In this document: positions 1 through 64,000 of the stretch, one piece after another
How positions within the stretch are numbered: position 1 is the first letter of the stretch
Layout: each line of letters starts with the position of its first letter
Origin: an uncultured Cellvibrionales bacterium
GTDB lineage: Bacteria; Pseudomonadota; Gammaproteobacteria; Pseudomonadales; Cellvibrionaceae
Direction: 5' to 3'
NCBI GenBank assembly: GCA_913050115.1
Contig: CAJWZU010000002.1
Span: forward strand, 1 to 64,000
DNA: 64,000 bases
Notes under the pieces: generated by a model
Databases searched by the model: none
The model's input: the letters and a program-made list of their open reading frames with translations, nothing else
What the model was told of the DNA's origin: nothing
Made by a program: the position numbers and the translations under genes

Positions 1-2041
1 CGACTGATGGCTTGCGCCATAAGATGTCGTCACGACCATCGGCATTAAAGTCACCAATATGGGTGTGCCAAGCACTGCCTTTCGCGGAAAGGTTATTAAC
101 TATGCCCTGATTCCCGTTGGCATCGCTGATGGCGACTTTAACCACGCCATTCATAGCATTGCGCCAGAGAGTATCTTCAGCACCATCGCCATTGAAATCA
201 CCCAACTGGGCGTTCCAATCACTCGACTTGTTAAATAGGCTCTCAATACCACCGTCAGTGATCGCTATTTCAGCGCGGCCGTCAGCGTTGCGCCAGAAGA
301 TATCGGCAGCGCCGTCGCCATTGAAATCACTCTTAACGGCGTCTGTTGTAACGCCTGAAGAAGAACCGCTAGAGCTTGAAGAACTAGAGCTAGAAGAGCT
401 GCTGCTTGAAGCGCTAGAAGAACTGCTAGAACTAGAACTAGAAGAAGAGCTGTTGTCGATTATGTCTTCACATGTTTTTAGATGTGTCCATTCACTGGCG
501 CTCATAGTGGGTTTTTGTGCAGTCCACCATTTGGCGGTGTAAGCGTTACCAGCGTTCTGCATGACCTCGCCGCCATTGGCGGTGTCACCACTTTTCCACC
601 TGTCATACGCGTCGCAGGTGTTGCCGATGGGAGGGGTAGGGATAACCGTAATTGTTATGTCTCGCACCTGACTTTGGTTGTTAGTGAGATCAGTAAAGGT
701 AATTGATGCTTGTCTGGACTCGTCATTGCCAAAGCCGGTGCTGTCCCAGCAGGCCTCGGCCTCGATTTGCTCGTCTGCGGTTAAGTCGCCAGCGACAGGG
801 TTGATGTTTAACCACGTACTTTCATATTCAGCATTCCAGCTGAGCTGGTTTTGCTCGGTATTTAGCAGCTCAAAGTGCGCGCAGCCCATAGTACCGATAT
901 CACTTTCATTTAATTGTATTTGTGTGGCTGTTTTGGAACTTACAGACAGCGCTTTATCTTCTTGGGGCTCAATGATTTTTACATAATCTGCGATTGCCTG
1001 TCCGAGCGAGGCGGCACCACTGTCGTTAAGATGTACGGCATCCTTCAGTGAACTCGCATCGGTGAAGTCTTTGCCATCGATGACATACAGGTTGCTGTGG
1101 TTTGTTTGCAAGGCCGCTAATATGACGCTCTGCTCACTGCGTAAACGGGCAATGGTGTTACTGGCATTGTTGCCCTTAGTCGAGGTGGTAAAGGTTTGCT
1201 CTATCGCTAGAATTGTTGTGTCTGGGTAGTTAGTGACTAAGTTAGTCATCAAAGTTTGATATTTATCCATTGCTACTGATAAATCAGTAGTTGGAAATAT
1301 TACGTTGTTGTAGCCCCAGAGCACGGTAATTAAGTCGGGTGATAAACCCTGCAAATTATCGAGAACCGCAGTATTAATTTTTGAGCCGCCAATGCCAAAA
1401 TTAAAGAACTGATAATCCAATGATTGTGCCGCTAAATATGGGTAGCTAAAGTAACCCGCTGTGCCAGTTTGACCGTAGCCATGAGTGATTGAATCACCGA
1501 TGGCGACATAAACAGGGCGCGTATCAGTTGGCATAGGTAAAGTGCTGTAACCTTGATCAATAGTGACGCTATCAAAATAATGTGTTTTATAACCAGGCAA
1601 CACACAGATCCAAACAGCTTCAGCACCGTCATTTACCGTGGCAGAAATAGATAAGTCAGAGCCTGGGCCAAGTTGTTCGGTTTCAACCAGTACGCCATTG
1701 CGGTACAGGGCCATGCGCGCCCAGCGATCTTCATAGGTAGCGTTTAACGAAAAATTGAAAGTAACGCTGGGGCTGGCGGTTTTGATGCTGATTCTGATAC
1801 CTGGCTGGGTGCCGGCATTTTTGGCCGTCCAGTCTCCTCCAGAGGTGGAAAAAGGGGCATCAATGTAGTCTTTTTTTAGTCGATACAGCTCAACTTTTGA
1901 GCCGTTCTTTATGGTTTCGATGACGCCTGAATAGCGGATATTTTCGTCGCTGGGTAAAATTGGCTGAGCAGACAGCATGCACGATGACAGCATTGCCCAT
2001 ACAAAAATCAAGCAATAACAGAACTTACTATTAAACAACAT
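1..2041 (-). CDS. Secreted SGNH/GDSL esterase with binding module, poly-Ser linker and FG-GAP repeats (C-terminus cut off)
   Basis: Open without a stop from the ATG at 2041 to the left edge (680 codons), so the C-terminus is missing. GGAG lies about 7 nt before the start. The N-terminus is a hydrophobic signal; L-S-S-C at residues 18-21 fits a lipobox, so it may be a lipoprotein. The catalytic domain has the block I motif IGDSITHG (Ser184) and the block V pair Asp334/His337 (DAVH), giving a serine hydrolase/esterase of the SGNH superfamily. Residues about 473-526 (two Cys, many Trp) look like a CBM5/12-type chitin-binding module. A run of about 30 Ser follows, then three DFNGDG-type calcium-binding FG-GAP/VCBS repeats from residue about 570. 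This design is typical of secreted polysaccharide-active enzymes of Cellvibrionaceae. The true substrate (acetylated glycan or other ester) cannot be told. Confidence 0.85.
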   Translation of the reverse strand, partial: MLFNSKFCYCLIFVWAMLSSCMLSAQPILPSDENIRYSGVIETIKNGSKVELYRLKKDYIDAPFSTSGGDWTAKNAGTQPGIRISIKTASPSVTFNFSLNATYEDRWARMALYRNGVLVETEQLGPGSDLSISATVNDGAEAVWICVLPGYKTHYFDSVTIDQGYSTLPMPTDTRPVYVAIGDSITHGYGQTGTAGYFSYPYLAAQSLDYQFFNFGIGGSKINTAVLDNLQGLSPDLITVLWGYNNVIFPTTDLSVAMDKYQTLMTNLVTNYPDTTILAIEQTFTTSTKGNNASNTIARLRSEQSVILAALQTNHSNLYVIDGKDFTDASSLKDAVHLNDSGAASLGQAIADYVKIIEPQEDKALSVSSKTATQIQLNESDIGTMGCAHFELLNTEQNQLSWNAEYESTWLNINPVAGDLTADEQIEAEACWDSTGFGNDESRQASITFTDLTNNQSQVRDITITVIPTPPIGNTCDAYDRWKSGDTANGGEVMQNAGNAYTAKWWTAQKPTMSASEWTHLKTCEDIIDNSSSSSSSSSSSSSASSSSSSSSSSSSSSGSSSGVTTDAVKSDFNGDGAADIFWRNADGRAEIAITDGGIESLFNKSSDWNAQLGDFNGDGAEDTLWRNAMNGVVKVAISDANGNQGIVNNLSAKGSAWHTHIGDFNADGRDDILWRKPSV

Positions 2042-2513
2042 TAATTTCTCCATTTAATAATACGTACATAACAAACGCATTTGTACCTTCAACTAGAAGT
2101 GACTTAGGTCTGTCTGTATTGACTATTTGTTGATGCAAACCGCTATTACCTATTGCAACGTTTATTATTGTATTTGCCAGGTGTTAAAACCTTGGCCGAA
2201 GCTAGTTTTGATCAGATAGTGAATCACTGAGTTCTGTTCGCGGTTTAACTAAAGCTAATCAGCATCCGGGTCGACTCTTGACGTGACAATGTATTTACAT
2301 CGTAGCTGTTCAAGTTTTACTGACGATTGTTGATCTAACTTACTATTGTCTTTGCTTAAAAACTAGTCAAACAGACGATGTGCCGCTGCAGCAATAAGTA
2401 GTGTTACTGTTGTCCCCATCGGGCTCTTTGGAGAATTTTTAGTTTGCGATCATGTGTATTTTGTTAGCAATGCTAGCGCTTTTAGCCGTTGAGGTAGGCT
2501 TCTTACATCTGTA
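2042..2513. other. Intergenic stretch between esterase and typA
   Basis: About 470 bases with no convincing reading frame and no RNA structure that I can recognise. It must contain the promoter of the leftward esterase gene near its left end, but no clear -35/-10 pair stands out. Confidence 0.4.
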
Positions 2514-2542
2514 TAGCTGTTTAACAATTAAACAGGTATAAT
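2514..2542 (+). promoter_or_regulatory. Candidate sigma-70 promoter of typA
   Basis: A perfect -10 hexamer TATAAT at 2537-2542 stands about 70 bases before the typA start. The hexamer 17 bp upstream (TAGCTG, 2514-2519) is a poor -35, so the -35 assignment is weak. No transcript evidence. Confidence 0.45.
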
Positions 2543-2610
2543 TTGCGCCCTGAATTTCAGACCTTGGCCAAATGCCTGGTTTTTTTCCATGAACGCGAGA
2601 GACTCTGTCC

Positions 2611-4425
2611 GTGACTGTATCAATCGAAAAATTGCGTAATATCGCCATTATTGCCCACGTTGACCACGGTAAAACTACCCTAGTCGATAAACTTCTTAGC
2701 CAGTCCGGTACGGTCGCTCGTCGCGATGAAGGCACCGAGCGCCTGATGGATTCGAACGATCAGGAAAAAGAGCGCGGCATTACCATTTTGGCTAAGAACA
2801 CCGCCATTGAGTGGAATGATTACCGTATTAACATCGTCGACACCCCTGGTCACGCCGACTTCGGTGGTGAAGTAGAGCGCGTATTGTCTATGGTTGACTC
2901 GGTATGCCTGTTAGTTGATGCCGTAGATGGCCCAATGCCACAGACTCGCTTTGTAACCTCTAAAGCGTTCGAGCAGGGGCTGCGTCCTATTGTTGTAATC
3001 AACAAAGTTGACCGTCCTGGCGCGCGTCCTGACTGGGTTATGGATCAGGTTTTTGATCTTTTCGACAGCCTCGGTGCCACCGATGAGCAGCTTGACTTCC
3101 CTGTTATCTATGCGTCTGCGATTAACGGTATTGCGGGTGAAGATGTAGATAATCTTGCTGAAGACATGACGCCGTTATACCAGATGATTGTAGACAAGGT
3201 TCCTGCGCCACAGGTTGATCCAGAGGGATCATTTCAGATGCAGATCTCTGCATTGGCATACGATAGCTATGTCGGCGTAATTGGTGTGGGCCGTATTACT
3301 CGCGGTACTCTGTCACCTAACCAGCAAGTTATTATTAAGAATGCTCACGGTGAAGAGCGCAAAGGCAAGGTTTTGAATGTTAAGGGTTACTTGGGTCTTG
3401 AACAGATAGAGACCAAGCTGGCCACCGCAGGCGATATCGTATGCATTAATGGTATCGAAGGCTTGGGCATTTCTGACACTTTGTGTGATCCAGAAAATGT
3501 TGAAGCGCTGCCACCACTAAGCGTCGACGAGCCAACCGTTAGCATGACCTTTATTGTTAACGATTCGCCGTTTGCCGGTCTCGAAGGTAAGTACGTTACC
3601 ACCCGTAATATTAAAGACCGCCTCGATCAGGAACTGATCCACAACGTAGCTCTGCGTGTTGCCGAGGGTGAAACTCCGGATAAATTTGTTGTATCTGGTC
3701 GCGGTGAATTGCACTTGTCAGTGCTGATCGAAAGCATGCGTCGCGAAGGCTTCGAGTTTGGCGTTAGCCGTCCAGAAGTTGTGATTAAAGAAGTAGACGG
3801 CGAGAAGCAAGAGCCCTACGAAATTGTGGTGATCGACGTTGAAGATCAGCACCAGGGTTCTATTATGGAAGAGATGGGTCTGCGTAAAGGCAACCTGACT
3901 AACATGGAACCAGACGGTAAGGGCCGTACGCGCCTTGAGTTTATGATGCCTTCACGTGGTCTGATCGGTTTCCGTGGTACTTTCCTGACCATGACTTCGG
4001 GTTCGGGCATCATGACGTCTATCTTCGACCACTACGGTCCGTTGAAAGAAGGCGATGTAGCCAAGCGTCAAAATGGCGTATTGGTTTCTATGGTTAAGGG
4101 TAAAACAGCAGCCTATGCGTTGTTTAACATCCAGAGCCGTGGTCGCTTGTTCCTGGGACATGCCGCAGACATTTACGAAGGCCAGGTTATCGGTATTCAT
4201 AGTCGTTCTAACGACCTGTGTGTTAACCCAATTAAGGGTAAGCAGCTGACCAACGTTCGCGCTTCCGGTACTGACGAAGCGCTGACACTGGTTCCGCCGA
4301 TTACTCATACTCTTGAGCAAGCGTTGGAGTTTATCGAAGACGACGAACTGGTAGAAGTAACACCAGTCAGTATTCGTATTCGTAAGAAGTTGCTGACTGA
4401 GAACCTGCGCAAGCGCGCTAAGTAA
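2611..4425 (+). CDS. typA: Ribosome-associated GTPase TypA/BipA
   Basis: Translational GTPase that binds the 70S ribosome, helps late 50S assembly and is needed under stress and in the cold. The 604-residue length is normal for the family. G1 AHVDHGKTT (about 15-23), G3 DTPGH and G4 NKVD are intact, followed by the EF-G-like domains and the BipA-specific C-terminal domain. The start is a GTG at 2611; the ATG at 2589 is out of frame. Stands alone with its own promoter-like -10 and a strong terminator. Confidence 0.97.
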
Positions 4426-4499
4426 TACTGTTCTTTGTTCTGTTTGGCCGCAGGTTTCTGATGCGGCCGATATACCTGCTTCCATGCAGGAACAAGAAG

Positions 4500-4531
4500 C
4501 CGGCATCTCGAAAGGGGTGCTGGTTTTTTTT
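4500..4531 (+). terminator. Rho-independent terminator of typA
   Basis: Eight-base stem CCGGCATC/GGTGCTGG (with G-U pairs), an eight-base loop and a run of eight T at 4524-4531, 75 bases after the typA stop. Confidence 0.8.
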
Positions 4532-4578
4532 GTCTGTTATTATTTCAATATGCTTTGTTAAACTTCGGTCGGGATACT

Positions 4579-5163
4579 ATGCGTTTATTGCTTTCGTTGA
4601 TTTTATTGCTGCCAAATGCATCGGTGCTGGCAGATATCTATCGTCATGTCGATAGCCGTGGTCAAGTCAGTTATACCGATAAGCCACCCCATGATGGCTT
4701 TATAAAAATCAAGAACAGCTGGAAGGGCTGGCAGGTAGCGCATCGTAGTGGTGACTACAAACGCAATAAAAAGCGTTATCAGCAATATATAGTGACGGCG
4801 TGCGAGCGTTATAAGGTGTCTGAACCGTTAGTGCAGGCGATTATCCATGCCGAAAGTTATTACAACCCTGTGGCGTTATCGAGTGCAGGCGCTGTCGGTT
4901 TGATGCAGTTGATGCCTGCAACGGCTGTGCGTTTTGGGGTCTATGATCGTCAAGATCCCGAGCAGAATATTAACGGCGGCGTACGCTATTTTAGCGAACT
5001 GTTAGAGATGTTTGATGACGATGTGAGCTTGTCACTGGCGGCCTACAATGCCGGTGAAAATGCGGTTAAGCGCTATGGTCGTATTCCACCATACCCTGAA
5101 ACTCAGAACTATGTTCGCAAAGTATTGGCATTAAATATTCGCTATCAGCGTAAAGAATTATAA
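4579..5163 (+). CDS. Secreted lytic transglycosylase (DUF4124 + SLT domain)
   Basis: Cleaves the MurNAc-GlcNAc bond of peptidoglycan with anhydro-product formation. 194 residues from the ATG at 4579, chosen over the in-frame ATG at 4555 because it opens directly with a signal peptide (MRLLLSLILLLPNASVLA). Residues about 20-45 form a DUF4124 module; the rest is a family-1 (Slt/MltC-like) goose-lysozyme-fold domain with catalytic Glu92 in AIIHAES, then GLMQLMP and the AAYNAG motif. The last 26 codons are the parent of the tandem copies that follow the stop. Which named Mlt/Slt enzyme it corresponds to is not clear. Confidence 0.9.
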   Translation: MRLLLSLILLLPNASVLADIYRHVDSRGQVSYTDKPPHDGFIKIKNSWKGWQVAHRSGDYKRNKKRYQQYIVTACERYKVSEPLVQAIIHAESYYNPVALSSAGAVGLMQLMPATAVRFGVYDRQDPEQNINGGVRYFSELLEMFDDDVSLSLAAYNAGENAVKRYGRIPPYPETQNYVRKVLALNIRYQRKEL

Positions 5164-5439
5164 AGGTTATTCCACCCTCTTTAGCGGCTGAAGCTCAAAA
5201 TTACGTTCGTAACGTATTGGCGTTGCATATTCGCTATCAGCGCAAAGAATTATAAAGGTTATTCCGCGCTCTTTAGCGGCTGAAACTCAAAATTACGCTC
5301 GTAATGTATTGGCGATGCATATTCGCTATCAGCGTAAAGAATTATAAAGGTTATTCCGCGCTCTTTAGCGGCTGAAACTCAAAACTATGTTCGCAAGGTA
5401 TTGGCATTAAATATTCGCAATATGCGTAAGCATAGCTAG
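5083..5439 (+). repeat. Tandem copies of the transglycosylase gene's 3' end, 92-bp period
   Basis: The coding end of the transglycosylase gene (copy 1, from 5083 to the TAA at 5161-5163) is followed by three more copies starting at 5169, 5261 and 5353, exactly 92 bp apart. Copies 2-4 still read as a C-terminus when translated in the right frame: an IPP/IPR start, then (E)xQNYxRxVLAxxIR. Copies 2 and 3 end in KEL plus TAA; copy 4 ends in RKHS plus TAG (5437-5439). Many differences between copies are at third codon positions. Copy 4 is mosaic: its first half matches copy 3 and its second half matches copy 1. None has an obvious start codon, so they are not expressed as proteins. They would lie in the 3' untranslated region. 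Confidence 0.9.
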
Positions 5440-5461
5440 TGGGTGATTTATTGATAAGCAC

Positions 5462-5506
5462 AAAAAAGGCCTGCGCATTCTGTATTAGAGTGGGCAGGCC
5501 TTTTTT
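5462..5506. terminator. Bidirectional terminator between transglycosylase and purK
   Basis: Perfect inverted repeat AAAAAAGGCCTGC / GCAGGCCTTTTTT around a loop of about 19 bases. It has a T-run on both strands, so it can stop both the rightward transglycosylase transcript and the leftward purEK transcript. Confidence 0.9.
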
Positions 5507-5521
5507 ACAGTGAAGATCAAT

Positions 5522-6592
5522 TTAGTGCGTTAATTCTTCAGTTACCCATTCAATCACTTCGGCATAGTTGTCTGGTAACAAGCTTTTAAGTTGCTGCATG
5601 GACTCAATTAATTCTGCTTGGCTGTCGCGACAGAAGTTGATATGACCGACCTTACGGCCTGGGCGTACAACCTTGTCGTACCAGCTGAGCTCGGCACCAG
5701 CCACTGCTAGCCAGTCGTTATTCAGGTCGGTGCCGATTAGATTGATCATTAGTGAGTGGCCACGCACCGTTGGCTGTGAGATGGGCAGCTTAGCGACGGC
5801 GCGCATGTGGGCTTCAAATTGGCTGATATTACTGCCCGCTTGAGTCCAGTGGCCGGAATTGTGTACCCGGGGTGCAAGCTCGTTAATCTGTAGTTTATTG
5901 CCGGTGCGAAATAGCTCCATTGCCATCACTCCGACATAGTCGAGCTTGTCCATCAGCTTGCCCAGCATCTGTTCGGCTTCAGCTTGCAGTGGTTGTAAGC
6001 GGCTCAGGTTGGCGATCGAGGCCATCAATATACCATTGACGTGCAAGTTAAGGGTCAGCGGATAGAAGAAACTGTTGCCCTTGTGGTCGCGCATACCGAC
6101 TAGTGAGATTTCTTCATCAAAAGCAATCGCTTGCTCGGCAATAGACTGGTTGCGGAAATCAGCGGGAATGGCCGAGCCTTCGCTCTGCTTCAGCCAGTGC
6201 TGGCCTTTGCCATCATAACCACCGGTGCGGCGTTTGAGCAGTACTCGCTGGCCGAGTGCTGCGTGCAGATCTGTCTCAAGGCTGCCATCGGTGATATCAA
6301 ACCAGGGTGCGGTGGCAAGGCCTAGTTCATCAATCAAGGATTTTTGGGTAAAGCGATCAGCCAGAGTGGCGAATACGTTCTTATTGACGAAGCCTGGGTG
6401 GGCGGCCAATTGACTAGTGGCATCGGTTTCTGGCCACTGCTCGCGCTCGGCGGTGATAATATCCCCTTCCGACAGGTGCAGTGAGTGGTGGTCTTCGATA
6501 TCCACCGGCTCAACGTCCAGTGCTAGTGGCGTGGCGGCATGCTTGAGCATGGCGCCTAGCTGGCCTGCACCTAGTACCCAAATTTTGCTCAT
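5522..6592 (-). CDS. purK: N5-carboxyaminoimidazole ribonucleotide synthase PurK
   Basis: ATP-grasp enzyme of de novo purine synthesis; makes N5-CAIR from AIR, bicarbonate and ATP in the cytosol, which PurE then rearranges. 356 residues, normal length, with the PurK N-terminal nucleotide-binding motif LGAGQLGAM and the ATP-grasp core (GGYDGKGQ). It follows purE on the same strand, but the 252-base gap is filled by three extra tandem copies of the beginning of purK itself. Its start lies in GATGAGC, where the stop of the preceding copy (TGA) overlaps the purK ATG, so translation may be coupled. Confidence 0.95.
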   Translation of the reverse strand: MSKIWVLGAGQLGAMLKHAATPLALDVEPVDIEDHHSLHLSEGDIITAEREQWPETDATSQLAAHPGFVNKNVFATLADRFTQKSLIDELGLATAPWFDITDGSLETDLHAALGQRVLLKRRTGGYDGKGQHWLKQSEGSAIPADFRNQSIAEQAIAFDEEISLVGMRDHKGNSFFYPLTLNLHVNGILMASIANLSRLQPLQAEAEQMLGKLMDKLDYVGVMAMELFRTGNKLQINELAPRVHNSGHWTQAGSNISQFEAHMRAVAKLPISQPTVRGHSLMINLIGTDLNNDWLAVAGAELSWYDKVVRPGRKVGHINFCRDSQAELIESMQQLKSLLPDNYAEVIEWVTEELTH

Positions 6593-6832
6593 CGCGTTGT
6601 AGTCTCTTTTACATGCTTTAGCATGGTGTCACCCAAGCTCTGGCCAGCGGCTGGTACCCAAATTTTGCTCATCGCGTTGTAGTCTCTTGTGCGTGCTTTA
6701 GCATGGCGTCACCCAAGCTCTGGCCAGCGGCTAGTACCCAAATTTTGCTCATCGCGTTGTAGTCTCTTGTGCGTTCATGAGCATCGCATTAGCCAAGGTC
6801 TGGCATGCACCGAGTAGCAAAATTTTACTCAT
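6534..6832 (-). repeat. Tandem copies of the purK 5' end, 80-bp period
   Basis: Reading on the minus strand, start codons followed by an MSKI-encoding sequence lie at 6592 (true purK), 6672, 6752 and 6832, exactly 80 bp apart. Each copy keeps the AGAGACT Shine-Dalgarno-like segment. Copies 2 and 3 encode MSKIWV..AGQSLGD.M, copy 4 (next to purE) MSKILLLGACQTLANAM; all resemble the true N-terminus MSKIWVLGAGQLGAM with a two-codon insertion. Copy 4 has diverged most and sits only 12 bases after the purE stop, so it may mark the original purK start. Confidence 0.9.
6589..6832 (-). other. Three consecutive 27-codon mini-ORFs leading into purK
   Basis: Because the unit is 80 nt (26 codons plus 2), each copy reads 27 codons from its ATG and then meets TGA inside the sequence ATGA, where the next ATG overlaps the stop. 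The mini-ORFs are 6749-6832, 6669-6752 and 6589-6672, all free of internal stops; the last stop overlaps the purK start codon. This is the geometry of stop-start translational coupling. Whether the peptides are made, or the ribosome reinitiates, is inference. Confidence 0.6.
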
Positions 6833-6844
6833 CAACAGTCTCTC

Positions 6845-7339
6845 TTAAGCTTCTACGCGAGGGTCGGGATGCGACAGCACGGTTTCGGTTTGTTCGGCGC
6901 GGAAGGCTTCAATACGAGCCGCCAGCTTGGCGTCGTTATTGCCCAGCATTTGGCTGGCCAGTAGACCGGCGTTAAAAGCACCGGCTACGCCAATGGCAAG
7001 GGTACCTACGGCGACGCCTTTAGGCATCTGCGCTATGGACAGTAAGCTGTCCATACCATTTAAAGCTTTAGACTGCACGGGCACGCCCAGTACAGGCAGA
7101 CGAGTTTTGGAGGCAATCATACCGGGCAGGTGAGCGGCGCCACCGGCACCACCGATAATCACCTGAATGCCGCGGTCGGCTGCATTTGAGGCAAAGCTCA
7201 TCAGTTTGTCGGGGGTGCGATGGGCGGAAACAACTTCCACCTCATACGGTACCTGCAGCTTGTCCATGATTTCGGCGGCGGCTTGCATGGTTGGCCAGTC
7301 GCTCTTAGAGCCCATAACCACGGCTACTTTTGCTTGCAT
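6845..7339 (-). CDS. purE: N5-carboxyaminoimidazole ribonucleotide mutase PurE
   Basis: Converts N5-CAIR to CAIR, the step after PurK in purine synthesis. 164 residues, normal class I length, with the VMGSKSDW substrate-binding motif, VVSAHRTP and the [11 protein letters not shown] loop. AGGAG sits 7 nt before the ATG at 7339. First gene of the purEK operon; no PurR box was recognised upstream. Confidence 0.97.
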
Positions 7340-7610
7340 GTGTATCTCCTGTTGCGAGGCAATATATCACCCTGATCCCGGTGCAGCAGGGAGATCAGAG
7401 CCGAGCGCTTGTTGTCATGCCCGAAAACCGGCCATTTTACCGCAGGCAGTGCGCCTATGCCTACTGCTATCTGCAAGACTGACTTTGTCATCGTTACCGT
7501 TGTGTCTGGTGTATTGTGACTTGGGTCACAGTTTGGTGCGGTGGCTGATTTTAATTGTCACCTTTGAAAGCTAAGAGCGTCTAAAGCCCATAATAAAAAT
7601 TGGGAAGATT

Positions 7611-8300
7611 ATGAGCGATCATAAAATACTGTTGGTAGAAGACGATGCCAGCCTTGCGGAGATTATTACCTTTAATCTAGAAAATGCTGGCTATGTGATT
7701 ACCCATCTGGCCGACGGCGATCTTGCTTGGCAGCAATTGCAGTGCAAGCACTATGACTTAGTATTACTGGATGTGATGCTGCCAGGGCTCTCGGGCCTGG
7801 AGATTTGTAAGCGCCTGCGTCAGAAAAATCCGCTGCAGGCTATTGTGATGTTGACCTCACTAAGCAGTGAATATGATCGCGTTAATGGTCTGGAGACGGG
7901 CGCCGATGATTATCTGGTGAAGCCGTTTAGCGTGCGTGAATTACAGGCGCGTGTTAAGGCACTATTGCGGCGTATTGAGATTCAGGTTAATGCACCCTCG
8001 AATGAGATTATCGAACGCGGCAGCTTGCAGATTGATTTTACTAAACATCGTATTCAAATCGACGGTGAGCTTTTAGAGCTGACCGCAAAAGAGTTTGATC
8101 TGTTGAGTTTTCTTGCGAAAGAGCCGGGGCGGGTGTACCGACGCGAACAATTATTGCAGCAAATTTGGGGTTATCAATTTAGTGGTTATGAGCACACCGT
8201 TAATACACATATTAACCGTTTGCGCAAAAAACTCAGTGGTAATAATTTAATAGAGACCGTTTGGGGTGTGGGTTACCGCTTCAACCATGAGGCCACTTAA
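7611..8300 (+). CDS. OmpR/PhoB-family response regulator
   Basis: 229 residues: receiver domain with the acidic pair E10/D11-D12, phospho-acceptor Asp54 (LLDVMLPG) and the conserved Lys in VKPF, then a winged-helix DNA-binding domain (ending ETVWGVGYRF). First gene of a two-component operon with the histidine kinase at 8389. The signal and target genes are unknown; the neighbours (spondin-like and patatin genes) are possible but unproven targets. Confidence 0.93.
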   Translation: MSDHKILLVEDDASLAEIITFNLENAGYVITHLADGDLAWQQLQCKHYDLVLLDVMLPGLSGLEICKRLRQKNPLQAIVMLTSLSSEYDRVNGLETGADDYLVKPFSVRELQARVKALLRRIEIQVNAPSNEIIERGSLQIDFTKHRIQIDGELLELTAKEFDLLSFLAKEPGRVYRREQLLQQIWGYQFSGYEHTVNTHINRLRKKLSGNNLIETVWGVGYRFNHEAT

Positions 8301-8318
8301 ATTTTCGGAGGTGAGCTC

Positions 8319-8387
8319 ATGGCTTTTAAAATATTATCGCTATGGGCGTGCCATTCAAATTGCAGCTTCAGCCATGAGATAGTTTGA
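8319..8387 (+). CDS. Possible 22-residue leader ORF before the histidine kinase gene
   Basis: A near-perfect Shine-Dalgarno GGAGGT (8307-8312) lies 6 nt before an ATG that opens a 22-codon frame (MAFKILSLWACHSNCSFSHE..). Its TGA at 8385-8387 is separated by one base from the ATG of the kinase gene, which has no Shine-Dalgarno of its own. This suggests the mini-ORF recruits ribosomes for the kinase. The start resembles that of the kinase (FKILS against MLKTLS), but too loosely to call a duplication. Confidence 0.5.
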   Translation: MAFKILSLWACHSNCSFSHEIV

Positions 8388-8388
8388 T

Positions 8389-9891
8389 ATGTTTATGTTA
8401 AAAACCTTGTCTAGTCGTTTAACGCTGACGTTGCTGCTGCTGTTTGTGTCTGTTATGGCGGTAGTCGTATTTTCCACTTATCAGTCAGGTTTATTGTGGC
8501 AGGACCGAGTCAATCAGAGCCTGTATCGCGGTCTGGTTAATAGTGTTAGTCGCGATATGCATATCGACGATATACGGAAAATTGATTTGGTCGGTGTTAA
8601 GTCTAATTTTCGTCGTCTTGTGGGGCGAGATCTGGCGCTGGACGCCTATCTTCTCGGCGGCGATGGGCAAATATTAGCCGCTACCAGCAGTGCTGAGCGC
8701 GGTCGTGTTGACAGTGAGGCATTGGGGGAGTTTTTTGCACTAGAACCAGATTTTCCTGTTTATGGCACCGATCCAAATTCAGAGTCTGCCTTTAAAATAT
8801 TTTCCGCTGCCAAAATTAGTGATGATCTCGGTCAAATGGGCTACCTGTATGTAGTCGTAGGAGAAGAACGCTACGATTCAATTATTGATAAATTGTTGCA
8901 TCACAACTGTATCAAGTTGTTATCGCGTATGGGAATCGCCTCCGGCGTGGTGGTAATACTACTCGGCTGGATTCTTTATGCGGCCATTACTGGCCCGATA
9001 AAACGTATGTGCCTAAACATTGATGCCTATGAAGAATCAGGCTTTACCGATTTGGCCCTATTACAAACTCAGCGCGGTAGTGACAGTGCCGATGTTTGGC
9101 ACTTAAAGCAGACGGTGCAGCGTATGGCTGAAAAAATCAGTGAACAGTTGCGGCAATTGCAATCTATGGACAAATTGCGCAAAGAACAATTGGTACAACT
9201 ATCTCATGACTTAAAAACACCTATCGCGGCACAACGTGGTTACCTGGAAACGTTGTTGTTGGCGAGCGATAAAATTAATCCGGCAAAGGCCAAGCATTTT
9301 CAGCAGCAAGCACTAGACAATACTCAGATCTTATCGCAGCGAGTTGAGGGCATCCTGGAATTGGCACGGCTCGATAATCAAAGCCATCCGTGCCAGTTAG
9401 AAGTCATCAATCTCAGTGAGCTCTGTGCTGATACTGTGCAGCAGCTTGAGAGTCTTGGCTTAAAACAGGGCATCAGTTTGTCGTTGAACATGCCCGCGGA
9501 TGCAATTGAAATTATGGCGGATATTGCCCAGTTGCAACGGGTACTCATCAATTTAATTGAAAATTCTTTTAGTTACACCTCGTCCGATGCCAGGGTCGAA
9601 TTAACTATGCTTCTACTCGATAGTGGTGAGGTGCGAATTTCTGTCGCCGACAATGGCTGCGGTATTGCAGAGGATGAATTGCTATTGCTGTTTGAACCTT
9701 ATCACCGTTCCAGTGTGGAATTACCACAGCAACACTTAGGCTTAGGCTTGGCGATTTGTAAAAAATTAGTTTCGTTACATGACAGCAACTTACAGGTTCA
9801 ATCAACGCTGGGTGAGGGCTCGAATTTTTATTTTGACCTTCAGGTTTGCTGTGCTTGGCCAATGGCCAGAGTGCCATTCAATAGTGTTTAA
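8389..9891 (+). CDS. Membrane sensor histidine kinase
   Basis: 500 residues. Transmembrane helix about 10-30, a periplasmic sensor of about 140 residues, second helix about 180-205, HAMP-like linker, HisKA dimerisation domain with phospho-acceptor His273 (SHDLKTP), and an HATPase_c domain with N box (NLIEN), G1 (DNGCGI) and G2 (GLGLAI). Partner of the regulator just upstream. The ATG at 8395 (MLKTL) is an alternative start. A short C-terminal tail follows the ATPase domain. Confidence 0.92.
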   Translation: MFMLKTLSSRLTLTLLLLFVSVMAVVVFSTYQSGLLWQDRVNQSLYRGLVNSVSRDMHIDDIRKIDLVGVKSNFRRLVGRDLALDAYLLGGDGQILAATSSAERGRVDSEALGEFFALEPDFPVYGTDPNSESAFKIFSAAKISDDLGQMGYLYVVVGEERYDSIIDKLLHHNCIKLLSRMGIASGVVVILLGWILYAAITGPIKRMCLNIDAYEESGFTDLALLQTQRGSDSADVWHLKQTVQRMAEKISEQLRQLQSMDKLRKEQLVQLSHDLKTPIAAQRGYLETLLLASDKINPAKAKHFQQQALDNTQILSQRVEGILELARLDNQSHPCQLEVINLSELCADTVQQLESLGLKQGISLSLNMPADAIEIMADIAQLQRVLINLIENSFSYTSSDARVELTMLLLDSGEVRISVADNGCGIAEDELLLLFEPYHRSSVELPQQHLGLGLAICKKLVSLHDSNLQVQSTLGEGSNFYFDLQVCCAWPMARVPFNSV

Positions 9892-10046
9892 AATACTTTG
9901 TTTGCGTTTAAAGCTGCTGGTATTGAAAAGTTTATGAATTTGTAAAGTAGTTGTGATTCTTTTGTTAGAAGTTATCTCTAATCTCTTAATCAGCCCCAAG
10001 GGTTAAATCGAGATGTACTTCAAAATTATAATAAAGGATTACAACA

Positions 10047-10895
10047 ATGAAAAAGCTTATTCTTCCTATTGCTATCTCTATGTTGGCCGCGGCACAATCT
10101 CAAGCCGTACAACTGGAGATTTCTATTGCTAATATTAGTGGCGGCAATACCTTTACACCGGTGTTAACAGCAGCTCACAACAGCGATACCTACCTTTTTA
10201 AAACCGGCACTATGGCCTCAGACGCATTGGCGATGATGGCTGAAGGTGGCGATATTTCAGGCCTCGAGGCGATGGTTACCGGTTCTGCTGTTACAGCAAC
10301 AGCTCCTGGTTTGACTATGGCTGGTATGTCTAACAGCGTGACTATCGATGCTATGGACTATCAATACCTGTCTTTGACGGCAATGATTCTGCCGACTAAC
10401 GACGGTTTTGTCGGTTTGGATAGCTGGATGATTCCGCAGACTCCCGGTACTTATACTATTCGTGTTAGTAGCTACGACGCGGGCAGTGAGCTTAATGATG
10501 AAATCATTAATGGTGGCGGTAGTCTTGGTACTGCCGGTATTCCTGGCGCTCCCGGTGGCCAGGGCGGTATCAATGCGATGGGTATTCCCGGCGCTATGGA
10601 AAGTGCATATGTACACACACATCCAGGCGTTATCGGTGATTTAGATATGAATGGCGGCTATTCTGACGTTAATGCTGCAGTACATAAATGGCAGGATCCT
10701 ATTGCTCTGGTTACCGTTAAGGTAATGGCCGATGAAGTTATGCCGGATATGTGGAGTGGTGAGCAAGTGGCTTATGTCAAAGGCGATATGCTCAGTTACA
10801 TGGGAAAATATTATGTGGTCAGGCAGTCTCACACCTCTCTGTCCGTTTGGCCGCCGATCAATGTACCGGCTTTGTTTGAAGAGGTTATGGACTAG
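10047..10895 (+). CDS. Secreted spondin-domain protein with C-terminal chitin-binding-like module
   Basis: 282 residues with a clear signal peptide (MKKLILPIAISMLAAAQSQA) and a strong AAAGGA ribosome site. Residues about 22-225 match the bacterial spondin_N pattern: NISGGNTFTP, LAMMAEGGD, LPTNDGFVGLD, YDAGSELNDE, VHTHPGVIGD. A Gly/Ala/Pro-rich loop lies about residues 152-175. The last 50 residues (YVKGDMLSYMGKYYVV then WPP) look like a CBM5/12-type binding module. Probably an extracellular surface or matrix protein; no enzymatic function is suggested. Followed by a terminator. Confidence 0.8.
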   Translation: MKKLILPIAISMLAAAQSQAVQLEISIANISGGNTFTPVLTAAHNSDTYLFKTGTMASDALAMMAEGGDISGLEAMVTGSAVTATAPGLTMAGMSNSVTIDAMDYQYLSLTAMILPTNDGFVGLDSWMIPQTPGTYTIRVSSYDAGSELNDEIINGGGSLGTAGIPGAPGGQGGINAMGIPGAMESAYVHTHPGVIGDLDMNGGYSDVNAAVHKWQDPIALVTVKVMADEVMPDMWSGEQVAYVKGDMLSYMGKYYVVRQSHTSLSVWPPINVPALFEEVMD

Positions 10896-10926
10896 CAATA
10901 AAAGTTATTCTATTTAATAACAAAAA

Positions 10927-10957
10927 TGGCGAGCCATTGGCTCGCTGTTTTTTATTT
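10927..10957 (+). terminator. Terminator of the spondin-domain gene
   Basis: Seven-base stem GCGAGCC/GGCTCGC with a three-base loop (10929-10945) followed by a T-rich run; about 35 bases after the stop. Confidence 0.85.
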
Positions 10958-10964
10958 TTTATAT

Positions 10965-13205
10965 TTAAAAAATCGTTCCCAAAAACATATAAACACTCTG
11001 CTCGCCGGTATTCGTTCTGCCATAGGACAGGATTACCGGGCCAATGTTGGACGCCACTCCAATGGATACACTGCCAGCGCTAATAGTGTCTGACAGGTTA
11101 ACATCGTCGCTGCTGTTCCAGACATTACCGCGTTCGAGCGACAGGCCAATATAGGTTGGAAAAGCAAAGGCGCCAAAGTCATTGTCGGCCAGACGGTAGT
11201 TGTAGAGCAGTGCGCCGAAGGCTTTATAGCGGCCAGATATTTCATTTTGGTTAAATCCGGATAACTTTCTGTAGCCGCCTAAATCTTGGGCTACAGTGGG
11301 CACTAGCAAGCTGGAGTCAGTGCCGCCAAATTCAACGTTCAGCGCTAAACTATGACGCTCAATGCTGTGTGCTCCCAGCCATTCGAAGCTACCATTTTGG
11401 CTGTTGTCAGTGTTTTTATTGTCATCTTCAAAAATGGAGGACGCTTTAAATTCTAGTGAGTGGCCGCTGGTGGGAAAGTACAGGTTGTCGAGAGTGTCGT
11501 AGCCAAAGCGTAGGTAGGGGCCATAGCTATCGGAGTCGATGTCTTGATCTAAACCGAGTAAGTCTACATTTCCGCGCACGGCACCGTAGCCTAAAGCGGC
11601 AATAGTATTGGAATTTATATTCCAGCCCAACTCAGACTCTGTATAAAAAGTATTAAATTCGGTAGCAATGTAATCGAGATTATTATCGGAGAGATCATTG
11701 AAATAAAAGTTGCGTTTTTGTTTGGTGTAGCCTGCTTCTATATTCCAATAGAAGTTTTGATTTTTATCCAGCGGTGTATAAAATTCGGTATTGATATCGG
11801 TGCGGGTGCCGATAATAAATTCACTGCGCCATTCGGCGCCATATCGATTGATGTCGGTCAGAGTATAGGCGCCCCCGATGGCGATATTAGTGCTGCCATT
11901 GAACGACTCCTCTACACTCATCATCATATCGAAAAAACCCGGTCCCCAAGATTTCTCTTTTGCATATACCACCAGTATATTTTCACCGCCGCGCTGTTCG
12001 AATTCGTAATCGACGCGTTCATATAAGTTCTGGGCATAGATACGATGAATATTTTCTTCCAGTTCAGCCTGGCTGTAAGGCACGCCTTTTTTCACACCTA
12101 GGGCTCGTTTGATAATATTTTTATCGAGGCGAGCGTTACTGATAATTTTTATGCGGTCGGCGGTAAAACTGTCACTTTCTGGCAGACCTGCGCGGCGTTG
12201 CATTTTTTGCCTGACGTAGTTGTTATAATCGCTATCGCTCATGCTCAGTGCTGACAGTTGTGGCGCCATTAAACGAGCAGCTTTTTCACCCAGTGGTGAG
12301 CCCTCTTCGACGCGGCCAAAGTCACCGGTACCAATATGACTAACCTCGGGTTTAATAAGAATGTCGCGCTCAGTCATATTGGCGATCTGCTGGCGAGTAC
12401 TGGTGTTGGTCATATGGGTAATCAGTTGGCCAACAATAGCGAGGTAGGAGTCGAGTTCGGACTGTTGGCTTAAGTCGGTACCAATATCAATGGCGATAAC
12501 AATATCAGCGCCCATGTCTTTTAGTACATCGACCGGCAGGTTGTTAACAATACCACCGTCGGCCAGTATCTTGCCGTCATGCTCAATTGGCTTAAGTGCG
12601 CCAGGTACGGCCATGCTGGCCTGCATGGCAGTGACTAAATTACCGCGGTCAAATACATAGGGCTGCATGGCGCCAAGATCTAAAGCGACGGTGCGCAGGG
12701 GTACGGGCATATCGTCGAAGTTATTAAAATTACGTAAGTTTTTGGTCGACTGGCGCAGCAGCATTGCCATGGTCTCGCCCTGTATATAGCCCGACGGTAG
12801 ACTCACTTTTTTGCCGTCAAAACCTATATCAGTTTCTATTTGAAACTTGTCGCGAATTTTTTTATTGCGATAAGATAAGTCACTGCGGGAAATTTTATCG
12901 GAATAACCACTCGTCCAATTGGTGGCAAACATACGCTGCTCAATTTCATCGGCCGATAAACCCATTGCCACCATACCCGCCACATAGGCGCCAATAGAGG
13001 TGCCGGCAACATAGTCGATGGGAATATTCATTTCTTCTAGCACGCGAATAACGCCGATATGAGCGGCACCTTTAGCGCCGCCACCACCGAGCGCCAAGCC
13101 AATTTTTAAGCGCTGTTGCTGTTCGGCTATAGTAATAGACGAAAAAAATAGCATACAGATTAGAATCAGCAAACGGCAAGGCATAGAATTTATTGTGTAA
13201 CGCAT
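10965..13205 (-). CDS. Patatin-like phospholipase fused to an Omp85-type beta-barrel (type Vd autotransporter, PlpD-like)
   Basis: 746 residues. Signal peptide (about 1-27), patatin domain with the oxyanion loop GGGGAKG (40-46), nucleophile Ser70 in GTSIG and the DGG motif near residue 216 (Ser-Asp dyad), a POTRA-like region about 340-410, then a surface-antigen/BamA-like 16-strand barrel ending in a terminal Phe. This is the architecture of PlpD of Pseudomonas, a lipase exposed by its own outer-membrane barrel. GGA lies about 11 nt before the ATG at 13205; Met8 is an alternative start. Convergent with the spondin-domain gene. Confidence 0.92.
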   Translation of the reverse strand: MRYTINSMPCRLLILICMLFFSSITIAEQQQRLKIGLALGGGGAKGAAHIGVIRVLEEMNIPIDYVAGTSIGAYVAGMVAMGLSADEIEQRMFATNWTSGYSDKISRSDLSYRNKKIRDKFQIETDIGFDGKKVSLPSGYIQGETMAMLLRQSTKNLRNFNNFDDMPVPLRTVALDLGAMQPYVFDRGNLVTAMQASMAVPGALKPIEHDGKILADGGIVNNLPVDVLKDMGADIVIAIDIGTDLSQQSELDSYLAIVGQLITHMTNTSTRQQIANMTERDILIKPEVSHIGTGDFGRVEEGSPLGEKAARLMAPQLSALSMSDSDYNNYVRQKMQRRAGLPESDSFTADRIKIISNARLDKNIIKRALGVKKGVPYSQAELEENIHRIYAQNLYERVDYEFEQRGGENILVVYAKEKSWGPGFFDMMMSVEESFNGSTNIAIGGAYTLTDINRYGAEWRSEFIIGTRTDINTEFYTPLDKNQNFYWNIEAGYTKQKRNFYFNDLSDNNLDYIATEFNTFYTESELGWNINSNTIAALGYGAVRGNVDLLGLDQDIDSDSYGPYLRFGYDTLDNLYFPTSGHSLEFKASSIFEDDNKNTDNSQNGSFEWLGAHSIERHSLALNVEFGGTDSSLLVPTVAQDLGGYRKLSGFNQNEISGRYKAFGALLYNYRLADNDFGAFAFPTYIGLSLERGNVWNSSDDVNLSDTISAGSVSIGVASNIGPVILSYGRTNTGEQSVYMFLGTIF

Positions 13206-13740
13206 GATTAACGGTTTTCCAAACGGTTATAGTCGAGCAAGCCTGAGGCTATCAGTTGGCTTTGTTTGTAGTCTTGGGTGCGCTGATCGCTGAAGTTCCA
13301 AAAACTGCTATCAATGAATTTTACATAATTTACAGCTGTAAAAAAATGCCATAACTATTCTACAAATTTATCGAATTTAGCCTCGCTAATGCGGTAAATG
13401 CATTGACGTAACCACCAACCACATTCTGTAGGATTATAGCGCGGTCTTGCTTGAGAGTGAGCATGCTGATCGTGCCAAATATAGTAGTCATATTGAGCAA
13501 GGCGTTATTGCGCAGCAGCGAGAAGTAGATTTGGCTGATAGCCGAGATTTAGATCATGACTAATGGCGATAACTGCATAAGAGGTTATAACATTGAATAG
13601 CATTAGCTTATCAATGGTCGCTATAGGCATAAGCAGAAGACGGCTCAGTGATGATTGCAGTTGCTCGGCCAGTATTGGATAAACATCCTATTGGGTGTTG
13701 TCAGTCTAATAATCGATATCGAGGTCATAGAAATTATCAA
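13206..13740. other. Intergenic stretch with possible decayed coding DNA
   Basis: About 530 bases with no intact gene. A stop-free stretch on the plus strand around 13436-13555 reads like protein (LLESEHADRAKYSS, IAQQREVDLADSR) but has no start codon and no family that I recognise. It may be residue of the same decay that produced the transporter fragment to its right. Confidence 0.3.
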
Positions 13741-13935
13741 AAATTTTTGTTTTGGAGCATTCGGGTCGGCTTCAGTGACGCGGTATTAACGCCGATGTGC
13801 CTCGGTCGAGGTATCGATATTCCGATGACTATGTATCTAGTCGGCGCTGGCTAAATAAGCCATAGCGGCGACAATTTTTTAGCCAATAGAAGCGCTTAGA
13901 TAAAGAGTCATTTGATGGCCTATCTGTCCAGCTAG
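13741..13935 (+). pseudogene. Remnant of an AI-2E-family (PerM/YdiK-like) transporter gene
   Basis: The frame starting at 13741 reads FLFWSIRVGFSDAVLTPMC then LGRGIDIPM..YLVGAG. This matches the conserved C-terminal pattern of AI-2E transporters (WSI.VGLSDNVLKPLLLGRG.D.PM..ILLGA.GG). An in-frame TAA at 13852 and a TAG further on interrupt it; after the stops the frame still reads HSG..FLA and KSHLMAYLS, similar to the last helix of such proteins. No N-terminal part was found nearby. An open frame from 13648 covers part of it but cannot be a working transporter. The family match is from memory of the pattern. Confidence 0.55.
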
Positions 13936-14050
13936 AGCTAAGATGTTGGGTTTTTTTAATAGTGCTTTACTGGACCATAAGCTTCGCCAGATATGGCATT
14001 ACGTCGTTCTCGGCACTGGCTATTAATCTGGTTTGGTCGCTGTTAGTGAC

Positions 14051-14086
14051 AAAAAAAGGCTGACACTCTAAGTACCCGCCTTTTTT
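14051..14086 (-). terminator. Terminator of the glutaredoxin-like gene
   Basis: AAAAAAGGC / GCCTTTTTT inverted repeat with a loop of about 17 bases; on the minus strand it ends in a T-run just after the gene's stop. It has T-runs on both strands. Confidence 0.65.
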
Positions 14087-14102
14087 ATTGAAACTGTATT
14101 AA

Positions 14103-14471
14103 CTAAGCGGCGAAGCGCTGATCGAGATAGTTAATTATATCCTTGGACTCATACATCCACTCAACATTACCGTCTTTTTCAATGCGCAGACAAGGCACCT
14201 TTACTCTGCCTCCCTCTGTCCCCAGCTCTTGGCGATACTCGCCAGGCTTCTGTGCGTCGCGAGTGACAACGTTTATATTTAAACGGCGAATGGCGCGGCG
14301 AGTCTTAATACAGAATGGGCAGGCATAAAACTGATACAGCGAGATAGTGCTGGCATCTGTATTGGCCGCCTTTTGTGCCAGTGAGCCTCGCTGCACTTTC
14401 TTCGGGCTAAATACCCAGTCGATAGCAACAATCAGCCGGCCAAGGCCTTCGCGAACAAGTTTAAGCAGCAT
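14103..14471 (-). CDS. Glutaredoxin-like thiol protein with N-terminal extension
   Basis: 122 residues. The thioredoxin-fold part (about 42-120) has the glutaredoxin/GST-N active site CPFC (Cys51, Cys54), the cis-Pro loop RVKVPCL and a C-terminal helix with YESKDIINYL. It is preceded by about 40 basic and hydrophobic residues that could be a membrane-associated helix. Likely a dithiol reductase; electron donor and target unknown. Stands alone with a terminator behind it. Confidence 0.82.
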   Translation of the reverse strand: MLLKLVREGLGRLIVAIDWVFSPKKVQRGSLAQKAANTDASTISLYQFYACPFCIKTRRAIRRLNINVVTRDAQKPGEYRQELGTEGGRVKVPCLRIEKDGNVEWMYESKDIINYLDQRFAA

Positions 14472-14569
14472 AGTGACGTCTCTATAACAATTGGTGCGAG
14501 CGTAAAGTGGCGCGTATTGTAACAGAATGATGCTGTATGAAAAGTAATCAGTTTTTTGTTCTGATGTGG

Positions 14570-14962
14570 CTAGCGCAGGAACTTAATCGCCAATGCCGTA
14601 CTAAGGCCCCAAACCCAATTAAAAAATAGTACCAGCAGTATTGTGAATAGCCCCAGGTCTAAGCCCGCTATACCCTTGTAGGCTTGCATGGGTAAAACTA
14701 CAAAAAGCTGCATGAGGGTCGGAAACACAGACAAAACTGTGCCTTTCATCAATAGTCGTGAGTTGAGCATGGGCAATATAAACAGTAGCCCCCACAAGCC
14801 GCCCCAGACAATACGCGGGTAAATCCAATGCGGCGTTAGGCCAGGTGTTATAGACACACTCAGTGATTGGCTGATGCCCTGCTGGCCAAACTGCCAAATC
14901 ACTAGACTATTGATAAGAGCGCCGATACAACCGGCGGCGAAAAAGAACATCAGTTTATGCAT
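14570..14962 (-). CDS. Conserved small inner-membrane protein, function unknown
   Basis: 130 residues with four predicted membrane helices (about 4-25, 50-65, 75-95, 105-125) and conserved-looking short loops rich in Trp/Gly (WGGLWGLLF). I do not recognise a named family. Same strand as the glutaredoxin-like gene but 98 bases upstream of it, so a shared transcript is possible. Confidence 0.6.
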   Translation of the reverse strand: MHKLMFFFAAGCIGALINSLVIWQFGQQGISQSLSVSITPGLTPHWIYPRIVWGGLWGLLFILPMLNSRLLMKGTVLSVFPTLMQLFVVLPMQAYKGIAGLDLGLFTILLVLFFNWVWGLSTALAIKFLR

Positions 14963-15748
14963 AGCAATAGGTTTCTCTGTGCGAAAATTATGGGGTTGAG
15001 GTAAAGCGCAATTATTCAGGCTCTGGGCAGGGTGATAAGTTCATCATTGTATGCGATAGCAAGCGACATTTTATTGCTACTGACCACCTTGACCTCTTTA
15101 ACTTCGAGAGCGAAAGTAACACCGTGGCCGCTACAATTAAAACTGTTACCGAACGGTAGGCGCAGACATCGACAAGGCTAAAGGTCAGAACCTGTCGAGG
15201 CACTGGCTCGCTGTGCTGAGTTCAATCCAGACACCGGCAGCAGTAACTCCATAATACAGCAGTCTGCCTACCTTAGTGCCTAGCTTAAGACCTATGCATG
15301 CCAATGCAGGCGCCGATACAGCGCGAGCGTAATCGTGGCATACAGTGTATAGCGAGTGCTGGGCAAAATTTTATAACCGCCTAACTTAGTAGCGATAGGC
15401 TATTGGTCGGCATCGCCAAATAATAGCAAATAGGTTGCCAAGCCCGAGTGCAGTAATTTCCATACTTCCAGTAAGTTAATGGGGGTGAACTTGTGTTTGT
15501 GAACGGCTTTATAGCCACTGGCTTACGGCGTATTAACCCCTCAAATTATGCAGTCGAATAAAATGGGGTTTTTGAATCTGCTAGAGCCTACTAGAGTCTG
15601 TTGGTATTTTTAAGCTCGTATTGTGGGGTTAAGAAAATGTTTAAAAAATCCTGACAATTACAGTTCAGTTTGAAAAGAAGCCACATTTAAGACCACATAT
15701 TAGTAGTAAATTGACAAGAGCCTTCAGCACCAAAGGATACGGTTGTAT
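14963..15748. other. Long intergenic stretch, probably decayed DNA
   Basis: About 790 bases without an intact gene. On the minus strand a frame ending at 15015 reads like a protein end (LPFGNSFNCSGHG, VKEVKVVSSNKMSLA) but is broken by a TAG upstream; the adjacent frame reads MPRQVLTFSLVD. This could be a frameshifted remnant of a short gene; no family recognised. The thpR promoter must lie at the right end. Confidence 0.3.
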
Positions 15749-16282
15749 ATGTCACGACTTTTTATCGGTTGTCCTATTGATAGTGATAGCACTGAACTTA
15801 TAGCCCACGCTTTAATTCGATGGCAACAAAGCGCACAGAAAGTGCATTGGTTGCGACAGGAGAATTGGCACGTGACCTTGGCATTTATAGGCGAGGTCGA
15901 CGACTCATTAGAGCGAAAGCTAGCTTCTAGTATGGATCTCTATCTAAGCGAGCAGCCATGCTTGCAGGCGCCGCTCTTAAATCTATCGGCCTTCCCCGAT
16001 GTTAACTCGGCGGCTATGGTGGTTCAGGTGTTAGCGTGCCCTGCGCTGCAAGCTTTGCACCAAGTTTGTATTAATCTATGCGCTGAGTTGTCGCTGCCTC
16101 TTTGCCCTGGACCCTATCGACCGCACATCACACTGGCGCGCAAGGCTAGTTCTCTTTTGCCTAGATTATTGTCGTTAAAACTCAGTAGTCATATCGATAT
16201 TCGGCAGGTGGCGCTCTATCGCAGCGAAGTTACCGACAATGGGCGTAGCTACCGAATTATTCATCAGTGTGAATTGTTCTAA
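15749..16282 (+). CDS. thpR: RNA 2',3'-cyclic phosphodiesterase (2'-5' RNA ligase family)
   Basis: 177 residues with the two HxTx motifs of the 2H phosphoesterase superfamily, HVTLAF (about 44-49) and HITLAR (about 124-129). Hydrolyses 2',3'-cyclic phosphate ends of RNA; older work names it LigT for its 2'-5' ligase activity. The ATG at 15749 is chosen by homology (MSRLF); a TTG at 15743 is better spaced from the AAAGGA at 15731-15736 and could be the real start. Confidence 0.88.
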   Translation: MSRLFIGCPIDSDSTELIAHALIRWQQSAQKVHWLRQENWHVTLAFIGEVDDSLERKLASSMDLYLSEQPCLQAPLLNLSAFPDVNSAAMVVQVLACPALQALHQVCINLCAELSLPLCPGPYRPHITLARKASSLLPRLLSLKLSSHIDIRQVALYRSEVTDNGRSYRIIHQCELF

Positions 16283-16358
16283 ATGAGATTGAAAAACATA
16301 ACTGTTAATCCATACAGGTGTTTGCTATGGTTATGACATCACCAGTTGAGGTTAGTTA

Positions 16359-16565
16359 ATGCAAGTAGGGTTTCAGTGGGACGCCAGCGACAGTTATGAC
16401 CGCTGTTATCGCCAGAGCTGCATGGACTCTATCGACAGCTTGCCTGCCGCCATGCCTTGGTGTGAGTACATCCGCATTTTGCAGGCGGTAATCAATCAGC
16501 TAGAAGCACCGTTTTTTACTCCGCGAATGCTGAGTAGACAGTGTTCTAGCGGTCAATATTTTTGA
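16359..16565 (+). CDS. Small hypothetical protein
   Basis: 68 residues, soluble, with four Cys; no family recognised. The case for a real gene is GAGGT 6 nt before the ATG, a 10-base gap to the next small frame, and shared orientation with it. It could still be spurious. Confidence 0.45.
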   Translation: MQVGFQWDASDSYDRCYRQSCMDSIDSLPAAMPWCEYIRILQAVINQLEAPFFTPRMLSRQCSSGQYF

Positions 16566-16575
16566 GGCACAGAGT

Positions 16576-16884
16576 ATGTTTGAGACACGCAGAACGAGTG
16601 GTTATCGTTATTCGGCCAGACAGTTAAAGGCTATTGAAGCTTTCGAGGTCGATGAAGGCGCAAAAGCCCTCGCTCATGTGGTGCTGGGGCAGCAGCAACC
16701 TTACGTCGCCAAACGACAGGTAATGGCCAGAATGCTGGGGTGTGATCTTGAAAGTCTCGGCGGGTTTATCGGTCAGTTATCTAGAAGCGGCTTGATGCAA
16801 ATTACTTGCTTAAGCGTTGGGGCGGCCAATGGCTCGGCGCAGGGCGGTGAAGATATGTACCGTTTTAATTTAGGCCGATACTGA
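16576..16884 (+). CDS. Small hypothetical protein, possibly DNA-binding
   Basis: 102 residues, GAGG 8 nt before the ATG. Residues about 15-80 look helical, with an alternation (VAKRQVMARMLGCDLESLGGFIGQL) that would fit a small helical or winged-helix fold. No named family recognised. Probably co-transcribed with the 68-residue frame ten bases upstream. Confidence 0.5.
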   Translation: MFETRRTSGYRYSARQLKAIEAFEVDEGAKALAHVVLGQQQPYVAKRQVMARMLGCDLESLGGFIGQLSRSGLMQITCLSVGAANGSAQGGEDMYRFNLGRY

Positions 16885-16988
16885 TTTAACAACACCATGC
16901 AGTAGTTGTATTTCTTTTCGGGTTTGACTCTATTTGTCAGTGTTAGCATTATTAAGTAATCACTTCACAATGGACTCTGACTGATAAG

Positions 16989-17669
16989 TTATACCTTGTT
17001 TGAATGGTTTTTTGTGCCGCGTTTGCTGTTACTGGCCAAAATAGACAGGACAACCTGAGACACTATAACTGCAACAAAATAGCCGATGCCATGCCCCTGA
17101 TTGTTCTTGAGAATTATTCGGTCAACCACATGGCCAATAACCCTGGAGAGAAATACCACAAAAGTATTCACCACGCCTTGAATCAGAGTCAAAGTGACCA
17201 TATCGCCATTGGCGACATGGCTTAGCTCATGGCCGATTACGGCCTCAATCTCGCTCTGGGTCATGTTGTTGAGCAGACCTTTTGACACAGCGACCAAGGC
17301 TTTTTTTTTGCTGGCGCCGGTGGCAAAGGCATTCATGTCATTTGATGGAAAAATCGCCACTTCAGGGGCTTTAATGCCAACAATTTTTGACTGCTTGGCT
17401 ACGGTATCGAACAGCCACTGTTCAGGCTTATTTTTAGGTTCATTGATTACCTCCGCACCGGTCATGCGCTTGGCCATCCATTTGGAAATGAGCAGCGAAA
17501 TAAACGACCCGCCAAAACCTATTACGCCAGAGAAAATAACCAGCGCTTCAATGTTCAAGTCCGAGCTATTCTCGGCCAATATGCTGTCTACACCCAGCAG
17601 TCTTAAAGTGATGCTCAGTACCAACATAATGGCGATATTGGTTATTAGGAACAAAAAGATACGTTTCAT
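16989..17669 (-). pseudogene. htpX: C-terminally truncated membrane zinc protease HtpX
   Basis: HtpX is an inner-membrane M48 metalloprotease of about 290 residues that degrades damaged membrane proteins. This copy keeps the two N-terminal helices, the loop with NAFATG, the zinc motif HELSH (His147, Glu148, His151) and two further helices. It stops at 226 residues after LSILAS, replaced by about 15 unrelated basic residues. The third zinc ligand (Glu in the family's FRAD segment) and the C-terminal domain are missing, and neither the 100 bases downstream nor other frames contain them. The product cannot bind zinc normally; either a decayed gene or a non-catalytic fragment. A complete htpX may exist elsewhere. 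Confidence 0.8.
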
Positions 17670-17785
17670 AGTTAACCCTATTGTTAGTTCTGAATAGTGG
17701 GCTTTTAATCATGGTCAGCGTAACAATATGATGCCTATTGAGGTATTAGCCTATCCCACTGGATGGTAATCCGATCAAAAGGAAC

Positions 17786-17794
17786 TGATATAAT
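17786..17794 (+). promoter_or_regulatory. Extended -10 promoter element of rlmF
   Basis: TGATATAAT at 17786-17794 is a perfect extended -10 (TGn plus TATAAT), about 47 bases before the rlmF start. No good -35 is visible, which is usual for extended -10 promoters. Confidence 0.5.
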
Positions 17795-17840
17795 CCTCGG
17801 CTAACATCCTTTCTCGCATCAAATCCCGACAGGCACCTCT

Positions 17841-18776
17841 TTGACTCGCTCCTTTAGAAAAACCGCTAAGTCTAAACTGCATCCGCGCAATCAGCATACT
17901 GACGGCTATGATTTTAAACGCCTGATCAAGCATAGCCCTGAGTTGGCCGATTTTATCGCTAGCAATCCAGCGGGTCATACCAGTATCGACTTTAGTGACG
18001 CGCATGCAGTGCGAGCTTTGAATCGTGCGCTGCTGCACACGCACTACAATATTAAGTTTTGGGATATACCGGAAAATTATCTTTGTCCGCCTATACCTGG
18101 CCGAGTTGACTATCTGCACTATCTGGCCGACTTGCTTGCTCTAGACAATAACAACCAGGTGCCGCATGGCCGTGCTATTAAGGTTCTGGATATAGGCACG
18201 GGTGCGAACCTGGTATATCCGCTCACCGGTCAAAGCGAATATGGCTGGAGCTTTACTGGCTCCGATATAGACCCAGTAGCGGTCACGTTAGCTCAGCAGA
18301 TTGTTAAATTTAATCAGTTAAAGATTGCAATAAAGTTACAGAAAAATAGCAGTGACATTTTTCGAGGCATAATCACAGCCAAGGACAGTTTTCATCTCAC
18401 GCTTTGTAACCCGCCCTTTCACACCTCTAATGAAGAAGCGCAGCAGGGCACTCAGCGAAAATGGAAAAATCTAGGTAAAGGCAGCTCCAGTACGCTAAAT
18501 TTTGGCGGTCAAAATTCCGAACTCTGGTGTCCAGGGGGCGAGGTAAAATTTATCACCACCATGATTGCGCAGAGCACTATGTTTGCTGACCAGTGTTTAT
18601 GGTTCAGTTCACTGGTGTCGAAAAAAGAAAGCCTTAAGCCGCTCTATGCTGTGCTTAAAAAATCGGGCGTGGAAGAATTACGCACCATCGATATGGCTCA
18701 GGGTCAAAAAGTTAGTCGCTTTATTGCGTGGACTTTTATCGATCAAGCCGGACGTCGTGCGGCATTAAAAAATTAG
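17841..18776 (+). CDS. rlmF: 23S rRNA (adenine-1618-N6)-methyltransferase RlmF
   Basis: 311 residues; methylates A1618 of 23S rRNA using SAM. Begins with the family's KLHPRNQH motif, has the SAM-binding VLDIGTGANL, the acidic loop SDID and the catalytic NPPF motif of N6-adenine methyltransferases, followed by the rlmF-specific GGEVKFI. The start is a TTG at 17841; no ATG suits the N-terminus. Single gene behind an extended -10 promoter. Confidence 0.95.
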   Translation: MTRSFRKTAKSKLHPRNQHTDGYDFKRLIKHSPELADFIASNPAGHTSIDFSDAHAVRALNRALLHTHYNIKFWDIPENYLCPPIPGRVDYLHYLADLLALDNNNQVPHGRAIKVLDIGTGANLVYPLTGQSEYGWSFTGSDIDPVAVTLAQQIVKFNQLKIAIKLQKNSSDIFRGIITAKDSFHLTLCNPPFHTSNEEAQQGTQRKWKNLGKGSSSTLNFGGQNSELWCPGGEVKFITTMIAQSTMFADQCLWFSSLVSKKESLKPLYAVLKKSGVEELRTIDMAQGQKVSRFIAWTFIDQAGRRAALKN

Positions 18777-19213
18777 AGCGATCACTTCAGATGATGATTT
18801 TCATCAATAGTTAGATTGACCATAGAGAAAGAATTAATAGCAATATATAACAGTCTTAAGATAATTAAGTGCCAGTGAAAATATCGACTACGAAAATATT
18901 AATATAGTCACTGAATGATTGTTGCAGAATTAAGCGTATAGATTTTTATAATTCTTGTATCAAGATAAATAGATAAAGACTATTAGTGAGGGTTGTTTCA
19001 ACATACATCCATAACAATGATATGCGTGGCTGTATTTTTGAGAAAAAAATAGCTAGGAAGAGTTGCTCGTTGTATGAATAAAATTTATGTCAGTGTATTT
19101 TCTATGGCCTATAAAAAGTGTAAAAACAATGGCATTGAAGACGAACAGAGAAATTGCACAGTTATTGTAAGTGCTACTATGCCAGAATTTATCTTCTATC
19201 AAAGGGATGTAAT
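18777..19213. other. AT-rich intergenic stretch
   Basis: About 440 bases, clearly richer in A/T than the neighbouring genes. No gene, hairpin terminator or RNA recognised. Confidence 0.4.
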
Positions 19214-20620
19214 GTGAATAAGAAAATATTGTCTATAGCCGTATTGGCCGCCGCCTATATATCTAGCGTCTATGTCATTAGCCTACAGTCAGAGGCTATG
19301 ATTAAAGCAGAATTCAGCAATCAACAAAAAATTGCTAATAGCAATCAGAGTATGACCGTATCAGATATAGACTATCAGCGTGGGTTATTCACTAGTGATG
19401 CCAGTTTTATTCTGACTATCGAACAAGACTCAGATAACGTAATTTCGGTTGAAAATAAAATAGCGATCCAGCACGGTCCAGTTATGATAACTCGGCAAGG
19501 CTTAGAATTAGCATTGTTTAATGCCGACAGCCGTCTTATTAGCAACAATATATCCACAATCACCGCCAGTAATGGTATGACAGAAGTTGTAAAGCTTAAA
19601 CTGATGGATTATTTTAGCGGTGACTTTGCTATATCTGCACTGACTATGGGTTTCACTGGGCGCGCCAATTACATGCTTAATATAGCCCCATTAAAAATAG
19701 AGCAGCCAGATAATCAGTTTAATTTTGGGGGTATAGTTGCAAGTGGCGAGGGCAGTTTTATTCAGCGACATTATGCCGGTAGCTGGCAGCTAGGAGCCTT
19801 GAATTATAGTAATAGCGAAAGTAGCTTTGATCTTCAGGCCAGTGCTGGGGAATTTGACATAACAAATCGTGATAACTTTCTTAATAACAATACTGTCAAT
19901 ATAAAATTTCCCCAGTTAGCAATAAACTTCAGTGGTCATACATTTATTGCTAAAGATGCTGGTATTGACGTTATACAGTCTTACGATGATGACAATAGAA
20001 TTAGCCTTAAAGAAAGCTTTTATATCAATGACATTGAATCGTCATCACCAGTGCCGATATCCGCGATAGGCTATGCCATAGAGATTAATAATGTCGACAG
20101 TAAAGTTTTTGAACTGTGGGCTCAACTGGCCCCAGAATTTCAATCGGCAATGCAAACCGATGGACAGTTCGATTTTGAATCTGAAACTGTGAAAGCAGCG
20201 ACCCGAAGTATACTTACGTCTTTACTCAAAAAAGACTTAGCGCTTAATCAGGAACTCAATCTGAAGGTTATGGATGGCGATGTCAGTATCGAGGCCGATG
20301 TTAAATTTGTCGGTATTACCGATAATATTCACCCTATGGATGTCAAAAATCCTATCGATTTTTTATCGGCGGTAGATATAGATCTTATACTTAAGAGTGA
20401 TAATGCGGTGGTAATGAAAACCCCGGTTGCAGGAATGGTGGGGATGTATATCGATCAAGGCTTTATTAACAAGGATGGCCAGAATCTTGTTGTTGATATC
20501 AACATACACAATGCTGATATGACAATAAACAATAAGCCTTTCCCGTTAAAAGAACAGTTAGAAAATTATCTTCAAAAGCAAAAAAAAGAGCCTGCGAGCC
20601 CTAAGAAGATGGCCCAGTAG
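19214..20620 (+). CDS. DUF945 (YdgA-like) periplasmic or membrane-anchored protein
   Basis: 468 residues from the GTG at 19214, which has AAGGGA 8 nt upstream and opens directly with a signal anchor (KKILSIAVLAAAYISSVYVI). The body is a long beta-rich domain of the DUF945/YdgA kind; the C-terminal part (KNPIDFLSAVDIDL, then MYIDQGFINKDG) is typical of that family. The last dozen residues are Lys/Pro-rich. Function of the family is unknown. Codons are richer in A/T than those of neighbours. Confidence 0.75.
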   Translation: MNKKILSIAVLAAAYISSVYVISLQSEAMIKAEFSNQQKIANSNQSMTVSDIDYQRGLFTSDASFILTIEQDSDNVISVENKIAIQHGPVMITRQGLELALFNADSRLISNNISTITASNGMTEVVKLKLMDYFSGDFAISALTMGFTGRANYMLNIAPLKIEQPDNQFNFGGIVASGEGSFIQRHYAGSWQLGALNYSNSESSFDLQASAGEFDITNRDNFLNNNTVNIKFPQLAINFSGHTFIAKDAGIDVIQSYDDDNRISLKESFYINDIESSSPVPISAIGYAIEINNVDSKVFELWAQLAPEFQSAMQTDGQFDFESETVKAATRSILTSLLKKDLALNQELNLKVMDGDVSIEADVKFVGITDNIHPMDVKNPIDFLSAVDIDLILKSDNAVVMKTPVAGMVGMYIDQGFINKDGQNLVVDINIHNADMTINNKPFPLKEQLENYLQKQKKEPASPKKMAQ

Positions 20621-20771
20621 ACTCCGATAAATTATAAGCGGCAGAGTCGAAGGGATTCTTCAATAGCTCGCAAAGTAACCCGTGAGCTTTAATAATTGAG
20701 TCTATATTGCTACATAAAGGTCGCTATTTATCGGTAAATGCGCAATATAGCCTGTTGCTCTGTAACAGCAT

Positions 20772-20798
20772 AAAAACCCATCGCAATGGTGGGTTTTT
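20772..20798 (+). terminator. Rho-independent terminator
   Basis: AAAAACCCA / TGGGTTTTT stem with a loop of about nine bases, with T-runs on both sides; 150 bases after the DUF945 gene. The remaining parts of the 20621-21068 gap show nothing else that I recognise. Confidence 0.75.
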
Positions 20799-21068
20799 AT
20801 GTGCGATCAAAGAGTTTACTAGCGTTAAAATCTGCTTTTGCTGTTTTTTCAGTGCCTTTGCTGCATCAGTGGCGACAAACGTCGGTATCACGATAGATTC
20901 ATTAGGCCTCTATATGGAGGCGTTATAGATGTCCCGCATGTTAGCGGCATTGTTCGATAGCTCTGACGGAAATTCCATATTCGGTTATAATTGAACAATA
21001 CTTACACTCGCTTTAGTTTGTATTAATAAGCGAGGAACGACTAATAGAATTATTTAGGCAGAGATCTT

Positions 21069-22067
21069 ATGGCTTTTTTTGATTTAGAAACCCCGGAGAA
21101 CAATCAAACCGATAATCTAGTATGGCTGGGTCATTTAAGCCCCGATACAGATACCATTAGTTCTGCTATCGCTGCTGCTGAGTTGTTTGGTGGCGAAGCG
21201 CGCCGTGCCGGCGAGCTAAATAAAGAGACTGCTTATGTATTGGATTATTGCGGTTTAGAAGCGCCCGCTATGATCAGCCAGCAAGATGGTCAAAAAGTCG
21301 GTTTGGTGGATTTCAACCAGAAGACGCAGCTGCATAAATATGTTTGTAATGACGATATCGTTGCGATCATTGATCACCATGCTATACAAGATCAGCCGAT
21401 TACTTTTAACAAGGCTATCTCAATGGATATCCGCCCTTGGGGCAGTGCCGCTACTATCTTGGCTGATCGCTTTGAAAAAATGGGTAAGACCATGAGCAGC
21501 ACGACGGCCTGCGTGCTACTAGGGGGTATATTATCTGACACCTTGATTTTCGAATCGCCAACAACCTGCCCGCAAGACAAGGTATATGCCGAGAAGCTGG
21601 CCAAAATCGCCGGTATCGACGACATCGTGGCCTTTGGTACAGCGATGCTGGAAGCTAAATCAGATTTGGCCGATGTTGATACCTATAGTATTTTGAAACT
21701 TGATTTCAAACATTATGTAATCAATGATAAAAGGGTCGGCTTTGGTGTTGCCGAAACTTTGCTGCCAGAACAGCTGATCGAGCGCCAAGCATCTTTCTTA
21801 ACAGAGATGAAAGTAGAAAAAGCCAAGCAGGGTTTGGATTATATTTTCTTCGCTATTGTGGATACTAAGGGCAAGCAATCTCATCTGGTGTTGTTTTCAC
21901 AGGCTGAGCAAGATTTAGCGAGTGCCGCCTACGGCGAAACGGCTGCTTCCCAATGGATGCTATTACCTGGTGCAATATCACGCAAGAGTCAGTTGATGCC
22001 TGCGATACAAGCAACACTGTCTGCGCCGCCCCAATCCGCTGTTAAACCGGCATTGGCGATTGTTTAA
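21069..22067 (+). CDS. ppaC: Manganese-dependent inorganic pyrophosphatase (family II)
   Basis: 332 residues; hydrolyses PPi to phosphate in the cytosol. DHH-superfamily signatures of family II pyrophosphatase: GHLSPDTDTIS, LVDFNQ, IIDHHAIQ and RPWGSAATI, then the DHHA2 domain. The motif GHLSPDTD stands for the usual GH.NPDTD; its metal ligands His and Asp are kept. Single gene ended by a terminator. Confidence 0.93.
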   Translation: MAFFDLETPENNQTDNLVWLGHLSPDTDTISSAIAAAELFGGEARRAGELNKETAYVLDYCGLEAPAMISQQDGQKVGLVDFNQKTQLHKYVCNDDIVAIIDHHAIQDQPITFNKAISMDIRPWGSAATILADRFEKMGKTMSSTTACVLLGGILSDTLIFESPTTCPQDKVYAEKLAKIAGIDDIVAFGTAMLEAKSDLADVDTYSILKLDFKHYVINDKRVGFGVAETLLPEQLIERQASFLTEMKVEKAKQGLDYIFFAIVDTKGKQSHLVLFSQAEQDLASAAYGETAASQWMLLPGAISRKSQLMPAIQATLSAPPQSAVKPALAIV

Positions 22068-22093
22068 GTTCTACTAAGTTACTTCTAAAATCG

Positions 22094-22135
22094 GGCTGGG
22101 GTGCATTTTTATTAATGTGTTCCGGCCTTTTTTTT
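22094..22135 (+). terminator. Terminator of ppaC
   Basis: Thirteen-pair stem (several G-U pairs) from GGCTGG at 22094 to CCGGCC at 22122-22127, eight-base AT loop, then eight T; 27 bases after the stop. Confidence 0.75.
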
Positions 22136-22347
22136 GCCTTTTAGTTGGGGTGGACGGATCTCAATGGGTACTTATTAGGCACTAGCGGCTGGTTTGGTTG
22201 CGACCCAGCTAAAGTTAACGGCTTTTGCTCAGACGTTGTTACATCTCTGTTTAAAGCGCACAGGCTAAAATGAGGTTCCAAGCTCTTGTTGAATCACAGT
22301 AGTACTTTTAATACTTTACAAACGGTCGTAAAAACCAATGACTAGCG

Positions 22348-23025
22348 CTAAGGCTTTTTCGCCAGAAAAATTGTGTGTCGGCTGCCTTTGCCAGGCCTCG
22401 CTCTGACGGTGCGAACTGTTACCGAGAAACGAGTTTTTTTGAGCCTCTTGGTGAACAACTCATCTGGGTGTGCAGACCACACCGCTAACATTCCACCGGG
22501 ACGTAAGCTCTTATATAAGGCGTCTAAACCGCTGCTGGAATAGAGCCAATCATTATCCGTTTTTGTGATGCCATCAGGTCCGTTATCTACGTCGAGCAAT
22601 ATGGCATCAAAGTTCGGTTGCTGTTTTTTAATTAATTCAGCTATATCGCCTAATTTCACCTGGCAGCGATTATCCGCTAGTGGTTTACCGGCACATTCAC
22701 CGAGCGGCCCTTTATTCCACTCGACCACCTCAGGAATAAGCTCCGCTACAGTGACCTGTGACTTTTCATTTACGCACTCTAGTGCTGTTGCCAAGGTATA
22801 ACCCATACCTAGCCCACCCACTAATACGGCTGAATTGTCCTTGTTTTTAATATGCGCACAGCCGAGCTTAGACAGCTCCTGTTCGGAATTATAAATACGA
22901 CTATTCATCAGCTCGCCACGCGTGCCAGACAGTCGAATCGAAAACTCATTCTCGCGTCGAAGCAGAGTCAGCTCACCACCATTATTGGGAATAGTCGCTG
23001 TGCCGAGTGTTATTAATGGCTTCAT
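22348..23025 (-). CDS. Spermidine-synthase-like methyltransferase fold protein
   Basis: 225 residues from the ATG at 23025 (an in-frame TTG at 23040 is the alternative). Rossmann fold with glycine loop VGGLGMGYTL, acidic end of strand 2 VAELIPEVVEW, and DAILLDVDNGPDG, the pattern of SpeE-like proteins found widely in proteobacteria. Whether it transfers aminopropyl or methyl groups, or something else, cannot be told; true spermidine synthases are longer. No operon partner. Confidence 0.72.
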   Translation of the reverse strand: MKPLITLGTATIPNNGGELTLLRRENEFSIRLSGTRGELMNSRIYNSEQELSKLGCAHIKNKDNSAVLVGGLGMGYTLATALECVNEKSQVTVAELIPEVVEWNKGPLGECAGKPLADNRCQVKLGDIAELIKKQQPNFDAILLDVDNGPDGITKTDNDWLYSSSGLDALYKSLRPGGMLAVWSAHPDELFTKRLKKTRFSVTVRTVRARPGKGSRHTIFLAKKP

Positions 23026-23262
23026 AGTAAGACTGCTCAAATTGCTTGCTTTGTTGTTCTTCTTTAAATTATTTAGGATTAAGGTTAGTCGCTAAAAGCG
23101 GGAAAAAATCATATTAGAGGAGCATTGGCTCGGTTAATGTACTCATTCCCTTTTTTACGACTTAAATAAAGGAAGATGGCAAGTTATGCCAAGCCAGGAA
23201 TACACAAGCATCCATGCTTAATTGTTTATTAAATACCGATTATTTTATTTACTTCAACGGGG

Positions 23263-25341
23263 CTACTCTCCAACCCATACCTGAGTTGAGCGCGCTGCTA
23301 CTTCGATAACATTAACCAATACCGCTGGATTTTCATCTAAAGGCTTTCCCTCTGCTGTATTTAGTAGGCGCCGATAAAGAACTTCTTTCATTGTGTAGGG
23401 GATGCTAAAGGTGATCGCTTCGGTGCCGGTATTGAATAGCAGTAGTGTATTGTGTTCACCGTTTATGGTCGGAGGAGCAGAGTGTACATCGAAGGAAAAA
23501 GAGCGCTTTTCACTGATGTGAAGGGCTAAAAATTTGTTGTCAGGGTCGCGCCACTGGCTCTCACTGGGGCGTTCGCCGTCAGAGTTTAACCAGAGTAGGT
23601 CATGATGATGGGCATTCAGATAATAGTGTTCGTCGGGCAAAGCCAGGCGATTGAGTGAGCCAATTTTCTTGCGCAGGGCCATTAATTCACGGCAAAACGT
23701 TAGAAATTTGGTCTTGCGCGGGTCTAGTTGCCAATCGACCCAGCTGATGCTGTTGTCCTGACAATAAGCATTGTTGTTGCCCTGCTGGGAGTTGCTCAGT
23801 TCGTCGCCGGCCAGAAAGTGCGGGGTGCCGCGGGCAAACAGCAGGGTGAAAATCAAATTGCGTTTTTGCTGTTCACGCAGAGCGAGTATGTCACTGTCGC
23901 AAGTTTCGCCTTCAACACCGTAGTTGCCGCTGAGATTGTGACCGTGGCCGTCTCTATTATCCTCACCGTTGGCATCGTTGTGTTTATGTTGATAACTTAC
24001 GGTGTCTTCTAAGGTGAAACCGTCATGATAGGTTATGCAGTTAACCGAGTTTGCGCAGTTGCGATGGTTTTTATCAAACAGGTCTCGCGAGCCCATAAGG
24101 CGGGTAGTAAACTCGCTAATTAAGCCTTCATCGCCGCGCCAAAAAGCGCGGCTACAATCGCGAAATTTGTCGTTAACTTCAAACCAATGGCTGGGGAAGT
24201 TGCCTAACTGGTAGCCATTAGGACCTATGTCCCAGGGCTCGGCGATTAATAACTTTCGACTCAGCAATGGGTCGTGTTGTATGGCGGCAAATATACCGGC
24301 GTGCTGATTGAAATTGTCTCCATTGCGACCAAGTATAGGTGCGAGATCGAAGCGAAAACCGTCCAAACCCATAGACCCTGCCCAATAGCGCAGGCTGTCT
24401 AGAATCAACTGGGTAACTTGCGGATGACTGCTGTTGATAGTGTTGCCACAGCCCGAGTCATTGCGATATTCAGCGTGACTGAACTGGTAATAGACTCGGT
24501 TATCGATGCCTTTAAAAGCACAGTAACTCTCTTCTTGCGGACCCTCGGCGGTGTGGTTATAAACCACATCCAAAATAACTTCGAAACCGGCGTTATGTAA
24601 ACCCGCCACCATTTGTTTGAATTCGGCGACCGGATCGCTAATGGCATAGCGTAAATCGGGACAGAAGAAATTAATTGGATTGTAACCCCAATAATTACTC
24701 AGACCTAATTCACTCAGACGTTTTTCACTCATAAAACTGAAGCAGGGCATCAGCTGCAAAGTGGTAACACCGAGTTGTTGCAGGTGTTCGATAACAGCGG
24801 GCTCGATTAGACCCAAATACTTACCACGTTTCTCCTCATTGAGGCCGGGAAAAAGTTGAGTAAATCCCTTAACGTGAAGTTCGTAAATAATACGCTGATC
24901 TGGATCGACATCAATCTTACCCTGGCCCTCAACTTCGCCATCATCTTTTATGACAATAGATTTAGGTACAAAGTCGGCGCTGTCACTGTTGCCGTGCTCG
25001 TCACACCAGAGTAGGGCGCGGTTAAATTCCAGACTGGCCGATAGCTGCTTGGCATAGGGGTCTATTAATAATTTGCTGGGGTTATAAATTTGTCCCTGAG
25101 ACGTATCAACCGGACCGTCGCAGCGATAGTTGTAGTGCTGCGACGCTGTAATACCAGCGATATGGCCATGCCAAATACCTCCATGGCACTCGGTTAAGGC
25201 ATGCCGTGCAGTTTCACGGCCAGAATCGTCAAACAGGCAAACCGCCACATGGCTAGCATGCTCAGAATAGAGGGCGAAATTACAACCTTGCTCGGTCAGC
25301 GAACTGCCGAGCGGATAGGATTTTCCAGCGGTTAAACTCAT
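23263..25341 (-). CDS. glgX: Glycogen debranching enzyme GlgX (GH13_11)
   Basis: 692 residues; hydrolyses alpha-1,6 branches of glycogen or phosphorylase-limit dextrin. N-terminal CBM48, then the GH13 barrel with nucleophile Asp332 in DGFRFDL, acid/base Glu in LIAEPWD and the third acid in YHDGFTLED. Last gene of the glycogen operon, 7 bases after glgB. Confidence 0.94.
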   Translation of the reverse strand: MSLTAGKSYPLGSSLTEQGCNFALYSEHASHVAVCLFDDSGRETARHALTECHGGIWHGHIAGITASQHYNYRCDGPVDTSQGQIYNPSKLLIDPYAKQLSASLEFNRALLWCDEHGNSDSADFVPKSIVIKDDGEVEGQGKIDVDPDQRIIYELHVKGFTQLFPGLNEEKRGKYLGLIEPAVIEHLQQLGVTTLQLMPCFSFMSEKRLSELGLSNYWGYNPINFFCPDLRYAISDPVAEFKQMVAGLHNAGFEVILDVVYNHTAEGPQEESYCAFKGIDNRVYYQFSHAEYRNDSGCGNTINSSHPQVTQLILDSLRYWAGSMGLDGFRFDLAPILGRNGDNFNQHAGIFAAIQHDPLLSRKLLIAEPWDIGPNGYQLGNFPSHWFEVNDKFRDCSRAFWRGDEGLISEFTTRLMGSRDLFDKNHRNCANSVNCITYHDGFTLEDTVSYQHKHNDANGEDNRDGHGHNLSGNYGVEGETCDSDILALREQQKRNLIFTLLFARGTPHFLAGDELSNSQQGNNNAYCQDNSISWVDWQLDPRKTKFLTFCRELMALRKKIGSLNRLALPDEHYYLNAHHHDLLWLNSDGERPSESQWRDPDNKFLALHISEKRSFSFDVHSAPPTINGEHNTLLLFNTGTEAITFSIPYTMKEVLYRRLLNTAEGKPLDENPAVLVNVIEVAARSTQVWVGE

Positions 25342-25348
25342 AGGGCCA

Positions 25349-27667
<2,319 letters not shown>

Positions 27668-27671
27668 TTTT

Positions 27672-30600
27672 TTAAATCCGTTTAGTCAATTCTTCAAGGG
27701 CGCGTTTAATATAAAGCTGAGCAATTTGCGGCGGTGCTTGCATTAAGTAATCGAGGCTACGCTCGCTGCCTACAGGAGCCTCGAATTTATCAGTTTTTGT
27801 GGGTTCAATATTATCGCTGCGATAAAAATCGGCTGCTTTGTTGACCACTTCACTGAGGTATAGGCGATTGCCAAAGTCCGCATGTGGCATGCCTGTGCAA
27901 AATTCGGTATAGGCACTTAAGGTCTCAATAATCATGCTTTTGTAGTAGGCAGGGTGCAGTGGTTGGATCAGATTTTCAATCAGCAGGGCAAAGTTTTCTT
28001 CGCCAGGGGTCATTGAATTAAGTGCTCGCTTGCAGTCGAGTACGGCGTGTTGATTGCGCGGATCATCAAATACTATGTACTGGACCTGCTTCATACTAGA
28101 CCAGATGTCCTGCAGAAAGTCACTGTCGAAGCGGGTAATTAGCCCGCGTGCTAAGCGCCATTCAAACCAGTCGGTATCCACTACTAGTGAGCGGCTAGCA
28201 TCAGAATAGTGCAAGTTCTCTGCTTTATCACTGTGTAAATGAACCGCTAAATCATCGGAAAAATGTTTATGCTGATCGGCAAATATTCGGCGCAACTGCA
28301 GGAAAAATTCATGCGGTGTCAGCTGGCCCAGTAGGGTAAGAGCACCCTTTTTTAAAGCCGCCTTGTCACCGTCTTTACTTATGTTTTTATCCAATCGCTG
28401 CTGCGCACAGAGGGTCAGTAGGTGATTAAGACGAATAGTACGCAGCCCTTCAAATAATTTGGGCTCGGTGCGGACTAAATTACCCAGCGTTAATAGCACC
28501 TCTTGAATTAATGCCTGCTCTAAAGGTTCAGTGCAGGTATTGCGAATGATCTGATCGAGTTCGGTGGTCGAGAGAGATTCTGTAATACGTTGGCCGCGGC
28601 CCGGCTGACCCAGCACTATCGTCTGGCGCCGCGCTTGCAATTCAGACAGCGCGTCAGACAGCTCATTGCTCGGCTGTTGCAGCAGTGCGTAACTGTAGCG
28701 CATTAGCAGCCAGTCTTGGCGGCGGCGGGCGCGTTGAAATACCGACAGCGCCAATTGACCCACGGTGAGGGTTTGTTCCTCGAGCTGTAGATTATCATTA
28801 ATGCCAAGCCCGGTGCATAGGGTTTTCAATGTTTCCATTTGCGCAACACTGTCGCCGTCATTTGGCAGTAGTGGCGAGAACGTTCGATCGGCAACCGATG
28901 ACCAGGAAATTGAGCTGTGCTCATTCAGCGTGGTTAGACAAATGTTCGGTATTTGCATACAGTTTACATGAGCGGCGCGTTTGGCAATGTCAGCGGTGGC
29001 ATGTGAGATCCGCTCGTTAATCGAGCGATGCTGAAAACCGCGTAAGGTGACAAAAAATGCATCGATATCGGGTAGGTCGCAGGTGTCTTTGTCGACCAGT
29101 AGCGTGAATACTGCAGGTTCGCGGTAAAACCAGTGTTTCTCTATGTACTTAATTTCACCGTGTAGAATTTCGGCCAGCATTTGCGCATCGGCTTTGCGAT
29201 AGTCGATGGCATTATCCTGCATCCAAGACAGCGTTAATAATTGCTGGCCGTTAATATTATAGGGGTGAGCAGTCGCTAAACTCTGCAATGTGCGCTTGGG
29301 CCGGCCGCTTAAATTAAGCTGAGCATTGGCACCTAGTGCACCGAAAGCATCGACTAAGTGCGCTGCGGAAATTACTTTTAGCGGTCGAATGTCGCGCAAA
29401 GTTTCACTGATTACGCCGTAGCGTGACAGCTTACGTTTTACGTGATCATTCTGCGCCAGTATCACCAGCGCAATGGAAGGCTTTTCAATTTGAGCCTGAC
29501 GTTGATGCAGCAGCAGTGGGTCGATATCTTGGCAGTCAATATAGCCCTCATCTAATAATAAGCCGATGGTATACAAGCTCTGCGCCCATATTAAGGGCAC
29601 ATTGTCGTTGGCGACACGCTTCTGGCTGCCGGGGTGTTCTTTTTCGGCGGCAATACCATCGGCCGGCACATAGTAGAGCTCAGGAAGCAACATAAAGCCG
29701 TCTTTTTCGACCATCAGTTGTTCAAGTTTAGTACGATAAAACAGGGCCAGTTCTTTGTCGCCACTGAAGTTAGCGCTGATATAAAGATAGGTGAAAAACA
29801 GTGGCCACTCTGACTCAATGTTTTCAAACCCTGATAGCTCTGCGTGCTCATAATACATACGGCTTTGATCTTCGAGCACCGATTGGTGACCGTCGAGTAA
29901 AAAACGCTTGCAGCCATAGCGTCCTTCGAGTTTGCTACGAATTTCATCGCGGGTGCGCTGGATCAATTTTTTATCGTCTACCGCAAACGCGGGGAAGCCA
30001 ATTACACTTAGCAGAGCGCTGTCACATTCTTTTGAACGAGACTCGCGTGGCAGCAGTGTTTGCAAGGTGGCTTCGGCGCGGGCGATAGCGTCGGCTATAG
30101 TGTGCACTACGGCGCTGGCGGGTCCGTCAAGACCGAATAAATTTAAGCCGTCTAGTGCGGTGAGAGCGGCTTTGGCCATACCAACTGAGCTGGCATTGAC
30201 CTCGGTTTTACCATTGTTAATTTTATTGCCGCGCTCCCATATACCAAAGTCACGTATGCGGTAGGCACGAGAGATGTAGTAAATTAAATTTTGAACAAAA
30301 TCGACTTCGGCTTGGGTGACTATTATGCGCTGGCCTCCGGCGGTTACTTGTGCCAGCAGCAATAAATATATTGAGGTGGCATCTACTTGTAGGTGGCCCC
30401 AAGCATCATCAGCCACAACTTCCAAGCCGGTGGCGGTATTGTATTTTGCGTGCAAACTGTCGTGTGCGGCGAGGCTGTATTTAAAGCTTTCAACTTTATT
30501 GGCCTGACGCATCATACATTGCAGCAGGCCACGCATCAGTTTTATAGTCGCCTGTTCCAACTCGTCGCATTTAAGTTTGTCGCCGTTTTTTTTAAACGCT

Positions 30601-30860
30601 TTTGACAGCGCCCAGGGCGCCATAATGGTGTAAACGTTATCGCGCACCCAGGCATCGGTGTAATCACCGTGCGTATTAACGTCGGTACTGGCGGGAAATA
30701 ATCCAGTGACCGGGTGCTGGCGGCTGAGAATGACAGTTTTTACCGCGTGATAAATATCACTCAGATCAGCCTTGGGTGTGCTGTTGCCATTATTTTCAGG
30801 ACTATCACTAGCTACAGAGTTGTCGACGTTTTCAGCTTGATTCATTTCACATAATTCCAT
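27672..30860 (-). CDS. Large GH15 / phosphorylase-kinase-alpha-beta-like protein
   Basis: 1062 residues, no signal peptide, so cytosolic. The N-terminal half has the (alpha/alpha)6 glucoamylase-type fold of GH15 and of phosphorylase b kinase regulatory subunits: VTGLFPASTDVNTHGDYTDA, WVRDNVYTI, DDAWGHLQVDAT and YEHAELSGFENIE are the typical stretches of the PHKA/PHKB family. Bacterial relatives occur in glycogen or starch clusters, but their role is poorly known. Lies 9 bases after the alpha-glucosidase gene and 4 before glgB. It may hydrolyse or sense glucans; no kinase subunit is encoded nearby. Confidence 0.82.
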   Translation of the reverse strand: MELCEMNQAENVDNSVASDSPENNGNSTPKADLSDIYHAVKTVILSRQHPVTGLFPASTDVNTHGDYTDAWVRDNVYTIMAPWALSKAFKKNGDKLKCDELEQATIKLMRGLLQCMMRQANKVESFKYSLAAHDSLHAKYNTATGLEVVADDAWGHLQVDATSIYLLLLAQVTAGGQRIIVTQAEVDFVQNLIYYISRAYRIRDFGIWERGNKINNGKTEVNASSVGMAKAALTALDGLNLFGLDGPASAVVHTIADAIARAEATLQTLLPRESRSKECDSALLSVIGFPAFAVDDKKLIQRTRDEIRSKLEGRYGCKRFLLDGHQSVLEDQSRMYYEHAELSGFENIESEWPLFFTYLYISANFSGDKELALFYRTKLEQLMVEKDGFMLLPELYYVPADGIAAEKEHPGSQKRVANDNVPLIWAQSLYTIGLLLDEGYIDCQDIDPLLLHQRQAQIEKPSIALVILAQNDHVKRKLSRYGVISETLRDIRPLKVISAAHLVDAFGALGANAQLNLSGRPKRTLQSLATAHPYNINGQQLLTLSWMQDNAIDYRKADAQMLAEILHGEIKYIEKHWFYREPAVFTLLVDKDTCDLPDIDAFFVTLRGFQHRSINERISHATADIAKRAAHVNCMQIPNICLTTLNEHSSISWSSVADRTFSPLLPNDGDSVAQMETLKTLCTGLGINDNLQLEEQTLTVGQLALSVFQRARRRQDWLLMRYSYALLQQPSNELSDALSELQARRQTIVLGQPGRGQRITESLSTTELDQIIRNTCTEPLEQALIQEVLLTLGNLVRTEPKLFEGLRTIRLNHLLTLCAQQRLDKNISKDGDKAALKKGALTLLGQLTPHEFFLQLRRIFADQHKHFSDDLAVHLHSDKAENLHYSDASRSLVVDTDWFEWRLARGLITRFDSDFLQDIWSSMKQVQYIVFDDPRNQHAVLDCKRALNSMTPGEENFALLIENLIQPLHPAYYKSMIIETLSAYTEFCTGMPHADFGNRLYLSEVVNKAADFYRSDNIEPTKTDKFEAPVGSERSLDYLMQAPPQIAQLYIKRALEELTKRI

Positions 30861-30869
30861 CGCGATGGA

Positions 30870-32513
30870 TTAATTATTTTCAATTTGCGCAAAACACAGC
30901 TGCCAGGCGGGCAGCGTGAGTTGCCGTTGGTCTGCGTTATAGCTGCAGTCGAATCCGCTGGATGCCAGTATATGAATATTGCTATAGCCAGCGGGCACCG
31001 CAATAGTTTTTTCTTCGGCGCTAATATTTACCGCAACCAGTAAATGCTGATCATCGCTCTTGCGGCTAAATAGAAGCGTTTGTTTTACATCTTTGCTGTT
31101 GATCCAACTAAAATCGCCGTGCACCAATGCTGATTGCTGTTTGCGCCAGGCTAAAAAATGGCGCCACAAATTCAGTGCTGATGTTGAATTTTTTTCTTGT
31201 ATATCGCGTGCCAGCGGTAAGTGCTCGGCGGGCATTGGCAGCCAAGGTTCAACCTCACTAAAGCCGGCTTGGGCTTTATTGGACTGCCATGGCATAGGTG
31301 TGCGGCAGCCATCGCGACCCTTAAACTCTGGCCAAAAGGGGATGCCATAGGGGTCTTGAATGCGGTCGAACGGAATATCGGCTTCAGGCAGCATTAACTC
31401 TTCACCCTGATAAACACAGCTAGAGCCGCGCAAACTGGTGAGTAGTGCCAACAACATATTGGCGTGTGCTGGAGTTTTGGCCGTGTCGGATTTTAAGCGT
31501 GAAATAGCGCGGGGCACATCGTGATTACAAAATGACCAGCAGGGCCAACCGTCGGTTAAGGTGCTCTCTACCTCGCCGACAATTTTGCGGATATCGCCGC
31601 TGTCGTAGTCGGTGGTCAATAAGTCGAAGGTGTAAGCCATAAATAGCTTGTCGCCGCCCTCGGTATATTCGGCCATAACTTCGAGGGCATTGTCAGCACC
31701 AATTTCACCGAGCGAACAGCTTCCGGGGTAGCGATTAAATAACTGTCGCAGGCGCTTTTGAAACGTTAGATTTTCCGGTCGGCAAATATCGTACACATGG
31801 CGCTGCATGGAGTAGGGATTAGCGCCAGTGACACCTTTGGTTTGCTCGGCATCGACTGGAACCGGCGGGTTGTTACGCAACTGTTGGTCGTGAAAATAAA
31901 AGTTGCAAGCGTCGAGTCGAATGCCATCGACGCCGAGCTTTAACCAAAACTCCACGTCGTCAAGCAGTTGTTGCTGTACGTCCGGATTGTGAAAATTAAG
32001 ATCTGGCTGCGACTCTAAAAAATTGTGTAAATAGTACTGGGCGCGGCGTGAATCCCAGCTCCAAGCGGAGCCACCAAAAACGCTGAGCCAGTTGTTGGGT
32101 ACGGTGCCGTCGGGTTTTGGGTCGGCCCACACATACCAGTCGTGTTGGGGATTGGTTTTATTTTTACGACTTTGTACGAACCACTGGTGCTGGTCGGATG
32201 AATGACTCAGAACCTGATCGATAATTATTTTGATACCCAGACTGTGGGCCTTATCGGTCAGTTTTTTGAACTCTTCGAGACTGCCAAATAGTGGATCAAC
32301 GTCGCGGTAGTCCGATACGTCATAGCCGTAGTCTTTCATCGGCGACTTAAAGAAAGGCGACAGCCAAATAGCGTCGATATTTAGGCTGGCGACATAGTCG
32401 AGTTTGTCGATAATACCGACCAAATCACCGACGCCATTATTGCTGCTGTCGGCGTAACTTCGGGGGTAAATTTGGTATATAACCGCGCCGCGCCACCATT
32501 CATTCTTGTTCAT
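30870..32513 (-). CDS. Alpha-glucosidase / oligo-1,6-glucosidase (GH13)
   Basis: 547 residues, cytosolic (no signal). Releases glucose from maltose or isomaltose-type oligosaccharides. N-terminal YQIYPRSYAD, nucleophile Asp201 in DGIRLDA, acid/base Glu in CSLGEIG and third acid in CNHDVPRA mark GH13 subfamily 17/23-type alpha-glucosidases. In operon with glk just upstream (48 bases), so its glucose product would be phosphorylated at once. Confidence 0.9.
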   Translation of the reverse strand: MNKNEWWRGAVIYQIYPRSYADSSNNGVGDLVGIIDKLDYVASLNIDAIWLSPFFKSPMKDYGYDVSDYRDVDPLFGSLEEFKKLTDKAHSLGIKIIIDQVLSHSSDQHQWFVQSRKNKTNPQHDWYVWADPKPDGTVPNNWLSVFGGSAWSWDSRRAQYYLHNFLESQPDLNFHNPDVQQQLLDDVEFWLKLGVDGIRLDACNFYFHDQQLRNNPPVPVDAEQTKGVTGANPYSMQRHVYDICRPENLTFQKRLRQLFNRYPGSCSLGEIGADNALEVMAEYTEGGDKLFMAYTFDLLTTDYDSGDIRKIVGEVESTLTDGWPCWSFCNHDVPRAISRLKSDTAKTPAHANMLLALLTSLRGSSCVYQGEELMLPEADIPFDRIQDPYGIPFWPEFKGRDGCRTPMPWQSNKAQAGFSEVEPWLPMPAEHLPLARDIQEKNSTSALNLWRHFLAWRKQQSALVHGDFSWINSKDVKQTLLFSRKSDDQHLLVAVNISAEEKTIAVPAGYSNIHILASSGFDCSYNADQRQLTLPAWQLCFAQIENN

Positions 32514-32561
32514 TTATTATTACCTTGTAGCAAAACAGGGGGGTAGAGAAGGGCAGAGTGG

Positions 32562-33566
32562 TTACTCTGGCCCATCTCGATTGGCCAGCCATGCGGCTGC
32601 GCCGACCAGTGCTGGCTGTTCTGCGATCATCACCTGTACAGGAATGCTTTTAGCGTAGTCGCTCATGACACCCTTATTAATAAAATGGGCGCAAAAGTTG
32701 GAACTTTCGATAAACCCCCGCAACCTCGGTACTATGCCGCCACCGATAAATACGCCGCCACGGGCGCCGTACGTCAAAGCGATATCGGCGGCGGTGCTGC
32801 CAAGAATACCGCAGAACACATCGAGTGTTTGTACGCATACGTTGTCGCGATCATGCAGCCCCTGTTCGGTAATGTCGCTGGGGCTGTAGTTTTGCGGCAG
32901 TGAATGGTTCTGCAGTTGGCACAGCGCTTGGTATATATCGACCAGACCCCGCCCACAGAGGAGTGTCTCGACTGAGACGTGCTGATATTTCTTGCTCAAT
33001 AGGGTCAGTAGTTCGCGTTCAAGTTCGGTAGTGGGGGCAAAGGCGGCATGTCCGCCCTCGCCCGGCATGGTGATCCACTGGTGTTGATTGGGAACCAAAG
33101 CCGCTGCGCCAAAACCTGTGCCAGGGCCAATAATAGCCAGTGGCGCATCGATGCAGGCGCTGCCGCTTTTTAAGCTGAATAGTTCATCATCGCCAAGGAC
33201 CGCAGCGGCGTTAGCCATAGCGGCAAAATCATTGATGGCGTGCAACTCACTTAAAGCGAGTTCCTGTTTAAGCTGGTGTACCGAAAATTCCCAATTGAGA
33301 TTAGTCATTTTGACAGAGCCGTCGTGGCTGCTACCGCTGATTGGCCCAGCGATAGCAAAGCAGGCTCTGTTCGGCATGGGACAATTGGCGGCGGCTTGCC
33401 AAGCGCGCACTATGTCGGCCAGCGAGTCAAAATCGGCGCACTGGAATGTGTGTTGTTCGGTTAGAGAGAAATTACTGCTCGAGGCGACAGCAATGCGCGC
33501 ATTAGTGCCGCCTATGTCCGCCACTAAAAAACAGTCTGCATCTAAATAAGAATCTATGATGGTCAT
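32562..33566 (-). CDS. glk: Glucokinase
   Basis: 334 residues; ATP-dependent phosphorylation of glucose. Glk-type ROK-related fold: ADIGGTNARIA at the N-terminus, AIAGPI, NDFAAMA with catalytic Asp, GPGTGFG and the glucose-binding GEGGHAAF. 77 bases after dxs and ahead of the alpha-glucosidase gene. Confidence 0.95.
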   Translation of the reverse strand: MTIIDSYLDADCFLVADIGGTNARIAVASSSNFSLTEQHTFQCADFDSLADIVRAWQAAANCPMPNRACFAIAGPISGSSHDGSVKMTNLNWEFSVHQLKQELALSELHAINDFAAMANAAAVLGDDELFSLKSGSACIDAPLAIIGPGTGFGAAALVPNQHQWITMPGEGGHAAFAPTTELERELLTLLSKKYQHVSVETLLCGRGLVDIYQALCQLQNHSLPQNYSPSDITEQGLHDRDNVCVQTLDVFCGILGSTAADIALTYGARGGVFIGGGIVPRLRGFIESSNFCAHFINKGVMSDYAKSIPVQVMIAEQPALVGAAAWLANRDGPE

Positions 33567-33643
33567 ATTGTGAACGGCTCAAAGGGTCCATTTGGGCATA
33601 AACAGACGCTCACTATCGGCGCCGTGGCGCTAAAAATCAAGGC

Positions 33644-35551
33644 TTAAATAGCGCTGCTGAGTTTTAGTCCCAATAGCTGTAAGCGTTGGCGAATACTGGC
33701 TTCAATACCTGCGCTGTCTAGCCCTTCAGAAGCTAATTGCTCCGAGTGTTTGGCGTGGTCGACATAGTGGTCGGTTAAACCTAACTGCAGCATTGGAATA
33801 ATCGTGCCTTGCTGGTTGAAATACTCGCTGACGGCTGAGCCTGCTCCCGCCATTAGGCTGTTTTCTTCCAGTGTTACGAGCAGTTCATGTTTAGCGGCCA
33901 TGCGTTCAATCAGGGCGGTATCGAGGGGTTTAACAAAGCGCATGTCGCAGACGCTTGCGCCAAGCTGTTGGGCAGCCTTGAGCGCGCTGGCGTGCAAGGT
34001 GCCGAAATTGAGAATGGCCACCTGACAGCCTGAAAGCGACTCTATGCCTTTGCCTATAGGCAGTAGCTGCATGGTCTGCTCTACAGCAGAACCAGGGCCT
34101 GTGCCTCGCGGGTAGCGCACAGCGGCCGGACCTGGGTATTGGTAACAGCTGTGCAGCAGCTGGCGGCACTCGTTTTCGTCGGACGGCGCGGCTATCACCA
34201 TATTGGGAATACAGCGCATAAAACTTAAGTCGTAAGCGCCGGCGTGAGTGGGACCGTCTTCGCCGACCATTCCGGCGCGGTCGATGGCAAAGGTGACGTC
34301 GAGATTTTGCAGTGCCACATCGTGAATCAACTGGTCATAGGCGCGCTGCAAAAAGCTGGAATAAATCGCTACTACTGGCTTCAGGCCATCGCAAGCCATG
34401 CCAGCTGCTACCGTAACCGCATGTTGTTCTGCAATGGCAACGTCAAAAAAGCGTTCTGGATAAGTGGCGGCGTAGCGATCCATACCTGAGCCGCCGGACA
34501 TGGCGGGCGTGATGGCGACCAGTTTGGAATCGGCGGCTGCCATGTCTATGAGCCAGTCGCCGAAAATGTCCTGATACTTTTGGCGCTTGGGCGCTGAGGT
34601 TGTAGCCGTTGGCTGAAGCTTGGGCTCTAGTTTGGACAAAGCGTGGTAACCGACCGGGTCCAGCTCGGCGGGCTCGAAGCCTTTGCCTTTTTTGGTGATG
34701 ATGTGCAGCAGTTTCGGGCCTTTGAAATTGCGCAGATTTTTCAGGTAACGGTTTAAGCTTTTAAGATCGTGTCCGTCGACCGGGCCTATGTAATTGAAGC
34801 CCATCTCTTCAAACAGGGTGCCGGGCGAAATAAAACCCTTGAAATGCTCTTCTGTTTTGCGGGCAAAATCCCAAGCATGCGGGATTTTAGTCAGTACCTG
34901 TTTGCTGCCCTTGCGCAAAGAGTTGTAAAAATTGCTGCCCCAAACTTTTGACAAATAAGTCGCTAGGCCGCCAACATTTGGCGAAATAGCCATATTGTTG
35001 TCGTTGAGTACTACTAATAAATCACTGTCGGTGTGGGCAGTATGATTGAGCGCTTCAAAAGCCATGCCTGCCGTCATGGCGCCGTCGCCGATGACGGCCA
35101 CGGCGCGATTGTCGTTGCCCATGTGTTTAGCGGCCAGGTCCATACCTAAGGCCGCACTGATCGAGGTGCTGGAGTGGCCTACACCAAAGGTGTCGAATTC
35201 ACTCTCACTGCGTTTAGGAAAAGGCGTTAGGCCATCTTTTAAACGCATACTGTGCATACGTTCGCGGCGACTAGTAAGAATTTTGTGTGGATAGGTCTGA
35301 TGGCCGACATCCCAGACGATACGATCGTCGGGGGTGTTGTAGCTGTAATGCAAGGCGATAGTCAGTTCGACGACGCCGAGGCCTGCGCCAAAATGGCCAC
35401 CCGTTTGGCCAACGGTGTAAAGTAAAAATTCACGCAGTTGTTTCGCTAACTCAGGCAATTGCTTTGTGTCTAGCAGGCGCAGGTCGGCTGGGCTGTCGAT
35501 GCTGTCGAGCAGAGGTGTGTCGGGGCGAAGGCGTGGAATTTCAGTCAGCAT
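33644..35551 (-). CDS. dxs: 1-deoxy-D-xylulose-5-phosphate synthase
   Basis: 635 residues; makes DXP from pyruvate and glyceraldehyde 3-phosphate, the first step of the MEP isoprenoid pathway. TPP-binding [16 protein letters not shown] with the NDNNMAIS end, the transketolase pyrimidine-domain EQHAVT and the GEDGPTH motif. Third gene of the conserved xseB-ispA-dxs cluster; 99 bases after ispA. Confidence 0.97.
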
Positions 35552-35650
35552 TGGTAATATAAAGGTACTTTGTAAAGTGTGTGAGATAAAAAGCTATTTT
35601 AAGCGCCAGCGTTGATATTTCCTAGCGATATTGAAATTTAGCGGCAACCG

Positions 35651-36565
35651 CTAATGCGCTCTGGAGATAATGTAGCTGGAAAGTTGTCGCAACGGTTCCG
35701 CCTGCTCACCAAAAGTCTCCAGTGCGCTTAGAGCTTGTTTGTGCAAATTCTGGGCCTTAGCGCGGGCAGCCGTTAAGCCTAATAGAGAGACATAAGTTGG
35801 CTTGTTGAGCGCTTCGTCGGCTCCTTGTTGCTTGCCGAGGACTTCGGTGCTGGCAGTCACATCGAGAATGTCATCCTGTACTTGAAAGGCCAAGCCGATG
35901 GCGCGGGCATAGGCATCAAGATGGTGCAGTTGTTTTGATGTGGCGCTACCGGCAGCGCGGGCGCCAAGCTCGACGCTGGCACGAATCAGGGCGCCGGTCT
36001 TGAGGCTATGCATGGTTTCTAATTGGGTCAGTGCCAGCTTGTTGTCGACAGCCGCCAAGTCGATAGCTTGACCCGCTACCATGCCTTTGTCTCCAGAGGC
36101 CTTAGCCAGTGCTATTACCATAGCCAGTTTTTCTGTTGCGGCCAAACTTTTAATATTGGCCAAGGCTTCAAAGGCTAGGCACTGCAATGCGTCGCCGGCC
36201 AAAATGGCCGTGGCCTCGTCAAAGGCAATATGACAAGTGGGCTTGCCCCGTCGTAAGTTGTCGTTGTCCATAGCGGGCAAGTCGTCGTGAATAAGACTGT
36301 AGGCATGAATACACTCTAGCGCTGCGGCGGCGATGTCGCATGCAATAGAGTCGGCAGCCGTGTGGTCAGCGGGCAATTCATTGTTGCTCACAGCTTGAGC
36401 GGCCGCATACACCAAAATAGGACGCACGCGTTTGCCACCGTTAAATATGCTGTAGCGCATAGCCGCTTGCAGCTTGCTGGATGGGCCAGAAGCGGGTAAC
36501 AGCTGTTCAAGTTGTAGGTCCACGCGTAGGCGGCAGGCCTGGATAAATGACTTAAACTCAGGCAT
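35651..36565 (-). CDS. ispA: Farnesyl (polyprenyl) diphosphate synthase IspA
   Basis: 304 residues; joins IPP and DMAPP to farnesyl diphosphate. First Asp-rich motif in HDDLPAMD, second in QVQDDILD, plus GGKRVRP near the N-terminus. The start at 36565 (MPEFKS) overlaps the last codons of xseB by 8 bases and fits the family's length; the frame is open 20 codons further upstream, but that part overlaps xseB and looks non-native. Confidence 0.95.
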
Positions 36566-36812
36566 CGGAAGTACTGGTACCGGCGCTATCGAAGTCAGCC
36601 AGTTGAAGTTCGCCTTGCTGCTCAATCAATATTTCGACTTTTTGCTCTGCTTCCGAAAGGCGAGCTTGACAGTCACGGGTCAGTTTAATGCCGGTTTCAA
36701 AGGCTTTGAGCGACTCTTCTAAGCTCATATCGCCCTTTTCCATAGTGACAACTAAAGTTTCAAGTTCTGCTAGGGCTTTTTCAAAATCGACTGCTTTTTT
36801 TCGTGCGGCCAT
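36558..36812 (-). CDS. xseB: Exodeoxyribonuclease VII small subunit
   Basis: 84 residues, normal size. Small helical subunit that joins XseA to form the single-strand exonuclease [31 protein letters not shown] and G..L...C...L are the family pattern. First gene of xseB-ispA-dxs; stop overlaps the start of ispA. Confidence 0.95.
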
Positions 36813-36902
36813 AGCGGCTTACTCTGGTTGCTCTGAGGCCGTTACACTAGCACATTTGCCAAATTTTTACTTGATTTTGAGAAGTGCTGATTGTGTCTAA
36901 AT

Positions 36903-36933
36903 AGGTGCAGAGGCTTACAGATGTGCTGCACCT
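36903..36933. other. Hairpin upstream of xseB
   Basis: Perfect 8-base inverted repeat AGGTGCAG/CTGCACCT with a 15-base loop and no T-run. It lies 91 bases before xseB and could be in its 5' leader, or a binding site. The rest of 36934-37160 shows nothing that I recognise. Confidence 0.35.
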
Positions 36934-37165
36934 AACACCCAGATTATAAGTTATAGGGATTTCCAAGCAGAGTTTTTGGATTCAGTGACGTTCGTAAATC
37001 TGGTGTTTGTCGCTAGGATGTTGGCATGTATATTAACTATTCATATATACCTTGCTCGACCAACATCTGCTCATGCAGTGTTGGGGGGTAGCGCCAAGTG
37101 CTGTTAAGTGTGGGGGGACAGTGCATCATCCAAAATAAGGTCTTAGGCGACACTTTCCCACTCTA

Positions 37166-37183
37166 TGTGAGACATATCTCACA
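37166..37183 (+). promoter_or_regulatory. GacA/UvrY-type upstream activating palindrome
   Basis: TGTGAGACATATCTCACA is an 18-bp dyad of the form TGTRAG-N6-CTYACA, the known upstream sequence of GacA-controlled small-RNA genes (rsmX/Y/Z, csrB). It is centred about 65 bases before the likely start of the GGA-rich RNA, the usual distance. Confidence 0.85.
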
Positions 37184-37204
37184 CGCTTTGCCGAAATTAG
37201 CCAC

Positions 37205-37233
37205 TGTTTCAAAGACACAATTAGAGTGATAAT
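37205..37233 (+). promoter_or_regulatory. Likely promoter of the CsrB/RsmZ-type RNA
   Basis: GATAAT (37228-37233) is a fair -10. The hexamer 17 bp upstream (TGTTTC) is a poor -35, as expected of a promoter that needs an activator at the palindrome upstream. Transcription would start near 37240. Confidence 0.5.
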
Positions 37234-37239
37234 TTCTTC

Positions 37240-37535
37240 CACAGGGACAGAGCGGCAAGGATGTGGCTCAAGGATGTTGCTTAGGATGAGTTATGGGTAG
37301 ACAGCAGAGTCTGGCTACACTAGAAAGGATTCGGTGCTAAGGACAGCACACAAGGATCATCGATCAGGACGATCGACAGGGATGAACTGCATAGGGATGC
37401 GCATTCTTAGGGATAAGATAAGGATAAATAATGGATTAAAGTGACCAGCATGGAGCTTAGTCACTCAGCTGAAGGATTCGGCACCGTAAGTACACATTTC
37501 AACGCCATCGCGACGCAAGTCACGGTGGCGTTTTT
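37240..37535 (+). ncRNA. CsrB/RsmZ-type regulatory RNA that binds CsrA/RsmA
   Basis: About 295 nt with no protein frame but some fifteen GGA motifs, mostly as AAGGA, AGGGA or CAGGA, many between short complementary arms as in hairpin loops (for example ATCGATCAGGACGATCGA near 37360). CsrB/RsmZ RNAs expose GGA loops to bind several CsrA/RsmA dimers and so relieve repression of target mRNAs. A GacA palindrome upstream and a strong terminator frame the gene. CsrA controls glycogen, biofilm and secretion genes in related bacteria; the adjacent glycogen operon and the nearby diguanylate cyclase are plausible but unproven targets. The 5' end is estimated. Confidence 0.9.
37501..37535 (+). terminator. 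Terminator of the CsrB/RsmZ-type RNA
   Basis: AACGCCA/TGGCGTT stem with an internally paired loop, followed by five T (37531-37535). Confidence 0.9.
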
Positions 37536-37765
37536 GTGTTGAGCGTTAACGGGTAGGGTGTGCATCTGTTAGCTAATCAGGGTTCTATTTTTAAGAGTAC
37601 CCTAACGACGGATTTTTGGTGTTTGATTCAGTGAGAATTATAAACATTGCTTACCGTTGCTGGTTATTGCTTTTTCGGACTGTGCAAAAACTCAACCCCC
37701 TTTTTTAGCAACGCTTTAAGTTTAGCGGACTGTATTGCGAAGAGGTTCAAGGTTAAGCTAAGCGT

Positions 37766-38581
37766 ATGAGAATTATAATTATATTGCTGCTGTTGATAGC
37801 GGCCAATGCCACGCAGGCAGCTTGCAATCCGCGCACTGAACTCGAAATAGCCTACTGCCAATTGCAAGCTAAGGGAGCGCGTCTGCCCACTTGGGGTGAT
37901 TTCAGACGCAATAACTCGCGTATGCAAAGGCTGTTATTAAAGCGTCCGTCTACTACTCATGGGGTGGCTTTACCTAAAGCTAGTGCTAGCTTTAATACTA
38001 AACAAACAGTGTCGCTAATCACATCTTCGGCGCGCGCGACAAGGTCGATCCCAGCGCTCTCATCCACAACTTCCAAACACTCTTCATTGTCACGGAAAAA
38101 ATCACTACAGGATTGCAGCTTAGCGGGAGCTAAAATTGTATGCGCGGAGCAGGAGTATCGATTGCTCGATAATCTTCAGAACCGTCATTTACAGAACAAT
38201 GTATTCGCTGCCGCCAATGTTTTGGGTTTGAATAACTATTCTGGCGACATCGACAATACGCGTCTATTTAATAGCTATTTGGGCGATAATTATCAGCGCT
38301 ATATAGAAGGTATGCTCAGACTGGGTTTGGCGTCATCGACCATGAGCTATAGTCGCTTTTATTACACATTTGAAGATGCGAACAAAAATAATCGTGATTT
38401 CGCCGCACGCTTTGAAAAAATGTATGTGTTTTTGAAAAAAGATAAACAGAGTATGGGGGTGAAAAGCCGCTACAGCGATGAGATGCCAGCTGGGCTGCAT
38501 CAATGTGTTGAATTAACCGCGTCTATAGTAGTGTGCGACAATAATACAATGAACTGGGTTTACCATAGTGGAACCCCTTAA
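37766..38581 (+). CDS. Hypothetical secreted protein
   Basis: 271 residues with a signal peptide (MRIIIILLLLIAANATQA) followed at once by Cys-Asn-Pro. Several Cys (about six in the mature part) suggest disulfides. A low-complexity Ser/Thr/Lys-rich linker lies about residues 50-115. The C-terminal half (ANVLGLNNYSGDI, YIEGMLRLGLAS) looks folded. No family recognised. Stands alone. Confidence 0.65.
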   Translation: MRIIIILLLLIAANATQAACNPRTELEIAYCQLQAKGARLPTWGDFRRNNSRMQRLLLKRPSTTHGVALPKASASFNTKQTVSLITSSARATRSIPALSSTTSKHSSLSRKKSLQDCSLAGAKIVCAEQEYRLLDNLQNRHLQNNVFAAANVLGLNNYSGDIDNTRLFNSYLGDNYQRYIEGMLRLGLASSTMSYSRFYYTFEDANKNNRDFAARFEKMYVFLKKDKQSMGVKSRYSDEMPAGLHQCVELTASIVVCDNNTMNWVYHSGTP

Positions 38582-38846
38582 AACGCCGAATCAGGATGTT
38601 GTAATACTGAATTTCATCAGCGCCAGAGCGCCGTTATAAAACTTTACTACGATGTGAACAGTGGCCAAAACGGGCGATTATTTCTTTGTATTGCAGCTGC
38701 GGATCGACACCGATCTGCGATGCGTTTAAATAATGCTACTGCTTGTGCGTGAATAACGGCTTATTCACTGTTCATTTAAGGCATGCTTTAAAAATACTGG
38801 CTGTGCGGCGGATAAAGCGTTGATTAAGCGCCGCTCGACCTGCCAA

Positions 38847-39212
38847 TCAGTCTCTGATAGCGACTGATTTACATTCGCCCTTTATCGACAGCTTAGTGCG
38901 TTGAATAAACTTATCGATAATAAAATAGCCGTGCTGGCAGTAATTACTTTGTTTTAACTGTGCTTCCAGTGCCGCTCTAGCCTGACGTTCAATTTTTTTA
39001 CGAATCTTTTTAGGGCGCGGATTGTGTACATCGAATCGACTTTTGCGCGCTTTACTGGGTACATCGAGCACCGCTTTGTAGGTGAAAAGTTGCAGACCTT
39101 GGTCGGTGACGGTAGGTATGAACTCTTCATAAATGGTGTCGGGTACGCTGTTGCAGCCTGCAATACTGACCAAAAGTAGCGCGATAAGTGCAACGTTAGT
39201 GCGAATTGCCAT
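38847..39212 (-). CDS. Small predicted lipoprotein
   Basis: 121 residues with a signal peptide and lipobox SIAGC, so the mature protein would be lipid-anchored at the Cys near residue 20. The mature part is basic, with a helical Lys/Arg-rich stretch (PKKIRKKIERQARAALEAQL) and two more Cys (CQHGYF, GECKS). No named family recognised. No operon partner. Confidence 0.6.
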   Translation of the reverse strand: MAIRTNVALIALLLVSIAGCNSVPDTIYEEFIPTVTDQGLQLFTYKAVLDVPSKARKSRFDVHNPRPKKIRKKIERQARAALEAQLKQSNYCQHGYFIIDKFIQRTKLSIKGECKSVAIRD

Positions 39213-39716
39213 AATTGTTATTCATCAGTATTGAAAAGTGAGCATCGATACTACTGGCCAGTGAGCAGCCTTAATAATATAAATGCTATCAAAAATAGTT
39301 CATAGAAATAATAACAAACTAGTGCTCGGCTATGTGCAAAAGAAGAACTTTTATTGGTGTCACATCTTTATTGCCCAGTTGCTTAACAGGCTAGTATTGG
39401 GCTGTATCACCGACAGTAGTACCTACAATCTCCTGATGCTTGGCTGTTGTGGCTGTTAAATGATGTAACACTGGCACGATGTTTTCAGACATTCTATCAA
39501 GACGTCGGTGGCGCTCGATGAATAGGCTGGCTGTAGTAATATGAAGCACTAGCAAATAAGGCGTCTCTACTCGCTGATCAGTTTTCTGGGCGCCGATTGC
39601 GGCTCTCGCCGACAAAATGTATAAATATATAAAGAAATACTCTATCCAGTATTTAGGTTACGGCCAAATGCTGGGGTAGAATGTACACCTTTGCAATTGC
39701 CTAAGGGATCTACACC
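39213..39716. other. Intergenic stretch before cysH
   Basis: About 500 bases. An open frame on the minus strand (39391-39615) starts only with TTG and lacks a ribosome site; I do not call it. No clear promoter, T-box or Cys-type regulator site recognised before cysH. Confidence 0.35.
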
Positions 39717-40373
39717 GTGAGTCTGTTTAACGAAGCTGAACTGCAAGCCATTAATGCCAAGCTAAAAGACGCCAGCGCCGAAGACATTATTCAGTGGGCG
39801 CTAGATTTAAAGCGCAAGACCCTTGTCACCACTAACTTTCGTCCACTTGAGGGCGTAATCCTACACTGTATTAACAAGCTTGATAGCAGTGTGCCCGTGA
39901 TCTGCATCGACCACGGTTATAACACCGAAAAAACCTATCAAGTGGGCGCGGCCATCACCAAGGCGCTGCAGCTGGATATGCATTACTACACCCCAAAGGT
40001 CACCGCTGCCCGCCGCGCCGCCACCCTTGGCGGTGTGCCTAGTATTGACGATGCAGCCGCACACGATGTCTTTACTGAAGAAGTTAAGCTCGAGCCATTT
40101 TCCCGCGCCATGGCAGAGTTTCAGCCTGAAGTATGGTTTACCGCCATTCGCGCAGAACAGACCGCCTTTCGTGCCGATATGGAAGCCATCAGTCAGGACA
40201 GTCGCACCGGAGTTATTAAGGTTGCACCTTTTCTGTCTTGGACTGAGTTGGATATGGAGGAATATCTCTATAACAACGATCTGGACTTCGAGGAGGGGTA
40301 TGATGATGCCAGCTATAATGACCCGACTAAGGCACTAGCTAATCGTGAATGCGGTTTGCATACTGGGAAGTAA
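39717..40373 (+). CDS. cysH: Phosphoadenylylsulfate (PAPS) reductase
   Basis: 218 residues; reduces PAPS (or APS) to sulfite in assimilatory sulfate reduction. C-terminal catalytic motif ECGLH (Cys212) and the CIDHGYNTEKTY phosphate-binding region. There are no CC...CxxC motifs for an iron-sulfur cluster, so it is the PAPS type. GTG start at 39717 with AAGGGA upstream. Ended by a terminator. Confidence 0.93.
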   Translation: MSLFNEAELQAINAKLKDASAEDIIQWALDLKRKTLVTTNFRPLEGVILHCINKLDSSVPVICIDHGYNTEKTYQVGAAITKALQLDMHYYTPKVTAARRAATLGGVPSIDDAAAHDVFTEEVKLEPFSRAMAEFQPEVWFTAIRAEQTAFRADMEAISQDSRTGVIKVAPFLSWTELDMEEYLYNNDLDFEEGYDDASYNDPTKALANRECGLHTGK

Positions 40374-40395
40374 CGCCTAACTTTTTCAGGCTAGC

Positions 40396-40431
40396 AAAGC
40401 CCAGCTGAATGTTATTCAACTGGGCTTTTTT
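40396..40431 (+). terminator. Terminator of cysH
   Basis: AAGCCCAG..TGAAT / ATTCA..CTGGGCTT stem with a short GTT loop, then a run of T. Confidence 0.85.
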
Positions 40432-40639
40432 GTGGATTCGTTTTAGCTTGGCTTTGGTGTCCGGTTGTTGCTAAGTGGCTGGCCAATAGTTGCCACTTAG
40501 TAGTGTTTAAGGGCTTGTTGCAGTCTGTGTGTGGGGGTGAGAATATTACTTTCATTTAGCGGCTCAGAGTCAGCAAGATAACGTTACTAACCTCTATGAA
40601 TCTGATAGCTAATCAATTTCAAAAAATAAGGATACTACT

Positions 40640-41473
40640 ATGTTAAAAATAGTTGCCTCGCTCTGTTTTTTAGTTGGCGGATCTAATCTCTTAATGGCTG
40701 CAGACAATACGATTAACAATGTATTGGAAAAAGCGGCTAATGGCAGCCATCGCAGTGTGCAAAATATAAATCGCAACTCGTTTCGTCATCCGGTGGAGAC
40801 GCTAATGTTTCTGGGACTGGAAAAAGGCATGACAGTAATAGAAATCAGCCCAGGCGGACTGTGGTATACCGAAATACTGGCGCCGGCCTTAAAGGATAAT
40901 GGCCAATTAATTGCCGCAGGTTACGATGCTTCGGTAAAGGGCCAACCAGCTTATCGCTATAAACAACAAAAGGCTATGGAGGCTCGTTTTGTCGAACAAG
41001 CGGATATTTTTGGCGAAGTGAAGATTGCCAAATTTTCGCCTCCTCAGAGTATTCAGTTAGGAGGGGCTGCTTCGGCCGATATGGTAGTGACCTTTCGTAA
41101 TACTCATGGTTGGGTGCGTGATGGCATAGATAGCATCAATTACAAGGCATTTTATGAGGTACTCGCCCCAGGAGGCATACTCGGTGTGGTTCAACACCGT
41201 GCGGTGGTAACCCATGACAACTTCACGGGTTACTTGCCCGAGGAGCAGCTAATCAACGCGGCTGAAACAGCTGGCTTTGTATTGGAGGCCCGATCTGAAA
41301 TAAATGCCAACTCGAAAGATACTCGAGACCATCCAAAAGGCGTTTGGACTCTGCCGCCATCACTGCGCCTAGGAGATGTTGATCGCGAAAAATATCTGGA
41401 GATTGGTGAAAGTGATCGAATGACCCTGCGCTTTCGCAAGCCCCTAAAGACTGTCGAAAATAGTAGTTTGTAA
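40640..41473 (+). CDS. Exported methyltransferase-like protein
   Basis: 277 residues with a signal peptide (MLKIVASLCFLVGGSNLLMA). The mature part is of the predicted-methyltransferase type COG4798: NSFRHPVETLMFLGL, then a SAM-like glycine region VIEISPGGLWYTEIL, and APGGILGVVQHR. Export of a SAM-dependent fold is odd, because SAM is not expected in the periplasm, yet many members of this family have such signals. Substrate unknown. Single gene. Confidence 0.8.
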   Translation: MLKIVASLCFLVGGSNLLMAADNTINNVLEKAANGSHRSVQNINRNSFRHPVETLMFLGLEKGMTVIEISPGGLWYTEILAPALKDNGQLIAAGYDASVKGQPAYRYKQQKAMEARFVEQADIFGEVKIAKFSPPQSIQLGGAASADMVVTFRNTHGWVRDGIDSINYKAFYEVLAPGGILGVVQHRAVVTHDNFTGYLPEEQLINAAETAGFVLEARSEINANSKDTRDHPKGVWTLPPSLRLGDVDREKYLEIGESDRMTLRFRKPLKTVENSSL

Positions 41474-41959
41474 CAATGTGAGTCGACCACAAAGATCTTA
41501 GAACAGCGGCCGGGCAACATACATTGAACGGCTGCAATGCCCATTATCGAGATCAATATATTTTGGAGCATGTTCGAGAATAGTCACCCATTGCCTCGCT
41601 GGTACAGGCCTTAATCAATAAGGCTGTTCATCGACGCCTGTTATATTTGCAGCCGGCTAACAATCTGTTCCGGCAATGGGCGCACACTAATAGATCTGCC
41701 GCTTTTGGCTCGTCAACAAAGTGGCATGGGTATGCAACTTGCTGCAGGCTCAATGTCTTTAGTCTCGCTTGAGTTACCCCGCAGTTATTGCGGCCGTAAG
41801 TGGCTACATAAAGATTGCTGTGCAGGGGTTGTAAGCTCAGGTCGATTATCGCTGGCCATTTTTTTACAGTCCACAGCTGAGTCGAGCGATAAATAATAGG
41901 TGTTTCACTCATGCTATCTTAGCCGTTGTCGATACTTTCATAGCCTAAAATAGCGTCAT
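41474..41959. other. Intergenic stretch between two convergent genes
   Basis: About 490 bases. A minus-strand frame from an ATG at 41912 to 41628 (94 codons) has no clear ribosome site and no recognisable family, so I do not call it. Nothing else seen. Confidence 0.35.
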
Positions 41960-41987
41960 AAAAAAGGCCCGCTGTTTGTGCGGGCCC
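41960..41987 (-). terminator. Terminator of the TonB-dependent receptor gene
   Basis: On the minus strand GGCCCGC/GCGGGCC with a seven-base loop and a run of six T, about 28 bases after the stop. Confidence 0.85.
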
Positions 41988-42014
41988 ATCGTTGCTGCTG
42001 TATTTTTGGTCAGA

Positions 42015-44162
42015 TTAAAATTCAACGTCTATGCGGGCATAGGCGTTGCGGCCATAGCCTGGCAGATGTTCACCCTTGGCAATATCGGCATTGCCACTGA
42101 CGCGGTTGGTGCCCGCAAGGTGCTCGCTATAGTATCGGTCCAGCGCATTGTCGACCCCAAAGCCCAAACGGGTGCCGCTGTTAAGTTGCCATTGCCCGCG
42201 TAGATTGAGCACGCCGTAGCCGCTGCTCGCCTGCTCGCGATTGTAGCTGGAGACCTGGCTCTGCTCATCATAGACCACGCCTTCGACACTTATACCCCAC
42301 TGAGCGCCCGCGTAGTTAAGCGCCAAACTGCCATTAAATGGCGCAATTCTGTAGAGATTGTCTTTTGCATCGCTGTCGACTCGTTGGCCGCGCACGTAAT
42401 TCACCAGTCCACTCAGGGACCAATTGTTGTCTAGGCGGTAACGCCAGTCCATGTCGAAGCCATATAACTCGGCATCGACATTGTTAAACTGCAGTGGTGC
42501 CGCATTCGATGTGCTATTCATGGTATTCATCATTGCGACAAAAGCGTTGGCGTTGCCGTCGCCCGTTACCGTGCCCTGTATATAGTCAGTAACCTCGCGA
42601 TAAAAAACTCTTGGCGACAGGGTTAAGTCCTGTCCGTCAAAGTCAAAACCCAGCTCCAGTTCGTGTGCCACTTCGGCCTTTAGCTCAAGATTGCCAGTGT
42701 AGGTGCGGCCGTCTGCGAGGCCGGCTGTGGCCTGCAGTGGCAGCCATAAATAGCGCTCCTGATAAGACGCCGAACGTGATTTTCGTGCCAGGCCGGCATA
42801 GAGTGTGGTGACATCTGATGTTGGCAGGTAGGCCTTGGCGACCCAGTCTATGTTGTTGTCCTGCTGGCTGCGGTCGGCGCTGTTAAAGGTATCGCGCATG
42901 CGCATGCCAGGCCCTGGCATCATAGTGGTCATCATCGGCATGCCCATGCCTGAACTCATGCCCGACATCGCCATCATCATTCGTGCTGGTGTGCCATCGA
43001 CTTCACCGGCATCCATGACCACGCGATTAGCGCGCAGGCCCAGCTCGGTTTCCAAACCATTGCTGAACTCGTATTGATGTTCGACAAAAGCGCCGAATAT
43101 TTCGCGCTCAGCATCGTTAAAATTAACTACAAAAAAGTTGGAATTGTTAATGTTGTCAATGTTTGAATCATGAGTTTCTAGATGGCCGTCGAGGCCTATC
43201 TTCCAATTGCCGGTGGCAATATCAAATTTAAAGCCTCGGTTATTACCTTCGGCGATATTTTGTCGATACATCCCTTTTGCCATTGGCGCTTGGCGCAGAT
43301 GAAAGTTTGTCATACCGTGCAGGATGTTGCTGCCATAAATACGTAGGTTGGCGGCTAATTCGCCGCTGTCGAAGGCATAGTGGGCGCTGGCGAGGTCGGC
43401 GTCTATATAGTCTATGTCCATTGGCAGGGCCGGTGTGCCGGTGTCGTCGGTCTGGTTGCTGCCTAAATCAAACTGCAGGCTGTGGTTGCCAAAGCGTAGG
43501 CCATAGCCGAGGTCAAAGCGCTGACGTTTATATTCAGAGGGTTCTACTTTACTGCCTGAGCCGCCGCTAAAGTTTGCGTCATCACCTTGTTCGGTCAGTG
43601 CCGACAGTTTGAATTTATGACTGTGGTTGGCAACTACCAGTGTCGCGGAGCCGAGTGAACCGCGGTTAACTGACTGGCCGCCGGCACGCAGGCGCGCACT
43701 CACTGCAAAATCATTGGATTCGCTAAAGTCGCCACTCCATGTAGTGGCGTTAATTGCGCCGCCGATAGTTTCTTGCCCAGCGCTCACTGGCGCTATGCCG
43801 CGCGTCACCTCTAATGATTCGAGTTGTGCCGCCGGTGCATACGATAGCGGCGGGTCCATCCAATTAGGGCCGCCAGAGCTGAGGGTAGAGCCGTTAACAG
43901 TGACCTTGATACGGTCGCCGAACATGCCGCGGTACTGAGGTATGCCGGTTAAGGGGCCGTTGCCATTGACGTTGGCGCCAGGCGCCTTTTTCAGCAGTTG
44001 GGCCGCATCGGCAGTGATCTCGACTGTTTCGGCAAGCTGGATGGTGCGGTTGTCGCGACTGCCTATGACCAGCAATTCCTCTTGCAGAGCAGTGTCGGCG
44101 GCTATAGATGCTGTTACTGGAATTTGAGCGGCGATTAATGCGGCTAGTAATTGGCGTTTCAT
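42015..44162 (-). CDS. TonB-dependent outer-membrane receptor, OprC/NosA-like, with Met-rich loop
   Basis: 715 residues. Signal peptide (about 1-22), plug domain with IPQYRGMFGDRI and GGPNWMDPP, which resemble the plug of copper receptors OprC/NosA (FRGMFGSR.. and PNRMDPP), then a 22-strand barrel ending in Phe (RIDVEF). Residues about 393-424 form a loop with some fifteen Met in about thirty residues, separated by Ser, Gly and Pro, as in copper-binding methionine motifs. Copper (or another soft metal) uptake is therefore the best guess. A dyad stands 63-81 bases before the start. Confidence 0.85.
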   Translation of the reverse strand: MKRQLLAALIAAQIPVTASIAADTALQEELLVIGSRDNRTIQLAETVEITADAAQLLKKAPGANVNGNGPLTGIPQYRGMFGDRIKVTVNGSTLSSGGPNWMDPPLSYAPAAQLESLEVTRGIAPVSAGQETIGGAINATTWSGDFSESNDFAVSARLRAGGQSVNRGSLGSATLVVANHSHKFKLSALTEQGDDANFSGGSGSKVEPSEYKRQRFDLGYGLRFGNHSLQFDLGSNQTDDTGTPALPMDIDYIDADLASAHYAFDSGELAANLRIYGSNILHGMTNFHLRQAPMAKGMYRQNIAEGNNRGFKFDIATGNWKIGLDGHLETHDSNIDNINNSNFFVVNFNDAEREIFGAFVEHQYEFSNGLETELGLRANRVVMDAGEVDGTPARMMMAMSGMSSGMGMPMMTTMMPGPGMRMRDTFNSADRSQQDNNIDWVAKAYLPTSDVTTLYAGLARKSRSASYQERYLWLPLQATAGLADGRTYTGNLELKAEVAHELELGFDFDGQDLTLSPRVFYREVTDYIQGTVTGDGNANAFVAMMNTMNSTSNAAPLQFNNVDAELYGFDMDWRYRLDNNWSLSGLVNYVRGQRVDSDAKDNLYRIAPFNGSLALNYAGAQWGISVEGVVYDEQSQVSSYNREQASSGYGVLNLRGQWQLNSGTRLGFGVDNALDRYYSEHLAGTNRVSGNADIAKGEHLPGYGRNAYARIDVEF

Positions 44163-44224
44163 GGGAGCCCCGATGGTAAAGAGATTATCTACCAGGGATC
44201 TTACTACCTATATTGTCTCTGCGG

Positions 44225-44243
44225 ATGTGACATATTGTCGCAT
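44225..44243. promoter_or_regulatory. Candidate operator before the TonB-dependent receptor gene
   Basis: Near-perfect dyad ATGTGACA-TAT-TGTCGCAT (7 of 8 positions symmetrical), 63-81 bases before the start codon, where a metal or redox regulator could bind. I do not recognise the regulator family. Confidence 0.4.
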
Positions 44244-44253
44244 ATGCTCAAGG

Positions 44254-44420
44254 ATTAACGGCATACCCAGAGACACAAGTGAAGCGGTGACATAGATGTT
44301 CTGGGTCAGAAATCTCTTGCAGTTATGGCATTCGAGCCATCTTTGACTCTTAGCTTCGGTGCCCAAGTATTAACGGTATACCAAGGGTACAGGTGCAGCA
44401 CCGATGTTATGGGTTAAAAC
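44254..44420. repeat. Imperfect direct repeat in the receptor upstream region
   Basis: A segment of about 55 bases at 44254-44310 (ATTAACGGCATACCCAGAG ..) recurs, clearly diverged, at 44369-44420 (ATTAACGGTATACCAAGGG ..), 115 bases away. No coding sense seen; the rest of the gap to 44611 shows nothing that I recognise. Confidence 0.4.
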
Positions 44421-44611
44421 AAATACCTCAATGCATGCTCTGCGGTACTTGCTTCTGCATCGCCAAAAACGCCTACTTTTGGTTGTTTAGTAAGTCGCGT
44501 CGACGGTAGCGATTCGTTGCCTAAAGGTGCCTAGTCTTGGTATTTAACTATTCTGCATCTGTGTAAGGATGCATTGTTCACTTACCCCCATGACCTTAAA
44601 ACTAATCGAAT

Positions 44612-45373
44612 TCATTTGTGTAAATCGAGTTGTTTGTATTGCTGCCACAGCAAATATCCGCCCCAAACGATGGCGCTGGTCATCAGGATTGAGCCAATAA
44701 GAAACGCCGTTTGCGCTATGCCTTGGGCGCTACCAAGGCTGTCGGTCATGGTTAACAGGTTTCCCCAATCGTGGGCCGCCTCGCCCATGCCGCGAATCAG
44801 CGGAATAGCCCGATAGGGTGCGTCGGCAATATAGGGGGAAAGATCGATAAAACTCTGGCCGCACCACCACAGCATAATGGCGGCAGCAAAGTTGTCGCAG
44901 CGCTGTATGCTAAAAGCCAGCATTAACCCCAGCGGCATCAATACCTGAAATAGGCTGCCGCCAAGTATGGCCATAAAGCGACCAAAAGGGCTGAACAATA
45001 CATGGCCGAATTCGTGAAATGGCAGGATAGCATTATGTAAAAAAGAACCGCCGATACTCTGCCAGTCGATACCGCCAAGAATAAATGAGGCGCCCCAGAG
45101 CGCGAAAATTGCCAAGAGTGCAGCGCGACTATAAATATCGGTGGTATTAATGTCCTGCGGCAAAGCCAAAAATTGTTGCTGCAGTTTTTGAACCAGAGAT
45201 AATCTCGCCGCCTTAACTACTGGCTTGTGACGGGTAGCGTGAAGCTGGTTGTTACCCTCTTGGCGACTAAGCCACTTATCCACGGCGATACCGCATTGGG
45301 GGCAGATACCCGTCATAGTCGAGTGATCGCTGGTCTGGCGCACATAGCCGCACTTGGGGCAGGGGCTAGTCAC
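44612..45373 (-). CDS. Zinc-ribbon membrane protein with HEFGH motif
   Basis: 253 residues. The N-terminus has two CPxCG knuckles (CPKCG and CPQCG), a zinc ribbon; about five membrane helices follow, the second of which ends in HEFGH, the HExxH-type motif of membrane metallopeptidases (M50-like), and LSPYIAD could supply the third ligand. The true M50 NPDG motif is not seen, so protease activity is a hypothesis. Its start overlaps the end of the gene before it by 8 bases, so the two form an operon. Confidence 0.7.
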   Translation of the reverse strand: MTSPCPKCGYVRQTSDHSTMTGICPQCGIAVDKWLSRQEGNNQLHATRHKPVVKAARLSLVQKLQQQFLALPQDINTTDIYSRAALLAIFALWGASFILGGIDWQSIGGSFLHNAILPFHEFGHVLFSPFGRFMAILGGSLFQVLMPLGLMLAFSIQRCDNFAAAIMLWWCGQSFIDLSPYIADAPYRAIPLIRGMGEAAHDWGNLLTMTDSLGSAQGIAQTAFLIGSILMTSAIVWGGYLLWQQYKQLDLHK

Positions 45374-46160
45374 TTAACGGCTCCTGAACAATACAGCTCT
45401 CATCCACCGGTGCTTTACCTTCTTTAAGTTGGCGACCGTATTGCAGTTGCAAAATATTGATCTTCTGCCAAATCTTTCGGCTTAAGCTATTGGTCAAATC
45501 CTCGACGTCGTTGACAGCTTTAACCAGCTCTGTTTCGGGTAAATTCTGCGAGAAAATAGCGGCGATTTTTCCTAGTATTGATAGTAATTCATTGCAGTAG
45601 TCCAAGTAGCGGTTGAGCTGATAGGGGGTCATGCCGCGCTCGGGAGATGATGCGGTATCGATCTTCTCGCCTATTTCGGTGGGGTCTTTGGTGAGCTGGT
45701 GCATGTCGATAACATGGGCCAGTGCACGCAGCTCATTAATCGATTTTAACGCGCGTGCGCGTTTCAGGCGGGCCTCTAAAGTCAGCAAAAAAAACAGCGC
45801 CGCCCCGACCAGTATCACTTCGTTAAGAATGGTCTCAGAGATACTCACAATTTCACTGGTTTTAAAGTGGCTACTGCTCAAATCTACAGCGTAAATACTG
45901 AAGCAGACTAAGCCAATACCTAACACTATTACTAGCGCGATTAAACCGCGCAACCAGTGATTGGGCTGTGCAATACGGCTGAGTTTGTCGGTGCTTTCTG
46001 CACACACTAGTTCCAGTTCGTGGCTGACTTTGGCAAGACCAGAGTTGGGGAAACGTTCAGCGATGCGCTGAGTCAAAGTACCAAGGGTACTGTGCACTCG
46101 GCTGAGGGTGATTTTTCGGTACTGTTGTTCTTCTTCTTGTTGCTGCTGATTGAAGGACAT
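45366..46160 (-). CDS. Membrane protein with coiled-coil-like ends, function unknown
   Basis: 264 residues. Two membrane helices (about 87-110 and 130-150) divide a Gln/Glu-rich N-terminal cytosolic segment from a helical C-terminal region (about 150-250). No named family recognised. First gene of a two-gene operon with the zinc-ribbon/HEFGH protein, whose start it overlaps. Confidence 0.65.
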   Translation of the reverse strand: MSFNQQQQEEEQQYRKITLSRVHSTLGTLTQRIAERFPNSGLAKVSHELELVCAESTDKLSRIAQPNHWLRGLIALVIVLGIGLVCFSIYAVDLSSSHFKTSEIVSISETILNEVILVGAALFFLLTLEARLKRARALKSINELRALAHVIDMHQLTKDPTEIGEKIDTASSPERGMTPYQLNRYLDYCNELLSILGKIAAIFSQNLPETELVKAVNDVEDLTNSLSRKIWQKINILQLQYGRQLKEGKAPVDESCIVQEPLSD

Positions 46161-46749
46161 CTCTAATCTCGGTATCTTTGGCCCAAAGATGAATTGAGCG
46201 GCTTCTGTGCATGCCGCCCATTACTGTATTCTGGATAATTAGCGCTTTTAATAGTCTCGGTAGTTGTCATTCACTAGCATTATTATTTCAGCATAATATT
46301 GTGACTGTAAAAATAATACAGTAATTAGCGGCCAGCACACCACATTGTAGTGCCATTGTTGTACAAGCAAAGTCCACTAATGGGACAACTCGTACGGCGC
46401 GCAGATAATATCCAACTCAATAGGCGTTACTGCAGGTCGTGTAGAGGAATCGCGCTGTCAGTCAAGGTGCCTGCGCCGGTGTTGGCAAAGTCCGCCAAGT
46501 CCAAGCCGGCAGTTAGTATTAGACGTTTAGTACTTGTGTCAGCTAACAGCTGTTATCGTTATTGTTAGCTTTAAAGCGCTAGCGCCGAGGTTTTTGTTAA
46601 TCACTCAACAGAGATGAGCTTTAAGCCTTCATGCATTATACTCGGTTGTTTTTTGCGATAAAAACAAGGTCGTCAGTCCGTTGATCCACCGCCATGTATG
46701 GTTGTCGATAGACTTAATGCTCATTGGGGTAAAGACAATAAGGTTATGA
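46161..46749. other. Intergenic stretch between divergent genes
   Basis: About 590 bases holding the promoters of both the leftward membrane-protein operon and the rightward diguanylate cyclase gene. No reading frame with a ribosome site and no RNA structure recognised. Confidence 0.4.
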
Positions 46750-48021
46750 ATGCTTAAATTGACAGAGAGGCGAGAGGTCTTCGCAGTACTGGCACTGCTA
46801 CTGATTAGCGCGGTGATCATAGTGCTGCAATATTTTTATCTCGAGCGCTCGCTGGTCATTGATAGTCGCAGTGCGCTGCGGGCAGAGGTGCGTGACGATC
46901 GGCCTTTTAACGGCGCTTCGGTATCCGCTATTCGCCAAGATCAACGCGGCTTGGAGATGTCCTGCGACCTTATTAAAAGCGATTTCGCCTGGCCCTATTG
47001 CGAAGTGGTTATCGACCTCAGTCGTGGCGAACTCGACGGTGTGATGCAGGGGGTGAATTTAACCGATTTCGATCGTGTCGGCCTATGGCTTCAGCAGGGC
47101 GATAAAATACAACCTAGCATACGTTTTCAGATACATAACTTTAACCCTATCTACTCCAAAATGGGTGAGCGCGAAACCTATAAGTACCACGCTGTGGAGT
47201 TCTATCAAGAGTTTAATACCTATCCGCTATGGATCGATTTAAAGAGTTTTCATGTACCAACCTGGTGGCTGACACTACACCAATTATCGCTCAATAATGT
47301 AGCTGTTGATCTCTCTAATATCGTTACTTTGGGCTTTGTCACTGGCAGCCGAGTTGAACCCGCTAACTATCAGCTGACTATTGAGCGAATAGAGTTTCGC
47401 GGTAAACTTTTTGAGTCGGCCAGTGTGTTTATGTTGCTGATCGGCATTTGGGCTTTGGCGGCGGTGGTATTCTTGTCACAGCGCTTTACTTTGGCGCGAA
47501 AGGATCTCGCTCAGGTCAAACGGCAAAAGCAAGTTTGGGAGAAAAAAGCGACGTTGGACCCGCTCACCGGGGCGGTCAACCGCATTGGTGCCCACAAAGC
47601 TTTTGCCAAGCAAATATACAGCGCTAATAAAAGTGACGATTTCAGTATAATTTTTATGGATATCGATCATTTTAAACGTATCAATGATTCCCTCGGCCAC
47701 GGTGTCGGTGATAAAGTTCTCAAGCAGTTTGTGCAGTTGTTGCGCAAAAATATTCGCGACAGCGATATGATTGTGCGCTGGGGCGGTGAGGAATTTATGC
47801 TCATCTGTCACAACACCGCATTGAGTCCAGCGGTGCGTTTAGCCGAAAAATTGCGTGCGGTAATTCAGGCTGAATCCTGGTCTGAGGCAGTGGTTATGAC
47901 CTCCAGTTTTGGGGTCGCGCAAATGCGAGATGAATCACTTGAGAATTTTATTGAACGGGCCGATCAGGCGTTATATGGCGCTAAAAATAATGGCCGCAAC
48001 TGTGTTGTTCCTGCACCTTAA
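46750..48021 (+). CDS. Membrane diguanylate cyclase with periplasmic sensor domain
   Basis: 423 residues. Makes the second messenger c-di-GMP. Membrane helix about 11-30, a periplasmic beta-rich domain of about 190 residues, second helix about 223-242, short linker, GGDEF domain with active-site GGEEF (from Gly345) and an intact inhibitory site RDSD five residues ahead. The periplasmic part looks like a carbohydrate-binding-type beta sandwich, but I do not recognise it. 20 bases before the transglutaminase-like gene, so probably co-transcribed. Confidence 0.9.
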   Translation: MLKLTERREVFAVLALLLISAVIIVLQYFYLERSLVIDSRSALRAEVRDDRPFNGASVSAIRQDQRGLEMSCDLIKSDFAWPYCEVVIDLSRGELDGVMQGVNLTDFDRVGLWLQQGDKIQPSIRFQIHNFNPIYSKMGERETYKYHAVEFYQEFNTYPLWIDLKSFHVPTWWLTLHQLSLNNVAVDLSNIVTLGFVTGSRVEPANYQLTIERIEFRGKLFESASVFMLLIGIWALAAVVFLSQRFTLARKDLAQVKRQKQVWEKKATLDPLTGAVNRIGAHKAFAKQIYSANKSDDFSIIFMDIDHFKRINDSLGHGVGDKVLKQFVQLLRKNIRDSDMIVRWGGEEFMLICHNTALSPAVRLAEKLRAVIQAESWSEAVVMTSSFGVAQMRDESLENFIERADQALYGAKNNGRNCVVPAP

Positions 48022-48041
48022 ACCGTCGCAGTCATTAGTGT

Positions 48042-49295
48042 ATGTCATACCTATTTAAATCATTTGCTCGAGCGGCTTTAACTGGCGCGCTTTGGATGTT
48101 GTTGGCGCTGTATTTAATTACTCAAGTTATTGAACTGTGTGCGGTTATTGAACGCGACTTAAAGCTTCAGGCGCGGCCTTTAGCCGAGCGAATATTTCCC
48201 CGGACAGTTTCACCTTATTCATCTACCCCGGTATTGACGTTGCTGAATCTAGAGCGGCAGCTGGGTTTGTTGTCGACCGAACAGCATCAATTGGCATTGC
48301 AAATACAGGCGCATGCCGTCGCGACTCTGCGAGACCAATTTACTGCGCCCGCAGCACTAAACCGAGATCAGGCTCTGAAGTTTTTAATGCTGCTCGGGGA
48401 CTATGTCGACAAACACTATGTTTACCAAACTAACGTGCCATTGGGGCAGGGTTTAATTAATGGCGCGCTCGACTGCGATATGCGAGTATTTTTGTACTTA
48501 TCGGTTGCTGAGACTTTGGGTTATCACGATTTTTATTTTGTGCTGACGCCTGGCCATGCGCTAGTAGGCTGGCAGGCGAGTGATAGCCAGCCGCTGTTGT
48601 GGGAGACAACCTCCACACAGGGCAATATTGCCGAGCTATCTAATAGCCGTTTATATAAGCCAGTAGCGAGCAAACGTTATGGCGACTATCAATTGGCATC
48701 GGCAAGAAGCTCGCTAATGCAATCGCAGCTAACTGCAGCTGCAGCGTGGTCACTCTCGCGAGGTCCAAAAGCGGATGATTTAGATCGCGCTCTGGCGCTG
48801 TTTGATAATTCGCTTGAACAATTTTATACAGCCAATATTGCCGCGGCTAAAGTGCTACTGGGTAGTCGCGATCTAGTTGCTGATATACCTCGTTCCAAAG
48901 CCTATGCCGATTACGCACAAACTTATCCCCATGCGTTGGGGGCACAGCTCTACCAGTTGTCGCTGTTTTTATTAGAGCAACATATATCCAACGAGGAAAA
49001 ACTGCGGGCGCTGGCACATGCCGAGAAATTGTTAGAGCAGGGTATGGTAAACCCAGTCGTTGAGACAGTGCTGCGGCGCTTTGGAAATTCATGGCAGCAG
49101 TTCAATGGGATTCAGCTACAGCATTTTGCGCAACGTCTGGGCCGTGTTCTTTATCCTAGTCAGCCCTTTTTAAGGGCGCGCGATAGCGTTGCCGAGGGCC
49201 GAACCGTTATTGTTGCGTCAGTTTATTGTGCATTGTTGGCGGTACTAATCAGGGTATTTATATTGGGTTTAAAAAAATGGCGGCAGCCTAGTTGA
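48042..49295 (+). CDS. Membrane-anchored transglutaminase-fold protein
   Basis: 417 residues: N-terminal membrane helix (about 9-33), a transglutaminase-like/SirB1-like domain with catalytic Cys145 (GALDCDMR) and His172 (TPGHALVGW), a helical C-terminal region and a last membrane helix (about 390-408). Both helices would hold the body in the periplasm. Such folds in bacteria are mostly cysteine proteases or acyl-transferring enzymes. Partner of the diguanylate cyclase 20 bases upstream. Confidence 0.75.
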   Translation: MSYLFKSFARAALTGALWMLLALYLITQVIELCAVIERDLKLQARPLAERIFPRTVSPYSSTPVLTLLNLERQLGLLSTEQHQLALQIQAHAVATLRDQFTAPAALNRDQALKFLMLLGDYVDKHYVYQTNVPLGQGLINGALDCDMRVFLYLSVAETLGYHDFYFVLTPGHALVGWQASDSQPLLWETTSTQGNIAELSNSRLYKPVASKRYGDYQLASARSSLMQSQLTAAAAWSLSRGPKADDLDRALALFDNSLEQFYTANIAAAKVLLGSRDLVADIPRSKAYADYAQTYPHALGAQLYQLSLFLLEQHISNEEKLRALAHAEKLLEQGMVNPVVETVLRRFGNSWQQFNGIQLQHFAQRLGRVLYPSQPFLRARDSVAEGRTVIVASVYCALLAVLIRVFILGLKKWRQPS

Positions 49296-49811
49296 ACTGA
49301 ATGTATATGACCAAAAACGGTTAATCATGGCTGTAATGTTTTCGCGCTGTCAGCCAACATTGATATTTATTATTGGATCGACGTTCAACGGTGTTCTAGG
49401 TTCGCAGGCCAGCGCCGCTGTCGCTGCCGGTATCGGCTCTACAACTAGCGTTTGAGGCGAGTCATATTAGACCAATGAGTGGCCGGTGATAAAGTGTAGG
49501 CACCGCGCCTAACAATATAATGATGGCAATGACCTTGCTGTGACTCGCTTTGCGCTCGGTCAATAACTGAGCATAGAGGTGTAAAAGAGTTCAGCGAGAA
49601 TCTACAGCGCTCCGTTAAATAAGCGTCAAAAGCCCCTACTATGTGCCATAACAGTCGTTTTCTATAGGCCATTCGCTTTGATGAGGCCAGAATAGACAAT
49701 CTATACCCTCAAAGCTGTATAGCTAAAGAAAAATCCGGTATCTTGGCGGACTTATTCTTCTGCCATACAACAGTGCAGTAGCACGAACCTTATTAGAGGG
49801 AGCTTTAGACA
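49296..49811. other. Intergenic stretch before the DUF3581 gene
   Basis: About 515 bases. A minus-strand open frame at 49445-49699 begins with TTG and has no ribosome site; not called. AGAGGGAG near 49795 is the ribosome site of the next gene. Nothing else seen. Confidence 0.35.
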
Positions 49812-50498
49812 ATGTTAAGTGCATATTATCAGCAGCAGGATGACAAAGTATCGTTTACTCGCGAGCAGGGTAGCGGTTTTGCCAAGACTCTCGCTGACGA
49901 CTTCAATCCTCTGCATAATGTCGATGCCAAGCGCTTCTGCGTCCCGGGCGACCTGCTGTTTTCACTGGTGCTGGACAAGTATGGCGTGAGCGAGAAGATG
50001 AACTTCTCTTTTCTCGGTATGGTAACTGACACGGTTGAATTACAGATGCCCGCCGCGGCCAAAGGACTAGAATTTAGCGATGGCGACAAGGCCTATTTAA
50101 CAGTGAATCGCAGTGGTCAGTCGAGCCAAAACCCGGAGCTGATTGAAAATCTGATCAGAGCTTATGTGGCTTTTTCCGGCACCGCCTTCCCACAGGTGAT
50201 CGTACCGTTGATGGCCGAACAAGATGCCATGATAAGTCCCAAGCGCCCTATGGTCATGTACCAGTCAATGGCAATCGAGTTAGATCGTCTGGATATTTGC
50301 GCTCCGACATTGGCCCCCAGCAAGCCTTCGTTTAACTACGAAGGTAAGCGCGGTTCAATTACTCTGCGCTTTAATTTAATAGAAAACGATGAAATCGTCG
50401 GTCGTGGCGAGAAACATATGTTGGTTTCAGGGATTCAGAGTTATATCGAGGAGGCTATGGATGGCCTTATCAGTGCTTACAACGACAGTAAACTTTAG
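49812..50498 (+). CDS. DUF3581 protein (hotdog-fold-like)
   Basis: 228 residues, cytosolic. The stretch DDFNPLHNVDAKRFCVPGD is the hallmark of DUF3581, common in marine gammaproteobacteria, and resembles the N-terminus of MaoC-like hotdog dehydratases (DFNPLH). Function unknown. Good GAGGGAG ribosome site. Single gene ended by a hairpin. Confidence 0.85.
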   Translation: MLSAYYQQQDDKVSFTREQGSGFAKTLADDFNPLHNVDAKRFCVPGDLLFSLVLDKYGVSEKMNFSFLGMVTDTVELQMPAAAKGLEFSDGDKAYLTVNRSGQSSQNPELIENLIRAYVAFSGTAFPQVIVPLMAEQDAMISPKRPMVMYQSMAIELDRLDICAPTLAPSKPSFNYEGKRGSITLRFNLIENDEIVGRGEKHMLVSGIQSYIEEAMDGLISAYNDSKL

Positions 50499-50530
50499 AG
50501 TGGGTTAGCGGGTAAGTAAGGTGAGTAGCT

Positions 50531-50555
50531 TAAGCCTATTATTAGGCTTTTGTTT
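50531..50555 (+). terminator. Terminator of the DUF3581 gene
   Basis: AAGCCT/AGGCTT stem with a six-base AT loop and a broken T-run; 33 bases after the stop. Confidence 0.65.
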
Positions 50556-51128
50556 CTCGATAACTACTTCCGCGTCGGCTAAAACGCCTACTATTGGTAT
50601 TCTAAATAAGAAGAGTTTGTGTAACATTGCAGTAATTTAGTTGCTAAATCCTTTCAGTATTGCATTACTCTAATAAGTGATATCCCCGTAATGCTGCAAA
50701 ACCTATATTTATGTCCTATGGGTAGTTTCGCCATCTATATATCGGCATTCCAATGCCCTGTCCAAAACGTCTTTGATGGACGCACGGTATTTTTTCAGCT
50801 AGTTAACTATTAATATATGCCCCTTACTAGTCTATATTAAATATTAGGGACAATTGAAAAGAATTAATGCAATCGTTTTTTATATTCTGGTCGTAATGAA
50901 CGCTATAAGACAGGTTTTTATAAAATCTTAAGGCTGTCGAAAATAATAAAAAAATGGCTAATAATAATTTTTATAAAAAATTTACAGCGACGTGTTTTGT
51001 TGGTTTATATGAAAAAACCTTAAGATAAAATAAAATTTTGAACATTAATAATTTAATCTTACTATTTAAAAACAGTATTAAATTTTTTCACTCAGGTAAA
51101 ATTTCTGGTCTATTACCCCCTCTTGATA
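50556..51128. other. AT-rich gene-free stretch
   Basis: About 570 bases, increasingly A/T-rich between about 50830 and 51110 (runs of A and T, few G/C), lying between the 3' ends of two convergent genes. No frame, terminator or RNA recognised there. Confidence 0.45.
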
Positions 51129-52382
51129 TTAGCATCTCACCTTGGGTATCTCTTTCCAGCGCGTTGTATAAGCCGGGCTTAGCAGCTCTTGTCGCATAGA
51201 CCAACGGCCCTGGATGCCCTCAGCGGCGACATGTGCAGTGTGTCGACCAAACTTCTGATTTATCCCATCAAGACATTTCATCAGCGCCTGTGATTCGTCT
51301 GTTTGACCTTTGCAGAACAAATCCACCTGTAAGTTTTCAGGGCTGCACAGCTCCACAATCCCGACACCAGCTTTGGCATAGGCATACCCAGGCCTGTATA
51401 GCTTTTCGATGGCACTCATAACACTGGATTCAATCATGCGAGAGTCACTGCTGGGGTATGGCATTTGCACAGTTAGGGCATTGTAATAATAATCGTCACC
51501 ATGGCGGCTGGTCTGCACAAATACTTGTAGGGTCTTGGCGAGTGAGTTCTGGGCGCGGAGCTTCTCTGCTGCTCGACCTGCATAGAGACAGGCAGCTTGC
51601 TGTAACTCGACCAAGGCATAGACTTTTTGCCCGAAAGAACGAGTCGAGTAAATCTGTTTTTTCGGCGGAGGCACTTCTTCTATCGGCAGACATGATTCTC
51701 CGTTGAGCTCAGCAATGGTTTTCTCAATGCCGACGCTAAATTGCTTCCGAAGCTGTTTAGTGTCGGCGTCTGCTAGTTCTGCAATAGTGGTAATGCCTAG
51801 CTCAATAAGGCGTTTATTCATACGCGAGCCAATACCCCAGACCTCGGCCACCGGTAGACGCTCTAATAACCAGCGCCATTTTTGCGGTTCATCAAGTACA
51901 CAGACCCCGTTGGTACGGGTTATTTTTTTTGCGGCATGATTTGCCAGTTTCGCCAAGGTCTTGGTCGGAGCTATACCCACACCTACAGGCATTCTGACTT
52001 CTTTCCACAGTTTATCTTTCATCGCCATGCCGTATTTTTTGAGATCAACCTGCATGCCTTCAAGCTCCAGAAACATCTCATCAATACTGTACACCTCAAC
52101 TTTTGGGGAGAATGCCCGTAGTGTCTGCATTACTCGATTTGAGGTGTCTCCATAGAGAGGGTAATTGCTAGAAAATACGTGGACATTGTTCTGCTCTAGA
52201 AAGGGCTTTAATGTAAAGTAAGGATCAAAACCACCGATGCCCAAAGCCTTGGCTTCTTTGTTTTTGGCTACGATACAGCCGTCATTATTTGACAGCACTA
52301 CAATCGGCTTACCCCGCAGATCAGGTCTGAATATTTGCTCACAACTGGCATAGCAAGAGTTGCAATCAACAAGCGCAAACAT
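51129..52382 (-). CDS. umuC: Error-prone DNA polymerase V subunit UmuC
   Basis: 417 residues; Y-family polymerase for translesion synthesis. Catalytic FALVDCNSCYASCE at the N-terminus, YSIDEMFLE with the acidic pair, then the thumb and little-finger domains. Two bases after umuD in the SOS operon. Confidence 0.96.
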   Translation of the reverse strand: MFALVDCNSCYASCEQIFRPDLRGKPIVVLSNNDGCIVAKNKEAKALGIGGFDPYFTLKPFLEQNNVHVFSSNYPLYGDTSNRVMQTLRAFSPKVEVYSIDEMFLELEGMQVDLKKYGMAMKDKLWKEVRMPVGVGIAPTKTLAKLANHAAKKITRTNGVCVLDEPQKWRWLLERLPVAEVWGIGSRMNKRLIELGITTIAELADADTKQLRKQFSVGIEKTIAELNGESCLPIEEVPPPKKQIYSTRSFGQKVYALVELQQAACLYAGRAAEKLRAQNSLAKTLQVFVQTSRHGDDYYYNALTVQMPYPSSDSRMIESSVMSAIEKLYRPGYAYAKAGVGIVELCSPENLQVDLFCKGQTDESQALMKCLDGINQKFGRHTAHVAAEGIQGRWSMRQELLSPAYTTRWKEIPKVRC

Positions 52383-52384
52383 TG

Positions 52385-52813
52385 CTAACCCCGGCGTAAG
52401 TGGTGGATAGCATGTGCTACGACGCCCTCAATGATCAAATCGGTTTCATCCGGTAGAGGTATCGGAGGGTACTCAGGGTTGGCGGCTAGCAATTGGCGAT
52501 TATTGACGTCGAAAATTTTACAGGTTAGCTCGCCATCCACGCTCGCGATCACTGTATCGCCCTGTTCTGCAGTGAGGGATCGGTCGATCACCAGTAGGTC
52601 ACCGTTATAGATACCTACGCCCTGCATAGAGTCTCCGCAGGCCCTGGCGAAGTAGGTGCTGCTGGGGCGCTGTATCAGATGCTCGTTTAGATCTAGGCCT
52701 CGGTCGATATGGTCCTCCGCTGGCGATGGAAAACCCGCGGCCACGCCGCAGCTGTAGAGTGGGAGTATTCGCTTGATGGGCGCGACCGATGGAATAATTT
52801 CTTGGAGTATCAT
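52385..52813 (-). CDS. umuD: SOS mutagenesis protein UmuD
   Basis: 142 residues, normal size. LexA-like serine peptidase fold; RecA-stimulated self-cleavage yields UmuD', which joins UmuC to make Pol V. Likely cleavage between Ala26 and Gly27 (AAGFPSP) and Ser62 (GDSMQG)/Lys99 dyad present. Preceded by a LexA box. Confidence 0.95.
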   Translation of the reverse strand: MILQEIIPSVAPIKRILPLYSCGVAAGFPSPAEDHIDRGLDLNEHLIQRPSSTYFARACGDSMQGVGIYNGDLLVIDRSLTAEQGDTVIASVDGELTCKIFDVNNRQLLAANPEYPPIPLPDETDLIIEGVVAHAIHHLRRG

Positions 52814-52821
52814 AATATCTT

Positions 52822-52841
52822 AACTGGTTAAACATACAGTA
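52822..52841. promoter_or_regulatory. LexA operator of umuDC
   Basis: CTG-N10-CAG with flanks TACTGTATGT / AACCAGTT on the minus strand, close to the consensus TACTGTATATATATACAGTA, 9-28 bases before the umuD start. Implies SOS induction of umuDC. Nothing else seen up to 53154. Confidence 0.85.
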
Positions 52842-53154
52842 TAGCGAACTCTGGCTCAGAGTCCATTGCCAAAGGTGTAGATACCCTAGTAACTAATGGG
52901 GTTGTATGGCCCCGATGGGTATAGTGGCTATAGTACTGATGACCTCAGTGAGGCTGGCTAGCATCGTTATCATACGATTCGCTCGGGTATTTGATTGACG
53001 CTTCAACGAGGTCACTCATGAGATTTTAGCTAAGCTGCCTACTGAGTTGTTAGTAAGCTTACCTAGCCATCAAATGGCGATAGTTTTTTTGTTCTGAACA
53101 TACCCTTGAGATCACCTACCACAGCGCTGCTTTTATTGAATAAGGAATATAGAT

Positions 53155-53916
53155 TTGAAATACAGTTTAAAAACAATAGGCTACTTACTGATGACCTATT
53201 TAGGCGCTTTAGGTATTGCTCAAGCTGAGTCAACCTCAGTCCATGTGCAGTTAGTCACAGAAGACAGCTGGCCGCCCTATTCTGACGTAAATGGTCAGGG
53301 GCTATCTACTGATTTAGTGAGTGCAGCATATCTTGCTGTAGGCAAGCGAGTAACTGTTGATGTCATGCCCTATGCTCGGGTTGAACGGCACATTAGAGCG
53401 GGTTTGGTTGATGGCGGTTACAATGTGACACGCCAATCCTCTACCGAAGAGATGTTTTTATTTGGCAATGAAGTGTTGTTTAGCGCGCCGGCATCATTTT
53501 TCTTTAAAGTAGGCAACGGCGCCCATTATAAATCTTATGATGACCTACCCAATGATATACGTGTAGGTTTAATTATCGACTATGAGTATGGCGATATTTA
53601 TGAAAAAAATGCTCATCGATTTAATGAGTTTCGCGTATCAAAGCAGAGTCAGCTGATAAAAATGCTCAAAACTGGCCGTATTGATGCGGCGATTATGTTT
53701 GATAAAGTAGCGGCTTATACATTGCGTGAACTCGATCTTTCTGTTGATTCAATTGACAAAGGTTTTCCTAATCATACCAGTGACATCTATGTGGCTTTTT
53801 CATTGAAACGCTCATCTTCCTCTCGCCATGCTAAATTACTAGATCAAGGTTTGCGCCTTTTACGTGAAACTGGCGAGTATCAGATATTGGTTGAAAAGTC
53901 CTTGCAGGGTAATTAG
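53155..53916 (+). CDS. Periplasmic solute-binding-like protein (SBP family 3)
   Basis: 253 residues, signal peptide ending AQA. The stretch EDSWPPYSDVNGQGLSTDLV is the start of an amino-acid-type (family 3) solute-binding domain; the rest fits its two-lobe fold. No permease or ATPase genes are adjacent, so it is one of the many orphan binding proteins of marine gammaproteobacteria. TTG start with AAGGA upstream. Confidence 0.8.
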   Translation: MKYSLKTIGYLLMTYLGALGIAQAESTSVHVQLVTEDSWPPYSDVNGQGLSTDLVSAAYLAVGKRVTVDVMPYARVERHIRAGLVDGGYNVTRQSSTEEMFLFGNEVLFSAPASFFFKVGNGAHYKSYDDLPNDIRVGLIIDYEYGDIYEKNAHRFNEFRVSKQSQLIKMLKTGRIDAAIMFDKVAAYTLRELDLSVDSIDKGFPNHTSDIYVAFSLKRSSSSRHAKLLDQGLRLLRETGEYQILVEKSLQGN

Positions 53917-54072
53917 CCACTTAAATGCCATCAAGTAAGCGGATTTAAAATTCTTGTCTTTACTTGTGACACTGGTTAAACCTCTGTTTTAACCGTTATT
54001 TAGGCATACCATTTACCGCGTGCCACAGGACCGCTATGACATTAGTAATTTATTTTTTATGGGGTCATTACA

Positions 54073-54978
54073 TTAGCGGCCGCCTTGGGGCGACAATAAT
54101 TTCCAGTCTTTAACCTTGGCATTAATAACGCCCGCCGATCTATAGGCCGCGTCGATTTCACCAGCAGTTTTAAGTTGAATAATACCGCGCTCAACGCAGT
54201 TCCAGGCGCGCCCCCCGGCAGCATTTTTTAGACTAAACAACCAGCGGCGCTGGCGCGGCATGTTGAGTTTAATTCCCGCTACCGGGTAGAGCTTAATATT
54301 GCCTCTCTCCAAAGCCATACTAGCGGTGCTCTGAAACGGCGCCAACATAAAGTTGGAACGGCCGCCTTTGATCATTTTTACTATGCTGGGCCAGTGGTTT
54401 TGGTAGTAAATATGCTGCAAATTAAGTGACTTGAGCAACTTAATATCGTCGATCCAGAGCGGACTGACCACGGCGGTTAGCGTTTTGAAATCGACAAGTT
54501 TATCGATCTTCATTTGTGCGCCCGCCTTGCTGCTGTAAATGCCCACCTCAAGCGACTCGGTTATGGCGCTGCTCTGACGCAAATAGCGGCCACTCATATC
54601 ATCACCGTTGGGCCACCAGGCTGTGTCACTGACGCTGGCATGGGCTTTTTCGATTAGCAAGGATGTGCGTGCATGATCATGGCTTTTCATTCGGACATAG
54701 CGGTAGGGGCCAGGACAGCCGCCGAGGCTAAGAGCGCGGTGTAGTAGTAGAACTTCGGCGTCCTCGCGATCTATCCCGTAGCGCCCTTGTTCAATGATTT
54801 CAGCGGGGTCGAGTGTGGCGGAATAATGGCGTAGCTGTAGTAACCTTCTTTCCTCAATCAGCAGGCTGATTTGAGCGGGTTCAGGGTCGCTGTCGGCGAA
54901 GATTACTGGGCTGAATAACACCAATGATACGATAATCAGCCGTCGCAGGTAAAAAGCGTAAAGGCGATAGAGCGACAT
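54073..54978 (-). CDS. Hypothetical exported protein, possibly solute-binding-like
   Basis: 301 residues from the ATG at 54978, chosen because it opens with a signal peptide (LRRLIIVSLVLFSPVIFA); the frame extends 52 codons further upstream without a signal. The body (GVYSS-type strand, then LKSLNLQHIYYQNHW, FMLAPF) resembles the second half of a periplasmic binding domain, but the ligand-binding motif is not clear. No recognised family. Not linked to the neighbouring binding protein, which runs the other way. Confidence 0.6.
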   Translation of the reverse strand: MSLYRLYAFYLRRLIIVSLVLFSPVIFADSDPEPAQISLLIEERRLLQLRHYSATLDPAEIIEQGRYGIDREDAEVLLLHRALSLGGCPGPYRYVRMKSHDHARTSLLIEKAHASVSDTAWWPNGDDMSGRYLRQSSAITESLEVGIYSSKAGAQMKIDKLVDFKTLTAVVSPLWIDDIKLLKSLNLQHIYYQNHWPSIVKMIKGGRSNFMLAPFQSTASMALERGNIKLYPVAGIKLNMPRQRRWLFSLKNAAGGRAWNCVERGIIQLKTAGEIDAAYRSAGVINAKVKDWKLLSPQGGR

Positions 54979-55699
54979 AATTAGCGGTTTTGGGCTGTTA
55001 ATATGCAAAATTCCCTGCTCAGTATCAATAGAGTGTGTGTGGTTTGAGTATTCAAGCCTCCGTAGGCTAAGGGCAAGCGCTGTGTATTTTGTTATTTTAT
55101 AGTAGCACCAACTGCGGTTAACAGCTGACTGCAATAAAACCGTCTTTAGGGTTGCTGTTTGGCTTGGTTATTGTAGTAGCTGCACAGGCACAGAGAATAA
55201 ATAGAATAGGGCGCATACATATGGCCCGAATAATTCTAGTACAAGCCTGTATCTTGCTTTTTAAATATAACTCTAAAATCTATCGATAAAGAGTAATCGT
55301 GCCCAGTAAAAGGAATGCAAAAAAATAGCTTAGCCTCTTCCCTTTCTCAACGGCTGTATCTACCGCCTATAGTGGATATCTTTCAACACATTAGGTCGAC
55401 GCTCGATCAGCTAATTCAGCAATTCAGCAACAGAGTCTAGCCAAATATTGAGTTTGGCCGCTCGATAGCCTCGAACGTCCTACAGCTAATGAGTTGGCAT
55501 ATACCACTGGTGTCGTTCTCAGCGAGTCCGCTGTTGCCCCGTTAGGCGCCAAGTCATTAACGTATGGGCCATGTTGGTGGCGAGTTTGCGAACGGCTGCC
55601 AATTAATGTTGGCTGAGCCGGTCAGTGGGCTGCAAATTGTCGGTATGAGTATTACACTAGCGGCTATATCTATGAATGGTAATAACCGGAGGAAACATA
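54979..55699. other. Intergenic stretch, possibly decayed DNA
   Basis: About 720 bases. Contains the region upstream of the exported hypothetical protein and 450 bases with no start/ribosome-site pair except for the SMI1-type gene at 55700. A short frame near 55565-55690 looks coding-like (MGHVGGEFANGCQ..) but has no recognisable family. Nothing else seen. Confidence 0.35.
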
Positions 55700-56101
55700 A
55701 TGGAAGACGTCATTGAAGAGCTACGCGACTGCGCCGAAACTGTGCCAGTGGCGTTAGATTTGCCGGATATGGACCAAATTGTGGAGGCTGAAGAGGTCAT
55801 TCTCATCGGCCTGCCTTATGAGTTTAAGCAGTTTGAGTTGGAAGTTAGCGATTTGGTTATCGGCTCGCTAGAACCGGTCACTATTGCCGACCCGTCCTCG
55901 CATACCTATTTACCCGAAGTCACGGCCCAAGCCTGGAACGATGGTCTGCCACGCGAGTATATTCCGCTGTGCCAGAGCGGTGCAGATTACTACTGTGTCG
56001 ACGAGCAGGGCACGGTTAAATTTTGGTGCGAAGAGGTGATTACCGAGCAGGAGTGGGAAACCGTGTGGCACTGGGCTCGCGATGTATGGATGCTGTCCTA
56101 G
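55700..56101 (+). CDS. SMI1/KNR4 (SUKH) family protein
   Basis: 133 residues from the ATG at 55700, preceded by GGAGGA 5 nt upstream. Conserved core of the SUKH fold: GLPYEFKQFELEVSDLVIGS, EPVTIADPSSHTYLPEV, YYCVDEQGTVKFW, W..VWHWARDVWL. SUKH proteins are often immunity proteins of polymorphic toxins, but stand-alone members such as this are widespread and may be housekeeping. No toxin gene is adjacent. Confidence 0.85.
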   Translation: MEDVIEELRDCAETVPVALDLPDMDQIVEAEEVILIGLPYEFKQFELEVSDLVIGSLEPVTIADPSSHTYLPEVTAQAWNDGLPREYIPLCQSGADYYCVDEQGTVKFWCEEVITEQEWETVWHWARDVWMLS

Positions 56102-56140
56102 CGTAACAATAATCTTGTAACTGTAATTTTGAGATTGGTT

Positions 56141-56475
56141 ATGGAATTTCATTTTAAGATTGCAGCTAAAGTCCGTGACTACGACTTGGGTATTCAAGGC
56201 GTGACTAATAACGCGGCTTATTTAAACTATTGTGAACATATCCGGCATGAGTTTCTGCTGCACAAGGGCATCGATTTTGCCGCGTCGGCACGACAGAATA
56301 TTAATCTGATGGTGGCGGCGAGCGCTATTACCGCTGTATTCGCCTCGAACCTGAAGGCCGAGTTAGGTTCGCATTTGTGTAGCAAATTTATCGCAGCGCC
56401 GATGACAAATTGGCTTTTTCGGCCAGAGCGATAGGGGTGGCTCTGAACGAGCGCGCTCGGCCATTTTTACCCTAG
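56141..56475 (+). pseudogene. Frameshifted 4HBT (hotdog) acyl-CoA thioesterase
   Basis: The frame from 56141 reads the N-terminal half of a YbgC/4HBT thioesterase (VRDYDLGIQGVTNNAAYLNY.., catalytic-type Asp) up to INLMVA. The continuation of the family is found in another frame, from about 56325: GERYYRCIRLEPEGRVRFAF, a TAG where one residue is expected, then QIYRSADDKLAFSARAIG and NERARPFLP, ending at TAG 56475. About 10-15 codons are missing at the frame change. So the gene is broken by a small deletion with frameshift plus a stop. Confidence 0.8.
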
Positions 56476-56525
56476 GCGCTGGCCGCTATTCTCTCTGAAC
56501 GGAGTTAATTGATGCGGACTGTTAT

Positions 56526-57242
56526 TTAGAGTAACCCGTTATTAAACGCCTGTAATTTTTGCGGAGTATCGGTAAACACGCCGTCCACACCCAGTTCGCT
56601 TAGCGCTTGCCACTCGTCCTGGTGGTTAATGGTATATACCCATACTAGGTAACCGCGCCGGTGGGCATCGCTGACCATCGCCTGATCGGCGGCGGCCACA
56701 TGCAGGCCTAATACGTGTGGCTCTAGTGGCTCGCATTGTGCCGTTTGGTCGAGCGGTAGTCCCGCTAGCAACACTCCGCGCTTGAGTCTCGGCAGCTCTC
56801 GCTTTAGTTGCAGCAGTTGGCGCTGGTCAAAGCTCGATACTAGGTAGTTGTCCAGCGAGGTGTTGCTGTGATTGCAATAATAAGTCAGTTCTTTGATTAG
56901 CTGAGGGATACAGTTTGGGCCCTTGATCTCAATGTTAAGTAGGCATTGATCACCGACTAATTCGAGTACCTGAGGCAAAGTGGGAATCGGCTCGTCATTG
57001 CCTAGAGTCAGGTTGCGCAGAGTATTGAGGGACTGTTCACATATGAGCCCTGTCCCTGAGTAAAGGCGCCCTAAACGACGATCGTGAGTGACCCAGATCT
57101 GCCCTTGTACCTGCCAGATATCGATTTCTATCGCGTCGACCCCCAGAGCCAAACTGTGACGAATGGCGGCGAGGCTGTTTTCGGGGGTATTGTCTCGGTC
57201 GAGATAACCGCCGCGGTGGGCGATACAGGTTAGCGCTGTCAT
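56526..57242 (-). CDS. Glycerophosphodiester phosphodiesterase
   Basis: 238 residues; hydrolyses glycerophosphodiesters to sn-glycerol 3-phosphate. GDPD-family motifs: CIAHRGGYLDRDNTPENS with catalytic His/Arg, EIDIWQVQGQIWVTHDR with the metal Glu/Asp and His, and the C-terminal VYTIN / GVDGVFTD. No signal peptide, so cytosolic as UgpQ is. An in-frame GTG at 57269 is an alternative start. Confidence 0.9.
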   Translation of the reverse strand: MTALTCIAHRGGYLDRDNTPENSLAAIRHSLALGVDAIEIDIWQVQGQIWVTHDRRLGRLYSGTGLICEQSLNTLRNLTLGNDEPIPTLPQVLELVGDQCLLNIEIKGPNCIPQLIKELTYYCNHSNTSLDNYLVSSFDQRQLLQLKRELPRLKRGVLLAGLPLDQTAQCEPLEPHVLGLHVAAADQAMVSDAHRRGYLVWVYTINHQDEWQALSELGVDGVFTDTPQKLQAFNNGLL

Positions 57243-57520
57243 AGGGGCGGCTCTAATACTTTTAATCACTACACATTTATCTATTATAGGTAATCTAAAT
57301 TGTAGGCATAAATTATCAACTCTGTAATGCCGTCATGCAAACGCATAAAAAGTTAACCCTCGGCCGTATTCTGTTGCTGGTGTTGGTTTTTTTCAGTGGC
57401 GGCCCATACTACTAAGCTGCAGAGTAAAGTGGATACATTCACCAAGACTGCGCAGCGGCAAAAATATTTTCACGGTGGCGAGCATAAACGTCTCGATAAA
57501 CAGCAAAAAGGAGTGGTGTC

Positions 57521-58243
57521 TTGGTGTCTAAGTCAGCGACTCAGTCCAAGCTCAAACGTGTTCATTATTTTCAACACGTTGAGTTTGAGGGCTTGGGCAA
57601 CATAGAACCGCTACTGGCAGCCCATAATTGCCAGCTTCAGTCTACTCGCTGGTTTGCGGGAGAGCAGGCGCCAGAGAGTGACAGTTATGATTTATTGATT
57701 GTGATGGGTGGCCCTATGGGTATCTTTGATTACAATCTCTATCCGTGGCTTACAGCGGAAAAATTAGCGCTGAAGGCGGCCATTGAGGCCGGAAAAAAGG
57801 TCTTGGGTATTTGCTTGGGTGCGCAGTTGATTGCGGATGTTTTGGGCGCATCAGTCAGTAAAAACGCAGTCCGTGAAATTGGTTGGTTTGCGCTGCAATC
57901 GAGCTCTGAGCTGCAATTGAGCCGCTGGGGCAAGGTGTTCCCTGCGCGTTTTTCCCCCCTGCACTGGCACGGCGACACCTTTGCTATTCCCTTGGATGCT
58001 ATGCCTGTCGGGAGTAGTGAGGCCTGTGCCAACCAAGGTTTTATTCTTGAGGATCGTATTGTGGCGCTGCAGTTTCATCTAGAGTTAGCCCCCAGCGCTG
58101 TGGCTACTTTATGCGCGGCCTGTGCCGATGAGCTCGACGGCTCGGCTTATGTGCAGAGCCCGGCCAAGATGCTGGCAGCCGATAGCAATTTTACCGCCAG
58201 CGAGGCGATCCTGCGGGCGCTTATAGCGCGCCTGCTGTGCTGA
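57521..58243 (+). CDS. Class I glutamine-amidotransferase-like protein
   Basis: 240 residues. GATase1 fold with nucleophile Cys in LGICLGAQL, His/Glu pair in LQFHLE and an N-terminal HVEFEGLG typical of the GuaA-like stand-alone subgroup. Probably hydrolyses glutamine or gamma-glutamyl compounds, but the acceptor is unknown. AAGGAG precedes TTG 57521 and GTG 57524, either of which may start it. Convergent with the gene at 58247. Confidence 0.85.
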   Translation: MVSKSATQSKLKRVHYFQHVEFEGLGNIEPLLAAHNCQLQSTRWFAGEQAPESDSYDLLIVMGGPMGIFDYNLYPWLTAEKLALKAAIEAGKKVLGICLGAQLIADVLGASVSKNAVREIGWFALQSSSELQLSRWGKVFPARFSPLHWHGDTFAIPLDAMPVGSSEACANQGFILEDRIVALQFHLELAPSAVATLCAACADELDGSAYVQSPAKMLAADSNFTASEAILRALIARLLC

Positions 58244-58246
58244 GGC

Positions 58247-59026
58247 CTAAGCTTGAAACTTAAATAACCTCTGCAGCTGTTCTGGCTGCTGATCAATTTG
58301 TTTGCTGGCCTTTTTAAAACTCGATTTTAAGTGGCTCTTTAAAAAGCGGGTGGCATCTTTGGTACTGGTATTCTTTAAACGACAGTACAGTGCCAAGGCA
58401 AATATAACTTCGTCTTCCGATAGGGTTGCCTGGCGATTCGCGGCACCGTTATAACAGCGGCCACAGCTGCCGCGAAAAGTGTAGGCAGAGTTGGCGAACA
58501 TCACTCCAAAGCCCATAAAAATACCCAGCACTTCGGTGGCCTCGGCAAAATACTCACCGCCACCAGGGGGTTTTTGGGTCGCTTGCATAGCCAAATACTG
58601 AGCCAATGCATGGGCAAAACTTGATGACAGGTCTTCGGGTTTAAGAGTTTGCTGGGGGTTATAGCTAACCTGTAATGGGCTTGAGGCTTGCACCGCAGGC
58701 AGAGTGTTTTCTCGCTTTGAATTGCGTGCCAGATTACTGTTATTAACCGAGGGTGGCAGTTGCTGCAAAAAGTGTTGTGGCTCGACCAGTTGAAAAGGCC
58801 AGTGCTTTAAACCCGCGTAGTTCAAGCTGTGCTCAAAGATAGTCTTAGCTTTAGCGTGCACGCTATCGACCCGACCAGGGAAAAATTCGTTGCTGGGTTG
58901 AATTAGGCGGCTGCGTTGAAAAAATTCGTCACTGTCGAACTGGCTGAGTGCCCAGGCGAAGGTGTCGAAAATCCAATCGGCGCTTTCAGGTTCAATCAGT
59001 GGGCTAGCTTTGAACACATTAAACAT
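58247..59026 (-). CDS. Conserved hypothetical protein
   Basis: 259 residues, cytosolic. N-terminal stretch PESADWIFDTFAWAL recurs in gammaproteobacterial proteins of unknown function; the C-terminal third (SEDEVIFALALYCRLKNTS, then LKSSFKKASKQI) is helical. A middle segment is low in complexity. The start overlaps the end of the aminotransferase gene by 8 bases, so it forms an operon with it; no link in function is known. Confidence 0.65.
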   Translation of the reverse strand: MFNVFKASPLIEPESADWIFDTFAWALSQFDSDEFFQRSRLIQPSNEFFPGRVDSVHAKAKTIFEHSLNYAGLKHWPFQLVEPQHFLQQLPPSVNNSNLARNSKRENTLPAVQASSPLQVSYNPQQTLKPEDLSSSFAHALAQYLAMQATQKPPGGGEYFAEATEVLGIFMGFGVMFANSAYTFRGSCGRCYNGAANRQATLSEDEVIFALALYCRLKNTSTKDATRFLKSHLKSSFKKASKQIDQQPEQLQRLFKFQA

Positions 59027-60215
59027 CGAGCACCGCCACTATCGCCGTGGCTACATAATCGACATTGCTGTGGCTGAGTCCAGCGACATTGATGCGGCTA
59101 GAATCGACCATATAGATACTGTAGTCCGCTATTAGCTGGCCCACTTGCGCTTTGCTTAAGCCCAAAAATGAGAACATACCGCATTCGCGGGCGATAAAGC
59201 TGAAGTCTTGCTGGCAGTCTTTTTCGACCAGTTTTTTCACCAGTAAGCCGCGCAGACTTCGAATGCGTTCGCGCATCTCGGCTAATTCACTTTGCCAGTC
59301 ATTACTCAGTAAATTGTCGCCTAGAATGGTCTCGACAATCGCGCTGCCGTGGGCCGGTGGCATGGAGTAGTTGCCGCGCACTACATTGGCAATATTCGAT
59401 AGAGTGGCATCAGCTTGTTTGGTACTGGCGCCGACGATGGCGAGCATACCGGTGCGCTCGCGATAGAGGCCGAAGTTTTTTGAGCATGAACTGGCGATAA
59501 TCAATTCCGGCAACTCGGTTGCCAACAGGCGCAAACCATAGGCGTCTTCATTTAAGCCCTCGCCAAAGCCTTGATAGGCCATGTCAATAAAGGGAGTAAA
59601 GCCGTTCTTTTTTGCCAGTGCGGCAAGAGCCTGCCACTGTTGGCGACTTAAATCTGCGCCGCAGGGGTTGTGACAGCAGCCGTGCAGCAATACCAAGTCG
59701 CCGGCCTTAACTTGCTCAAGGGTCGTCAGCATAGCGTCAAACTGCAGGCTGTGGCTGTCGTAATCGTAGTAGGGGTATTCAGCAATATTTAAACCCGCAC
59801 TGCCGAGCAGCGGTATATGGTTAACCCAAGTGGGGTTGCTGACCCAAACCGTGGCGTCGGGGTTGGCGCGCGCTATAAGCTCGGCCGCCACCCGCAGGGC
59901 GCCGCAGCCGCCTGGAGTCTGTACGCTGCGAACGCGGTTAGCCTGCAATGCAGGATGATCGGCGCCGAATAATAGCTGTTGTAGCGCCGTGTTGGCGGCT
60001 GGGCTGCCAGCGGGGCCGATGTAGCTTTTACTGATCTCAGTATCTAGGCGAATCTTTTCTGCCGCTTTAACCGCGCGCATTACCGGCGTGGCGCCGCTTT
60101 CGGTTTTATAGACTCCAACGCCGAGGTCGACCTTAGCGGGATTGGTGTCGGCGCGGTAGGCAATGGACAGACCGAGGATGGCATCGGCGGCTTGCGCTTC
60201 TAAGGTTTCAAACAT
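59019..60215 (-). CDS. Aspartate/aromatic aminotransferase (class I, PLP)
   Basis: 398 residues; transfers the amino group of Asp or aromatic amino acids to 2-oxoglutarate, cytosolic. VDLGVGVYKTE near the N-terminus, PLP-Lys in SCSKNFGLY, GERTG-like motif and the C-terminal Arg region are of the AspC/TyrB subgroup. The exact substrate cannot be read from the sequence. Ribosome site not clear; first gene of a two-gene operon. Confidence 0.93.
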   Translation of the reverse strand: MFETLEAQAADAILGLSIAYRADTNPAKVDLGVGVYKTESGATPVMRAVKAAEKIRLDTEISKSYIGPAGSPAANTALQQLLFGADHPALQANRVRSVQTPGGCGALRVAAELIARANPDATVWVSNPTWVNHIPLLGSAGLNIAEYPYYDYDSHSLQFDAMLTTLEQVKAGDLVLLHGCCHNPCGADLSRQQWQALAALAKKNGFTPFIDMAYQGFGEGLNEDAYGLRLLATELPELIIASSCSKNFGLYRERTGMLAIVGASTKQADATLSNIANVVRGNYSMPPAHGSAIVETILGDNLLSNDWQSELAEMRERIRSLRGLLVKKLVEKDCQQDFSFIARECGMFSFLGLSKAQVGQLIADYSIYMVDSSRINVAGLSHSNVDYVATAIVAVLDV

Positions 60216-60681
60216 GTTTGTCTCGCAGAGAATAAGGTTTTAGCGTTAAGATGATTTTGAGCTAGACGCAGGCCGACGGCAAGAGCTGAGATTAAACTTA
60301 GTAGTTAATTGTCCGCTCTGGCAGGTTAATTGTTCCAGTTGTACTCTACGTTAATTTGGCAAGGCGACTTAAGAACTGGCGTCCATTTTGGTCACGTAAG
60401 AAGGCGGTCCCATGTCTAATGCAATAGACAGCCCTCTACTTATTTTCTTGGCTAAATCACTATCGGCGACTTTTAATAGCTGCTTGGATGACCACTTTGC
60501 GGCCTAATGACTGCGGCATAGGCAAAAAAGCTGAACTTATCTTCAAATACCGAGAGGTTTAAGAGTGATTTAGCAGGCTAATACCTTTGAGTTAATGCAA
60601 TACAGGGCAAACACAGTGCTGACTCGGTGGAAACTATCTGCAAGTCATGCTGTCTTAAAGTTATACACAATGGGGATTGTT
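60216..60681. other. Intergenic stretch before msrA
   Basis: About 465 bases between divergent genes; no reading frame, hairpin with T-run or RNA recognised. Confidence 0.35.
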
Positions 60682-61284
60682 ATGCAGTTAGTTTCTATAT
60701 TGTTACTTATGTCGTTGTCAATGCTCTCTTGGGCTGAAACGCAAAAGTTCCAAACTGCCAGCGCGGTGTTTGCTGGCGGCTGTTTCTGGTGCATGGAGAG
60801 GCCTTTCGATAAGCTTGATGGTGTTATCTCAACTACCTCGGGTTATAGCGGTGGCCATGTTGATAACCCCACTTATGAGCAGGTGTCAGCAGGTAAAAGC
60901 GGTCATATTGAAGTGCTGCAAGTGACCTATGACCCCGCTAAAGTCAGCTATCAACAGTTGTTGCAAACGTTTTGGGTCAATATAGACCCGCTCGATGGCG
61001 GCGGTCAATTTTGCGACCGAGGTAGCCATTATGCCGCAGCTATTTTTTATACCAACGAAGCCGAGCGAGAAGCCGCACAGGACAGTCTATTAGCATTGGC
61101 CGAGTCGGGCCGCTTTGAGACGCCGATTCAAACTCAGTTACTGGCAGCAGGGAAGTTCTACCCCGCCGAGAGCTACCATCAAAATTATTACCAGCGCAAT
61201 CCAGTTAGGTATAAATACTACCGTTGGAACTGCGGTCGAGATCAACGTTTAAGTGAGGTTTGGGGAGCGCACGCGGCTCACTGA
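60682..61284 (+). CDS. msrA: Peptide methionine-S-sulfoxide reductase MsrA, exported
   Basis: 200 residues from the ATG at 60682, chosen because it opens with a signal peptide (MQLVSILLLMSLSMLSWA) and has GGGGA just upstream; the frame is open a further 29 codons. Catalytic Cys34 in GGCFWC and the GGGQFCDRG, PAESYHQNY stretches are those of MsrA. Reduces Met-S-sulfoxide in proteins, here probably in the periplasm. Confidence 0.93.
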   Translation: MQLVSILLLMSLSMLSWAETQKFQTASAVFAGGCFWCMERPFDKLDGVISTTSGYSGGHVDNPTYEQVSAGKSGHIEVLQVTYDPAKVSYQQLLQTFWVNIDPLDGGGQFCDRGSHYAAAIFYTNEAEREAAQDSLLALAESGRFETPIQTQLLAAGKFYPAESYHQNYYQRNPVRYKYYRWNCGRDQRLSEVWGAHAAH

Positions 61285-61340
61285 CCTATGGTGTATATGA
61301 TAAGCTGCTAGGAATATTTTTATCAGCTAAGCGATTCATT

Positions 61341-62735
61341 ATGCACATTCATATTCTCGGTATTTGCGGCACCTTTATGGGCAGCCTAGCGATCTTGGCG
61401 CGCGAGCTGGGTCACAAGGTTAGTGGCTGCGATGAAAACGTCTACCCGCCCATGAGCACTCAGCTCGAGCGTGCGGGCATTGACATTTATCAGGGCTTCG
61501 ATACTTCGCAATTTTCGCCCGAGCCCGATCTAGTAGTGATCGGCAATGCTATGAGTCGTGGTAACCCTGCCGTGGAATATGTGCTCAACAGTGCTCTGCA
61601 CTATACCTCTGGCCCACAGTGGTTGTGCGAGCAGGTGCTGCAAGACCGTTGGGTGTTGGCTTGCTCCGGTACTCATGGCAAGACCACCACCAGCTCGATG
61701 TTGGCCTGGATTTTGGAATACGCGGGTATGGCGCCGGGCTACTTAATTGGCGGTGTACCGAAAAATTTCGACGTTTCGGCGCGTTTGGGAGAGACACCAT
61801 TTTTTGTGATCGAGGCCGACGAGTACGACAGTGCCTTCTTCGATAAACGCTCCAAATTTGTTCACTATCGTCCGCGCACCGCCATTATTAATAACCTGGA
61901 ATTCGATCATGCGGATATCTTCGATAGTATCGATGATATTCAGAAACAGTTTCATCACATGGTCAGGATTGTGCCAGGTAACGGTATGGTGATCGCGCCC
62001 GAGGGCGTTGAGTCGGTGACAAAGGTCCTAAAAAAGGGATGCTGGTCAGGCCAGCAGAGCTTCTCGATTGGTGGCGATGGCGACTGGCGGGCTGACTTAC
62101 TGAGTGACGATGGCAGCGTATTTGAAATTCTCTTCCAAGGTAAAAATTGCGGCAGGGTCAATTGGTCACACACCGGCCAGCACAATGTTAGCAACGGTTT
62201 GGCGGCTATTGCCGCTGCGCGTCATGTTGGCGTCACGCCTGATATTGCGGTAAAAGCTCTGTGTGAGTTTGCCGGGGTAAAGCGGCGTATGGAATGTCTC
62301 GCCGAAATAAAAGTTGCTTCCGATAGTGGCTCTTATAGCGTTAAAGTTTACGACGATTTTGCTCACCACCCAACGGCCATTGCCACTACGTTACAGGGAC
62401 TGCGCGCTCAAGTGGGCACTGAAAAAATAGTAGTCTTGATTGAGCCTCGCTCCAACACCATGCGCATGGGGGTGCATCAGTCAGTCTTGGGGCAATCTTG
62501 TATGGAGGCCGACGATGTACTCTGGTACAAGCCCCAAGGCGTCGACTGGGACTTGGATGATGTCGTGCATCATTCGCCGGTGCCGGCGAAATTGATCGAT
62601 AACCTCGACGATTTAATCAGCGATGCCATAATGCTGTCGGCTTTGGCTGAGAAATCGCACATTGTTATTATGAGCAATGGCGGTTTTGGCGGCGTGCATC
62701 AAAAACTGATCGATCAACTTTCAGAGGCTAATTAA
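61341..62735 (+). CDS. mpl: UDP-N-acetylmuramate:tripeptide ligase Mpl
   Basis: 464 residues from the ATG at 61341. Joins L-Ala-gamma-D-Glu-meso-DAP to UDP-MurNAc for peptidoglycan recycling. Mur-ligase pattern: [21 protein letters not shown]-loop [32 protein letters not shown]. One base before ubiX. Confidence 0.95.
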
Positions 62736-62736
62736 T

Positions 62737-63366
62737 ATGGCTGAATTTAACAAAACCATTACTCTGGCGATAACCGGTGCATCAGGCGCGCAATATGCAC
62801 TGCGACTATTGGAGTGTCTATTGGCCGCCAACTGCCGCGTGTATCTGTTGTTGTCCAGTGCCGCTGAAGTTGTGATTGCCACCGAAACCGAATTAAAATT
62901 ACCCCAAGGCTTGGCTGCGCAGCAGAATTTTTTAGCCGAAAAGTACAGCGCTAAAGCAGAGCAATTGACGTTGTTCGCCCGCGACGACTGGTTCTCGCCG
63001 GTGGCCTCGGGTTCCAGCTCGCCCGCTTCTATGGTGATCTGCCCCGCTAGTGGGGGTACCCTGTCGTCTATTGCCTGCGGTGCCTCCAATAACCTGATCG
63101 AGCGCGCCGCCGATGTCGCTTTTAAAGAGCGTCGCCAGTTAATTGTGGTACCTCGCGAGGCACCTTATTCGCAAATTCATTTAGAAAATATGCTCAAACT
63201 CACTCAATTGGGGGCGGTAGTATTGCCCGCTAGCCCGGGCTTTTACAGCCCGCCGCAGAATGGTTTCGAGCACACGGTTAATGATTTAATTGATTTTGTG
63301 GTGGCGCGAATTTTGGATCAGCTGGGGCTGGAACAGATGCTGCTACCTAAGTGGGGCGAGGGTTGA
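62737..63366 (+). CDS. ubiX: Flavin prenyltransferase UbiX
   Basis: 209 residues; makes prenylated FMN, the cofactor of the decarboxylase UbiD in ubiquinone synthesis. FMN-binding [24 protein letters not shown] with S/N contacts, and VPREAPYS. Start follows the mpl stop by one base, so translation is coupled. Confidence 0.96.
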
Positions 63367-63418
63367 ATTCTGTCCACGGCTTGCTCTCTATATATATTGT
63401 AATTAAATTCGGAATTGT

Positions 63419-64000
63419 ATGATCGTTGCGCAAAATGTATCAAAAAATTATGGTTCTCATCAGGCCCTAGATAAGGTTTCATTTGAAATAAAATCAGGAG
63501 AAATTGTCGGTTTTCTCGGCAAAAATGGTGCCGGTAAAACCACGTTGATGAGGATCTTGACTGCATTTCTGCCGGCATCAGCGGGAACTGTCATCATCGA
63601 TGGCAAGGACGTTGCTAAGTCATCGCTAGATGTTAGAAAGATCATCGGCTATTTGCCAGAAACCCCGCCTCTTTATCCTAATATGACGGTGCAGAATTAT
63701 CTACAGTTTGCGGCTGACATAAAAGGTGTAGCCGCTAAACAGCGCCGCCGGCAGCTGCATCGAGTGTTAGAAGAATGCCAGTTGGAGGCGGTTAAGGGCC
63801 GAGTAATCGCAACCCTGTCGAAAGGTTACAAGCAGCGGGTTGGTATTGCCCAAGCCATTATTCATGAGCCTAAACTGCTTATCTTAGATGAGCCCACCAG
63901 CGGCCTGGACCCAGTACAAAACCAGCAGGTGCGCGAGCTGATAAACAATCAGCAACAACAGCGTACGGTGCTGTTAAGTACCCATACGTTATCCGAAATA
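63419..64000 (+). CDS. ABC-transporter ATPase (GldA/ABC-2 type), cut by the right edge
   Basis: 194 codons, then the window ends. Walker A GKNGAGKTT, signature motif LSKGYKQRVG and Walker B LLILDEPTSGLDP are intact; the closest type by motif is the ABC-2/GldA group that drives export or gliding-type systems. No membrane partner is visible in the window. Start ATG at 63419; ribosome site weak. Confidence 0.9.
   Translation, partial: MIVAQNVSKNYGSHQALDKVSFEIKSGEIVGFLGKNGAGKTTLMRILTAFLPASAGTVIIDGKDVAKSSLDVRKIIGYLPETPPLYPNMTVQNYLQFAADIKGVAAKQRRRQLHRVLEECQLEAVKGRVIATLSKGYKQRVGIAQAIIHEPKLLILDEPTSGLDPVQNQQVRELINNQQQQRTVLLSTHTLSEI

Follow-up and report, generated by a model that had tools for sequence, protein, structure and literature searches.

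Bacterial minisatellites, or VNTRs, are built of head-to-tail units. Termination-reinitiation coupling (PMC6728339, PMC10666635, PMC12548453) links two functional genes in co-directed frames, the downstream start codon lying a few nt from the upstream stop codon or sharing 4 or 1 nt with it. In reporter work on six gene pairs a spacing of about 20 nt almost abolished coupling, and the last 15 nt of the upstream gene were enough for coupling in both pairs tested (excerpts of PMC10666635); a review cites studies in which coupling tolerates larger spacing (excerpt of PMC12548453). Archaeal Borg elements, according to parts of PMC9879509, have numerous tandem repeats of independent origin within a single genome, repeats that are rare in the genomes used for comparison, and their ORF repeats give rise to amino-acid repeats within proteins.

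The arrays described here have traits of each of these systems. Like minisatellites they are head-to-tail (TRF), with units of 80-152 bp in most arrays; unlike minisatellites, they straddle gene starts and take in coding sequence, and in most of them the frame and the position of the stop are preserved. The mini-ORF chain upstream of purK has the spacing of coupled pairs, being co-directed with very short stop-start distances, whereas its units are truncated tandem copies of the downstream gene's start (one to five deep across the arrays) rather than functional genes. As in Borgs, tandem repeats are numerous in this one genome and rare in those compared with it; in contrast to Borg repeats, most periods are not multiples of three and the units span gene boundaries; at purK, where 80 = 3x26+2 and stops separate the units, the repeat is not of the Borg type, in which the unit is a multiple of 3 within one ORF. 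Tandem gene-start copies acting as coupling frames were absent from the titles and abstract openings of the literature searched, in which subscription journals were thinly covered.

The window, a stretch of 64,000 nt from an uncultured Cellvibrionales bacterium (contig CAJWZU010000002.1), contains purE and purK on the minus strand, parted by an insert of 252 nt (Table 1). An earlier note, made from the letters of this DNA, had described serial copies of the purK start in the insert, and its anatomical claims hold: four starts stand 80 nt apart (ATGs at 6832, 6752, 6672 and, for purK itself, 6592), an AGAGA segment precedes every one of them, within AGAGACTGTTG at the first and AGAGACTACAACGCG at the other three, and the three frames are each closed by a TGA overlapping the ATG that follows, with no internal stop in any frame. 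The stop-start distances along the chain are -4, -4 and -4, and the step from purE to mini-ORF 1 is looser, with a gap of 12 nt. All three mini-ORFs have two additional in-frame codons that are absent from purK, and the copies therefore probably share an ancestor that postdates this two-codon change.

Table 1. Features of the purE-purK junction and of the neighbouring array (positions in the window)
Feature	Coordinates	Strand	Remarks	Evidence
purE	6845..7339	-	164 aa, AIR carboxylase	Pfam AIRC 1.9e-62
Ribosome-site-like segment AGAGACTGTTG	6833..6843	-	belongs to mini-ORF 1	
mini-ORF 1	6749..6832	-	27 codons; most diverged purK-start copy; ATGA end overlaps mini-ORF 2	
mini-ORF 2	6669..6752	-	27 codons; ATGA end overlaps mini-ORF 3; RBS-like AGAGACTACAACGCG at 6753-6767	
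mini-ORF 3	6589..6672	-	27 codons; ATGA end overlaps purK start; RBS-like AGAGACTACAACGCG at 6673-6687	
purK	5522..6592	-	356 aa; frame intact; RBS-like AGAGACTACAACGCG at 6593-6607	Pfam ATP-grasp 2.2e-49, PurK_C 5e-14
80-bp tandem array	6560..6833		3.4 copies	TRF; direct-repeat search concordant
92-bp-period array	5096..5429	+	copies of the 3' end of the transglycosylase (SLT) gene at 4555-5163	TRF, Pfam SLT

Among the purK loci compared, this arrangement is confined to the present one. The spacing between purE and purK lies between -4 and +5 nt in 79 of 110 loci, a total that includes the present one with its 252 nt, the start positions of distant homologues being approximate in this survey. 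A local direct repeat by the purK start (at least 29 matches in 40) was found at this locus only, one of the 109 loci long enough for the test, itself among them. The layout is thus missing from all 108 of the other purK loci examined, which correspond to fewer than 108 independent genomes, some being present twice (L004 and L078, for example, have an identical junction). These results bear on the idea that the copies are a dedicated device for PurK, either a rheostat of serial reinitiation in which copy number sets the level or a leader-peptide attenuator. Three coupled copies could indeed multiply reinitiation losses; the layout is nevertheless missing from the other purK loci examined, similar layouts occur at functionally unrelated genes (see below), and codon counts do not indicate that the peptide has been conserved between copies. 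We regard such a device as highly improbable, and the suggestion that the array tunes the PurK level finds no support.

Copies 2 and 3 differ at 5 nt, and copy 1 differs from the other two at 16 and 21 nt. The array is therefore not newly formed, and it does not represent a collapsed repeat of the assembly; a recent duplication, which the earlier note had offered as the simpler reading, is not favoured for mini-ORFs that are 6-25% apart. The synonymous and non-synonymous comparison that it had recommended, expressed as counts of changed codons, gave ratios of 5:9, 3:13 and 1:4 between mini-ORFs, mostly non-synonymous and without sign of amino-acid constraint on the copied peptides; against purK the counts were 5:6 for copy 1, 6:1 for copy 2 and 4:4 for copy 3. 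The main rival to any functional reading is neutral tandem duplication, in which copies are born open, a period of 3n+2 falls by chance on a gene that begins with ATGA, and the time for decay has been too short. Taken by itself, the purK array is compatible with it. The open frame of the mini-ORFs is inherited from the gene, and the ATGA overlap follows automatically from a 3n+2 period and a gene that begins ATGA, at a cost of about one in three. Under simulated neutral divergence the chance that no internal stop arises in any of the three frames is 0.43-0.55, and the chance that start, frame and stop all survive is 0.05-0.21, according to how the differences are apportioned. With neutral probabilities this high the purK array alone proves little, and the argument that stop-free frames need constraint is weak at this locus; what does suggest constraint comes from the other start-copy arrays of the genome.

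The window contains a second array, placed between the SLT gene and the convergent purK (Table 1), which was the reason for sampling the genome for further gene-end copies. It comprises four copies of the SLT 3' end, the last with a different C-terminus, and is one of 17 gene 3'-end copies in 1581 ORFs. The sample covered 1.98 of 2.72 Mb, divided into a discovery set of 1,252,542 bases (window included) and a hold-out of 726,453 bases, and the relay prediction was fixed in writing ahead of the hold-out sampling. The discovery set, with 1003 ORFs of 100 aa or more, yielded 10 copies of gene starts, lying up to 420 nt upstream, and 11 downstream copies of gene ends; the hold-out gave 5 and 6 in 578 ORFs. 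Relatives gave 2 and 1 in 565 ORFs (735,546 bases), and named gammaproteobacterial purEK loci 1 and 0 in 488. Gene-end copies are accordingly about five times commoner here, with 32 in 1581 ORFs against 4 in 1053 control ORFs (Fisher p 2e-4; p 0.004 for the hold-out alone), the 32 being raw matches that include ones dropped later and the control matches likewise being counted as found. One control place, L157, contributes both a start and an end match and has the appearance of a palindromic repeat.

Several of these places merit separate mention. Near-identical, apparently recent tandem copies of a 3' end occur at a radC-family gene (L139:8185-8687) and at a second SLT gene (L129:18387-18806), and rlmE has arrays at both ends, with five upstream start copies and an end copy before ftsH (L178:12495-12995 and L178:11819-11970). 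Local repeats were present at 8 of 60 contig starts compared with 23 of 1754 internal windows; the contigs that start in local direct repeats are the window's own, L122, L178, L184, L187, L192, L239 and L246. Assembly may thus tend to break at arrays, in which case more of them would be hidden and copy numbers underestimated. The same tendency lends something to an assembly error at purK, for the number of near-identical units could be wrong; the array nevertheless lies in one continuous contig and its copies are told apart by 5-21 differences, so that such an error is hardly credible. With regard to the origin of the duplications, a common mobile sequence was rejected, since short-word blastn of 23 array regions returned self-matches only and none crosswise at E 0.01. 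Loss of a repair gene was rejected for MutS, the ExoI C-terminal domain, RecJ and XseA, all four of which scored above the cut-offs. An extra 44-residue match to the ExoI C-terminal domain lies at a contig end (G000:C45:22699-22830), besides the full match on C31.

Curation of the matches left 11 genes with diverged upstream tandem copies of their own start in the 1.98 Mb sampled. In the discovery set these are purK, ubiH, rlmE, rnd, rnfC, rnhB and the gene of a DsbD_2-family membrane protein, and in the hold-out spoT, rapZ, a calcium/sodium antiporter gene and an enoyl-CoA-hydratase/3-hydroxyisobutyryl-CoA-hydrolase-like gene. Matches dropped from the discovery start copies were window:192 (contig-start repeats), L135 (an in-frame repeat within one protein) and L137:16817 (a copy of the upstream gene's tail); L246:264 (contig-start repeats) was dropped from the hold-out. 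The start-copy array on L129 entered the relay counts only after the hold-out, arrays of 3'-end copies were excluded from the 11, and the start codons of the 11 genes were picked by eye and from family alignments, no gene finder being used.

In all 11 arrays an in-phase stop lies between -13 and +7 of the gene start: at -4 in purK, ubiH and rnfC, -1 in rnd and rapZ, +2 in rnhB, +3 in the antiporter gene, +4 in rlmE, +7 in the DsbD_2-family gene, -10 in the hydratase-like gene and -13 in spoT. An intact copy frame ends between -13 and +4 in 9 of the 11; the relay frames of rnhB, whose array has decayed, and of the DsbD_2-family gene, whose array has lost the homologous start, are without a homologous start codon, which leaves nine intact relays. 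Individual copies behave alike: 18 of the 19 with a recognisable homologous start are open to between -14 and +4 of the next start (the first rlmE copy being the -14 case), and the sole exception is rnhB copy 1, which reads 7 codons from its ATG to a TAG. The first ubiH copy is partial and without a start, and at spoT it is the first copy that supplies the relay frame, which continues through a second copy, now without a start of its own. At spoT an AAGGAG site precedes the start copy and the gene's own start has only GGGGAA; this strong Shine-Dalgarno-like site stands before an 83-codon fused start copy (L219:6200-6439). To judge from these two sites, the relay could carry most initiation at spoT.

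These placements were compared with ordinary gene starts of the same genome that have an open upstream frame, ORF starts in this null being the 5'-most start codon. Within a strict window (-4..+4) 8 of the 11 arrays have an in-phase stop against an own-genome null of 0.30-0.36 (p 0.004-0.015; the strict rate in relatives is 0.27-0.28), and within a loose window (-14..+10) all 11 do against 0.52-0.53 (p < 0.001). The hold-out alone points in the same direction without reaching significance (strict 2 of 4, p 0.31-0.45; loose 4 of 4, p 0.07-0.08). It is important to point out that the idea was born of the discovery arrays, that the windows were set after those arrays were known, that n is 11 and that the relay tests overlap and are not independent evidence. 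In addition, copy and gene stand 3n+2 nt apart in 8 of the 11 arrays (p 0.009 against one-third, post hoc), and this is the phase that ATGA and TAATG overlaps have.

The neutral account can be confronted with the same arrays. Simulated neutral decay left 3.2-3.8 intact arrays of 11 where 9 are seen (p about 2e-4 to 6e-4), in a simulation that begins from the present mini-ORFs, places half of the gene-mini differences on the mini-ORF, and uses uniform substitution without indels and an assumed chance of 0.3 or 0.6 for rnhB and the DsbD_2-family gene. Because detection requires start similarity and so favours preserved starts, this test of intact frames is too favourable; scoring only the absence of internal stops (9 of 11) gives p 0.03-0.07, and the truth should lie between both tests. 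Intact, well-placed frames are thus in excess over the neutral models used, in arrays that recur at 11 genes and whose nearest copies, in the nine intact cases, are 13-30% diverged from their genes. Neutrality has in its favour the weakness of purK taken alone, the codon counts, the decaying rnhB copies and the fact that phase 2 by itself places the stop well in 0.50-0.65 of ordinary open frames. We hold it to be possible, though somewhat doubtful; the evidence across the start-copy arrays suggests constraint on the coupled layout.

Chains were also looked for across whole junctions, from the upstream stop to the downstream start. Among 12 such junctions, with a strict step defined as -4..+6 and shuffled sequences as nulls, three had strict and five had loose chains, and the shuffle nulls were beaten only partly. 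Strict chains run from recR to rnd (-4, -1; shuffle null 0.07), from rnfB to rnfC (-4, -4; 0.49) and from rnfD to rnfG (+3, +1; 0.007), rnfB having been identified by its ferredoxin-type domains and its position. Looser chains run from purE to purK (+12, -4, -4, -4; 0.095), which its first step of +12 keeps from being strict, and from rlmE to ftsH (0.10). No chain was present at pepP-ubiH, yidD-yidC, lpxB-rnhB and four others of the 12 junctions. Visual reading of the 3'-end arrays that lie between genes showed a clean relay at rnfD-rnfG and none at yidD-yidC, L185, L114 and L137.

Taken together, the purK mini-ORFs are diverged tandem duplicates of a segment comprising the ribosome site and the first 21 or so purK codons, and we put at about even the chances that they have been kept for ribosome hand-over. 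Gene ends of this genome appear to undergo local tandem duplication unusually often, and the purK copies would be one of its products. When a gene start is duplicated in tandem, one copy of the gene stays whole, and such duplications would for that reason be tolerated at gene ends; between tightly spaced genes they would also move the downstream start away. Where each copy ends on the next start, ribosomes leaving purE could be passed to purK by termination-reinitiation over the 252-nt insert, and copies lying between genes would be more likely to persist where their frame leads ribosomes on to the following start. We infer that the relay is really translated and that selection acting on the supply of PurK has maintained it; each gene also has a possible ribosome site of its own, so that the relay is perhaps unneeded.

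The open frames could alternatively serve against polarity, with translating ribosomes covering the insert and keeping Rho off the operon transcript while reinitiation at purK is secondary. Identical anatomy would fit this proposal, and the loading of Rho on untranslated mRNA is stated as the cause of polarity in a passage of PMC12548453. Covering the insert, however, does not require the close spacing of stop and following start that the arrays have, and we consider the proposal unlikely.

To return to ribosome hand-over, a wider version of it can be put forward tentatively: continuing duplication of gene starts throughout the genome, combined with purifying selection, would turn the copies that survive between genes into 'stepping-stone' ORFs, which encode otherwise functionless peptides and serve solely to bring ribosomes across the duplicated DNA to the true start. 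Genes of an operon would then be able to move apart and yet stay translationally coupled. If confirmed, the arrays would provide natural evidence of selection on the stop-start distance itself, irrespective of the peptide, with junk frames kept for hand-over, and would caution annotators that short start-proximal ORFs in this genome are not separate genes. Differing in length and phase within one genome, they amount to natural constructs for studying the range and frequency of reinitiation.
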